Assembly (NCBI RefSeq): GCF_020382885.2
Contig: NC_058497.1
Span: forward strand, 23,800,330-23,864,329
DNA length: 64,000 nucleotides
DNA from: Scatophagus argus
Taxonomy: Eukaryota > Chordata > Actinopteri > Scatophagidae
Direction: 5' to 3'
Positions within the stretch are counted from its first letter, which is position 1; every line of letters starts with the position of its first letter. Below, piece after piece: positions 1 to 64,000 of the stretch. The position numbers and the translations under genes were made by a program. The notes under the pieces were generated by a model. The model saw only the letters and a list, made by a program, of their open reading frames with translations. It made no database searches and had not been told where the DNA came from.

Positions 1-3000
1 GAACACATGTAACTGCACCGCTCAGTGTGGTCCTGGATTTCTTTTAGATATACCCGCTGGCCTCAGCTCTGCAAAGAGGCTCCAGAGAGTACCTACAACT
101 GAGGCTGCCTCCCCTGCCTGGCCACCCAAGTGTACAGGATGTGAACTAATACTTAACAGTAAGGAATCAAACTCCCTACAGATAAAAAAAAATAAAAAAG
201 GCACAGGGATGAGTCTGGAAGGCACCCAAAGGTCTGTCAGTAGGTAATGCTAACTGACAGGAAAGTCCAACATAGGAGCAACAGGAAGAGGAAACTTCCC
301 CCACAACATCCTGGATGGCCTGCCTATGTATGAATGGATATTTTCAGACACTGCACAGGGTTTCTGAGTCTGTATTTGTGCTTCACAGCTGGTATTGACA
401 TAGCAAAGCGTGTCTGATGATGACTTCTGTGTTCCAGCTTGTGTGTGTCCACAGTGGCTGGCAAAGTAATGTTGTCCTACTGACAGATATTTTCAGTGTG
501 TCTTGAACACTTGTGACATGGCAGTCTGTCTGCTGCTCTGCTTGTCTGTTACTGCTGTCTCACCACATCAGATCCCACCTACTGAGACAATTCAGTCCCG
601 TTGGGAGAGACTGGGCCGGTTTTCTCAACAAACTATCTTTCTTTCCACCTTATTTTGCAGAGCTCTGTGTAAGTCCCATAGTCATCTAATGGTCAGAGTG
701 TGTACACTCAGACATCCTGAGTCACTTATGATGCGGGCTCATTTCTGTGGGAATGGGTGACCATGTGTGCCGTGCTCGTTCATTCACTGCTCATAAACAG
801 TAGGAGCACGGCCTGCGATATAAAATAAACTAGCTGCCACAACATGTCGTCGCTACCGTTAACTTAGCGTGAAAACAACAACCGCACTGCCAGATGAAAG
901 GGCTGCAGCAGGTCACACAACTGCCCTGCCTCTGAGCCACTGTCGCTTTGATAGATCGTCCCGGAGCTCTTTCTTGTTTTATGAGCTCAACCGCGAGAGA
1001 GCTGCCATCTGGCACATTAGTACAACTGTAGGATGTGGGTGTGATGCAGAGCCTGTCACAAAGCTGGTGTTACCTCGAGGTGAAACGAGAAAACAAATAC
1101 TGCAGGTCACCCACATGGGGCGTCCACCGCCTGAAATGCGCCGAAAAGGTGTCGCCGGGATGAGAAAAAGACGGTGACTTTTTCTCATGAAGTTTTGGTC
1201 ACCCTGGATGGGTTCGGTGGGATGGCTGATGTCATAGGGCGAGCAGCGTCTGGGGTGATCACTGTCTATAAATGACATACTTGAGGTGTTCCTCCTCCGT
1301 CCGTCCTCATGCGCACTTTTCACCTCAAACATTTAAGGCCTCTTGATTCACTGTGTCTATTTCACATCCTCCACCGTCTGCCCTGCTCTCTCTATCTGCA
1401 TTCCTCACAGCAAGTTTCTGTCTTTCTCTCTGAGGCACACAGACGCGGGTCTATTTGCTTGAATTTCTCATTTCCTGTTTGGGGTGTGTATCCGATCCCT
1501 TGTTCTCGTGCCCAGCACACATCAAACACTCAAGCTGCTCAAAATGAGAAAAAGAGACAGAAAGGAGGACACACAGAATGCATATAAATAAGGGAATGAT
1601 GGCAAAAGTAGATATGAATGGGAGAGGGGGTTTGTGTGTGGAAAGAATTAAGATGAACATGCGAGGAGAGTGGAAGGGAAAATCCTGACTAATGACACAG
1701 AGACACGGCAAAAACCAATGGAAAATGAAAAAGGAGCAGAAAATACAAAGTGGTTTATTATCATAATATTCACAGATAAGGCCAAATATGGCCAGACTGC
1801 TGGGTTCATACCGCAAAATCATTTTTCATCCTAATGTAATTTTGAAGGAATCTGGGCTGCTTTCACTTCCTATAGCAATTTGTTTTTATTTATTCTGATT
1901 ATCTGTTTAGTTGGTCATTTTCTAAATTTCCTTTATGAGGGCTGTGGTGCCAGTAAATCGAGAGGCGGGGTGGGTTGCTGGGCATGAGCCATAAAATAAA
2001 AGCAACCTCCCATAGTCTGCTTCACTTTTCCACCGTCAAGAACCGATTCCATTCAGGCTGTGTGTGGGCTTACACTTAGGAATGGAGCCGTGGTTTCAGT
2101 GGTTAATGCAGCTACCCTTATTGTAAAAACTGACTTCACTTGTATTGGTTCTCAAAGTCTAAATTGCCTGTTCGATTGGAAAATATTTCTCGAAACGAGC
2201 CACATGCCGGTGGATTCTCACAGTCTGTTCTACCAGCAAATATGATCTAAAACCAGATGCTGCTTTTTGCTACCAAAGAGAGATGAGGGATGAAGAGGGA
2301 TGTGACTGATGAAGGATGGGAGAGTCAGTTGTTAAAAGAAAAAGTTCCTTTTTGCTCTGATTTGAAACAGACATTTTATTTCTGTAACCAGCAAAACACC
2401 CAAGCACAGAAACAGACCTGTTTTGTAGGTTTGTCAGTGAATAACTTTAAATGAAAAATAATTTTGAGGAAAAAAACAAAACAAACAAACAACAACAACA
2501 ACAAAAAACAACAAGTAGTGGTTCTGTTGAAGTGTCAGTTTAGATTCTTGTAAAACCATACCTGCTCACCAGGACTTAGACTGCAGTTGATTTTATGGCA
2601 GGCACTGTGGGCAACAACTTTCCTTTATACTCAAAATGGCCCTACAACAAATGTAAACACACGCTCAACCAAATATAAACACAATTGCTTTCTATACCCT
2701 CCTCCAGTCCCTTTCGCTAACCAGCCCGTTTAAAAGTCCAAGAAACACAGAAGAAAAGAGAAGAGGTTCTAGTGTGGAAAGGTGAAGCAAGCAGCAGATT
2801 TTTTTAGGCAGGTATCACGTTTGTTTTTTCAATTACGTGGAATTTCCTACTCCTCACTCTCCCCTGTAGAGCAAATAACTTTGGTGAACAAGCAATGTGT
2901 CATTTCAGGACGTTGATTTACACATTGACTGGTGGCTACCCAGATAAACAGGAGCTTCCACTGGGACGTGGAGCAGAGACTTTGCAATGCTGAGCAAACT

Positions 3001-5326
3001 CAGTAATTGACAGAGTAAAGAAAAAGTGCTGGCTTACAGAGGAACTAAATGTTTAAAACAAGCAAGATAGAAGGAAATAAGAAATAAGGAGGGTGGAGCT
3101 CAAGAGGATGAGATTTCCTCCACCCGCCCAATTTATCTCTCATTTAGCTTGAAGTCCTTTGCCCTGCCCGTTAGAAAAACATATGGTTCAAATAAGTGCG
3201 ACCCCCCACAGACCCCCCTGAAGTCATGCTATCATTAGGGAATTATTTGGACAGAGTGGAGCAGAGCAGGAGAAACGAGGCTTGTTCTACGAAATACTGG
3301 CAAAGTCTGACATGATGGTGAAGTAAAGGAGTGAAAGGGGGGTGTTCAAAAACACTCACTAGGCCCATACGCAGCAGTCTTACATGCTACAGGATAATGA
3401 ATAGTACAAAGTTCTGGATCAGGTCCATGTAACGTACACTTCACCCGCTCCGCGGCCTCATCATTCATTGGCTCGCGACCCTGGAATGCCACTCACATTC
3501 CTCGACCTTCTTCTGTCTCTTTCTCTGGTCGCTCGTATATCTCTGTGCTCCTCCATTCGTGTTTGTTTTAACTTTCTCAGGACCCCTCCAGAGCCCACGC
3601 TCAAGCATCGCGAACCCAAGAGGAAAGCAATTCCCCTCCTCCGTCCTCCCATCGAGCCGGATTTTCTCAACCTCCCTCCCTCCCACTCCGTCTCTCCCAC
3701 TCACTGTCTGCGTTTACTCTCATGTGGGGCTGAGGCTGAGAGACGTCAGCTCGTTTTCAGTCGGTCGTGTTTCTTTTTTTTCCCTTCCCTCAAGCCCTTC
3801 TAGTAAAACCATCACAGAACTAGACGTGCCATTGCTCAGAGAGAAAGACAGCTCACAGATAATCGTGCTAAGAGAAAGTGAACTCATACTCCGGGGTTAG
3901 TAAGCGTTCGACAGGGGTCATGGTGAGTCACCCGACTGTTTGGCCTCTTACTCTTCACTGCGGGATGTTGCTTATGAGTCAGGCCAGCAGACTGGACTAG
4001 GCTGTATCCTCTGTGTCACATACTTCTCAACATCTCTTATTTTGTTGAACTTCTAACCCTGACCATATAAAACCCAAACACACCAACCACAGACCTACAT
4101 CTCAAATGGGTGACTTTTCCTTTCTGGTACACGAGACAGATGTCCCTCTCCAGACTCCACTGACCCAAAGTACTTGTATGATTACATGCAGTGTAGAATT
4201 GCTGGCAAAGGAAAGGTGTTTCTGCTTGGATGTGTCTCTGCTTAAGGTTGCGTGATGTTTTTGCAAACCAGTTATTTGAGGCTGGGGTGCGTCAGATGCC
4301 ATGTGTGAGTGAGTAAAGTTGTGGAGATGTGCACCTGCGCCATATTTGTCCCCTCACTGCCACATCTGCGGTTTGCCGGAGGCCAACATTGTTCCATGTA
4401 AATGACAGGAAACTTCCACGAAAATATCTTCAGGCCTTGAGGCATCTGGAAGAAGACCAAAAAGGAACCGCAATTACGGCTGCACTTTCGTGTTACAGGA
4501 GCATGCAATTCAGTTAATTGGAATATTACTGCAGTTAAACCGGGGAGGTAGAGACTTAAGGACAGGCTATTACTCTAAATTAAAGTCATCATTTATGACA
4601 ATGCAGAGAAAACTGGGCAACACATGAATCATTAATCTAATCTCTTCTAATGACTTGATCATAAAATATTACTCGTCATCTGAGCATTCTTCTGGTTAAC
4701 CTCACTTGAGCCCTATCAGCCTACAAACACAACCGGTTATGCAGTGAAGGTCTGTACTGACCCCTGCTGGTCAATAAGCTAAAAGACATAAAATAAATAG
4801 GTCTATTACTCCATCGTGATATTTTCTACGTTTTACTCGGAATTCAAATGTCAGTCGGTACTTCTGTCTCACACCTCTCCACCCACCCTCCTACACACAC
4901 TCTGCTTTCATTGAACACATACGGAAAACCCTCCCAAAACACGCGGTTTCCCCTTAAAACCTCATCAGAAGCTACTCACACGTATGTATTAACCACAAAG
5001 AGCGTCAGTTTTAACTAGAATTTGTGTATATAGTTTTGCATAAGGCTTACCCGGAAACACACTTATCCAGGTTCCATTTTATATTAAATGTCTCTCTTTT
5101 ACTACAGAATAGGGTAATGTTGTATTTTTAATGTAATAAAGTAATAAACATTTAAAGATATCTTTCTTTGGGCAGAAAAATAATTTTACACTGCGCGTTG
5201 TTTTCACCACATTTTAACCACATAATTTTCCATCTTAAGGTTTCTGTTCTGTAAAGTCATTTTACTGTGAACAATTCGACCAAAGGAAAAAAAAAAGACT
5301 TTGCGACCTTTGCGACCGTCCAGTCA
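1..5326. other. Intergenic or upstream region, no gene recognised
   Basis: The open frames here are short, lack recognisable domains and often overlap on both strands, for example the three overlapping frames at 3460-3900. An A-rich stretch with CAAAA/CAACAA repeats lies at 2470-2515. The sequence could be the 3' end or an intron of a gene to the left, but nothing supports that. The last 100 bases probably contain the ppp5c promoter and 5' UTR, with no TATA box visible. Confidence 0.5.
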
Positions 5327-8300
5327 ATGGCGCACCAATCGGAAAACGGCAGTGAGAAGAAGATGGCGGAGGGAGGTAATGATGCAGAGCTACTGAAGGA
5401 GAAGGCAAATAAGTACTTTAAAGGTAGGTTTGACAGACCTGTCAAGTCAGTGGCTTTTACCAGCAGTTTACAATAGACAAGCGCGTCCCCACTAATTACA
5501 GCAGCCACATCGCTGTGTTGGAACAAGCTCCAACTGGAGCCGGTCACCAGTGTTGAGCTAAGCTAACATTGCTCACAGAGCATATGCTAAGTGTAAACCT
5601 CCATTCATTGGATTACGCGGCACCGAATTGAAACTAGCTCGTTTAGCTAACGCTAGCTGGGCAGGCTGTTAAGTAGCAGCCGCAGCAAAAGCATTGATGT
5701 TAACCCATGCTGTCACGATTGTCATGTATAGCGAACCGCTAACCTACTCAGATTTGTTATTTTTCTCCCTGTTTTAACTGTATGGCCCTCTGGTGCCTTC
5801 AGCGATGTTGTTTTTAAACAGTGGCTTTATAAGATTATTGTGTAGCTTTCGGGAAGCATCTCAGAACTCCTAGAATTTTCTGTTAGCTAACACGCGCCCG
5901 TTAGCTACAGAAAGGCAGAGCTGCGATCCACCAGCGGTCACCTGTTCGCCGTTTATCGATTAAGCTAAATATTCTTTCAATATGGTTATATTTTTCACTA
6001 GATGGCAGTTCGCTTGAAGGGAGAATATACCAAGAGTCGCGTTGCGCCAGTCTAAATTTATTTATAAAGCACATTTTTAAACAAACACGGTTGTACATGT
6101 CAAAATAACAAAACGAGCAACACCATAAAAACACAAATATCAGTTTAAGGAAAAACGCAATAACAGAGAAGATCAAATTTCATTTTGAGATAACAATCAA
6201 GGAGTAAAACAACACTTTAGCAAAGTGGTGGTTGGGCTGGAAAAAGGAATACAAAAATGATTTCACAATGAGATTTAAAAATTAGAAATTTTGTTACTAT
6301 GGTCCATGACAACGTTGACAATCTTTGTGTGATATAGATTGAAGTTTGGGACTTCTGAAGGTCTGGGCTTTAATGGGCTGCTGCCTTGATGAGTCAGAGC
6401 TGACGTAAGGCAAAGGTTGTCTTGTAGAGATTATTTCCTTCTATCTGAGGTATACTGCAACAGCACAAAGTTAGGAATTTACTCATAATCAACAGGCTTT
6501 TGCAGTTTGAATTTGCCTTCACCTGTCTCAATGTAAAATCTTCTATTTCCTCGTGTTCGAAAGGTTATTATGGCAAACTGGTAAACTGTGGTAGTTAGTT
6601 TTCCCTTACTTATTGACAGATACATTCATAAATCGCAACATCTGATTCGATTTGTTGTCTACTGCTAAATACAAAGTTATCTCTTCATAAGTAGTGTTTA
6701 AATACAATGGTGGGAAACACCGACATTTTACTGAGATTTACAAGGTAACATGAGGCCAAACTTTCATTGTGTCAGCACTCACTATGGCATTATTGTTCGG
6801 CTGTAGGAATGATAGGAAATGAATAATAAACCGGTACTGGTTGCAGTGCTACTCACATTTTTATAGGAGCTTTGTGGTACTACAAACACAAAGTGCCACC
6901 CATTGAAGATGTAACATTTGTTTTTCAGAGAAAGACTATGAAAATGCAATCAAGTACTACACAGAGGCCCTGGAGCTCAATCCAACCAATGCCATCTACT
7001 ACAGCAACCGAAGCCTGGCATACCTACGCACGGAGTGCTATGGCTATGCCCTGGCTGATGCTACGAAGGCCCTGGAGATAGACAAAAACTATATTAAGGG
7101 ATATTATCGCCGTGCCACCTCCAACATGGCACTGGGAAAGTTCAAGGCTGCACTTAAGGACTATGAGACGGTAAGAAATGTCCTTGACTTTTAGTAGCTG
7201 CATGCTTTCACCTGCCGTGTAGTTTGAACTGAGGACATATAAGATATGAGCAATGTGCTCTGCATAACTATATGTTTGTCTCAGATTTTTGCATAAGAGC
7301 TTTGCAGTTCCATCTGTCACAATGAGTTGGGTTCTTCATGTTGCCTTAACAGCCTGGAATAGGGATCATCCTTTAATCCAGTCCTGATACCATTTAGATC
7401 CGCTGTGAAGGCACTCATACCACAGCTAATTTAGTGCCTAATGTTGTTCTGGCTGGTCTCATAATGAGCAATTTAAATGTACCAGGGCTGTGAAAAAAAA
7501 GACCTCTCAAGCGTCACCATATTTGTCTTAATTTATTGCACAAAGTAGACCAAGCAGACACAACAGGAAATGGGAGTTTATCTTTATAAAGTTATGTGAG
7601 GTTGGAGCTAGATTTGTTACTATTTATAGATCTCTGAAATGAGAATGTTTAAAATGTTGTCCATTTACACATACCACACAGAGCAAAGTATTCATCTTCC
7701 AGTATAAACTGTTTGCATATTCAAGCAATAAAAACCATGAAACTTTTATTAGAATTTACATTCTGTTCTTTTTTGCAGCTGTGAGTCAGTATCCCCGTCT
7801 CTGCTTTAACATCTGTTAAGGATTGACCAGTGTGGTTATTTTGTGTTATTTCATTGTTTGGCTAATAGGTAGTGAGAGTTCGACCGAATGACAAGGATGC
7901 AAGGATGAAGTATCAGGAATGTAACAAGATTGTGAAACAGAAAGCTTTTGAGAGAGCCATTGCCAGTGATGAGACTAAAAAATCTGTTGTTGACTCACTG
8001 GACATCGAAAACATGAGTAAGTTTTCTGTGTTATTGGCCAAATATATAAAAATACATCTGTAATAATGATAATGTGCTTTAATCTGATTTGTGACGATTG
8101 AGCAAACCTCTATGTTGAATGTTAAAGAGGAACTAATGATAACAAAAATACAGTGATGTGAACCATTCAATTCTGTTCTCTGCTGCTTGATTTTTCTCAT
8201 CTCTCATGAAATTAAGATGATCTTTTATTGCAGCAATTGAGGATGACTATGTAGGCCCCAAACTTGAAGATGGGAAAGTTACATTGACATTCATGAAGGA

Positions 8301-11220
8301 GATGATGGATTGGTTCAAAGACCAGAAGAAACTGCACAGAAAGTGTGCTTATCAGGTAAACTTTTGTGGATATGAAATAATCTCACTGACACTGACACAA
8401 AACACACGTGTAATTAAACCTGTTTGTACGCTTTCAGATTTTGGTGCAAGTTAAAGACGTTCTGTCGAAGCTACCGAGTCTTGTTGAAATCTCATTAAAA
8501 GAGGTGAGGACTTTGCTAATGCTCACTAGTGAGGTGACTTGAAGTTGCTGTTGGTTCATATGCAGTGACTGTAATTACATTTGTTGACCACCAACTCAGT
8601 CACAGCATCTCATGCTGTGACATGACAAAACATTCCAGATGTTATTTTTCATTGCTGTATGCCACTTTTATTGTGTGTGTTTTGTGTTTTCTCTTCTACA
8701 CAGACAGAAAAAATTACTATTTGTGGTGACACCCATGGGCAATACTACGATCTCCTCAACATCTTCAAGTTGAACGGCTTACCCTCAGACACCAACCCTT
8801 ATGTATCCTTCATTTCTGATAATGGTCACCCATCAGCTTTTAAATATGTCACATTTCAGCAACCCGCCAACAGCAGCTAATCTATTTTACTTTGTTCATC
8901 ATCATAGCTTTGTACTCTCATCGGTGAGTGATGGATGTTTGGACCCTGCGTGTGTGATCAGTGCAGTCTTTCTTGTTTGTACTATTCTTCGTCTAAACCA
9001 GCAACAGCCAAAAACCTCAAATCCAGAACTTGTGCGTCATATGCTTAACCACAGAATTCAGCTCTTCAATGGTGACTTTGTAGATCGTGGCTCTTTCTCT
9101 CTTGAGGTCATTCTTACCCTCTTCGGCTTCAAGCTGCTTTACCCTGACAACTTCCACTTGCTTAGGGGTGAGAGCACTCACACTGTGCATGTGCATGCAC
9201 AGTAACTACTGTAACATGATGTATTAATGTATAACACTTTGTGTGTATGTCTTGTCATGGTTCTTTTTCAGAGCACTTAAATTCATTTATTTAGCTTTGT
9301 TGTGCTGTGATGTTTAACGTCATTAACGTCTGGAATCGTTTCAACAGGATTGCTTAACCAAGATTTTTTACCTGCAGGTAACCATGAGACAGACAACATG
9401 AACCAGATGTATGGATTTGAGGGGGAAGTCAAAGCTAAGTACACAGCCCAGATGTTCCAGCTGTTCAGCGAGGTCTTCCAGTGGCTGCCTCTTGCACAGT
9501 GTATCAACAACAAAGTACTGGTAAGCGGCTGCAACGTGAGCCGAAAGCAGACGCAATTTATTGTTGTTGAATGTAGCAGCCATCCACATCCAGTTCTCTA
9601 TGCAGGCAAGCTCTTGACATTTTTCAGACAGAATTTGGGGATAGAGAAGAACCTGAAAGCAAGAAGGAGGGAAGCAAATGAAAACCGTAGACTCACAACC
9701 TCTCTTCATTTACAGCCAGTGTGTTTAAATGCATGTTTCTTTATCAGGCGATGCACTTGTAATAGATAATCTGACTATCTTTAAATCTAGTGACCGACTG
9801 TTCCTGAAAACGGTGTGTGGGCTTACTCTTTGCTTAATGGACAAACAGCCAAGCTTTACTCAAATCATATCGAGGACTTCTGTTCTTGTACTGTGCACAC
9901 AGTCCTGATAAGATTCTTCTTCTCAGATTATGCACGGCGGACTGTTCAGTGAAGATGGTGTCACATTGGACGACCTCAGGAAGATTGACAGGAACAGGCA
10001 GCCTCCAGACTCAGGTGGGGTCAGACTGCAGATGCACCATCAGTTTAAAACTGGCACTCTCTCTGGGAAGGAAAACGGGTACATTTCAACACCTTCCTCT
10101 GCTCTTTCACAGGTCCAATGTGTGACCTGCTCTGGTCAGATCCACAGCCTCAGGTCAGTTCTCACCCACTCAGTTCCTCATTAGGTCTGAGTGGCCAGCG
10201 GTATGTGTTAGAGCAACATTCAACACACTTCTGTTTTGGATTGAGAATTAATTTGCCCACCTCTCCCTCTCCCTCTCTCTCTCTCTCCGTCATGTAGAAT
10301 GGCCGGTCCATCAGCAAGCGAGGAGTGAGTTGTCAGTTTGGGCCAGACGTGACAGAGCGCTTCCTGGAACAAAATAAGCTGGACTTCATTGTGCGCAGTC
10401 ATGAGGTTAAAGCTGAGGGCTACGAGGTCACTCATTCAGGGAAGTGCATCACCGTGTTCTCAGCACCCAACTACTGGTACGTATTCACACTGGCTGAGTT
10501 AGGAGTGTCGAGCCAGCTGTCTCTGTTCATTTTAACTGTCGTATTCTGCCTTCCCTCAGTGATCAGATGGGAAACAAAGGAGCTTATATCCACCTCAGGG
10601 GATCAGACCTCAAGCCAGAATTTCACCAGTTCACTGCTGTGGTCAGTATCCTGTACTCTCAGCTGTTTCGTTCACTGTAACTGTCAACATGTTGGTCATT
10701 ATGCACATTGGTTTTGGTAGAAATATACTCAAAAAGACTTTATTGGACCGATTAGTGCCTCACATGTCCTGTTAGAACCATCTGTCTGCACTGCTTATTT
10801 AGAAGTAAAATGAATCTGAAAGTGAAAAGTTACTAACTGAGACTTTTGTCGTCATAATAGAATCACATCATGAGATTAAAGATTCAAGAGTCTTTGTTGT
10901 CATCGTGCAAGCATAACGAAATTTTGTACAGATTCTCGGCTTAAATGCACACGTATAAATAGCAGCAGAAAAATTAAAAATGAACACTCAAGAAAAATAT
11001 ATAAAATACAAAGTAAAGTAAACAAAGTGCACTTAGTGCCAGTCTAATGCTGCAACAGGCTATTAATGATTCATCTATAGTAGAAATTAAGAAAAGCTTT
11101 TATAGAGCTTGTTGAAGCTTTATCTAATGTTTGTTTTCCTCTCATTCTCTTTTAAAGCCTCATCCAAATGTCAAGCCCATGGCGTACGCCAACACGCTAA
11201 TGCAGCTGGGGATGATGTAG
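5327..11220 (+). CDS. ppp5c: Serine/threonine-protein phosphatase 5 (PP5), 13 coding exons
   Basis: PP5 is a PPP-family Ser/Thr phosphatase that binds Hsp90 through TPR repeats and dephosphorylates Hsp90 clients and co-chaperones in cytosol and nucleus. Exons that join in frame with GT-AG sites: 5327-5423, 6929-7170, 7869-8016, 8234-8355, 8438-8503, 8704-8802, 9062-9167, 9378-9520, 9927-10014, 10113-10153, 10298-10476, 10560-10641, 11158-11220. They give 491 codons, against about 499 in the human protein as I recall it. TPR region: residues ~20-130, with the stretch [20 protein letters not shown]. Catalytic motifs: GDTHG (D234, H236), GDFVDRG (D263), GNHE (N295, H296), HGG (H344) and RSHE (H419), so all metal and phosphate ligands expected of the family are visible. 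It ends QLGMM. The start could be ATG 5327 or the in-frame ATG 5363, which has a good Kozak context. Confidence 0.95.
10884..10925. repeat. Dispersed fish retroelement-like tail in the last ppp5c intron
   Basis: The string TCTTTGTTGTCATCGTGCAA followed by AACGAAATTT resembles a repeat tail seen widely in fish genomes, usually written 'tttattgtcattgtacaa...aacgaaatt'. It sits in intron 12, the longest late intron of the gene. Only a short, diverged segment is recognisable and I cannot name the family. Confidence 0.4.
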
Positions 11221-12283
11221 AGGCCACGCTAATCTGTGTGTGACACTGACGACCTCCCATCTGACCTGAACCATGCCAGCCACCACACTCCCTCCAGTGC
11301 TCGGACATGCTCTCGTTCATGCTTAGCCTAAGGGATCCCTCTCCCCGACAAACTTCCACTAGTTGTATGCCGAAAGCACGTGGTGTAGTTGAGATGGGAA
11401 GAGATCACTTCCGCCAGCCCAGTTCAGAACTGGGTTTCGTTCTGTCATATTATTGGTTAAAACTGGAAAATCCCCATTCTGCTGTCCATTTTACCCACTC
11501 GTGTTCCATCACTGGGCAAAGAAACCAACCCTGAGAATTTCACATGAGTCTCTTTGGAGCTGCTTGGTTTTTAAATGTCTGATATAGTTGGCAGATGGGA
11601 TCAAACAGCTGGTATGTACCAAAGATCTGTAATGAAAATGATTGTTCAGTTTTTACAAGGAGCGTCTTGTGATTCTGAAACCTAACATTGTACTGTTGGC
11701 CTGTGTACACAGCTTAGAGCATTGTAAACTGGGTAAAGAGCAGCATGCCTATCAGTGTTTCTCAAACCATCCTGCAGTATGTCATTTTATTTTATTTTTT
11801 GTTTTACCGGAATACAAAATATGATTACATTTACAATCCCAGTCCCCAAAAAAATAGATTGATTGTCTCTGGGTACACTCTTAAAGGTGCTGTTTGCCAT
11901 TAGTGGTGTATTTAGTTGGTAACATTTGTTTTGCACTGCTTCCTGTTGAGGGAGATACTGCTGCTCTTCATTGTTTTCATCCTTGACTGTCAATGTGCCA
12001 CTCACCCAGCAGCTCCTGCACAGTCTTATTTCCAACTAGCTTTGCTGTAAGGCAGACACTGATGACACTCTCATCTCCAATACACGTTTGATTACTGGTG
12101 ACTTATTTACCCCCCCTTGTGGATTGATCAAGTACACAAACGTCCAAAATGCAATCCTGTCTTGAAACGCACAGCTGCATTGTCCAGTGGCCCTCAACTT
12201 TTTAGATAAAGAAATACACTGACGTGTATGTATATATACTGTATCATTTAAAGATTCCGTGTAATGTTTGGAGAAAATTATTG

Positions 12284-12289
12284 AATAAA
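12284..12289 (+). terminator. Candidate ppp5c poly(A) signal
   Basis: AATAAA on the + strand about 1.06 kb after the ppp5c stop. A poly-T tract and then the promoter of the next gene follow. An upstream site could also be used. The 11221-12283 stretch holds no coding evidence and is read as 3' UTR. Confidence 0.45.
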
Positions 12290-12491
12290 AAAAATCAGTC
12301 CAGTGATTGTTTTTTTTTTTTAGATACAAGCTGTCGTCTGTATTTATGTCAATTAAGATTTTCTGCCCTTGTTTTCTAATAGTTTACTTTGTGGGCGTGG
12401 ATTTGCTCTCTGAACGACAATTTTCCTTGAGTTTCGTCAACAATCACGAAGCGAACGGCCTCGTCCTGTCAGGGCGGCTGTCGCACTCGTA

Positions 12492-12499
12492 TGACGTCA
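12492..12499. promoter_or_regulatory. CRE palindrome (TGACGTCA) upstream of the THAP gene
   Basis: A perfect 8-bp cAMP-response element lies 131 bp upstream of the THAP start codon in GC- and CpG-richer sequence. Full CREs at this distance are typical of CREB/ATF-bound, TATA-less housekeeping promoters. No TATA box is seen nearby. Confidence 0.5.
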
Positions 12500-12629
12500 C
12501 CCGCCTCAACAGCTGAGCCGATCGTCATTCGTCAGCTATGCGCCAAGAGTTGACAACACAGCACGAGTTTCACCTTGTTGTGAACCCAGCTGGACGCGGA
12601 CGTATCGGCAGCAGCGACACCGGCCTGAG

Positions 12630-15534
12630 ATGCCAAAATATTGTTCGGTCCCGAACTGTAAGAATGACGGCGGCAGCGGCGGCGACAGGAAAAGCTTCTA
12701 CAAGTAAGCTGCTGGTGTTTTAACAGCATGCTGGCGAGCTGACTGCGCCTCTCTTCCTATTCGATGAGTGCGTCTTTCAGAACGCCGATTTTTCTCAGAG
12801 TTTTGCTAAGTGAAATGAATCGCTGTGGTCGTCTGAGGTCTGACATGCTGGGTGTGTGTCTGCTTCTTACCTTGACCTTTGAGAGTCCTGATTGAATCAT
12901 GAGTTGTCGCTGTAAGCTAGTCCGGTGATTGAGTCTCACTGCCAAGCGCTCTCACTTTGACATACAGTATATTTTACGTGTTAAATCTGGAAATGGTTTG
13001 TGTTTTGTGAATTTAAGCCACCACACGGTGTATTAAGCAAAAGCAGATGGACTGCAGTGAAGGATCTTATCTTGATCCACAGACAGGAACAGCTGTGGGG
13101 ACAACTGGAAGTCCTTTGTCCTACCTGACAGCAGTGTCCAGGAGAACAGAAACCATAACTGAGCCTGACAAACTGAATTTGCTGCTACCACTGTAGTTTT
13201 GATGTTTTTGACAAAATATTAGAAACAGCTCTCGGTGCAGCCAGCACCACCGCTGACTACAGCCTCGTGAAGTGGATTGCATCACTCAGTACAGAGTGTA
13301 ATGGCCCAAGCCAACATGTCATGAGTCCACAGAGTCACTCAGTTACCTGATCGCGTTATCAGTTCAGATGCTCTGATGTCCAGCTTAGGGGGGGAAGTTT
13401 CTTTTTCATGTTTCTAGATGTTGACTTTACTGTCAAAACTTTGGGAGAAGCATGATGCCAAGCCTGTTTTTTCTGTTTATTTGTCCTCTTATTGGATTTA
13501 AGAAATGTGATATTATTTCCACTTGAAAGAGCCTGAGTGTGATCGGTGTCTTGAATGTCTTCTAGGTTCCCTCTGCAGGACGCTGACCAGCTGCAGCGGT
13601 GGCTGAGGAACATGAGACGTGAGAACTGGACTCCCTCTCGACACCAGTATATCTGCCACGAACATTTTGCACCTTCGTGCTTCAAGGTGCGATGGGGCAT
13701 CCGTTACCTCGAGGGCGATGCTGTGCCCACAATCTTCCCGGAGGCCGAGGTAAAACAAAAACAAAACCCAGCGCAGTCTTATGAAAATTTAGGTCTGCAC
13801 AGTATTGGAAAGTAATTGTATTGTATTATTTTTTTGTCTGCTGAAATCTTGAAGGTGTTGCTATACTTAAACACTGAATGTTTTCCCCCAGGAAGCTGTA
13901 ATTTTAACTATTTAAAAGGATTTTTGTTAGTTTCATCTATGGGACAGAAGTTTGCCTCAGGGGTTTGTCCTCAGCAGCCACCTCTCTGATTGAATACTTG
14001 TAGCTTTATGCAACATGGGAGCTGAATTCGTGAGGCGAACATGAAGTAACATAAAGACTGAACGTGATCCTGGTGAGTCACGACAGAGAGGTGCTTCATG
14101 AGAGGCCATTGAGAAATCTCAGAAAGTAATAACAATCAATGTATGCACATTATTAAACTGATTGGGTGCAGTATGCAGAGACTCACCGGGCTTTGGCCAG
14201 CTCTGATGACATTCCTGAAGTCCGTATCAAAGTTGTGCTTGTTGTTAAACTGTAAACGTTGTCGTGTTGCTTTTCACACCCACACACTCCTGCTTTTTTC
14301 TAGAAACGGAAAGCTACAGATCATGGCGAGAAGAAGCCAAAACGGCTTCGAGGTGACAGCAGTGAAAGCGTGACGGTGTCGGATAACAGGTTGGTGGCTG
14401 CTGATGGCGTGGAGACGGAAAGCTCGTTGCAGATGGTGCACCTGTATGAGATCGCCGTCGAGCCGCCGCAGCAGGCAGAAAACAGCCTGCTGGAGTCGAG
14501 TGGTGTTGGAGAATCCGATTATTGTCTCCAGACAGACCTGAACCCGCTGGCACCAGTGGACGGATTTAAAGCGGGTGCTAATTTCCCATTAACTTTATTC
14601 CAGACAGTGAATGATCTAAGTAACGGTGGAGAGAACGCAGAGGTGGTCGTGATGTCTGAATGCCCTGCTGGTGAAGGGCCACAGGAGCTTGTGAACGGAA
14701 TCACTGCAGCCATTTTAAGTCAGGGCCACAGGCTGGTCATCGATGGCTGCCCGGCAGGCGGTGCAGATGAGGCCGTGGCCTCTCTTTGTGTTGAAGAAGT
14801 GACTTGTGCCACAGAGGAGTTCTCAAACGACGGCCACGAAACTCAAGTCATTGCCTACTTCGAGACGATACCGAACGTTTTCCCCAGTGAAACCTCTGCC
14901 CAGTTCGCCTTCTCTCCGGATACGGTGCTGTCGTCCGCTCTGAGCTCCAAACCCATCACATCCACTCTTCCAATAGTGTCCAAACATGTGCCGCCTTCCC
15001 CCACGTCCCTGGTCCTCACCGTGGAAAGACTGGACACAGATGAGGGCGAGGGAGACGACGGCCAATCAGAGGAGGACAGCATTGAGTGCCAGGATCAGCA
15101 GCTAGAGGAGCACTGGTGAGCATGTCTGTGTTTTCTTGGGGAAAGATATGCAAAGATATATTTAGCTTGTCCAAAGGTGATGCACAGGCTTTAGACATAA
15201 AAACTAGATCAGAGTTTTGCATCTAATAAGCTAATCAATTAGTATCCTCTTTCCCGTTTTTTCATGAACAGCTACCACAAGAACAGCTTGAGCAAGGAGC
15301 AGCTGGAGGCGATCGTGGTGGAGTTGCAGAAGAAGGTGAAAGTGCTGCAGCAGCGACACCGCCGACACCTGGAGAAGCTCCTGGGCCTGGAGAACACCGT
15401 CAGCCAGCTGAGGCAAAGCAACCTGCTGAATGAAGAGCGACTGCAGCTGCTCGAGAGGGTGACGCATTTACATGAAATAAGTCCAGTTTTATTTACGAGG
15501 AAAACACGTCAACAGTCCATTCACTGTCTGTTGT

Positions 15535-15594
<60 letters not shown>

Positions 15595-15722
15595 TCTCTC
15601 AGGCCTATGTACAGACCAGCGCAGCAGTGTCAGATGCTGGCGAGACTGTGGCCATCATCTACGAAGAGGACGATGCCGCGTTCTTGTACACTACACTGAA
15701 CAACCCGGACGAAAAGCCGTGA
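12630..15722 (+). CDS. thap8: THAP domain-containing protein, THAP8-like (THAP5 is the alternative)
   Basis: Probable nuclear DNA-binding protein. Exons that join in frame: 12630-12703, 13566-13749, 14304-15115, 15272-15458, 15603-15722 (458 codons). Residues 1-86 form a THAP C2CH zinc finger: C5, C10, C55, H58, the invariant W37, FPL at 26-28 and AVPTIF at 77-82. The large third exon (residues ~87-357) encodes a low-complexity acidic linker with an Asp/Glu-rich end. Exon 4 (~358-419) is a leucine-rich coiled coil (EQLEAIVVELQKKVKVLQQR). The tail has ETVAIIYEEDDAAFLYT. Human THAP8, as I recall it, shares MPKYC, SFYKFPL, the RWG-RYL region, the coiled coil and a tail with TIIC...D.A.VL, which favours THAP8 over THAP5. 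The linker is much longer than in human THAP8. The target DNA is unknown. Confidence 0.8.
15541..15600 (+). repeat. (TC)n microsatellite forming the intron 4 polypyrimidine tract
   Basis: About 25 uninterrupted TC units, then CCTCTCTCTC, run directly into the AG at 15601-15602 that precedes the last THAP exon. The repeat therefore serves as the polypyrimidine tract of this acceptor. Confidence 0.9.
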
Positions 15723-16035
15723 GGCCCGACTGACTGTGGACGTCTCATCCGTGTGTCCGTTTGTTATGCTACTGAGAACAAAATTCAGCCTAAGCCTAAG
15801 CCTTTAGTTTTCCTTCAGCAAAATGAGATGTGTGTATGAAAAGTGCCGGGGCGTTAGATCTGTGGTGAGCTTTGCACAAATATGGATGTATAATACGGGA
15901 CAACACTGAATGTGTGTGGGTTTTTTGGTTTCTTTTTTTATCGGTTTTCACTCTCTACCCTTCATCCCTTCTTTCCCTCAACTGCTTTTGGTTTGATTTA
16001 TAAAGTATTTTTGTTATTGATAATGTACATATCAA

Positions 16036-16041
16036 ATTAAA
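16036..16041 (+). terminator. Candidate THAP gene poly(A) signal
   Basis: ATTAAA, the commonest variant signal, lies 314 bp after the stop codon and is followed by T-rich sequence. The 15723-16035 stretch is read as 3' UTR. Confidence 0.5.
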
Positions 16042-16651
16042 AACAGCTTCCATTTATGTTTATGCTTCTTTCCTATTGTTAATGCACACGTGAGCTACCA
16101 GCCGCCAGTGAAGCACAGTCATATACAGCTTGATTTCATTTTCCTCTTCAGTAGCAGTAAACAGGAAATAAGCCTGCACAATGTTCAGCTCCTGCTTAGG
16201 GACAGTAAATAAATCACTAGTTGCATGATTCATTCATGGAGGTTTAAACTCCTATTTCTTAGTAATACTGAGCATGTTGCAACAATATGGTTGGATGTGC
16301 TGTTGCTTTAAGCGTCCTGGCACAACAGGCTTTCTCCAGTATTTGCCTTGAAGGTAATTGAAGTGAAAGAACTCCATTAAGTTGCATACCTGTAGTTGAG
16401 AAGTGGCTCTTTTACTTATTTGTGAAATCTTACCAGCATAAAACTCATGGGATAACAGTGCCATAGTTTTACAGGAAGGAATGTGATACTAATAACGTCT
16501 CAGGTTTACGGACTTATCGGGTCTGCTGAGTGAAAACTGACTTTACATCAGTGTTTGATTCAGGAAAAAATAACTCTTGAAAACTTGCTTCTTGGTTGGA
16601 TTTAATGCAACAGGTGCTTTTCCTCTGGTGGAATACGCTCCCCCACTCTGT

Positions 16652-16666
16652 CCACTAGATGGCAGC
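16652..16666 (+). promoter_or_regulatory. CTCF-like motif between convergent genes
   Basis: CCACTAGATGGCAGC fits the vertebrate CTCF core (CCASYAGRKGGCRS) at every core position. It lies in the 1.5 kb between the 3' ends of the THAP gene and gipr. The motif match is seen; occupancy is not known. The rest of 16042-17128 shows no gene. Confidence 0.45.
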
Positions 16667-17128
16667 AGAGGCAGCTGTTTCATCTGAGGGAGTTGAATTG
16701 AGGAGACCACACAGACGTCAAAAGCAATCAATATTTAAGTAAAAAGTTGAAATGTACCCTCTGTGATTGTCAGAGGGGAATAATCTCTCCATTGGAAAAA
16801 AACCACTCAAATCTGAGTCAGCAGGTGGACTAACAAAAGGCATAAACTTAACAACTCGTGTTGAAGTGAGAAACAAAGCACAGAGAGGAAGGACTTGCAG
16901 CACGTTACCCTTACATAACGTCTTAAGGAGGAACATTTGCATTCCCTTCATTAGGTTTTGAATGGACTTCAGGACGGCGTGACTGTCATCTCTTGGATAA
17001 CTCGTTCGACTGTGTGTATTGGTGTTTAAAATACTCAATACTTAAATCCACGTCCTCCTGATCGGATGCCTCCACATAACTTCTGGGACTAAAGAAGACG
17101 TGAATTCGTTTGTGTATTTCTTAAACCA

Positions 17129-17134
17129 TTTATT
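17129..17134 (-). terminator. Candidate gipr poly(A) signal
   Basis: TTTATT on the + strand is AATAAA on the gene strand, about 100 bp beyond the gipr stop codon. The implied 3' UTR is very short. Confidence 0.55.
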
Positions 17135-17230
17135 GTGACAATAGATGATACATCATAGAGCCTTTCGGTCAGTCTGTCAGTGAGTCTGATTGCTTTTTTT
17201 GCTAAAGACTTTAAAGGCCATTTTGATTTT

Positions 17231-19980
17231 TCAGCAGTAGCTCTCACAACACCTCCTCATTTCTTCTCCTCCATCCTGTGTAAAAGCAGAGGTAAAGCAG
17301 TAGGTCCTCAGCTGTCTGGCTCCTAGCTGGTCCTGGTGGGTATAGGGGTGAGGAAGGGGGAGCTGAGGGTGAGGAGGATCGGAGGGGCAGCTGTCCTCTT
17401 GGCAATGTTCGGATGGCAGACACGGTGACTGCTGGTGGCATCGGCTACATGGTGGGATGTGTGCACCAACCTGCACATTAAATTACACATAACATTATTT
17501 AGTTCATCTGTGCAAGAAACCAACTGAAAAAGACGAGTAACCTTTTTCATACTCTGTCTTTACCTCTTGCATTAAAAGGGATGTTCACTTTAATGGCAAA
17601 TCCTTGACAAAGAATAACTTGTTTGAGCTGTTTCTTTGAGCTTTTTGCTCGAAAATAGAAACTCAGCATGACAGAAAAATCTTTTAGAATAAACTAATCT
17701 GACCGATTGCTGCACTGGCGCCCACCTGTGGCGTGTTGCTGCCAGTGTTTCTCAGGTCATCCAGGTCACTCATCCCCATCTTCCACCTTTGCCATTTCTT
17801 CTTTATCTCTGCCTGCACCTGCAACTCAAAGGATGACCTACACTGAGAAAATCTGACTTATGATGATGGGTACATTTATTTATATATGCATGATTATATA
17901 TATTCGCTACTTATTTTAATTATATTTAAAATTATATTTCGTCAAGCCTCTCTGATCCTGATGCAAAGCAATTGTTTACAGTGACTTTGGTGTCATCTTA
18001 CCCAGCGCACACACACACGTACACACACACACACTTTACCTCCTTGTTGACAAAACAGTAGAGGATAGCTACAAATAAACCCTGTGAAGAGGGGAAATGA
18101 GTCGTGATGTCAAACCAAACATGCAAACAACATGAAATATGTTTTGTGATGCTCCTTTGATCTGGAAAGGGTGCAGATACCAAAGGCCTGACTGTACCTG
18201 GAAAGAGCTGAGGAAGAGTTGGAAAAAAAGTTTGACATTACGGAGGACGCCATCCGTGTGCTCGTCCGTCAACACTGCAAAGACGATTTCGTGGATCCCC
18301 AGCAGAGGGATCAGGGTCAAGGTGGATTTAGCCAGTCTGGAGAGAAAGACCCGGAATGGAAGTCAGTGGAAATACAGTGACTGAGTGTTGTGTTGGGATA
18401 TCTGTCTAGACCGTCTAAGGTCAGAGCTTCATGAGGGAAGCCCTGATGTGAATTACTCTTGTGCTGGATAGCCAGTGCTGCATACTTTGGAGTAAAAACC
18501 TTCAAAGGCCGACACAAGTCCTTTTAAAGCAGTCAGTCTGCGTGTGTGCGACTTCCAGTCACAGATTTGAAGGTCATGACGTGAAGGGGAAGTGTATTTT
18601 TGGACGGCCAAGTCCAAATCTCTTACCTGAATTTATAGTCTGTGTATCTCATCTTGTGGGCTTTCAGTTTGGACACAAGAATAAGGATGATGCGGATGAA
18701 GATGAAGAAGTTCACCTGAAGAGATTTGAAAAAACAGAACGTCCTCAGTGGTTCTGTTAGTGACACGATCATGAATCAGTCTGTAAAGTGATCGTCGAGG
18801 GAAAGTCTAAGACTCAAGGTGATGACTTTGTTCTCTCCACCGTCCTAGCCCAGCCGTCGCTCTGCTTCTCCTATGAAGTTAAATACAACCACAGAAATGT
18901 CCTGCCTCATTACATGCTGCGGGTTATGGCATTTACGTGTTGGTATCTGCACGGCCTGATGCCACAGAGAAGGGAAGTCAGCAAGTGTTGTATGTTTTAT
19001 ACAGCTCAGTTATTACTTAGAAATACGAGGAAATGCGTACAAAACCCACACCCATACTCCCATGCTGTATTTATATTAGAAAGAATATCCACAAGAATTG
19101 GTGGACAAATGACGTATAAAGTGCATAAAAATTTGTTAGCATGCAACACTCTACATGTTTGCAAACAGACCAGCACGAGAAATAAATGCATTTCCGTATG
19201 GAACAGTCTTGAGGATGAATTAAAAATGTGTCGTAAAATTCAGAGATCTAACAGTTTGTTTAAAAGTAGGGTTATTGGTAAATACAGACAATAAAGACAC
19301 GTGGTTGATGTCATTGTGATTTGTTGTTGTTGATGGTATGCACATGTGTGACGCGTACGTACAGTTATGACCTGGACTGTCTAGCTCGTGTACGTTTGAA
19401 TAAGACAAAGTCGTGTGTGATGATAAGCTTTGGCTTCAGCCTACACTATTTTGGTTTTTTGTTCTTGTTCTTTTCCCTTGACTGCATTAAATGTTATCAG
19501 TTGGACATTTTGTGTGGAGACATTTGCAGTATGTTTGCAGTATATGTACATCAGAATTGGCTATGCATGTGTGTGTGTGTATATACATTACCAGAATGGC
19601 GAGCAGGATGGGAGCGCGGATTATCCACCAGTACGCCATGCTCTCATTTATTTCCCAACACCTACGAGCACAAACACAAAATTCACAGAAAAGAACAACA
19701 CTCACACAACACATTGTTGGCAATTTACTGAGAAAGCTTAAGCTAAATATGACTCGCCTTGTGTTTTCAAACAAGTAACGCACGATAATCCAAGGAACCA
19801 CAAATAACACTGGGACGCCCCATCCTATGAGCAGGTATCCACAGAAGCAGCGGTTTTCAGAGAACATCACCAGCACCAGCAGGTTGTGCAGATACAGGCC
19901 TTCCACCAACAGCCAGTAGTAGTTGGCTCCCACGCAGTACTGCATCAGCACCTGAGCCACATGGCAGCCAGACAAAGCCT

Positions 19981-20035
<55 letters not shown>

Positions 20036-22121
20036 AGATAATAAGTCCTCAAGAGGGTTAGGAGTAACATTTAATGTGAGCTGATGCTCTCGTTAGCAGC
20101 AGTCGTGACTGTCTGTAAGCCTCATTTACCAGCAAATACTGAGTCTAGATGACATTTCAATGTTTTGTTCAAGGTTTAACATGCCTGGGTGCTATCTTAT
20201 TTATTTTCTAATGTTTCTGGGATTTTGTTTCAGTCCCACAGCACCCAATCACCTCATTTTCTAACTGAATCAATGTCACCAATTACTACGTGACAGACCT
20301 GCGGTGTCAGTTTCCTATGAAGTAATACAAATGTAGAAGTCCCAGCAATTACTGGACTCTCTCATCTCTCTTTCTGTGTGTTGTGGATCCCAACCTGATC
20401 ACTGAGCACTTCTGAGACATTCCTGCTGCCTCTGAACTCAGGAGTGTCTCCACTCAGCAGAGCATCTCTGGTCAGGATGGAAACAGCTCGCAGAACAAAC
20501 GACGCAAACAAGTTGGTGTGGATGTAGTTTCTGGTGCAGTGCAGCTTCCTGCGGGCGGACATAATGATGTTAAACTCGTCATTACGTTCAGTGAAGAACC
20601 GGACCTCAAGAGAAAAAAACCAAAGCTCTTGTGGAAAGCTCTTGCTGTGTTTCTCAGGGCCAAGCTTATCTCATCTCTCATCAGACGTTTGCTGAGTTCA
20701 TGTGTTAATCTGAGGTCTGTTTATTTTCATTCTTGTGCTTGTCTGTTGTGATGTTTATGTGTGACATTTCACTTTAAGAAAGCACACATTCAAGAGAAAC
20801 TGGGATTGTTGTTGGAACAGCACCAGAGGTCTGAATGAACTCTGTTTCTGTCCGAGTGTGGGAGCAAACGTCTCATCAAACTCTGTATTAACGGAGAATC
20901 GGCTGAATCTTCTAACAGGTTAACACGTAACAAGACTCAGAAACTCGCTGGTTGTTTCAATTATTGCAAGTGCATGTGTGTTAATGTCTCAGCCAAACTG
21001 TATTTCATAGTACAGTGTCATGTTATGGTCAAAATTAAAGCCTTGTTAAGAAATCAAGAGATTCTACCAACTGAAACGCTGGACGGTCGCTGGAAGTGTT
21101 ACAGCATAATGCAACAAAAAACAAACAAACAACAAACAAACAAAATATTTAACGGGGTGAACAGGAGCAGATCAGAAAACAAGGAGGCTTCGTACTGAAA
21201 TATGAACAAATGTAGGCCTACTTCCTATTTATCAAACAGAGGGAATTAGAAATAAAGGCCTGTCTCTACTTGAGTCTGCTTAAAGCAATGTAGAGGTAAC
21301 CTCTGCACCTGATGCCCAGCCACCATTTGAGGGAAGAAAAACACAGCACAACAAAACAGCAACCCCAAAACAGATTGTAGAGATGTGGGCCTACCTGAAG
21401 AGGAGCAGAATAATGAGAGCCAGAGAGAGACTGGCCAGACTAACACAGTAACCTACTGTGTACATGATTCTGAAGTAGACTAAGATCATCATCTGCCTCT
21501 CCTGTACAAAATGCCGCAAAGATACTTCGTTAATACTCTCAACAGAAATATAATGTTGATTTATTTTCCCTCCACGACAGCCTGTGTGTGTGTACCTGAG
21601 CCTTCTGCTGGCCGTTGTCTGATCTGCACTGGGAGTGGTCCCTCCAGGTGTGGCTGGAGTTGCTGGTCGTCCACTGACCATTGGGACCGCACTCCCGCAC
21701 CACGAAGCCATTGCGCACTGCACAAACACACAGCGGAGGCTGAAACACGCACACACTCTTGATCATATACAACAGTACGTACGTGAAGTCAAAATAATGT
21801 GTGTGTGTGCGTGTGTGTGCATGCTTTCTGACCTTGGCTGTGCCAGGGCAGGTACCAGGGACAGGGCACCTTGACTGTAGAATTGGGTTTTCCATCTGGC
21901 CAGCAGGCGTACATGTCAAACATACGACCACAAACCAGTCCTGCGGAGAGGAGGGGAAGGTGGGGGGTGGCTGAACATTGTTTATTTTGTTTATATCGGA
22001 AAAACACATGTTTACGTGTGTTACCTGTGGGTGTGGGGTCTGTATTAATCTGGAGCAGACATTCATGCCTGTAGCGTTTCCATTCCTTCACCGTATCCTT
22101 CATCATCCCCTCTGACACACA

Positions 22122-22156
<35 letters not shown>

Positions 22157-22300
22157 CACACACAAGAAGCGGCTGAAAATTTTGAGGCAATTCACTGAGG
22201 GACTGTTGTATCTAGTAAACTGGCATGTCGGTAAGACAGTTACACATACCAGAGTCCTGAAGAGGAAAAAGAGGATGAGGAATGTGTCAGAGGCCTTCAT
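17231..22300 (-). CDS. gipr: Class B GPCR, gastric inhibitory polypeptide receptor-like
   Basis: Secretin-family receptor for a glucagon-like peptide, probably GIP, expected to couple to Gs at the plasma membrane. Exons on the - strand: 22300-22250, 22121-22025, 21940-21833, 21717-21596, 21501-21395, 20548-20395, 19978-19758, 19661-19592, 18715-18627, 18336-18198, 18081-18040, 17818-17726, 17470-17231. All phases agree and give 510 codons. Residues 1-17 are a hydrophobic signal peptide. The hormone-binding domain has the six class B cysteines (C38, C53, C62, C76, C95, C116) and CPWYLPW. The seven-helix core includes [43 protein letters not shown] and [18 protein letters not shown] and the C-terminal ESYC match human GIPR as recalled, while [18 protein letters not shown] is shared with the glucagon receptor, which is the alternative. 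The exon 7 donor is GC, not GT. Confidence 0.85.
18008..18032. repeat. (CA)n microsatellite beside the gipr exon 11 donor
   Basis: Interrupted CA repeat (TG on the gene strand), starting a few bases downstream of the GAG|GTAAAG donor at 18040/18039. Confidence 0.8.
18990..19420 (+). mobile_element. LINE 3' fragment in a gipr intron, antisense to gipr
   Basis: The + strand frame ending at 19294 contains [20 protein letters not shown], then [12 protein letters not shown] and a stop. The pattern WNSL.. followed by LK.C..I..F...FK is characteristic of the C-terminal end of ORF2 in several fish LINEs (L2/Rex-like). The sequence after it, with TTGTTGTTGTTGATGGTATG, resembles their 3' UTRs. The element is 5'-truncated and diverged, with no reverse-transcriptase core in view. 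The family assignment comes from memory of the motif. Confidence 0.5.
19983..20028. repeat. (GT)n microsatellite adjoining the gipr exon 7 acceptor
   Basis: About 23 GT units on the + strand, which is (AC)n on the gene strand. It ends 3 bases from the TAG acceptor at 19981-19979, so the usual pyrimidine tract is replaced by alternating AC. Confidence 0.9.
22122..22152. repeat. (CA)n microsatellite at the gipr exon 2 acceptor
   Basis: A CA run on the + strand is (TG)n on the gene strand and leads directly into TAG|TGTGTGTCAG, the acceptor needed to keep the frame between the signal-peptide exon and the hormone-binding domain. Confidence 0.85.
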
Positions 22301-22562
22301 CACTCAGAGGTTTTGCCAGGGTGGCCGCAGAGATTATCATCTCAGAGCCACTGAGAGGTGATCAGGAGCTTATCAGAGGCCAAGCAGAGGAAGAGGTGGA
22401 ATAAACTACAGGTCTTTTATGAGTCCTCTTCCAGTCTGCACCAGATTGCCTAGAAATGCAGAAAATGACAGCAAATCAATACATTTTCTCACAGCAAAAC
22501 TCAGCCTCAGCGACAAATCTTAGCAGAGTCGATTTATGCACTTTATTTTCTCATGATAATGA

Positions 22563-22597
<35 letters not shown>

Positions 22598-22640
22598 CTT
22601 TATTGATCCCGAGGGAAATTCAAGCATCCAGTAGCCCATT
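22563..22640. repeat. (GATA)n microsatellite with a retroelement tail
   Basis: About eight GATA units are followed by ACTTTATTGATCCCGAGGGA and AATTCAAG. This is a tail repeated throughout fish genomes and usually ascribed to a non-LTR retroposon. Only the 3' end is present. Confidence 0.65.
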
Positions 22641-25600
22641 GCAGCAGTGTAGGTTAGTCAAAGTAAGCAAACAACCAACCAAACAAGGCCTAACTGTTAG
22701 TGGGGAAGCCCATATGAGCCCAGTACTGTCAGTAAATCAATTTGTGGAGGGTCTGTAGACGTGCGAATACTTTGTAAAAGTGTTTTAAACTTCACGGTGG
22801 CAGCTGAGCACATCTGGACCATCCTCTCTTTGTAACTTGTGAGTCTGATTAGTGGGCACACATGGATGGAGGAACATGAAAGACTGCAGATTAGCCTAAT
22901 CCTGACTCTAATCCTCCTGCCAGTGCTGGTGGGCAGCTAATGTGACTGAGCAGGAAGTTTGTGGACTGACATGGGATGAGCAAAGCCTGCTGCACCAGAG
23001 GATCTAACAGCGCGAAGGACAAGGAAAGGCACATCAGTCACGTGCTTTTATTCGTTTAGGAATTCTTTTGAATCTGGATGATGATTCAGACTCTGTAGAT
23101 CACATTTGGAGCAGCGATACGTCTCATAACTTCAGACCTGAAAGTTTCTCGCAAAAGATTATTTTACCTTGATCATTTTTGAGGATGATGTGTTGCTGTG
23201 TTGACTTTAGACTGAAAGTATCAATTTGACTTTGAATCTAACTGGTCAGTTCTCTTGGGCAGGATGTTTCTCCTTCATAATTTTTGACCTGTTTGACACA
23301 GAAAATAAAGTTACTGCTGCGATGGTCCTCTTAAATGCGGGATGTTTTCATTCTACGCTTGCTTTGATGGGAAAGTTGGTCTGCAGGAAGCCAAACACGA
23401 ACTGTTTCGTGTCAAACACGAACTGTTTCATAAAGAATAAGAAGTTGCAGATGGACTCACTATACAACTTAAAACTGCTTATGTTTTGTCAAAGTGCAGG
23501 GACGAGTGCAGCCTTAATGATACATGACACTAAGGGAAAACACTGGTCAGTATTATGACTGCGTTGTCATTTGTCATTCTTTCATCAGCGTCGAGTTTCA
23601 GAAAAGGTACACAGAGCAGTTTTGTGTCATGCTGTAGATGTTTAAAATCATATACTGTGACAAGCTCTGAAGTTAAAAGAGCTCTTCAACAATTTGGCTT
23701 AAGTGATATCATCTAATGTCACTTTGTAATAACATTAGATTTTAAACATCCATTTTAACAGCTAGTCAAGTTATTCTCCACCAAAATTTCCAAATCTATA
23801 CAGTTAAAAAATAATCTAATGGTGGAGTTTGAGGACTGATTCTCCGAGTCAATAATCATGTCTATGACTTAATAAAAGATTATTAAGTTATAAAGAGTGA
23901 AGCACAAGTAATGAGAGTATTACTCCTCAGTATTACTACTCAGGTCTGAGTATCTGTGAATTTAATGTGGACTGGCTGCTCGATGCCATCAACATGAGGC
24001 AGAGGTTTATTATGTATGCAGTTACAGTTTTTGAAGCTTTGAAAGCTTTTGAAATATTTTTTATGATAAAGAAGAAGCAGCAGCAGACTCTAACATACTG
24101 CTGTTTGCTTTGTTTGTTGTCTTTGTTTTTCTCACACACACACATTTGTCACACAAAGCTTTTTAACTGCCTCCACATCCATCTGTCTCAAGTGAGTTAT
24201 GGAGATAATACGCCCTTTCCATAGAAAGAGCTCCAGAGGTCCACTGCTTCCTGTCAAATGAGAAAACTTCCTCTTTATTAGCCAAGCAGGGGAAATTTAT
24301 GTTGGATGAGGAGCAAAGAGTTATAGAGGAGACTCGGACAACCCGGACATCACTGATCTGATGAGGCCCGTTGAGCTGATATTCACTTGACTGACAGCTG
24401 AGCACAGAACAGATGACAAAGAGAAATCATTCAGGTGGAGAAGAAGAAATGTGTCTGTGTCAAACATCTGTGATGGGCGACGTGTCCCAGCAGCAGCAAC
24501 TGCAGCTTGTTTGACAGAAAGAAGGAGCCACAGTTCAATAAACGTACAGCAACGACAGAAAAGAGCAACGCAATCGATAAACCGAGTATTGATTTTGGGA
24601 TTCATCATCCGTCCACTAAACTGGACATCATTTGTCATTCAATTTTGGAGTTTCAGTTCAGTCGGTTCCCGTTTTATTTTGTAGATTTCTGTTCTTGTGT
24701 CTTGTTTCCCTTTACATTTCCTGTCTGTGTGTTTTCCCGCCTGTATTGATTGTCTGCCCCGCCCTGATTGGTTTCACTTGTGTCCCGTCCTCTTAGTTTA
24801 CATAAGCTGTGCTGTGTCTTCCCCCTGAGTCGGTTTGTCTGTCTTCTTATGAATCTCCTTGTGTTGCTGATTTTCTTTAGTTACCTTTTGTTGATTTCTG
24901 TCAGTGGGGTTTTTTTTTTTGCCCATCTTTATGTTTCCTTGTCTGTTTTGAAAGAAACTTAAGAGCAGTGAAACACCAAAGTGCTCTTTGCAACAAAACT
25001 CAAACTTTGCAATAAACTCATTATCATTATCATTAGATTTAGGATTTAAACAAAGCAACAAAAATAATTCTGTTGGCTTTGTTGGATTCATTTCAGCAGT
25101 CAGTCTGTCTTCAGTTTGTCACTCGTCTGCACTTTGAGCATTAAATCAGTTATGCTTTCTGTTCAGTCTCACAAATCCAGTGTTCCTAATATCGCGATGC
25201 TGAAACTTCAGTTAAAGAGATGTGTGTGTGTGTGTGTGTGTGTAGGGAGCTTGCAAGTGCACACACACACAAGCACCCTTAGCTGAATTAGTGTTGTTAA
25301 AGCTACAGCCAACAGGTCTTAATTGATGTACCAACGCCGGCAGGCTGCGTGTGTGTGTGTGTGTTGTAAGCAGCTTTCCCAGATAGCTGAGCCGCCGCCG
25401 TGTTTCAGCTGCTTGTGTTAATTCACACGGCTTGTAAAACTCAGTAATCAGTAATAAACAACAGCTTAAAATAGCCCAAAACCACATTTATTGACCAAAT
25501 GTCCCTTCAAGGTCTTACAGCAGGTGATGTTTAAAGTGTTGATTGTTTTTCTCTTTGTCATCCACTCACATGGAGGTCAGGGATTCAGTGTGTTATCAGG

Positions 25601-26103
25601 ATCAACAGTGAGACCTCTTTGATGTGAAAGTTCAGCATTTTGATCATTTTGATCTCTTTCAGGCTGACCTAACACAACACGTTAACCTGCGAGGTCATTA
25701 CAGGTTTTCTTTACTTGTTTGCATATGTTTGCATGTTTGCTTTTTGTTTCTGTCAGACAGTTACTGCTTACACAAACCCCACCAGCCACATTATCACACT
25801 GCAAAGCAGAATTACAACAAACGATTCCCAATCACCGTTCAGAGAAAGAAGGCTTTTCAGACAGTGGAAGAGGCTGCACAGCGGACGCAAAATGTTCATC
25901 AAAGCACGAGGCAAAGGCAGCATGATGAGAATGCAATGGAAAAGTAGAAATGTGATCCTCACCTTTAGAAATGTCATGTTTTTAATTTCAGAGTCTGCAA
26001 ACAAACCCGAGTTTGCCGGAGAGAAAAGTCCGCGTCTCTGAGCTGTTGTGCTGAAGGCAGTCACATAATGCAGTCACATAATGCAGTCACTGAAGTCTCT
26101 TCA

Positions 26104-26144
26104 TCCTCCTCCTCCTCCTCCTCCTCCTCCTCCTCCTCCTCCTC
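26104..26144. repeat. (CTC)n trinucleotide microsatellite
   Basis: About 13 uninterrupted CCT/CTC units, followed by a pyrimidine-rich stretch to about 26190. The strong purine/pyrimidine strand asymmetry is visible; no gene is linked to it. Confidence 0.9.
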
Positions 26145-28802
26145 GTCTCGCTCTCCCTTTTTCCTTTTCTTTTTCTTTCTCTCTTTCCTTAGTGATGGTT
26201 CATCTCACTAAAAGCAGCTGCTCACTGGCTTTCAGAGGACAGATTTTCTAGGTTTTTATGCAGTTTTAAAATAGAAATATTGATACTTAAATTTTTTACA
26301 TTTTTACTTGGAGAAATGACTGAAACTTCTACCAATAATCGTATTACTAAAACCAGTTTAGGCCACTTTAAGTGATGAAAAGGGGTAAGGAATGATAACA
26401 TTAAATATGGCTGTTGGCCTATTATGAAACAACACGCAGTACACTAAGAAAGCCACCCACAACATGACCTGATTGGTTATACATCACAAGTAATGAGGGA
26501 GCCAGCCTGAGCTAGTGTTGCCACCACGTCCACCACGGACCTCCTGCAAGAAGACGGACGTCGTCTCAGACAGCAGTGACTTAAAGTTTTCAATCAGCTG
26601 AAAGAGAAATACCACAAAAGTCATTAACTTCCTGAATAATCACTCAGAGAGCTGAGCTGCGTGCCTATGGATCGAGAACTGAATGAGTCGTTGCCTTTGG
26701 CCACAGGCTGAACCATCACCCCTCATGCACTCGTTTTAAGATCATATTTCTCTACTGACTGGTGGCCAACAGTCTATTCAGGGAAAAACAATTTGAAGAA
26801 GGTTGGGCAGGACTGTATGGAGGGACATTTGTTTGTTCCCAAGGAGAGTGTTTGCTCACCATTAGTCACTTTGTTTTAGACAGAAGGCATCCTGTGCTCT
26901 CCTCTAATGAGGATTAATAAACTCAAGTTGTGTACGAGGGAAGCCAAACGACAGAAAACACCCAGAATCAATCAAAGTCTGCAGGATTCCTGGAGCAACG
27001 CTGGAGGGAAGGGTCTACACACACACACAGCAGAAAATATGAGTCCGTGAGAAGAAGCATCGCAGAGCTGCTGAAGGACTGAACGGTACAGTGGGACAAA
27101 TGTGGTGCTGAGGACTCAGGTGAAGAAAGGCAACAAACGCCTTTCACAGCTTAGAAGTGAGAGAAACAAAACAAGAAGCGAGCTTTAATAACATGAAGGT
27201 GATTCCAGTCATCAGGCAGGCACCGAAAACTCACACAAATAAGAAGTGAAAAAGAAAAACTACACAAGAGCTGATGAAACTCACAAAGTCTATAATAAAC
27301 GATGCCAAATAGTAAACTGTTAACATTAGTATGCAGTGTGTACTTCCTCTGTGTGTTCTGTATCTGACAGTGTTGGTCCATGGTGTGGAATTGTGTCCAC
27401 GAGGGATAAAAACACAAATTCTTCTCGCCCTTCAGCGCCCTTCAGTGTTCTGACAGGAAGCTGGTGAGACTGTTTACACTGACGGTTTATTGTCTGTGTG
27501 TTTTCTGGTGTAAATGTTGCAGCACAGGAGTCCTCGCTGGTGAGGCGACAGCACACTGTGTATATGTACACACACACACACACACACACGCATGCACGCA
27601 TACCTGCACCACCAGATATCACCTTGTATTCACCTCATGGCAGCAAGGAGATGACGGCAATAAAAGAAACACGAGCACATGATGAGAATTTTATGCTCCT
27701 CCATGAGTCCCTTATTTATCTTGTTTTTTTTTGTTTTCGCTTTTGTTACTGCAGTCTAAGGAGAAGCAACGAAGCAACAGAGGAATGAAGATGAAACATA
27801 GTCCCGCTGTACCAAAGAGAAATTAATCTTAAAAGGTGTTCAGTTAATGTCCTGAAGTTATCAGCTTATCAGAAAAATTGAGCATCAGAAGAAGAAGAAG
27901 AATGAGGCATAAATGTTTTATTTTTCTTTTTTTTTCTGCTGGAAAGCTACAATAAGCTTGATTAAAGCGCTCACCAGAAGGCACATTTGCTGGTCTCAAT
28001 GAAAGAAATTCTACTTGACAAATATTATTCATCTCAACATGCTGTTACTTCAGTTTTTGTCCTGTGTGGACAAACCCAAATGAACAGGAAGTAGTCGCTC
28101 ACCACAGTCATCGCAGAGTCTTTTATGTTTTTTGACATAATTAGAAAAGTTATCATCTTCCTCTGATTATTTGTTAGGGTATTATGACGATTTGATTGAG
28201 TTTTACCAAAGTTTGGCACAATCCAGTCACAATGATCCAGCTGTGCTGCAGACAGCTGTCATTCTTAATCCATTTACGATTTATGTCCAGACAGGTGCTC
28301 ACAGTTTGTTGCCCACTGGCTGCTACTTGAAATGTACAAATTAACATTTTTATCTTTTTAGGTTTGGGGCCTCACAGCGCTGAGCATAAACTCTTTGAAA
28401 AGCATCATTTTGGCAGACGAAACGCGTCTGCAGTGCAACTTCTGGCTCTCTTTTTCTTGTAGACACCAGTGCCCCCTAGAGTTTAAAAAGGGGATTACTT
28501 TAAAAAAGAAACACTTCGTTTTCTGTGATAGTTGATTTTCACATCAAAAATCCAGTTTCATAAACAACAGTTATGCCATTAAAGAGATTTTCTCAGTTCA
28601 AGGCCGAGAGAAGAAGCTCATTTCTCATGTTAGATCATCCAGAAAGGGTTGATTGGTCAGGGCTTCCTTTGAAAACCAGAAGTTTAGTCACATGAGTTAT
28701 TGCACAGAAACAGCAGTGTGCATCATATACAGCCTATAAGAGCTACTGAAGCAGATTTCCACACTACCCCTCTGTAACTGAAGGATCAGATTTTTCATTT
28801 GA

Positions 28803-28817
28803 CCACTTGAGGGCAGC
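28803..28817 (+). promoter_or_regulatory. CTCF-like motif in the gipr-claudin interval
   Basis: CCACTTGAGGGCAGC matches the CTCF core with one mismatch (T for A at position 6). A second, opposite-strand partial match, CTAGGGGGCACTGG, is read from about 28464-28480. Only sequence similarity supports this. Confidence 0.35.
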
Positions 28818-29396
28818 AGAATATTTTTTAACTCATTGTTTATCTGAGCGGAACACTCTCACAGGGCCATAAGTACAACGAGACAGATTCTGTTGGTTCT
28901 ACTCCTCTATTTTATTGCAATAATCGTAGATATCAGGAAGAACATCTCTGTTAAGTTGGAGCATTAATACCCTCAAATCTGAGACTGAGGGAGGATTTGT
29001 TTTGAATGACCTCCATCTAACAAAGCGTCTAATGTTTGCACTTGTGTCTTTTGACATAACAGCATAACATCCACCTCATTTTTAAGTATCTTGCTCAGCT
29101 CTTCTTGGCCAGGAACTCTTCTGCCCATGGTTTACAGAATCTGTTGTGGTGGCTTTTCTCTTTGCAGCAGTGACCTTTTGTGCTCACCTGGATTCCTCTC
29201 TCATCAGGCTGCTGTCACTCAACCCAAACTTTCTTTAACCTGATTAATTTTACTGTCAAACTGAAAAGCAATGAGGGCAAGTGTTTCTTATCTCTGCTCA
29301 GTTGGAATGTAAGGGAGGATGTTCTTTTCATCCGACTGGGTACTTTATCTGCAGGTACTCATATCTACTTTACCAATGAGCTAAGAGACTGATGTT

Positions 29397-29430
<34 letters not shown>

Positions 29431-32338
29431 TGCCAGTACAACCTGACCCAAATAAACCCTCAGAACTGTCCTCCCTTAATTTCCTCATAATATTTTGGTA
29501 GAGACAAACCGCTGTGTTATTTATGATCCCTTCATTCATTCACCTGCTGCGTCCTGAACTTCTTTCTTTTGAACTGTGATGTTTTACGTTTTCACATTAA
29601 ACAAATCCTCATTTACACCTTATTCGTCTTGAAGGACCAGCATGTAGGATCCAGTGGCGTCCAACGGTGTGGTCGCAGATCGCAAAACATGAAAAACACA
29701 AAAAAATCCCTCTCTTGAGCCAGTTTGGATTGTCCCTTGTGGCCTACAGTAGAAAAAGGGCTGTGATTCACTCTGAAGTCGCTAAAACACAATATTTCTC
29801 TGTTTCAGGTGACTAATGCCAGCCAGGTACAGCAATACCACTTCAACAAGCTGCAGGTAGAACTGCAGTGAGGTGCCTGTTGATTGTTATCTGTCTCCCT
29901 CTCTCTCTGTCGCTCTCTTCACATACACACACAAATATATGTATGAGATATCCTGCACAGACCGTATTCACGCGGCGACCATTTTCCTCTGACGTCACGC
30001 TCAGTATGAGGAGCTCACATGTCACACGGCTGCGCTCCAAGTTGTATAAACGAAGGTAATCTGACGAATCAACATAATTTAATCTCTTCCCAACAGACCA
30101 GCAACTGAAAAGACAATGGACAGAGACGGTCTGGAAGGACATCAGGACATGTTTCATTACTGTATGAGAGGAAACTTATTTCATGTCGATGTAAGCGGTT
30201 GGAGTGTCTCATCCACGTGTGCACACAAGATAAATCAAATGGGGGACCCACTCTCACAAAAACATGTCCATGCCAACAAAAGTTCAGAGCAGAAACAATG
30301 TGATAATTAATGATAGAAGGACAGAAGATGAGAGAAAGAAGGACTGAAGGGAGATTTTGTATTTTAGTATGAAAATGTAATTTAAAAATAACCTCTTGAT
30401 AGGGTTTTTAAACCAATGGACTGTGACCCCAGCTTTTCATGATAAGCTTCAGGAAGGGTATTGTTCATCATTAAACTTTGGTAGAAAATGGCACTTGTTG
30501 ATGAAATTTATTTCAGGACAAACAGAATAACCTGGTTTGGTTCTGTAGCTTTGAAATCAATCCCTGCGTGGGTCTGTTGTGGTTCAGATTTGGATTCAGA
30601 TTTGCTGCCGTTGCAGGTAGAAACCTCGGTGAGTTTCCTTTCCCACTGAATGAACACAGTAAGTCTGTTATTATCAGAGGGGTGGGGGTGAGGAGGTGTT
30701 GCTTTCTCTTTCTGACTTCAGGTGCCAGGCAACCTCTCTGCCCTTCACATTCCCAGTATCGGTCATGTGACCAAAGTTTGGACAGAGCCAGCAGAGCATG
30801 ACCAGATACTCACAGAAAGCCCTTTTTCTTTGCTTTCTTCTTTCTGATTTTTTCCACTCAGCCACGTTTAGGTATTTGATAAGATCCAGTTTCATCAAAG
30901 CCTCAGGGACTTTTGGTTTACCAGGCCACCGTTTGCTTTATATTTTTATTCGTCAAGACATGAAAATCCCACTCCTTCCACCTCTCATTCGCACTTTAAA
31001 TACTTTGACAAAATTCATTTGCTATGCGCCCGTTTGGACCTGTGTGTTTTTCCGTGGAGTACGCCTACACAACGATAAATGATTAGCTTAACGATCACTG
31101 AACAAGCCCGAGGCTCTGAGACAAGTCACTGGAACGGCACACAGGAAGTGCTGCTCACTGCTAGAGCGGCTCAGCCATCATGATGCTCTCGTTTTAATCA
31201 GCATGTAATTATTTGTAGCTTAAGTGACTGAACACACAGGGTCTCAAACCAGGACAAGTGTTGCATTGTGTGCATTTGTCATGACTTACACTACAGCATC
31301 TGACTTCAGCTGAGCACAAATCAGAAATTAGGGTTTTTTAGCCGAAGGTACGGCCTGAAAGATGCATCCTTGTTTGTCTTATTGTCTTAACTGGCAGTAG
31401 GAAATTATTTACATGCCCCGAAAGTCCACAAAGGAAAAAGCCCCTCAAATGTAAACCTCAAGAATACTCATTGGAATTTAAATAAACTCCAGTCTGTAGT
31501 TGCTGTAATCATGACCAGATGTCAAGCAGTTTCTCATCCTTTTGTGAGAGGTGACACTGATACAGGAGTAAAAGACATTTGGGAAGTAAAGTGATATAGC
31601 AATGAGGGGCCTCTCCCATATTTACTATGAGATGTTCATTAAATTTTCAAGTGGCTGTCTTTGTCAGGTGTGACTGCGTGTGTTCCTGGAACTGAGCTGA
31701 AAGCCCTGACTCACGTCTACATGCCGATTTGCTGCATCTCATCTTTACACAAATGTCACACACATTAGATATTCAGGAGACAGAACGAAGGCTTCGAGCT
31801 GGAACAGTCTGGGCTGGACACCTCTGAGTATTACACACTGTGTGCTTTTGTAAGGTTCTAATTTTACCACATCAGTGGTCAGCAGTAAAAGTCTGCTGTG
31901 ATACAGGGCAGCTCCCACGAGTGTGTGTAATGGTGTAAGTATGAGGCAGGGTGTTGGAAAGAAGCATGCGAGCTCAGCCAAGCATCCAATGATAACTGGT
32001 GTCCAGAGGGTAAAAAAAAAAGAAGATAAATCATGTAACCTGTTGGTGAGGACTCTACTCCTCTGTGCTCAAACTTCTCACCTCTGTCAGTTAGCTGATC
32101 CCGTGGTTAATTGCTCGGAGCCTGTGTGGTTAAGTTGCCAGTTTCTGGTAACTTGGCCCTCGGCATTGGATGTCAGGGTAGTCTTACGAGTTGTTACCTG
32201 TGTGGTGTCTTGTGTGTGAGTGAATGTGCCGTTACGAAATCTAAAGTGGAGCATGATCTCAATCATAAACAAATAAGAAGTTATATCAGGACATAAGCAC
32301 AAAGCAAGACATGCAGTATTCTAAAAAAACATGTCATG

Positions 32339-32344
32339 TTTATT
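32339..32344 (-). terminator. Candidate poly(A) signal of the 33.0 kb claudin
   Basis: AATAAA on the - strand, about 660 bp past the stop codon of the claudin at 33001-33648. The stretch between them has no other gene and is read as 3' UTR. Confidence 0.5.
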
Positions 32345-33000
32345 AAAAACATCATGAGATACATGTACTGCAGTTACAATACACAAAGTCAGTTCCTGTT
32401 TTGGATGAACTCGGGTACTTTTGTGCCGCCTCGGTGCACACTGAGGCATTCATAGCTCCTTTCCTCAGCTTTCCACATCCTGAACCACCTGCACTAAAAG
32501 CTGCGATGAAAACCGTTATCACCTGGTGGTTATAGACACTCTTAGGACGATCATATAATCCCGCCACACCCACATCCAGTTCTTCCTTTATATACACAGT
32601 GGTGTCTTATTATGAAGGTGACTAAAGACGCAGTCACAGCGGTGTTCATAAAAATATTCAGCAGTAAACATTAAGAAGGCAGGATTGTATAAAAAGTATA
32701 TGATTGTACAATGATATGATAACTTTTGGTGTGTTGACCTTTAAAAGCACAGAGCATAACTTCCTTTGCTTTTTGCTTTGATTAAGGGAAATTTCCATCT
32801 CAGTGTCCTTAGCTTACTTTTTCAGTCTTTGGAAAACAAAGAGCCTAAATCAGAGATACATGACATTAAAGGGAAAACCAAACACATCCTTCACATCGGA
32901 GTCTCTTTGTTTCCTGGAGCTCTGTTCCTCGGTACACACGCACTTTGGTGTGGAGAGCAGGTCTGACATTCAGTAATGTCTTTTCCTCTTTTACCTTCAT

Positions 33001-33648
33001 TCACACATAATCTTTCCTTTCCAACCCCGGGCCGCCTGCAGATCGCGGGGCCGAGTAAGCCATTCGTGAAGGGTTGTATCTGGGCTCACGTGGCGGACAA
33101 GAGCAGCAGAGCAGCCCGCCACCAAGAATCAGGAGGGCAGCGGCCGCCCAGCCGATGTACAGCGCGGCTCCCAGCTCCCTCCGCTGAGCGTCAGTGAGTA
33201 AAGGGTTGTAGAAGTCTCTGATTATGGTGTTGGCCGACCAGGAGACAGGAATGAGCTGCATGACCCCAGAAACAATGAAGAAGATCCCGGAGATGATCAT
33301 CACCTTCGCCTTGGATGCCTCATCGTCAATGCAGTTGGTGCACTTGGCCCCGGCGATGGCTATGAGCACAGCCAGGATGGCTAACAGGATGGAGATGACG
33401 GTGAGGGCGCGGGCAGCTTGGAGGTCTTGGGAGAGGGCGAGCATGGAATCGTAGACCTTACACTGCATCTGGCCTGTGCTCTGGACCACACAAGTCATCC
33501 ACAGGCCCTCCCAGATGATCTGAGCCGTCACGATGTTGCTGCCGATGAAAGCCGTCACCCTCCACATGGGGAGGGCGCACGCCACAATGGCAATAATCCA
33601 TCCCAAAATGCACAGGGAGATGCCTATCAACTCCAGCCCTATAGACAT
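33001..33648 (-). CDS. Claudin-3/4-like tight-junction protein (claudin A of this array)
   Basis: Claudins are tetraspan proteins that polymerise into tight-junction strands and set paracellular ion selectivity. This 215-residue, single-exon protein has four hydrophobic segments (about 8-28, 81-102, 117-140, 162-183). Its first extracellular loop carries the family signature W46-E-G-L-W50 with the disulfide pair C53 and C63. The second loop has DFYNP. The cytosolic tail starts with palmitoylation-type cysteines (CCSCPP) and ends KDYV, a class of PDZ ligand that binds ZO proteins. A TATA-like box lies 163 bp upstream. It is the outermost member on the gipr side and is transcribed toward gipr. 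The exact claudin number cannot be assigned without a tree. Confidence 0.93.
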
Positions 33649-33810
33649 ACTGAAATGTCTTCTTCTGCTGCTGACTGTGTGTCACACCTGAGAGGAGATC
33701 ACAGAGAGAACCTGCAAAGGGCAGCCAGAGACCAAACTACTAATTAAGTTAATTTCAGGCTTGCATCTGTGAGTGTGTGATGATCTGTTGCTCGGACTTC
33801 ACCAGTATCC

Positions 33811-33816
33811 TTTATA
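33811..33816 (-). promoter_or_regulatory. TATA-like box of claudin A
   Basis: On the - strand the sequence reads CCTTATAAAGG, 163-168 bp before the start codon. That leaves room for a 5' UTR of about 130 bases with no intron needed. Confidence 0.6.
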
Positions 33817-34183
33817 AGGCAGATCAGGTGCAGGGGAGGAGTCCTTCAAGGAGCTGACATCACCAAAAGGGGAGGAAGGACGTGGACACACTGTGCTATC
33901 AGCTTACGTGGCCGGCTTCACAATGGGCCTGGCCACAAAGAGGCCTTTTACAGCCGGAAGACCAAACAAGCCCTGCATGTGTTGTTATGAACCAAAAGAA
34001 ACAAGTTCTAAGTTGGATCAAGGCTTATTGTATGAATGATAATAAGGGTATTCAGTTTCAGTTCAACTCTTAACAGGATGTAAATAGAATCTCACCTTTC
34101 AGAATCAGTGACACATAACATATATATTTAACATATTTATAATTTACTCAGAAGCTGTGCAACTAATAAACTTATACGTCTGA

Positions 34184-34219
34184 ACTTACGTCTGAAATAA
34201 ACTTATTTCAGACGTAAGT
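34184..34219. repeat. Near-perfect 36-bp palindrome
   Basis: Two 17-bp arms (34184-34200 and 34203-34219), exactly reverse-complementary, are separated by the dinucleotide AC. The left arm begins ACTTACGTCTG. A partial copy of the same motif (ACTTATACGTCTG) lies immediately upstream at about 34170. The spacer between claudins A and B (33817-35031) shows no gene. Confidence 0.9.
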
Positions 34220-35031
34220 CATAGACTGCCATTAGCACAGGCTAATGTGATGAAATATAAGTACATTTTACTCAAGTACTGTACTTAAGAGTGATGTTGA
34301 AATATATGTGCTTTACTTGACTACGTCCATTTTCAGGTATTTTATACTTTCATTTGAGACTTCAATAAATGTATAGCCAAAAAATGACTTTTGATACATT
34401 TTATATTAAACACTTTTTACTCAAATACAACTGGTACTTTAACTTTTACTTCAGTCATATTTTAGTGTTGTGGAGAGACTTTGGGGTACTTACTACAACA
34501 TTCTCAGAAAGCGCCTCCTTTAACGCAGTTATTTTATTTTGTAAACACACAAAGAGGAATAGAAAAGGTGTCAAAGGAATAGGAGGACTTTCTTAAACTT
34601 CACAGCAGCACCTTTGGTTTCAAAGATACAAGGTTACGAGCCTTTCACCTGAAAACAACCCCGTCCGTCTGCAGATCGCCCTTGAAATTCTTCGGGGCTG
34701 CGACCGTCTCCCTAGAAATGCCTCAACCCATCCCCCCCAAGTCTCCCCCTCTGACATGAAACAGATCCATTGTTTGGGGAGGCCAGTTCAGATAGCTGGT
34801 CTTGTTATCATAGAGCCAACAGACATATGGGAGACAGCCAGGTGGACGGGTGCTGTGAAAGAGACTCCCAGTCGTCTGCCTGTCATGACAGCCGGCTCAA
34901 AATTTTCCTTAAACTCTGAAATGCCAAATATTTCTGCCTCTCAGCCTCAATAATGAAAATGAAACAGACAACCTGATTTAGTTGTCACAAGCTTGAATGA
35001 ACAGGAAGCCGTAAGTTAAAAAAACAAGGCC

Positions 35032-35037
35032 TTTATT
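35032..35037 (-). terminator. Candidate poly(A) signal of claudin B
   Basis: AATAAA on the - strand, about 370 bp past the stop codon of the claudin at 35404-36060. Confidence 0.55.
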
Positions 35038-35403
35038 CAAAAAAGTAACATGTCAGATACCAAAACATTTCAAATGTATAGATAACAAAAACCTAAAAAG
35101 TACAGCTGCAGATTCACCTATTTTCTAATATTGGATCACACATTATTTTGATGAAGTATAAAACACACAACACACCACATCACTAATGTACAGTTGTTGG
35201 CCTCACTGCTTCCAACAGCCTCAAAAGTTACACACAAAATTAACAAAGCAAAATAAGTTTGACGTAGGCTCTGCTCAAACAGGCAAACATTGTGTGGTGA
35301 ATATCAATGGTTTTTTCTTCCATTTCAGCATGAAGACAGATCAATGTGAGTTATTCAGGAGCAGTCTTTTTCGTGAAGGCGTGAGAAAGGAGCAGGTGCG
35401 AGT

Positions 35404-36060
35404 TCAGACATAGTCCCTCCTGTCGTAACCGCTTGGAGCGAGCGACCTGGGTTGGGAGTGCATCATCTTTGATGGAGGCCCGTATCTCTTCTCAGGCTGT
35501 GGGGTGCAACTGGAGCAGAGGATTCCCCCTCCAATGAGCAGGAACGAGGCTGCCGCCCAGCCCAGGTACAGAGCGGCACCTATCTCCCTCTTCTGTGCCT
35601 CAGGTATGACTGGATTGTAGAACTCCATGACAATAGTATGGGCAGACCAGGACACAGGGATCAGCTGGGTCAGGGAAGCCAGGATGAAGGCCACCCCAGC
35701 GGCTATCATCACCCGAGCCTTGGCTGACTCTTCTTCCACGCAGTTGGTGCATTTAGCTCCCATCATGGCCACCAAGAGTCCCACAATGCCCACCACGATG
35801 GAGATGATAGTGAGGGCACGGGCGGCCTGAAGATCTGCGCTGAGAGCCAACATGGAGTCATGGATTTTACACTGCATCTGACCGGTGCTTTGGACCACGC
35901 AGTTCATCCAGATGCCTTCCCAGGTGATCTGGGCTGTGACAATGTTCATCCCAATGAAAGCTGACACTCTCCACATGGGCAAGACACATGATACAATGGC
36001 TGAGATCCATCCCAAGACAGCCAGAGTCACTCCAAGTATCTCCAGTCCCGCTGAAGGCAT
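35404..36060 (-). CDS. Claudin-3/4-like tight-junction protein (claudin B)
   Basis: Single-exon claudin of 218 residues in the same orientation as its neighbours. First-loop signature W47-E-G-I-W51 with C54 and C64; second loop [23 protein letters not shown] in the fourth helix; C-terminal RRDYV, a PDZ-binding end. It differs from claudin A by IW instead of LW in the signature and by a basic, proline-containing tail ([10 protein letters not shown]). All four membrane segments and the loop disulfide are intact, so it is predicted to be functional. A TATA-like TTATAT lies about 85 bp upstream on the gene strand. Confidence 0.93.
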
Positions 36061-36142
36061 GTCTGAGCTCTGTGTGAGTCAAAGTGCACAGGAGTCTTCT
36101 CTATCTCAGCAGTTCAAGTGTTCTCCACAGTGATGATTGCAC

Positions 36143-36148
36143 ATATAA
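36143..36148 (-). promoter_or_regulatory. TATA-like box of claudin B
   Basis: On the - strand GCTTATATGT lies 83-88 bp before the start codon, a spacing that would give a very short 5' UTR. Confidence 0.45.
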
Positions 36149-36382
36149 GCAGCAGATTTCTTTAGAGCAGAAGGTGGAGTCACTGGGTTATTGGTCGGTG
36201 AAGAGTTCAAATTATCTTCAGTCCCACCTTGTTTGAATGTCCAAAAACCCCCAGCTTTGGCATGTAAACGGTCTGAGCTTAATCATTCAACTTCCTGTGC
36301 CCCGGTAGCTCTCCCACCTGTTTGGGTGAGGGGAGAGCAAACAGATGGTGTGTATCTCAGGTCTGGAGTAGTTAAAGGATAA

Positions 36383-38648
36383 CAGAGCTGGTAAAGATCA
36401 GTGGATGAATGATTGAAAGTGGAAGGCGCTATGTCAACTCCTGCACGGTTTCTCATTGTGATGCTCTCAGATGTGCCATTAAGACCGCACGTTGCACAAA
36501 GGGCTTTTTAGTGGTATTTTACTGTAATTATACTCGTTGTGAATTAATGACTGGAGCAGAGGATGAGGAAAGTAGAGACATCGTGGAAGTGGTATCCAAA
36601 AGGGTTTGGATAATCCCTCAGAAGCCATTGGGAGTGCTGTGGTTATCATTTGTATCTGTGTCCTTTCAGCAAACTCAGTGAAATCATCATCCCTCGTTCT
36701 GTGGAAGATCTGAGCACTTCCATTTACTGTAACTCTAAAATGGAAGTGTTTTTTTTTTTTAGCTGTTGGTGTGTGGGAGAAATTTCAAGCTTATCAGTCA
36801 GATAAAGTAACTAAAAAAAATACTCACTTTGGAGAGTTAATAAATACTGGGTAAGAAAGACTGACTGGGGAGACTCCACACATCGCAGTTAGAGAAACAT
36901 TTCAAACGTCTTTGCAAGAGATGACACCAACGTTGTTTTTTTTTTGGTCCTGTAACTGTCCTGACATACAGTCTTAAATAAAAGCAGCTCCTTATTAAAA
37001 TGTGTTACACAAAACAGAGCTCCAGATGTCATAAAATGATTTTATTTAGACACCACAAGACAATGAAATATTATTTCAGAATGTTTGCCTCCCAGCTGCC
37101 CAGCATGGGAAGTGAAAAACCGAGACCACGTGTGGTAACCGCAGAGCAAACAAAACAAAACCCCCCTCTGAACGTGTGGTATCTGCGCACAGGACTCTCC
37201 TCAAAATCCTTTATGAGTGACGTATGTCTCTAAGCACATAGATACTGTTTTTATGTAATGATGAATCCAAGGCGCGGTCACACAAATGGACGGTGCAACG
37301 TAGTGTTGGAGTCTGAAACAACCATCTGCTGGGTGTATAAACACAAAGGTTTGGGGGTCTTATCAGTGACCTTGTTCCGAGGGTCGCAGTGCATCAGGAG
37401 GTCCAACCTCAGTTTAACTTTTGCACATGCCACAAAAAAAGACCCCCTCTAAGCACACACCTCCAGTAGCCTCACCAGGATGCCTCATCATCACTGTGTC
37501 GAGTCTGCATTGTGTGTGAAGTTTATAAAAAAAGAAAGAGAGGCTGCTTTGATAATAATGATGCAGCGCCTGTGGCCAAAGGCTTTGTTTTTCTTTAAAA
37601 CACAGCGTGTATTTGAAAATTATGCAAAAATTCAACTTAATTTCAGACCTTTTCGATCATTTCTTGAAGCCAAGAAGAAAACAGGGTCCTTTATGGACCA
37701 AAACACAAACGTTTCATTTCTTATAGTCTGTTTTCTGTGAAGCGATGTGCTCATGTCTGTATACATCTTACCTATGGATTTTGAAGCTGGTGCTCTTGTG
37801 GTACATATTGTAGTTTGCCTTCACTTTGCACTTTCCACACATGGCTGCACAGCTGGGTTCAATATCACAATCCTGCCAGCAGGGTCTCACTCAAAGGGAG
37901 TGTTCTGCATATTTAGAAGCCTATCCTTTAGATCATTAACCTCATTGCTCAAACCAAAGCAAGTCGAAGTATTTAACTTGCATCTCTGCCTCTCGTTCAT
38001 GTTTAGTTATGTTTTAGCATGTATCTTTTGGAAGTTTGGGAAAAAGATTATGAGAACTCTGTGGTTAGTTTCATTGTTAGACATGCTGAGCTGTTGCCGA
38101 ATTTCCACAACAAATTAGGTGTTTCATTGCTTTTGGTTTGCCATTTAGATTTTAAAAAATTTCAAGTGTCTCTTTGAGCACAGAGGTATACTTTTATTCC
38201 GGTGAATCCCACCTGAGGAGGTAAGTAAACAGTTTCCAGGAGACCTGATCAATAGGGTCTTTGTGGCTCAGTTTGGACTCAGTTACAGTGCAGGTTACAT
38301 CCCCTTGCAGTTGGAGACTTTTATCTCTGACTCGGTTTCACTCTGCTAAATGAAGGACGGGCAACAATGGAAGGGAAGCATAAGGTGCTCTTCTGAAACA
38401 AGCCACTCATTGTTTCTTTCCTCCGTTTACACTGAAATAAAATACCTAATTTCAACGAGCACCAGCACGGCTGCTATTGGTCAGACTCTGCTGAACTCTA
38501 CAGCTGGTATCTGCCCCTGTTTGTGTATACAGGCAGGCACAGTTGCACTTAATTTAAGCATCAGTTTCTGGCTCTGTAGCATGAAAGTTACACACTGTTT
38601 CTCCTCTATGAAGAAGGCCTGAGATGAGTCAGTCCTTTCTTTTGCTCT
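36383..38648. other. Spacer between claudins B and C
   Basis: No gene recognised. The sequence is AT-rich with poly-T runs (36749 and 36935). Frames of up to 123 codons (37747-38118) have no domain, and their composition matches the surrounding spacer. Confidence 0.5.
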
Positions 38649-38654
38649 TTTATT
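38649..38654 (-). terminator. Candidate poly(A) signal of claudin C
   Basis: AATAAA on the - strand, about 320 bp past the stop codon of the claudin at 38974-39642. Confidence 0.55.
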
Positions 38655-38973
38655 TACAAAAACATGCCTTAATCAAAAATAATCTGCTTAGACATGTGTA
38701 AAAGTTTAACCAAAGTTTAGCCATCATGACGCAAGCAGAATGTCTCTGAGGAAAAAGCCACAATAAAATGTATGAAGACTAAAAATAAAATGTTAAAGGA
38801 ACTTAAGATGTCCACCACTACAGAGAAATTGTCATTACAAAAGCACATCATGTGACGTTACATCAGAGATTCATATTTCCTGTTTAAATCCAAGATGCTG
38901 CATTAACATCTATGCCACCAAACTGAGCACAAACTGGCTAACACTGGTCAACATATCTTCATCTGTCACATGC

Positions 38974-39642
38974 TCATACATAGTCTCTCCTGGTGTATCC
39001 ATTGACTGACATGGTCTTGACAGGATAGTAGTTCACCTGGGGAGGCATGGAGCCTCCACCGCTCGGCACTGTTGCTGCCACAGGTGGACAGGAGCAGCAG
39101 AGCAGGGCTCCACCCAGGATGAGCAGGCAGGAGGCAGCCCAGCCAAAGTACAAAGCATTACCAAACTCCCTCTTCCCCGTCTCCTCCAGCAGCGGGTCGT
39201 AAAAGCCCAGGACGATGACGTGCGCTGTCCAGGACACGGCCACCAGCAGCAGCAGCCCCGCCAGCACAAAGGTTACTCCAGCAGCCACCACCAGCCGCGG
39301 CTTGCTGCTCACATCACGGCTACAGTTGGTGCACTTGGCGCCAGCCACTGACAGACCGATGCCCACAATGCACAGCACCATGGAGACAATGACCAAAGCA
39401 CGAGCTGCTTGCAGGTCCGCTGGCAGTCCCAGCATGGAGTCGTGCACCTTGCAGTGCATCTGGCCTGTGCTCTGCACCGAACAGTTCATCCACAAGCCCT
39501 CCCAGATCACCTGGGAGATGACAATGTTCTGACCGATATAGGCAGCCACCCTCCACATGGGCAGGCCGCAGGCCACCATTACCCCCAGCCAGCCGGCCAC
39601 AGCCAGGATCATCCCAAGGATCTCCAAGCCTGCTGAATACAT
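38974..39642 (-). CDS. Claudin-3-like tight-junction protein (claudin C)
   Basis: Single-exon claudin of 222 residues. First loop W47-E-G-L-W51, C54 and C64. The second loop is altered to GFYDP where most array members have DFYNP. The tail is longer than in the neighbours ([20 protein letters not shown]) and ends YTRRDYV. The coding sequence is more GC-rich than its flanks and its TM3 is leucine/alanine rich ([14 protein letters not shown]). It is the last - strand member before the array flips orientation. The tail and GFYDP separate it from claudins A and B, so it may be an older paralogue. Confidence 0.92.
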
Positions 39643-39809
39643 AGCTGGGCTGCGGAGGAAGAAGGATCTGAACGAGACCAGGGATAGAAGGCCCTCTGTG
39701 TCCGCAGGCTCAACCCTCCTGAGATGAAGGCGATATCGGATCCCGTCGGCTCAAAGTCCAGCGTCTTTTAGTGAGAGAGAAAGTGAGAGGGAGAAACAGA
39801 TTCTACCTT

Positions 39810-39816
39810 CTTTATA
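39810..39816 (-). promoter_or_regulatory. TATA box of claudin C
   Basis: TATAAAG on the - strand, 168-174 bp before the start codon, almost the same spacing as in claudin A. Confidence 0.6.
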
Positions 39817-40979
39817 CAGCTTAGACAACTGAAGGTGGAGTCTGCTTAAGGAGGCATCATGTTTACCTTCCAACTCCATTTGTAGATGGGGACTACTTTG
39901 ATATTTGTAATAAAATTGCATTCATCTGGAATTTGTGTCACACGAGAAAACCATCAAAAATATTTTCTGACAACATATTTGTCAAGTACCTCTGGATTCA
40001 TAGATAAGAGTAAACTACATGTTGAATACATAAAGATTCTGTATGATTTTACACAGAAACGAGATATACAACAGTCGTTTATGTGACTGCGTGAAGATGC
40101 TTGAATCATCGTTCCATCTATGCCTTTTGAATTTGAAAAAGAGTATGTATATGCATATGTGACGTGTGCCAAAAAAATGCTGAATCACCATCTGAATGAG
40201 ATCTCAGTGCAAGAAAAAAGAGCAACAATGACAGGCCTTGTTTTCTTGCTGGTCGGCTACATAATCCCTCCTGGGAGGAAAAACGCTGGGTTAGAGGTAA
40301 CAGGCCTCATTGTTAGCGGGCATGTATGAGATGTTTTCCTTAGCATGGGGCACAGGTGGTTAAATATCTAAATAAACTAAACTAATAAAAACACACATAG
40401 GATGTCAGACTGGTAGTTTATGACATGACATCCTCTTCAGTCTCCACGGGACACACCATTGCTTACACCGAAACATTAATACATGCCTGGGACTTAAAGG
40501 TAGGTCGTCTGTGTAACCAATCCCTTCACTCAATACCCCCTTTGTATATGATCATTTGTTGGAATCCTCAAACAACGAAGAGAATAATTACTTTTAGACT
40601 AAAACACTTCTTTGTGAGCAAGTCTGTTGAACAAGAAACTTTAAATTACGGTGATCTCACTTCACAGGTTTCATCCTATCGTCATATCTGCAGCTGCAAA
40701 TCGCTCACCTACAAATCTAAACAAAGAAAAGACACTGTGTGAGGCTCTGAAATATCCAACTTTCTCTCAAAAATCCCACCTCCTTTTCTGTCGCGTTCAG
40801 GTGGGAATGTCTTCCCGGCGCTTGTTCGTTGTTTGATAGACAACAGGGCCGTTGAGGTTGGCTGACAGGCGAGCTGTGTCAGTTCAAGCTCCTCTCTAAT
40901 TAACAGAGGTCACCTGGGGTCAGTGGTCGGGATGAATGTCTCTGCTATCTGCTGGCTGACCCCCTCCACAGACACACAT

Positions 40980-41017
<38 letters not shown>

Positions 41018-41939
41018 GACAGGAACCTCAGCATCCGGACAAGTTATGTAAATGTGATTAAGTGGGAATTTTTTTTCCATTCCAGAAGCATAAGTTTAAT
41101 TCAACAATAAAGACACCCTTGCAGGTACTGGTGGCTTTAAGACCTCAAGATGCTCTGGTGAGTACAAAGAGAAGGGTGACACGTTTGTAGAGAAACACTT
41201 GCACTCTTTGTTTTACAGGCAGGGGGAGCCACTGTTCTGTTTCTGCCTGCTTTGTGTTGAGGAGGTTTTGCACCCGTCTGTTACAGTGGATTAGCATGTG
41301 TGCATTTCTGATATCACGTGTTTACAAAATGATTTAGTGTTTACACACGCAAAAATCTGGTCGGTTGAATCAACTGCAACTTTTAGATATTTTTCTAAAA
41401 CACAGTTTTATCTCAGAACTCATCCTGATTTTGCTTGATTTTTTTATTTTATTTAAATTGCCTTTTGTTTTATCTTACTTTGCTTGAATTTGTTTTATGT
41501 GGTTAATTTAAGGATTTTATAGTATGAAGCAGGTGCTCAACAGCACAGAATTTTACACATTTCACCCTTCTGATGTCTTGTTTTATTAATCCTTTGACTA
41601 TTTCTGAAGTGACTAACAGGTGTTGAAATATCAGTCAGGCGGATTTTGGTTTTAATATGCAGCTGGCTGAAGTTTTTGTTCTGGGAGTGCTGAGTATAAG
41701 GGAGTTCCTATTTCAAAGAAAAACACATTTTTGTTTCTCAGAAATCCCAGCTGCCAATGTTCAGAATACTGAGAAACTCTGTGGTTAACCAGATATCATC
41801 AGATAAAACCAGATTCAACACGAATCATAACAGCACATGCCGAAAACATCCTGTGGACGTATATGAATTTACATACACATGAATGGAAAAACGAGCAGCG
41901 TTACCGTGCAGCAGTCACACAAGTTCACAAACATGAAAT

Positions 41940-42297
41940 AAAAAGAAGAAGAAGAATAAACTTTATTGACAGTATATGTATTTTTACATACATACACTGA
42001 ATTCGTCTTCTGTATTTGACCCATCCTTAGTTGAACACACATGCAACACCCAGCAAATTACATGCAGTGAAACACACACAGGAGCAGTGGGCAGCATCAA
42101 GCGCCTGGGGAGCATATTGGGGGGTTAAGTGCCTTGCTCAAGGGCACATCAGCCGGCTTATGAAGGGGGGGAGCATTTTTTCGCATTAATCACTCCACCA
42201 CACCCAAATTTTTCCTGCCCGTCCGGTGGGGGAATCGAATTGGTGACCCTCCGATCACAAGTCGCTTCTCCAACCTCCAGGCCACGGCTGCCCCCCC
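41940..42297 (-). mobile_element. tRNA-derived SINE
   Basis: Read on the - strand, the head (from about 42297) has a pol III A-box-like TGGCCTGGAGG (42274-42284) and a B-box-like ATTCGATTCC (about 42231-42241), both from a tRNA-related region. The body includes TGCCCTTGAGCAAGGCACTT and a GATGGGTCAAATACAGAAGA segment common in fish repeats, and it ends in AATAAAGTTTATTCTTCTTC. The order of parts is that of a full-length SINE. I cannot see a clear target-site duplication and do not name the family. Confidence 0.7.
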
Positions 42298-42332
42298 AAA
42301 AAAACAACAGAGCTGCAAAGCTGTCTGTGTGT

Positions 42333-42406
42333 TTAGAATGAGACGTCATTAAGGTCCCTGTTGGTGTGATGGTCAGCTGTCCCAATACTTTTGTCTATAT
42401 AGTGTA
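42333..42406. mobile_element. Tc1/mariner terminal remnant
   Basis: The end TGTCCCAATACTTTTGTCTA followed by TATAGTGTA is a well-known terminal-repeat type of fish Tc1/mariner elements, and the preceding CCCTGTTGGTGTGATGGTCA also matches their subterminal sequence. Only one end is present and no transposase is in reach. It lies about 35 bp from the SINE head. Confidence 0.6.
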
Positions 42407-45400
42407 TCTTGAGCTTTCCAAGAGGTCTGTTAATACTCACCACACGCTTTCAAAACACAGACAAAACATGTGAATTATTACAGCTGTATCACCCCTGCAA
42501 AATTTGACTTTTAAATCTTTATTGGTCGCTTTCAGGGTCTTGACTTGCACTTATTTGTATTTGTTGAATTGTGACATTGACTTTCCATAATGCAATTTTA
42601 TTTTATTTTTTTATTATGAGAGACTTTTTATTAAAATAAAATCACATATGCGACTGTCCTTTAGACAAAAATGCATTCAAATTTAAATGTTGTTTTCAGT
42701 CCACTGCCTGTCATAGGATATTTATCAACGTGCAGTTCATGTAGCCACTTGCAGAGCACCTTGCTACATATTCACCTGTCATGGGAGTGGGAGCGAGTCT
42801 GACCGGTTTCTGTGAGGCCTACTCTGTGATGTCGTTTCTTCACAGCACACTTTACTTCATGCCAACAATGATCACAAGATTCTTCACTACCGATACTGTC
42901 TACATTTAATTCAAACATGCAGTTCTTTAGATTTTGTCGTTTTTCTGTATAAAGACAGATGTGCGTCAGTGTTAAAAACCAACAACACATTACAAATTAT
43001 TAATGCGTGCAGAGTGAAGTCTAGTGATGCGTGATGTAAACCACATTTTAGGAAGTTAAACACCTATGAAGCAGAAATGTACGGAAGCAAAAGTCATCGG
43101 TACATATTGTCTTATTTCCTGTTAGTGCACACAAATGAAGAACTAAAAAGTGCCCCCAGAACAAAATACAAACCCTCAGTCTTTCCCTATTTCACAACCA
43201 GAAGGGCTCACATCCTGACTTGCACGTCAGTGATTGTCTCTGGATGACATTTACGCTGCTGGACTTCTCACACATAAACTCTCTCATTAAAACATATATA
43301 TGTTAAATATATATATGTTATATTATGTTAAAGATATTCTATTGCTCTTGATGTGACGCTTTGCCTTCTAGGAAAGATGATTTAATAATTTCCGACTTCA
43401 TGTTTTTTGTGATGATTATGTCCAAGCACACATGACTCACTGGGAGCCTACAAAGTCAACAACGGTGCTGAAATTACCTACTGAAACTGTGACTGTACCT
43501 GAACAATGGCCTCAGGGCTCGCCGTGATGACGTCACTCTCACACACACTCTCACACACACTGACACATGAAACCGCAAGTTCTTCCATCTCTTAAAAAAA
43601 ACAAAAACCAAAACAGTGTAACTCTTGGCAACTTTCATTACATCAAAAAAAGTAAAACGTTTTTTTCAGAGACACATACCAACACCACATCTCATGCCTC
43701 AGTCAGCTGCTCCAAACACCTGCCTTCCTAAAACTGCACATTAATACATTCATAATACTACTATTGTGTCTGTGTCTGTTCTCACTTGTCCATGAGCTTT
43801 TTCAAGGATGACAAAAACATGACCTCATGACTGTTTTTTAAAACAGCAGTAGATCCTGACATTTTAATATCTCACATTTTTAACATTTAACATATAAGAG
43901 GTTTGTCACTGAAAACAAGCAAAACGCATTAAGAACTCCGTGATCTGTCCATGATCGGGTATCTTTTAAAGGTAAACAGCCAGATGACACTGGACGAGAG
44001 GCGGGACACGCCTTGGACAGGCGCCACAATGGTGACTGTATTAAAAACTAATCACCACTGAATTCGGATTAGAATTAGCAGTAAGAACTAACTAAAAACA
44101 CAATGTCGGAGAAATCAACTGAAAGTAATTCAAGAGTCCAAAGAGAAACAGTTTTACATTTAAACTTTAAACTTTTTTCTGCTAAAGCAGTCAAGTAAAC
44201 CAGGAGCCAAAACATGTTGGTCCGTCTGTATCTGACGAGTGTTGCCAGAGTGCGGACCTATTCCGACTTTTTCCTTTCTCCATGCGGCCAATAATTAGGG
44301 AATTAGATTTGCTAGAAATCTCTGCTTATAAGAAAATTATTTGTAATTTCCCACCCTGAACATTTAAAATGTGCTTCCACATTCACACACACGTGTATAT
44401 TTAATTCATACCTTAACTTGATTTAAAGTGAATTTGGAAAGCACGGCTGTGGTTTAAAAGACTAGACAGTTAAACAATAACCTGAACTCTTGACTGCACT
44501 GCAGGTCTGATATGCATAATGAGCCTAAGTGAAGGGTTGGTTAGTGTGAGTGAGAGCCAGAGTTGGCCGTTACTGTGAAGTCTGGGCCTGCCTCAGACTA
44601 CCTGCTGCCACTTGTCGCGTCGCCTCCCTCTGGCATTTTCTCACGGCTGCTCGAGTCAAACCTCTCACAGGTTTGTGCTGCTGAATTTGTGCTGTTACCT
44701 ATTTGCAAAGTTGTCTCAGTGAGGAAACTTTTTATCAAAATGATCTAACTACTACACAAAACGTATCAGCTGAATATGCTGAAATTTTGACACTATCACA
44801 CCTTTTACTTTCAAACACACAAAGCTTTGTGCAACCAGCTACCGTTAGCATGACTGCGTTTTACTCTCAGGCTGATTATTGTAAAAAACAAAAACGGATT
44901 TTGCACGTATATTATTATTTTGCCTCTGATACAGTGCTTTGTGAGGGTACTGAGGTTGCGTATTAGATCATCCTTTACAATATGTGATTTTTTTTCCCAA
45001 AACAAATGAGACGTGTGACTGTGGCCTGTTTGAGGCCTGTCGGGACTAATCTCACCATCTCTCCTCAGATTCTTAATTGTTGACATTCCTCTGTGCCTCC
45101 TTGTATGTGGAACCCAATCTCCATAGTCAGGCTGGAGTAGCTTTAATGATCCTACCTTGGATAAAATAGAGGCATTATAGTCCTAACGGTAGTTTTGGCT
45201 CTTAAACACTGCCTCTATTCATTTCTGAAACAATCTGATTCTTTCTCTGCCTCTCTTTGCCCCTCTCAGGATTCCCTCTTTCTTGCAACAGTCTGTCAAC
45301 TGGAATCACTTGGCATAGTGTTTGCCATTTCCCCAACATCTCCCCTCCTGCTGTCTTCTCGCTGCCGAGGAAAACTATCGATAAATCAGGTGGGACCCCT

Positions 45401-46419
45401 GGACTGCAGAGCGTGCGTTTCCCCGTCTTAACACCCTGTAGGAGAAGCCGATCAGCCTTTGAGGACTCGCATCACCGCAAGGTCAGCTTTGATCTGCTTT
45501 TTGTTCACTCACAGGTTTCTGTTCACGCATGCTCGTGTAAAATTGTTTAATTAATTGTTGATTATTTGGATTATTATTAAAATTGTTAAAAGTTTTTTGT
45601 TTTCTGCACATTAAAGAAATATATTCACTGACATGGCCTTCGGCTGTGCCACTGATGTTGCACTACTGTGCGAGTTGGTCAGTTTAAATCTGTGTAATCA
45701 GAGTCAGATATGAGGACTGATTAACGGCAGAGTGGTGTCAGAGTATTTACCCAACCAGCTGCATTCTTTAATAGTTTACAAAAGTCATTCAGTTATTAAG
45801 GATTGGATAAACATTTTAACACGTTTCTGTGTTTCCATTCGTGACATCAACAAAAACTTGGCATCAACTGATCAGGTCATTTTCTAAACAGTCGAGATCA
45901 TAAAGGAAGTGAAAACACATTTCTGACAGATTTTTTTTTTCAAAAATACTTGACACTTTGGGGGTTTTTTTAGGCTTTTTTGAAGTCTAAAAATGGAAAT
46001 GACGGAGACAACATGACTGTCTTGTGCTTGAGTTACGAAGGTGCTCATTAAGTGCTCATTTATGTTCTGAAAATGCTGACATTTTGTATATGCATGACTT
46101 TAACATGACAATAGCAAAGTATTTACAGACACTGTTATCGCAGTACTTAACAGAAAACATATAAAAAGAAAATCAGAAACCACAAACGTTGCATAATTGT
46201 CAATATGACATTTTGAAGGTGTGGCTGCTGCTATTTTTTAAAGTCTGCTAAAGTAATACCTGTGAGTCACAGTGTGACTATTGCACCTGCAGTGATTACC
46301 TGACTGAGACAAAAACTGACACGATGAGACATGCCCACGGCTGGGGGTTGGGGAAGTCAGGGTAGTCATCACGTCACAGCTCTGTGTGGCAGATTACTAA
46401 GCCCCTCCTGGGTCAAGTG

Positions 46420-46426
46420 TATAAAA
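46420..46426 (+). promoter_or_regulatory. TATA box of claudin D
   Basis: TATAAAA, 132-138 bp upstream of the claudin D start, followed by CACCCGG. This is the clearest TATA box on the + side of the array. Confidence 0.7.
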
Positions 46427-46557
46427 CACCCGGTCTAACCTTGCCCAAACATTTACTCTTGGGGAACCTCTCAAGTGAGACTTAACCGACTTCCAGAGAC
46501 ACAGCTTTTGGACCTTTTTTTCTTTGAACGACTGCACGAGAAGCTTTCTAAGGAAAC

Positions 46558-47181
46558 ATGGTGGCGGCTGGCCTTCAGATGTTGGGCATTGCCCTGTGCA
46601 TTATTGGCTGGATTGGGATCATTGTTGTCTGCGCCCTGCCCCAATGGAAAGTAACAGCTTTCATCGGCCAGAACATTGTGACTGCTCAAACCTCTTGGGA
46701 GGGCATCTGGATGAACTGTGTGGTCCAGAGCACAGGCCAGATGCAGTGCAAGGTTTACGACTCAATGCTGGCTCTTTCTCAGGACCTCCAGGCTGCCCGC
46801 GCCCTCACCATCATCGCTATCCTCATCGGCATCATTGCCATCCTCTTGGCCATCGCAGGGGGCAAATGCACCAACTGCGTGGAGGATGAGAGCTCCAAAT
46901 CCAAAATTGGAGTGGCAGCCGGTGTGATCTTCATCATTTCTGGTGTTTTGTGCCTCATCCCTGTGTGCTGGACAGCACACTCTGTCATAAGGGACTTCTA
47001 CAATCCATTGCTGGCGAACTCTCAGAAAAACGAGCTTGGAGCTGCACTGTTCATCGGCTGGGGAGCCTCAGCCCTCCTCATCCTGGGTGGTGGATTGCTC
47101 TGCGCCAACTGCCCTCCCAAGGATAACTACTCTGCCAAGTACTCAGCTGCCCGTTCAGCTGGACCCAAAGACTACGTCTGA
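46558..47181 (+). CDS. Claudin-4-like tight-junction protein (claudin D)
   Basis: Single-exon claudin of 207 residues and the first + strand member. First loop W47-E-G-I-W51 with C54 and C64. Position 29 of PQW is Q where every other array member has M (PMW). The second loop is [14 protein letters not shown]. The short tail [20 protein letters not shown] ends PKDYV. The start ATG has a strong context (AACATGG). All four helices and the PDZ end are intact. A short TATA-to-ATG distance and a poly(A) signal 415 bp after the stop define a compact unit. Confidence 0.94.
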
Positions 47182-47595
47182 GGAGAGAGAAGAAAAAATG
47201 TCAATGTCAAGAGACTGAAAAAAAGAGACTTGAACTGAATGCTTTAAGGTCCATGAGATTGATTTGTATTGCCACAGTAGGCCTGATTTTAATTCAAAGG
47301 GATTTAATTGTGCTCTCAGTTTGTTTTGATGTTTTCATGGTGAGTTAGAGCACTTCAGAATCTGCTTCATCAGCAGCAAGATAATGAGATGTGCGCCACA
47401 CCCAAAGCTGTTAGTGTGGACTGAGAAACAAAACGCTTGATCAACAGGAGTGAGAATAAAAGACATACAGAAAGTGGAACAACATTTAAGATTGATTAAT
47501 TGAATTTGTATTACTTTTACTTTTCAACCCTTTGTCACTTTTTACGTTATCATTTCAATTTAAAATATGTGTTACTGTGACTGTCTGAAATTGTA

Positions 47596-47601
47596 AATAA
47601 A
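47596..47601 (+). terminator. Poly(A) signal of claudin D
   Basis: AATAAA about 415 bp after the stop codon, followed by TTCTTTTTTATTG and a TG-rich stretch (GTTTGTGTGT) typical of a downstream element. Confidence 0.65.
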
Positions 47602-48610
47602 AATTCTTTTTTATTGACACAAAAGTATCATGTTTGTGTGTTCTTTAAGATTTTATTACATGTTATTAGAACAGCTGGAGTGGAGGATTCAGGAAGAAGA
47701 CATAAAGTGGGACTCTGGTAGACACAACCCATAAAATTTAACTGTTTAATTAAAAGCAATAATATAAAAGTAAAGGCAAAATTCTACAAATACACCTGAT
47801 TTACTAACCCTGAAAAATCTTATTTGAGAGTTGATATGAATAGTACAACATAAGCATGTAAAAAAGCAGTAAGATACAGCATGAGTTATATGCACATCAA
47901 ATAGTTGTTGAAGTTGTGAAAGTTGTTCATGAATATTTCTCAAAGTTCAGGAAACTTACAGGATTATTCCCAGTGTCATTAACTGTCCAACACTGCCCCT
48001 TGCTGTAAACAAAAGAACACATCCTGTAGTTTGTCTCCCATATGCTCATGTGTAAAAACCCACCTTCAGTTCAGTGGTAAGACATTCAGATTTCAAAAGC
48101 ATACTGCAGATGTTTTCATTGCTAAATAAGATCACTTGTGCTTTTGAGTGTCGTTCAGACCTGACACCTGAATCCACATTACAGCAGTTTCTCACAGGTT
48201 ACCTCATGAGCAGGTTGGGTTGATATCACATTTACTGTACAGTGTTTATTAAACACTTTTGGGAAAAAAGTTGGTTCTTTGATCACGTTTCATATCAATG
48301 TCATTGAAAGTTTATAAAGGTCAGAATTTAGTCAGTCAATTTGTCAGTTTTCCTTAAAAGTGCGCTTTTGTATCCCAGCTTTTTCGGGTGAAATCTTTGT
48401 CATTTAGGGAATAAAAGACTGACGGATAACAACGCAATTTTTTATTTGTTTGTTTGTATCTGACCTTGAAGCTGTGGATTCTAGCAGGTCAGCACTACTA
48501 AAGGTCACTGGGTCTCTGTTTGTGTGTAAACACCTGTGGACCAATGGGAGCTCTGGACTGTGGTTTCACATACCCTCATGTCTGCATCCCTTCTTATCAC
48601 AAGACAGCCC

Positions 48611-48617
48611 ATAAATA
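48611..48617 (+). promoter_or_regulatory. TATA-like box of claudin E
   Basis: CATAAATAG, 62-68 bp upstream of the claudin E start, preceded by GACAGCC. The 47602-48610 spacer has no gene. Confidence 0.5.
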
Positions 48618-48678
48618 GAAGCTCACATCAGCCCACTCGTCTCTGTCTCTCTGTGGATTTTAATGCAAATCTGCCAAA

Positions 48679-49314
48679 ATGGTTTCTCAGGGTATTCAGC
48701 TCATCGGTATGTCGATGGCTGTGATCGGCTGGGTGATGGTCATCGCAGTGTGCGCCATGCCCATGTGGAAGGTCACTGCCTTCGTTGGAGCCAACATCAT
48801 CACGGCTCAGACTATCTGGCAGGGCATGTGGATGAACTGCGTGGTGCAGAGTACAGGCCAGATGCAGTGCAAGATGTATGATTCGATGCTGGCTCTGCCC
48901 CAGGACCTGCAGGCTGCTCGCGCCATGATCATCATCTCCATCCTGACTGGAATCTTTGGAGTGATTTTGTCAATCGCTGGCGGGAAATGCACTAACTGCA
49001 TCGAGGACGAGCGGTCCAAGGCGAAGGCTTGCATCCTGTCTGGGGTTTTGTTCATCGTCTCGGGGTTGCTCTGTCTCATTCCGGTATCCTGGTCTGCCAA
49101 CACCATCATCAACAACTTCTACAACCCGCTTATTATCGAAGAGCAGAGGTACGAGTTAGGATCGGCGCTGTATATCGGCTGGGCGGCTGCTGCGCTGCTG
49201 CTGATGGGAGGGGGGCTACTGTGTTGGAACTGTCCGCCCAAACACGAACACCCCCACTATGTACCCAAATTCACACCTGTGAAATCGATCTCCACGACAA
49301 GAGAATATGTATAA
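48679..49314 (+). CDS. Claudin-4-like tight-junction protein (claudin E)
   Basis: Single-exon claudin of 211 residues. The first-loop signature is W47-Q-G-M-W51 with C54 and C64, and Q-G-M replaces the E-G-L/I of the other members. The second loop is INNFYNPLIIEEQ. The fourth helix [16 protein letters not shown] is followed by a His-rich turn (CPPKHEHPHY) and the C-terminus TTREYV, still a PDZ ligand. The signature tryptophan, both loop cysteines and the helices are intact. The His/Pro tail and the QGM variant make it distinct from claudin D, so this is not a very recent duplicate. Confidence 0.93.
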   Translation: MVSQGIQLIGMSMAVIGWVMVIAVCAMPMWKVTAFVGANIITAQTIWQGMWMNCVVQSTGQMQCKMYDSMLALPQDLQAARAMIIISILTGIFGVILSIAGGKCTNCIEDERSKAKACILSGVLFIVSGLLCLIPVSWSANTIINNFYNPLIIEEQRYELGSALYIGWAAAALLLMGGGLLCWNCPPKHEHPHYVPKFTPVKSISTTREYV

Positions 49315-49956
49315 GATGCTTCCTGCGTGGACTCCAGGATAAGGTCACAGCAATGGCAACAGAGAGAAGCGATCTTGATTTGCTTTAAAACATATTTTAC
49401 TCGGCTTTGTACAGTAGCATAAAATCACCAGCTGATTCCTGAGTTTCGATTGTAGTTACTGAATGTGTCTGTGACCTCTTTCAGCTGACGTTTTGTCTGG
49501 TTGAGCAAGTTTAACTAAAAACATAAATAATGTCTTCATTGCACTTAGTTGTGCCCTGCAGGAATTTCACTGTCACACCTGATGGAACGGCGCCATCATC
49601 AATGTTATAACGTCTGCTGTGGAAAGTCTGCACACGTAAACAGACATTTTTAATCTGTATCGTGACTGGTTTGTGAATAACTAGAAATAGTGCCAAGACT
49701 GCATTTAATCCTTGTAAATATTTGGTCAGATTATTGTCAATGCTTCACAGTGTCATTCAGATGTTAACATGTCAGCAAATAAGTGCAGGAAGACGATACA
49801 GCTTCCTTGAGCAAATTTGCATTGATTACATCTGTCTAAATAACAAGAAGAGGTTTCCCTCGTTACTTTCTGACTGGTTGTCACTTTTTGTTTTCACAAA
49901 GTCTGCCGATTCCACCATTATATTTCTGTGTTTCTGTTTCTTGTTCTGTTACTGTA

Positions 49957-49962
49957 AATAAA
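49957..49962 (+). terminator. Candidate poly(A) signal of claudin E
   Basis: AATAAA about 640 bp after the stop codon. No better signal lies between them. Confidence 0.45.
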
Positions 49963-50246
49963 CTATATATTTTACTGCATGATTACTGTTTATTTACTGA
50001 GAAATTCACGGAGATTGAAGCGGGTAGAGGGTAGAGGTATTATAATCAGTACCACAAGGTAAGCTGAAGAGATGATTACTCAGCAATGCAGTGGACATCA
50101 TCTAACTATAATACGCAAGGATGTTTCTGCTGAGATGTATGTTCCACAAAAAAAAAAAAAACATGGCTAGAGGATTAATCTTAACCTTAAAACATGAATT
50201 ATTAAGTCGTTTGGTTGTTTGTTTGGTCATTTGAAGCGTCTCCGGC

Positions 50247-51138
50247 CAGTGTTGGGTAAGTTACTAAAAACAAGTAACTGGTTGCTTTACTTTAGTTACT
50301 GCTTTGAACTGTAATTGGTTTACTTTACTCATTACTAATTTTAAAACTTTACTCGTTACTTTATTTTTCGGCTTTTTTTCCCCACTCATATCCAAATTCC
50401 CTATGCAGAAATGCATGCTGAAACCTAGTCTTTCATTTAACTTTATTTTAAAGCAGTGACCTTTTACAAAGTACGAACATGGTTCAAGGCATAACTTAAC
50501 ATTTCTCGGAAACGTGGTGGCTCTCCTGTAGACATGGGAAGCATGACCTCACCACATAGGCTGCCACTAGTTAATTTATTTCTCCCTGCGGTGTCACCTG
50601 CTGTGGTCCTGTGAGTTTGGCCTGCTTTGGTGGTCTTGTGGCAGTCTCATCACCATGGTTACCGTCATGGGGGTCTTGCCCCACAAGCTTGTTACAGCTG
50701 TGCTGTCTTGCCAGGTGCTTAGACAAATTGCTCATTGGTAGCACTGCAGTGGAAAGCGGTTTATCTCCAGGACATAGCTTGCACTTCACTGTAATGTTTT
50801 TGCCTTGATGTGCAACAAGCTGAAAATAACGCAAGTATTTCCAGCTGCCGAATGCCCCTGTACTTTCGTCCACGTCCATAACTTCACTCTCTTCCATCTG
50901 ACTGTAACCAATCTCTGCAGCAGCACGCATGAGCCAACAGCTCCGTCTCATTTAACATGCGATTTCTGTGTGAGATAGGTGAATTCCTTTACACAATCAA
51001 TTCGTTTCATTAGTCAATCTATAGGTGATTTCACTGCACAAAAACGTGGGTGACGCTGTAACAAGCGTTACTATAGTCTGGTAACTGTAATGAAGTTACC
51101 GAAATTTGAACAGTAGTGCGTTACGTTCCTCAACACTG
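50247..51138 (-). mobile_element. Non-autonomous hAT transposon with 8-bp target duplication
   Basis: The element starts CAGTGTTGGGTAAGTTACT and ends with the complement of CAGTGTTGAGGAACGTAACG, so the first eight bases of the terminal repeats are identical and the rest imperfect. Subterminal regions are rich in GTTACT/GTAAC motifs, as in hAT elements. The 8 bases before it (50239-50246) and after it (51139-51146) are both TCTCCGGC, a perfect duplication of the length hAT transposases make. At 892 bp it carries only an N-terminal BED-finger ORF (50571-50951, - strand) and no catalytic domain, so it is an internal-deletion derivative. Confidence 0.9.
50571..50951 (-). pseudogene. BED-type zinc finger ORF, 5' remnant of a hAT transposase gene
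   Basis: The 126-codon frame has a C-x2-C then H-x4-H finger: VKCKLC, followed after ~22 residues by LSKHLARQH. The aromatic FQLVAHQGKN precedes it, and the region before is acidic (MEESEVMDVDEST). This is the layout of the N-terminal BED finger of hAT transposases and ZBED proteins. The frame then runs through PPKQAKLTGPQQ and stops, with the RNase-H-like transposase domain and the dimerisation domain absent. It lies wholly inside the hAT element and has the same orientation as the element. It might be translated as a free DNA-binding fragment, but a decayed remnant is more likely. Confidence 0.75.
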
Positions 51139-51879
51139 TCTCCGGCTTACTGTGTGTCATCACTCCATCAAGGTGATTGTTATTAGTACTGAGCCAGTTA
51201 GTCTCCTCATCCTGATCAGCTCGAGGCAGTTTATCTGTCCTAACTAGGTCACACCTTCTGTCCTGGTGTTGACACGGGCTAAGTTCAGAGTGTGCTCACT
51301 GTCCATGCTTTTTATCACTTTCCAGACTACCACACAGCACACATTCAACAACATGACAGTTTCTCGTGATCAAAGTAGTTTGGAACACAAGCTAAATTTT
51401 GGCTTTTAGACTAAAACAAGAGCATAAACTTCATGATTAAGAGAGATCATCCAATTAGCTTTTTGTTGTGTTTACTGTTGTGCTCATCAGTTGTGTGTGT
51501 GTGTGATCTTAAATTAGCACAGTAACACAGTTTGTAACACAACAGCCAGATGCAATTTGATCATTCACAGTCTGAGCTGGTTTCGGGACCTGTGAAGTCA
51601 CTAGATGATTGTCGCTCCATCAGAAAATCCAGCCCTTACTCATATGCATATGAAAGTGCGCTTTCCAAGAGCAAAAGCAAGGCGTTATTTAAAAATGGGT
51701 GCCACCCCTCTCAACTGTGGGAAAAAGGAATCTTGTTTGGCCGGAAGAACTGCACCTGACAACGAGACAGTCCTCCTCCTGCACAAACAACAAGTGAGAC
51801 AGCTGTGTCAGTCCGTAAGAGAACCAGACCTGTGCGCTGAAACGCTTCTCTCTCCTGCCGCAGACGAAGCCTCTTCACC

Positions 51880-52635
51880 ATGGGGAGGATTGGAAAGGAA
51901 GTGGCAGGCCAAGTCATAAGTTTCATAGGTTTTGTTGGTGTGGCGGTGACCTGCGGAGTCCCCATGTGGAGAGTGACCTCCTTCATTGGAGCCAACATCG
52001 TGACAGGCCAGATAGTGTGGGACGGCCTGTGGATGAACTGTGTAATGCAGAGCACCGGACAGATGCAGTGCAGGCTGAACGAGTCTGTTATGAGATTGTC
52101 CCCGGACCTGCAAGCTGCCCGAGCCCTGGTCATCATCTCCCTCATCTTCGGCTTCATCGGCTTCATAGTGACCTTCATTGGAGCCAAGTGCACCGGCTGT
52201 CTGAAGAAAGATTCATCAAAGGCCAAGGTGGTGATCATAGGAGGCTGTCTCATCATTCTTTCCGCCGTTCTGATTCTGATCCCCGTCTGCTGGTCTGCAA
52301 CGGTCACCATCACAGACTTCCAGAACCCCTTGACCATTGAGACACAAAGGAGGGAAATTGGAGCCTCCATCTACATTGGCTGGGCGTCTACTGCTTTTCT
52401 CCTGATCGGTGGGATCATCCTCACCACGTCCTGCCCTCCTCAAAAACCCATGTATGGATACCCAGGCTACCCACCAGCGCCAATGTACCCGTATGCAGGC
52501 CCAGTGGCAAACCCGGCAACGTATGGTCCCGTGTACGTTCCTCCATCCAGCCAACCATACACAGGAACTGGGACGTACATACCCAACAAACCATATGCAG
52601 CACCAACCACATACTCTACAGGACAGTACCTCTAA
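51880..52635 (+). CDS. Claudin with long Tyr/Pro-rich tail (claudin F)
   Basis: Single-exon claudin of 251 residues, about 35-45 longer than its neighbours. The start has an optimal context (CACCATGG). First loop W47-D-G-L-W51 with C54 and C64. N67-E-S in the first loop is a possible N-glycosylation sequon that the other members lack (they have Y-D-S). The second loop has DFQNP in place of DFYNP. After the fourth helix (FLLIGGIILTTSCPPQ) comes a tail of about 60 residues rich in Tyr, Pro and Gly (MYGYPGYPPAPMYPYAG) ending STGQYL. The tail end is not the usual -YV, though -YL could still bind some PDZ domains. It is clearly a claudin but divergent from the others here; its named orthologue is uncertain. 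Confidence 0.92.
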   Translation: MGRIGKEVAGQVISFIGFVGVAVTCGVPMWRVTSFIGANIVTGQIVWDGLWMNCVMQSTGQMQCRLNESVMRLSPDLQAARALVIISLIFGFIGFIVTFIGAKCTGCLKKDSSKAKVVIIGGCLIILSAVLILIPVCWSATVTITDFQNPLTIETQRREIGASIYIGWASTAFLLIGGIILTTSCPPQKPMYGYPGYPPAPMYPYAGPVANPATYGPVYVPPSSQPYTGTGTYIPNKPYAAPTTYSTGQYL

Positions 52636-53034
52636 AAATTTAAAAAAAAGGACAAAAAGAGGAAAATGACTGCCAGGATGGCTTCAGGATGCCATTAGAA
52701 AACAGACTGTAGTTACAAAGGATGGTATGTATCCCAATACATTATTGGGATTTAAAATTAATTCACTCAAATCACTGTGACCTTTGATTATGTATTCTGA
52801 ATCTTTCATTAAATGTCTTCTCTTTTTGGATTGATTTTGCGCTCTAAAGTTTGTATAGTTTATGAAGTCTTCACATAAGAGGAATGTTGTGTGAATATTT
52901 CTGCCTGATTTTCAAATAAATCAGTGTCAATATATTATATTACTATATTTACAGATTTTGTAAATAGTGACAATTTGTGATGTGTGTGATATCTGTAAAT
53001 GCCCTTAATTTTTAAGAATATTCAGAAGAATTTC

Positions 53035-53040
53035 AATAAA
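53035..53040 (+). terminator. Candidate poly(A) signal of claudin F
   Basis: AATAAA about 400 bp after the stop, followed by GTGTTTGTAG. An earlier AATAAA at about 52915 is an alternative. Confidence 0.5.
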
Positions 53041-53742
53041 GTGTTTGTAGCATCTTCACTCAGCCAGTCTGTGGTGTCCCGTTTTCCCAACAAGTTGTTT
53101 ATGAGTCTGTGAGTCTGTGTATGTGTGAATGAGGGGCAGAGTACAAATCTTTATAATAAATTTATGTGAACATCTTTTATTTCATTTTAATAGTGGGGTC
53201 ATTTCACTGTAAATTGGAAGCAAGAAAGGAAGGAAATTATCAGGACTCTAAACCTTGTGAAAATAAAGACAAAATACAAAAAAACAGGTTGGTGAGACAA
53301 TCAGCTGTGTCATTGATCAGTGTGAGCCGTTTAATTCTGATTGGGAGGGGAAAAAAAAACATAAATCAGTTCCGAGAATAGTTTATATAACAACGATTAA
53401 ACTAAAGTGATGAGTAAAACCAGGAAAATGTAACCATAAATGGAGTTGCCCTCTCTTAACCTCTGACGTCTGATACTCCCATCTATACTATTGTTTTTAC
53501 TTAAACCTGAAACCAGGCTGGACCTGATCTTCCGGCAAGCTGCCCATAATCAAAGGTTAGCCACTGGCAGAGCATTGTTTCAGCGAGGCAATGTGGTGCC
53601 TCTTTATGGGCCTCATTTACATAGAGATGTTAAAGGACTGATGTTGATCTCATCGAAACTACTCCTTGTGCTCACATGAATAATGTCAAGAATCTGGTTG
53701 GGCAGGTAAAGAGCACTGGTTTCAGGTCATATGGAAGGCATC
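53041..53742. other. Spacer between claudins F and G
   Basis: No gene recognised. The sequence is AT-rich with a poly-A run at 53352. Homology with the later claudin copies begins near 53743 (CTGACTCCACCTTCAA). Confidence 0.5.
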
Positions 53743-53893
53743 CTGACTCCACCTTCAAAAAAGATCTTATAACTAAAGGAAATGTGCCGCAGTCTTGATT
53801 CAACTTTACAACCTGAGCTGAGCTGACCTGCTCCTGAGACCTTCGACTCTTCTGCTTCTGTTCAGCACCAAGTGACTCACACAAGACCTCATC

Positions 53894-54529
53894 ATGGTGT
53901 CGATGGGCCGACAGATGCTGGGCTTTGTCCTGGCCATCATTGGTTTCCTGGGGACCATCATTGTGTGTGCCCTGCCCATGTGGAAGGTCACAGCCTTCAT
54001 TGGAGCCAATATTGTGACGGCGCAGGTCATCTGGGAAGGTTTGTGGATGAGCTGTGTGATGCAGAGCACAGGCCAGATGCAGTGCAAGATCTACGACTCC
54101 CTGCTGGCTCTAAATGAGGACCTTCAGGCTGCCAGAGCTCTTGTGGTCATCGCCATCATCGTCGCTGCCTTTGGGATCCTCCTGGGGATTGCAGGAGGCA
54201 AGTGCACCAACTTTGTGGAGGATGCACGTGCTAAAGCCAAAGTGGCCATCGCTGCTGGAGTCGTCTTCATTTGTGCCGGAGTTCTCATCCTCATCCCCGT
54301 CTGCTGGTCTGCAAACACCATCATCAGGGATTTTTACAACCCCCTGTTGACCAACGCTCAGAGGAGGGAGATGGGGGCTGCGCTTTACATCGGCTGGGGC
54401 ACAGCTGCAGTGCTCATCCTGGGTGGTGCTCTCCTCTGCAGCTCCTGCCCTCCCAAAGAGCCTGTTCCAGAGTACCCAATCAAGTACTCCGGTGCCAGGT
54501 CCACAGCCACAAGTCGAGCCTACGTCTGA
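53894..54529 (+). CDS. Claudin-4-like tight-junction protein (claudin G, first copy of the triplication)
   Basis: Single-exon claudin of 211 residues. First loop W47-E-G-L-W51, C54, C64, with [10 protein letters not shown]; second loop [14 protein letters not shown]; fourth helix [16 protein letters not shown]; tail [20 protein letters not shown] ending SRAYV. All family-critical residues are present, so it is likely the founding functional copy. Claudin H (58954) and claudin I (63610) share its coding sequence, the 5' flank from the CTGACTCCACC motif to ATG and, for H, parts of the 3' flank. Relative to them its 5' flank has about 44 extra bases near 53805-53848. Confidence 0.94.
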
Positions 54530-54952
54530 GAGGTGCATTTTCCTAAGACTGCTAATTATTTAACTTTTCTTTCGTAACCCTCCAAGGTTTGTCTAACTTG
54601 AACACACAGTGAGGGCTATTGTTCTGAGAAATTCTGATTTCTTTGGTGGAGGCAAGAGAGTGTGTTGAATGAGAAATGAGCACTAGATGGGAGAAATGCT
54701 GAACACAGTATGAAGGTGTGGTGTGAAACTACAGTGCTGGAAAGAAAATCTTCCAACAGAATGATGGAATGGACTGAATTATTCTCGAAAAAGCTTGTAT
54801 GAAACCTATTTTTCCTCTAAATATTTGGTATGGAAAGAAACTTGTACAGTACACACATACATTTTGAATTTACTGTATAATATATTTTATGTATTTTTTG
54901 TTTAATAGGAAGACAAAAAGACTGCTTTTGTTTACTGAAATCAGTGATTTTT

Positions 54953-54958
54953 AATAAA
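54953..54958 (+). terminator. Poly(A) signal of claudin G
   Basis: TTTTAATAAAG, about 420 bp after the stop. The paralogous position after claudin H (59838) also has TTTTAATAAA, so the signal is conserved between the copies. Confidence 0.65.
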
Positions 54959-57900
54959 GAAATTCGGCAAATTATATTCCGTTGTCCATTGTTCGGTTTT
55001 ATTCTTTGCTTTTACTTTTGCAATTGTGGTTTTTAATTTGACAGTTCAGACCAACCACTACTGCAAAATAAAATGGATGCCAAGGAAGTTCTGGGAAACC
55101 GCAAAGTACAGTAAATTTCATATTTGCACACTCAAATAAGGTCAGAGCAGTGACTGAATGAAGGAACTACATTTTAAACTATTCAACACGTGCAATGATG
55201 CAAAATGTTGAGGAATGCACTGATGACTGAAAGGAACCTGAGGTGCAAATTTCTTACATTTATTTTCAAAACGCTGTCTACAGGAAATAAAATTCAAAAT
55301 GGTAACAAACTAGAAAGTCCAACTGAGCCGAAGACAGCGAAACAACAGGGTGTATTCAAAACAATCTGCACCTGTGTCTGAATTCCTCATGTGTTAGACT
55401 CGTTCAACCAGTTTTACAGTGTTGAGTGCCAGTCACGGCTTTTTCATAGGGCTTTGTACACTGTGTGTGTGTGTTTGTGTGTGTGTGAGTTTATGTCAGC
55501 ACGTAATACATTCAAATGCAGAAAGACTAAAACTTATATAGAATTTTGACTGCTAGGGTTGAGGACAGACTTTCAGTTTTAAAACAACAAAGCTTGTGTT
55601 ATTTCACATTTCTGTTGCTGTAAACAAATCCCAAATCCAAAACCAGCACCACCGCTTATGGGATTAGAATCCTGCCATAATCTGAAGGTTTTCTTTTGGT
55701 TTCAGATTATGGCAGGATTCTAATCCCATAACCGCTCAATACTTCCCTACCCAACCACACCAATTCCAACTTTTCACATAGATTTTTATATATGGGTCGC
55801 AATTGCACAGTGTACTTTAATTCAAAATAAAAGTCTAAATATTTTCCCAAAATGGGAGCTGTAGCTTTTAGCAAATATTATTTGAACATACAGTGGGGAC
55901 TATTTTCAGTGGTGAACTGACACGCTTTTGGTGCTCTAGTGAGTGTTTAAAGCAGCAGGATGTTGCTGATGATGGTGGCACTCTGTGAATACGCCAAAGG
56001 AATTACACTAAGTGATAATAAATGAAGTCCCGTGCTTTTCAGCATCCCCGATGGGAACTCATTTTTGAAAATAAATATAAAACTGGTGGTTAATGAAGAG
56101 ATGAAAATAATTTTTTGATCCTGTTTTAATTGTGTTGTGAATTACTCATATGATGCCCTGTCAATTTAAAAGATAATTTTGCAAATCGAAAGTCGCAGTT
56201 TGTGGTAGTGATGGTAAAGAATCCCTTAGCTTTGTGTGAAAACACTCAGTGAACTACGTCTCTTATCTCTCATAATATTTGTCACCAACACCAACATGGC
56301 GGTCACCTTGGCACAGAAAAGACGAGAGTTAGTTGGTTGAGTTAGCGAGCTAACGTGAGGAACCGGCTTTACAAGGTTTCGGTCATGGGTTTCAGTAAAC
56401 ATTACAGACAAACATAGAGACAGCGTCACTTACCCGACTGCTGGGGGTGTAATCTTTTCAATTTTATATATTTACAGTCTTATATGTGAACAGTGTACAG
56501 TGAAATAAAGGCCCATGGTGGTCCACCAGAAGGGGACAGACGTCGCCTCTCACACACACTGTTCTTACTAATAGGATAAATTCATTAGTTTTGATGAGGT
56601 TTGCTAACAAAAAGAAGAAAGTATAATATCGGAAAGGTCACAAAGTAGACTTTCATTTCAAGGGTTTAACATCCAGATTTATTTGTCTTTGGCATTTATA
56701 CTCTTTTTTTAATCACACTGCATCAAAGTCAGTGTGATTGGACCTTTTGAGATCAAAGTGATGACAAAATGAAAACAAACCTCTACAAACTGACCATAAT
56801 TCATGACAACAAAATTTCTACATTGCACTGTATAAAAAGGTCTGTGGGTCCTGTTAAGTGGATGTGTGGATATGAACACCCTCAAGGTCCCTTAAAGCTG
56901 ACAGCTAACTGACCCAATGAGACTGTCCTCAGCCACTCCAGCAAATGTCCCCAAACATAACGTGACAAAAGCCCTCTAGTAGCAATTACAACGACTTAGC
57001 CTGAACTATGACATTTCTCTAGAACTTGCTGAGAAAGATTCAAGGACTTCCAGAAAATAAATTCTGCGTGTCTGTTCTTATCTCGAGCACGTGTTTCACT
57101 GCTGTGAACACACCCTGTTGTGTTTCTGCGTGAGACTTGGCCTCTTCCTTTAATGAGAGTATCTACCTGAACGTGTTATCGATCAATGATGTCACACTCA
57201 GTGATGTCACAGAAGACAATGGGGAAAAATCCACCACAGTCTCAGTTCACCAGTATAACAAATCACTGAAAATGGGTCTCAGTGATGAATCATTAAAATG
57301 GACACGTGTTTTTTGACTTTCACTGTTTATAAAACACCTTTTTATGCCTTATCACTGAAATTTTAAAATATGTTTTTTTATTCATTGTTACACACCTAAA
57401 TTTACATGGACAATTCAGATAGATAGAAACCCAAAGAAGGCAAGTTGTTTATTAAGTTAACAATGAAACTAAGCTAAACCGAAAGCAAAATCACAAGCAG
57501 AAAATGCATCTCGGTCACCTACTTAATGGAATTTTTGAAATGTGTCAGACAGACAGATGTCCCGAAACAAATGTGGCAACTTTTTCAGACCTGCCAGATT
57601 GAAATCTTTGTTGTTGTTTTGTACAACAACAGTGAAGCATCTCTCTGAGACACCTAGGTGTGCTAAGATGAAAGAACGGAATGAAATAACTACTAAAGAA
57701 TAAAAATAGTCATGAAAAATCAAAATAGCTGCTAAGAATAAAATAAGAATTAAAAGGATGGTCGACCCGGTCCCGGTCCGTGTACCTTCTGTTCATTCTA
57801 TTTCCAATTTTGAAACACAAATCAGCATTTTTTTAAAAAAATATATGTATCATATATGTATCATTTGAAAAAAAAAAAACAAGAGCCGTTTTCCATTCAA

Positions 57901-58040
57901 ATAAAGTCATAAAAGTGGTTTTCTGTTGTTTGTCTATTACAGATTTTTATATTCCTAGACAAACACAAAGAATTCAATCTATGTTAATCCAAAATGCAAA
58001 AATGCAGGGACGTTTTTTACATCTGTATTATTAGCCTGTG
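54959..58040. other. Spacer between claudins G and H
   Basis: About 3 kb with no supported gene. 56030-56245 matches the sequence after claudin H at about 60020-60195 (GATCCT...TTAATT/GAATT, GTGAATTAC, CAATTTAAAA, TAAAGAA, AGCTTTG.GTGAAA) and so belongs to the duplicated unit. A 5'-exon-like CpG stretch at 56290-56440 has frames on both strands but no recognisable product. The 31-bp hairpin lies at 55656. Confidence 0.5.
55656..55731. repeat. Perfect 31-bp inverted repeat (hairpin)
   Basis: The arms 55656-55686 and 55701-55731 are exact reverse complements over 31 bp and are separated by a 14-base loop (GGTTTTCTTTTGGT). The short sequence ACCGC occurs directly before the left arm and again at 55731-55735, overlapping the right arm's last base. 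No open frame or transposon is associated. Confidence 0.95.
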
Positions 58041-58051
58041 TTTTAGCCTTT

Positions 58052-58355
58052 TTCTAGATGGTACTAAAAAACAAAATATATAGCCTGAGCAGGTGACCCT
58101 AGAGCAGCAGTGGGCACATCCCACTGTGTACCAATATCATCCCCATGAACCTCATAGTGGCCACGAAGTTTGAGGTCCAAGCAGCTGAAATGTCCAGCTG
58201 ATCCCGGGAATACAAGCCAGGAGCATATACCTTTGAAAAAGCATCAGCTAAATGTTAATTACAGATACGTACAACCTACCCAACATTTATTTCTTTTGAT
58301 ATTCATTGTTATAATATTCTGCTGCTCCGCCCCAGCTCCCACTCAAACACACCCC

Positions 58356-58412
<57 letters not shown>

Positions 58413-58513
58413 GCACCCCGGGGTGCTGAGAAAACCTAAGCAGGTTTTCCCATTAATGTTTGAACACCAGTTTAATTTGCACCTTATATTAGTTTCACTA
58501 CAGCATCCCCACG

Positions 58514-58560
<47 letters not shown>

Positions 58561-58595
58561 TGCACATTATTTTGTAAATAGGCTGGAAATAGACT
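58052..58595. repeat. Segmental duplicate block, copy 1, with (TC)n and (CA)n runs
   Basis: From TTTCTAGATGGTACTAAAAA onward this matches 62413-62912 nearly base for base, including AGCAGCAGTGGGCACATCCC, a (TC)n(AC)n compound microsatellite (58358-58412) and a second CA run (58517-58558). It is the far-upstream flank of claudin H, and its partner lies at the same relative place upstream of claudin I. Microsatellite lengths differ between the copies. Confidence 0.9.
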
Positions 58596-58953
58596 GGAAA
58601 GCGTAAAAACTGAGAATTGAAAATGGAAATACAGAAATTCGAGGCCTTCACCGAAAACTAACTTTTGGGTAAGAAAATGCAGTGGTTTTCTTTTAAAGGG
58701 GTCATTAAATTTGGTTGCCCGATGTTTGTTTCAGAAATGGAAACAGAACAAAATGCCCCCGTTTCTTGTTTTCCGATTTGCGTTTCTTGTTTCTGTGGTC
58801 ACGACTGTCAGCACAGCAACAACCATTTCTGACCCGTGATGACTGACTCCACCTTCAACAAAGACACCCTTATGACCAAAGGAAATGCGCCACAGTCTTC
58901 ATTCAACTCTTCTGCTTCTGTTCAGCGCCAAGTGACTCACACAAGACCTCATC

Positions 58954-59580
58954 ATGGTGTCGGTGTGTCGACAGACGCTGGGCTTTGCCCTGGCCTTCCT
59001 TGGTTTCCTGGGGACCATCATTGTGTGTGCCCTGCCCATGTGGAAGGTCACAGCCTTCATTGGAGCCAATATTGTGACGGCGCAGGTCATCTGGGAAGGT
59101 TTGTGGATGAGCTGTGTGATGCAGAGCACAGGCCAGATGCAGTGCAAGATCTACGACTCCCTGCTGGCTCTACCTGAGGACATTCAGGTTGCCAGAGCTC
59201 TTGTGGTCATCGCCATCATCGTCGCTGCCTTTGGGATCCTCCTGGGGATTGCAGGAAGCAAATGCACCAACCTTGTGGAGGGTACACGTGCTAAAGCCAT
59301 AGTGGCCATCACTTCTGGAGTCGTCTTCATTTGTGCCGGAGTTCTCATCCTCATCCCCGTCTGCTTGTCTGCAAACACCATCACCAGGGATTTTTACAAC
59401 CGCCTGTTGACCAACGCTCAGAGGAGGGAGCTGGGGGCTGCGCTTTACCTCGGCTGGGGCGCAGCTGCAGTGCTCATCCTGGGTGGTGCTCTCCTCTGCA
59501 GCAGCTCCTGCCCTCCCAAAGAGTCAGAGTACCCGGTCAAGTTCTCCAGTGCCAGGTCCACCAGCCGAGCCTACGTCTGA
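58954..59580 (+). CDS. Claudin-4-like protein, second tandem copy (claudin H)
   Basis: Single-exon claudin of 208 residues, very close to claudin G. The first-loop signature W47-E-G-L-W51, C54 and C64 are kept, and [19 protein letters not shown] is identical to G. Two normally invariant second-loop residues are changed: W138 to L (PVCLSA) and P150 to R (FYNR). Other changes include G5 to C, N74 to P and a tail shortened to [10 protein letters not shown], still ending SRAYV. Helices and frame are intact. The loss of the TM3-end tryptophan and loop proline suggests relaxed constraint or altered strand assembly. The 5' flank lacks about 44 bases present before claudin G. Confidence 0.93.
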
Positions 59581-59837
59581 GAGGTGCTTTCTTCCGAGAA
59601 AGCTAATGAGACTCAGACCTTTGCAGTTAAAATAGCACAGAGATGTGGTGTGAAACTAAAGTACAGAAAAAAAAATTCGATCGCAGTAATGACTGGGCTC
59701 AATTATTTTATAAACGCTTGTATGAAACCTAGCTTTTCCTCTAAATACTTGAGTACTGATACCTTGTGAATTCGTTGTATGTTTTACAAAATGTTGACTC
59801 AGTAGCAATGTGAAAAGACTGCTGTTGTTCAGTTTTT

Positions 59838-59843
59838 AATAAA
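59838..59843 (+). terminator. Poly(A) signal of claudin H
   Basis: TTTTTAATAAAC about 260 bp after the stop, at the position paralogous to the claudin G signal. Confidence 0.6.
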
Positions 59844-60295
59844 CTAATTAAACTAATTATGTTCTTTTGTCAAAGTGCCTTTTTTTAAATTTTCTGTTTT
59901 GCTGCCTTTTTTCGCTGTTTATATTCACAACTTTGAATACCCAAAAGGAATTTACTAGAGGATGATAAATTAAACTAAATAACAAAGAGGTGAGACCTAA
60001 TTTTGGAAGAAATATGAATGTCAGTTAATCAGGAGACACAAAGGGTATTTGATCCTCTTTGAATTGCTCTGTGAATTACACATATGTTGTTTGTCAATTT
60101 AAAAATATATATTTTGCAAGTCAAGAAAGTCCCAGTTTGTTGTTGTGAGCACAGTAAAGAACCATTCAGCTTTGCGTGAAACCCCTCAGTGAGGGTGGTG
60201 GATGAGATAATACGAAAGGGCGATCAGCACGTCTTCAGCAGTTTTAGCAAAACAGTAGCTGATTCGGTTGGGAACGAGTTTGAAGCCTGGAGGAG

Positions 60296-61484
60296 ATGGT
60301 GTCCCTCGAGCCCTACGGGAATTTAATAAGAGACATGATAGCTCAAAATCTCTCGCATGCGGACATTTTCACAAGTTTATTACATTTAGGTGTGCAGCAA
60401 GGACGTTCTGAAATGAGTGTCAGAAGATGTTGTGCAGTCACAACTTTTCCAGGAGGGGACATGCATCCGACACGCAGTTAGAGGCTGCTAACAGCGGGAC
60501 AACAAATCAGGTAGGTTAATATGGTTTTCTTCGATTTACAGAGGTTGATAGTAACAAGATTTACTCTGTTACAGGTCATCTATCTTACTTGATTAGGTTT
60601 TTTGATAAATTGTACTTTTAAGAGCAGTTTTACATCATCTCCATACTTTTTCCTTTTACTTGAGTAAACTCGTTCAGCTACACTGAGCTAGTTACTTTTC
60701 TTTTTACCCATTCAGGATTCTACCCATCATTAACCACCCCCACCCCAGGTGACAATTTGAGTTCAATTTCTGGCTACTCTGAACAACAAAACACTCTGAA
60801 CAACAAAACAACAAACTCTAGCAATGATTGTTATTGGAATTCATAGCTATTAACACTTTTCAAAACAGAATATATCACTTAACCTTAACCAGATGCACCC
60901 TTGACTGGGGGTGCTTGTAGGTACCCCTACATATCAGTGGGCCTGCTGTTTAGACTCCCTATCAAAAGTTTTACGTCTGATATAATCATGTTTCCTCTCA
61001 CCATGTTGATTTTGCAGACTAAATATACTATATATAAATATACTATCTATGCTTTTCTTGTCTACAGAATCATACGGTGGAGTGAATGTGGGTGGAGATC
61101 AACAACCGGGTAAATTACCAATTGAAGGAGGCCCTCATGCAGCTGCAGGATCAGGAAGTCCTCAACATGGAAAAAAACATGTAACACAATACAGTCTAGT
61201 CCTTTTTTATGACGTTTTTCTTTATTTTAAAGTTGACAGTATATTCAAACAATAGCTGACATTTTGCAACTTTGCTTCACAGGCAAAGGAACACCCAATC
61301 ATTTGTCTCCTGTTTTGGAACTGACCCCTTCTCAACTGAGGACGACAAAATGTCAGCAGAGCAGCGTTTTGCTGAGGAGTACTCTGATATTTCAGTTTTA
61401 TTAGACAACGTGGTAAACTATAACTTTGCGCCATTTCAGGATGCATTGATGCATCTGATAAACATTACGCCACAATATACATGA
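60296..61484 (+). pseudogene. Decayed integrase-core-domain gene (transposon-derived family)
   Basis: Three separated coding remnants sit in the order expected of a fish integrase-core gene family that I recall. At 60296-60430 the N-terminal part has EPYGNLIRDMIAQNLSHADI and then EMSVRRCCA. At 61071-61183 an exon-like piece after CTACAG reads NHTVE, stop, MWVEINNRVNYQLKEALMQL; the stop (TGA) is one transition from an Arg codon (CGA). At 61283-61484 a C-terminal piece has DPFSTEDDKMSAEQRFAEEY and ends PFQDALMHLINITPQYT. The catalytic DDE region is absent between 60480 and 61070. The in-frame stop and missing core make it a pseudogene. The family identification is from memory and should be tested. 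Confidence 0.55.
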
Positions 61485-61856
61485 AAATGTCAGAGACAAG
61501 TTGCTTCTGGATATACTGTGTATTTTGTTACTTTTCTTTAATTGCAACTAAAATCGAACATTTGCTACCATAGCAGTGTTGAACATTAGACTATGTTCCC
61601 CACTCAGTGAACATATTTTTCCAAAGTGCAGGATGAAATAAAAAAAATCTGTATCCTCTACAGCTGTTGAACAAGGCAATTAGCCAGATGTACTATAACA
61701 GAGGTAATCAAGCTTAAGTCACTGAACGTGATACAATCACACTCAAAGCATTAATCCATCTTACTGACACCACCCAGTATGGAGAGAACATTGTCAAGAC
61801 TGGTCAGCCTGTGTGCATCGACAGAGAACTCATCCGCCCTGCATTTGAGGCACTGG

Positions 61857-61902
61857 TCAGACGTCAGCATCCACTGGTCAGACGTCAGCATCCACTGGTC
61901 AA
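61857..61902. repeat. Short tandem repeat, 20-bp unit
   Basis: CACTGGTCAGACGTCAGCAT-type units repeat about two and a half times with a 20-bp period (the unit begins ACTGGTCAGACGTCAGCATC). It is too short to be a satellite. Confidence 0.85.
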
Positions 61903-62117
61903 CGCAGTTTTTGCAATCACAGGTTCTTCCATTAGCCCTTTTTGATGAAGAAAATGAAAAGGACAATAAACATGCAAGATTAGAGATCAATTTATTACCT
62001 TCTTTTGACCTTATCTACATATTACATGTGTTTAAAAGCTTGGCAAGCGACAGTTTCACTTTAACATGCAAAAGTGAATTAATGCTTGATTCACTTGGCC
62101 ATTCAATTTGATCCTGC

Positions 62118-62349
62118 TTAAAGGTAGACTTTAATACAGATCAAACAACACACAGCACAGACAAAGGCCTCCTTCATGTGTGTTATCATGGTGTTGGTCA
62201 GAACCAGCATAGCGCCCCTGGTGTCACTGGCCTGTGTTGATGGGTCCTTCAGGACTGTGGTGACTTCACTCAGTCCTTGAGCAGCCAAGATCACTTCTTC
62301 TATTTTATCGTGGACTTCCTGAAGACTTGTGGAGTCCATATCTTTAAGA
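62118..62349 (-). pseudogene. Unrecognised exon-like ORF, fragment 1
   Basis: On the - strand an exon-like stretch follows CTCCTTGTAG (acceptor-like, AG at 62351-62350) and reads LKDMDSTSLQEVHDKIEEVI, then LAAQGLSEVTTVLKDPSTQA, a helical, Glu/Lys-rich region, before a hydrophobic end (CAVCCLICIKVYL) and a stop. I do not recognise the family. The composition looks like real protein rather than random sequence. The phase does not fit directly with fragment 2 at 62913-63131, so either an exon is missing or the two are unrelated. Confidence 0.4.
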
Positions 62350-62412
62350 CTACAAGGAGAGACAAAAATACACAACAAAATTGTACAATATTCACAAGTT
62401 CAGATAAGCTTT

Positions 62413-62719
62413 TTTCTAGATGGTACTAAAAAACAAAATATATAGCCTGAGCAGGTGACCCTAGAGCAGCAGTGGGCACATCCCACTGTGTACCAATATC
62501 ATCCCCATGAACCTCATAGTGGCCACGAAGTTTGAGGTCCAAGCAGCTGAAATGTCCAGCCGATCCCGGGAAAACAAGCCAGGAGCATATACCTTTGGAA
62601 AAAGCATCAGCTAAATGTTAATTACAGATACGTACACCCTACCCAACATTTATTTCTTTTGATATTCATTGTTATAATATTCTGTTGCTCCGCCCCAGCT
62701 CCCACTCAAACACACCCCG

Positions 62720-62761
<42 letters not shown>

Positions 62762-62912
62762 GCACCTCGGGGTGCTGAGAAAACCTAAGCAGGTTTTCCC
62801 ATTAATGTTTGAACACCAGTTTAATTTGCACTTCATATTAGTTTCACTACAGCATCCCCACGCACACACACGCACACACACACACACCTTGCACATTATT
62901 TTGTAAATAGGC
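62413..62912. repeat. Segmental duplicate block, copy 2
   Basis: Near-identical to 58052-58595. It carries shorter (TC)n and (CA)n runs than copy 1. It is followed by about 335 bp (62913-63250) absent from copy 1, after which similarity to the claudin H upstream region resumes at GGAAAGCGTAAAAACTGAGA. Confidence 0.9.
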
Positions 62913-63131
62913 TTATAGCTTTTCAATTTCAATGATCTTACATTGAGGAGCCTTTATCAGTCGGATAGCCGTGTGTTGTGCAGAGCATCCTCTGGTCCTG
63001 GCATGTTCTCCAAGCAAACGCAAAAAAGTGTTACCTGCCTGGAATATTCTGGCGATTTTATCTCCAATCATGTCGCTCTCCTTAAGGGTTAGCCTCTTCT
63101 TTCCTTTTAAAAGGATGAAACTCGAGTCCAT
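62913..63131 (-). pseudogene. Unrecognised exon-like ORF, fragment 2, in sequence unique to the third claudin unit
   Basis: From ATG at 63131-63129 (- strand) the frame reads MDSSFILLKGKKRLTLKESD, then MIGDKIARIFQAG, where a good donor (CAGGCAG|GTAACA, at 63035/63034) could end a first exon. CpG-rich sequence upstream (63160-63240) would suit a promoter. No family is recognised. It lies entirely in the 335 bp missing from the corresponding place upstream of claudin H, so it is either an insertion here or a deletion there. Confidence 0.4.
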
Positions 63132-63609
63132 AGTGCAGATGAATTGTTAACGCACCAACACCATTAAGGTACGCGGACGCACTGCTTTCTGCACGTCCTG
63201 CGACGCGGATCAGTCCGCGCGATTATTTATTTTATTTCCGGGCCACAGACAGGAAAGCGTAAAAACTGAGAATTGAAAATGGAAATACAGAAATTCGAGG
63301 CCTTCACCGAAAAGTAACTTTTGGGTAAGAAAACGCAGTGGTTTTCTTTTAAAAGGGTCATTAAATTTGGTTGCCCGATGTTTGTTTCAGAAATGGAAAC
63401 AAAACAAAATGCCCCCGTTTCTTGTTTTCCTATTTGCGTTTCTTGTTTCTGTGGTCAGGACTGTCAGCACAGCAACAACCATTTCTGAAGCGTGATGACT
63501 GACTCCACCTTCAACAAAGACACCCTTATGACCAAAGGAAATGTGCCACAGTCTTCATTCAACTCTTCTGCTTCTGTTCAGCGCCAAGTGACTCACACAA
63601 GACCTCATC

Positions 63610-64000
63610 ATGGTGTCGGTGTGTCGACAGACGCTGGGCTTTGCCCTGGCCTTCCTTGGTTTCCTGGGGACCATCATTGTGTGTGCCCTGCCCATGTGGA
63701 AGGTCTCAGCCTTCATTGGAGCCAATATTGTGACGGCGCAGATCTACTGGGAAGGTTTGTGGATGAACTGTCTGTTGCTGAGCACAGGCCAGATGCATTG
63801 CAAGACCTACGACTCCCTTCTGGTTCTATCTCGGAACCTTCAGGTTGCCAGAGCTCTTGCGGTCATCGCCATCATCGTCGCTGCCTTTGGGATCCTCCTG
63901 GGGATTGCAGGAAGCAAATGCACCAACCTTGTGGAGGATACACGTGCTAAAGCCGTAGTGGCCATCACTTCTGGAGTCGTCTTCATTTGTGCCGGAGTTC
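63610..64000 (+). CDS. Claudin-4-like protein, third tandem copy, cut by the window end (claudin I)
   Basis: Open for 130 codons to the window edge. Residues 1-44 match claudin H except T33S. The first loop keeps W47-E-G-L-W51, C54 and C64 but carries 13 amino-acid changes between residues 45 and 77, including I46Y, V55L, M56L, Q57L, Q63H, I66T, P74S and E75R. After that only V84A, G110D and I116V are seen up to residue 130. The start context and the 5' flank from 63250 are nearly identical to claudin H. It is a claudin by all visible criteria; the second loop, fourth helix and tail are outside the window, so function cannot be judged fully. Confidence 0.9.

Follow-up and report, generated by a model that had tools for sequence, protein, structure and literature searches.

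Replacement changes in both extracellular loops of claudin I, a recent and intact tandem duplicate of claudin H in the Scatophagus argus genome

Claudin I, a recent and intact tandem duplicate of the neighbouring claudin H, differs from its sister mainly by amino acid replacements, most of which lie in the two extracellular loops (ECL1 and ECL2). In this one genome, the pattern is probably, although with considerable room for doubt, the result of diversifying selection acting in place on both loops. The window analysed here is a 64-kb stretch of DNA (C5:23800330-23864329) of an assembly of 570.7 Mb in 48 contigs; it contains nine claudins, A-I, each in a single open frame, with A-C encoded on the minus strand and the other six, D-I, on the plus strand. 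Claudins G, H and I are named as in the first-pass annotation, and the remaining letters extend the same order. The run of claudins extends beyond the window, and 12 claudin matches, one of them weak, are located in or just past it on C5. A tree built from 19 of the genome's claudin genes places H and I as sisters (support 100), joined by G (100) and then by the gene c14G of contig C14 (94); K was left out of the 19-gene trees and the claudin-like L, being too divergent, was left out of the alignments. The features used in the comparison are collected in Table 1.

Table 1. Positions in the window of the claudin genes compared, their segments and the parts of the H/I duplication unit.
Feature	Position	Strand	Remarks
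Claudin G	53894..54529	+	211 aa; next array copy; reference for polarising H/I differences
Claudin H	58954..59580	+	208 aa; sister of I; own ECL2 changes W138L, I144T, P150R
Claudin H codons 17-73	59002..59172	+	same sequence as 53942-54112 of G; G/H conversion tract possible
3' flank of H	59581..60220		duplicated behind I (window-equivalent 64237-64869): 12 mismatches/615 aligned, 43 gap columns
Upstream part of I duplication unit	62407..62913		matches 58045-58584: 10 mismatches/506 aligned, 35 gap columns
Additional segment of I unit	62914..63246	-	333 bp, against 6 bp at the same place in the H unit; between duplicated upstream blocks
5' flank of I	63247..63609		duplicate of 58591-58953: 10 differences/363; neutral yardstick
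Claudin I, first 130 codons	63610..64000	+	single exon; runs past the window to window-equivalent 64236
Claudin I codons 45-77, second half of ECL1	63742..63840	+	16 base differences from H, of which 15 are replacement and one is silent

Over the 390 bp of claudin I held by the window, 20 base differences in 18 codons separate it from H; 19 of them fall in 17 amino-acid-changing codons and one is silent (L70). The first-pass annotation had given exactly these base counts, with 16 differences inside the 99-bp segment coding residues 45-77 and four outside it, and it was equally right in stating that W47, G49-L50-W51, C54 and C64 are the same in H and I and that most of the segment is shared without change by G and H. 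Within it, the only codons in which G and H differ are 74 and 77. The clustering of the H/I differences is beyond chance. When 30 differences were shuffled uniformly over the 754-bp ungapped H/I block, 16 differences in some 99-bp stretch were obtained in 1 of 200,000 shuffles, and CDS-only shuffles reached this value in 5 of 200,000; the density in the segment itself has a P of 5e-7 under uniform placement and of 1e-9 to 6e-9 under weighting by the sites variable in claudins A-F. The clustering also runs opposite to the pattern of the family. Among the 36 pairs of claudins A-I compared over codons 1-130, the share of replacements falling in the segment is 10-24% in 34 pairs, 48% in G/I and 79% in H/I.

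The duplication took in the coding sequence together with both flanks. The pooled H/I flanks differ at 32 of 1484 positions (2.2%, gaps excluded) and the coding sequences at 3 of 157 silent sites (1.9%); since the two clocks agree, the claudin I copy is recent. Around the upstream block of the I unit, two exon-like stretches of an unnamed non-claudin gene were recognised by eye at 62140-63140 on the minus strand, and a Pfam scan of these stretches gave no matches; the portion that makes up the additional segment in Table 1 is absent from the H unit. For the second of these exons, copies with 98% identity are present at C9:19132-19308 and C16:1501547-1501723, in addition to two partial ones on C9, which indicates that the segment is duplicated or mobile.

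The window cuts claudin I at codon 130, and the assembly gives the complete frame of 208 codons at the window-equivalent positions 63610-64236 (L009:610-1236), with no frameshift, a normal stop and the C-terminal residues SRAYV. The protein matches PF00822 (PMP22_Claudin) over residues 9-128 with 49.5 bits, compared with 79.5 bits for H (cut-off 26.7). It contains W30, G49-L50-W51, C54, C64 and R81 of the claudin ECL1 signature, and it retains W138, P150 and the C-terminal YV of a PDZ-binding end; the alignment of H to claudin-4 suggests a four-helix topology for it. The first-pass annotation had doubted a decay of this copy, and decay indeed fails as an explanation because complete claudin I is intact; the candidate reading as a pseudogene was rejected on the full open frame.

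Along the whole gene, H and I differ by 34 changes, 31 of them replacement and three silent. With ECL1 and ECL2 delimited at residues 29-80 and 138-160 after the claudin-4 topology, the replacements number 0 in residues 1-28, 16 in the 122.7 sites of ECL1, 3 in the 124.2 sites of residues 81-137, 7 in the 53.7 sites of ECL2, 2 in the 46.5 sites of TM4 and 3 in the 60.2 sites of the tail. With G as the reference, 22 replacements and two silent changes are I-specific, and seven and one, respectively, are H-specific; two replacements are unassignable, one owing to a gap in G. In the first 390 bp, 17 changes are I-specific against two (P 0.0007). Extracellular positions take 18 of the 22 I-specific replacements, against a site share of 38% (P 3e-5, with two-hit codons counted twice), and these include a second cluster, at residues 153, 154, 156 and 157 of ECL2, beyond the window; therefore, the burst involves both extracellular loops. 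The remaining three of the seven ECL2 replacements (138, 144 and 150) are changes in H. Within the ECL1 segment, replacements occur at 2 of the 15 positions invariant in A-H and at 11 of the 18 variable ones (P 0.011), so that the loop of claudin I, where the invariant positions are mostly avoided, still looks constrained. As to the sister gene, claudin H lacks W138 and P150, each kept in 16 of the 17 other claudins compared and in I, and it may be specialising or losing function.

Extracellular replacements amount to 23 in 176 sites (~13%), compared with 35 changes in 1641 pooled silent and flank sites, i.e., about six times the neutral level (P 5e-10), and non-extracellular ones (8 in 291 sites, ~2.7%) stand at the neutral level (P 0.52). 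For the full-length pair, the comparison of 31 replacements in 467 sites with three silent changes in 157 gave a Fisher P of 0.024. In a codon model, the likelihood-ratio test (LRT) against an extracellular omega of 1 yielded 41.0 with the flanks as an anchor (omega 7.2) and 18.1 without the anchor; the strong P values presuppose an even neutral rate along the gene. With a rate of their own allowed to the loops, the LRT was 4.31 (P 0.038), and omega reached 3.7 in the loops, against 3.1 in the rest of the gene; this fit therefore does not single out the loops. A three-taxon maximum-likelihood fit (LRT 35.8 against omega = 1, with a loop omega of ~49 for the I branch) was unstable because of the near absence of silent change in the loop, and it was set aside for the pairwise fits.

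Rate-free tests, which use the split between replacement and silent changes only (one-sided binomial, given as a range over transition weights), revealed a deficit of silent changes in the H/I pair (3 of 34, P 0.0123 to 0.0037 for transition weights of 1 to 3) and in the G/H/I clade (6 of 58 events, P 0.0029 to 0.0004); for the extracellular part of H/I, with 2 silent changes of 25, P is 0.059 to 0.017. The 99-bp segment alone, with 15 replacements and one silent change, gives P of 0.136 to 0.042 (transition weights of 1 to 4) and 0.18 in the Fisher test, and G/H alone (29 replacements in 466.5 sites, four silent changes in 154.5) is not significant (P 0.098). By the rate-free tests, there is moderate evidence, robust to rate variation, for dN/dS > 1; its source is the H/I pair as a whole and the G/H/I clade, not the segment alone. 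The diversifying selection put forward by the first-pass annotation is, with the excess over the neutral level and the second loop, better supported than conversion, although the replacement and silent counts of the 99 bp taken alone are not decisive. Neutral drift in the loops of a redundant copy I would agree with the neutral replacement rate outside the loops and with the two conserved residues missing from the sister H, but drift cannot outrun the neutral rate about six-fold; the silent deficits in H/I and in G/H/I, together with the intact frame, the retained signature and the avoidance of invariant sites in I, also speak against such a relaxation of constraint, which we consider very improbable.

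A short conversion tract into I from another claudin had been offered as the other explanation of the cluster. When the 99 bp were searched against the assembly, 15 places matched, namely the segment itself, G (90%), H (89%) and then 12 claudins at 75-83%; no extant donor better than G or H was found, which argues against conversion into I. A site-by-site comparison with 18 other claudin genes (A-G, J, K and nine C14 claudins) revealed no I-like run in ECL1 longer than three difference sites, and the longest such run over the whole gene, of five sites, is found in claudin C at 138-153, three of these sites being H-specific changes. With no assembly match above G and H and no long shared runs, conversion from an extant claudin was rejected. 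One might instead suppose that the donor of the loop was a claudin that has since disappeared or that the assembly lacks: a single sharp cluster in an otherwise near-identical duplicate is what a tract typically looks like, and some residues of I recur singly in other genes (N53 in several, R75 in c14b and c14c, Y46 in c14g). However, only the segment itself, G and H exceeded 83% in the search, the shared runs are as short as stated above, and the segment of I is separated from that of H by one silent change, compared with 7 to 13.5 for claudins A-F. Moreover, two separate tracts would be required, in ECL1 and in ECL2, from a donor that was itself rich in replacements, and we see little chance that this explanation is correct.

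Conversion between G and H, which lay beyond the view of the first-pass annotation, is likely from the sequence comparisons and could inflate the H/I contrast. The silent divergence of the G and H coding sequences is ~3% (4/154.5 or 5/154.2), and 53842-54556 and 58902-59607 are ~92% alike over the coding sequence and short margins, but the G/H flanks align only in BLAST pieces, mostly at 77-85% (remnants: 149/181 aligned with 139 gap columns on the 3' side and 100/108 aligned with 46 gap columns on the 5' side); the G/H coding body has therefore probably undergone at least one round of homogenisation since the older duplication that gave rise to G and H. From codon 17 to codon 73, G and H show no differences, and this clean gap of 173 bp over the loop, with 19 base differences elsewhere in the first 390 bp, has a P of 0.0002 under uniform placement and of 0.001-0.004 under constraint weighting.

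If G overwrote the loop in H at a time when H and I were already separate copies, the contrast between them partly predates the duplication; the ancestor of H and I would already have had the diverged loop, G would have replaced H codons ~17-73, and the contrast would reflect the old divergence between G and I. The clean gap is as expected from such an event, as is a CDS silent divergence far below that of most flank remnants, and the state commonest in 17 other claudins is found in I, with another one shared by G and H, at sites 45.1, 53.2 and 75.1, the latter two being sites where c14G agrees with I. Twelve consecutive informative sites at which I departs from a state common to G and H (P 0.00015) point in the same direction, though a burst in I predicts the same run. 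The loop trees do not decide the topology: in AU tests, the non-loop coding sequence clearly supports H+I (0.998-0.999, alternatives < 0.002), and the loop gives P values of 0.22-0.78 and 0.36-0.65 in two tree sets, with 0.22 and 0.36 for H+I. By outgroup majority, nine of the 16 base changes in codons 45-77 (ten with codon 33) are I-derived, which speaks against an overwriting of H. Such an event would also leave unexplained the cluster at residues 153-157 of ECL2, where G and H are alike and match the majority of the other claudins, and the G/I loop has 15 replacements in 79 sites against three silent changes in 97 (codons 1-130, P 0.0007). On balance, we regard an overwritten H loop as an unlikely source of the contrast. 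At codon 170 (TM4), G and I have ACA (T) and H has GCA (A), like most other claudins; this is one single site that misfits simple descent on the H+I tree, and it hints at further conversion in the array. A combined scheme, which we mention as a speculative one with a low probability, is a cassette system, where conversion would keep the G, H and I coding bodies near-identical at silent sites and selection would free the newest copy only in the ECL1 and ECL2 segments, so that the same chassis would carry different outward faces.

Claudin H was aligned to human claudin-4, the closest solved structure, over residues 1-205, gap-free in the first ~180. An AlphaFold model of claudin I residues 1-130 has low confidence (pLDDT 64, pTM 0.43, nine sequences) and was used for strand order only; the predicted strands are 29-37, 40-48, 52-57 and 62-66, with a helix from residue 75. 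The best matches of the model are the claudin-3 and -4 chains, and claudin I keeps the W-GLW-C-C and R81 features of claudin-4 and -3. According to the claudin-4 numbering and this model, the ECL1 changes are placed at the end of beta2 (45, 46), in beta3 (53, 55-57) and in beta4 (63, 66), and the others (72, 74-77) are around the end of the extracellular helix and the start of TM2. Among A-I, claudin I is alone in lacking Q57 and D76 and in having Y46 and R75.

The changes had been described at first pass as lying in the pore loop; they do lie in ECL1, but the label is loose, since the pore charges K65 and D68 are unchanged. The modelled pore lining of claudin-4, as given in an excerpt of PMC10556055, is formed by K65, D68, D146 and R158, and claudin I carries all four at the equivalent positions. 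With K65 and D68 untouched, paracellular selectivity, as named by the first-pass annotation, is only one possible target. In the excerpted part of PMC10970134, Q63, apparently of claudin-2, faces the ion path, and in claudin-15 the beta4 residues 60-64 form a face-to-face cis contact and the extracellular helix a side-by-side cis contact; Q63H of claudin I is located at the equivalent of the ion-path Q63, and the 72-77 group follows the extracellular helix. The net charge of ECL1 is -2 in G and H and +1 in I, a value found elsewhere only in c14c among the 20 genes compared, and the net charge of ECL1 and ECL2 together is -1 in G, 0 in H and +2 in I. Taken together, the positions and charges suggest a changed cis/trans pairing of claudin I and a shift away from cation passage, not a rebuilt pore.

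Claudin I arose by a recent tandem duplication of H with its coding sequence and flanks; under diversifying selection in place, selection would then have fixed serial amino acid changes on the extracellular face of the new copy. The targets would be, in ECL1, the end of beta2, beta3, beta4 and the place where the extracellular helix meets TM2, and, in ECL2, residues 153-157. The corresponding parts of claudins touch neighbouring and opposing molecules and shape the paracellular path; as a likely outcome, cis/trans pairing would be altered and the path would favour cations less, K65 and D68 being retained.

Fish often hold far more claudins than mammals, according to an excerpt of PMC6988351, and the same excerpt lists 56 claudins for Fugu, in tandem clusters (Loh et al. 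2004 as cited in PMC6988351). Tandem arrays are common to the clusters of Fugu and other teleosts and to the present genome, where the G/H/I sub-array is recent. Selection on fish claudins is already on record at the gene level: the part of PMC6660938 consulted reports positive selection on Cldn4 and 'Cldnd' in the placental fish Heterandria formosa, a case between species and over whole genes, whereas the present one concerns tandem duplicates and is localised to both extracellular loops. In the mummichog, as excerpted from PMC8351317, claudin-10 paralogues are expanded and tied to salinity, and diversifying selection between tight-junction transcripts of populations is cited; that case is expression-based and belongs to a different subfamily. 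For sea catfishes, the excerpt of PMC11579386 describes positive selection on prolactin rather than on claudins. A loop-restricted replacement burst in claudin duplicates was not reported in the excerpts of the open-licence PMC literature searched, and, on these partial sources, claudin I appears to be a good case of a known phenomenon. It bears on the question of how new claudin copies gain distinct jobs, being a young intact duplicate with its age fixed by flanks and silent sites, with changes mostly on the outer face and with its relatives G and H adjacent; if the selection reading is true, claudin I is expected to take a new sealing or ion-filtering job. As a lesson, loop-only claims from short duplicates call for a rate-free test and a donor search.

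Assembly-wide, there are 102 claudin matches in all, many of them exon-sized; those on other contigs and elsewhere on C5 were covered by DNA searches only and not by individual alignment. A search of viral and prokaryotic contig collections with claudin H confirmed no relatives, as expected. A second claudin array is located at C14:13928634-13959093 (L011-L014) and includes c14G, the close relative of G, H and I (L011:3259-3891, minus strand); this array possibly dates back to an ancient duplication of the chromosome or genome. Beyond the window, the C5 array ends with a divergent frame of claudin type (224 aa, L009:6691-7365), which has no GLW signature and in which, by eye, only one of the two ECL1 cysteines is in place.
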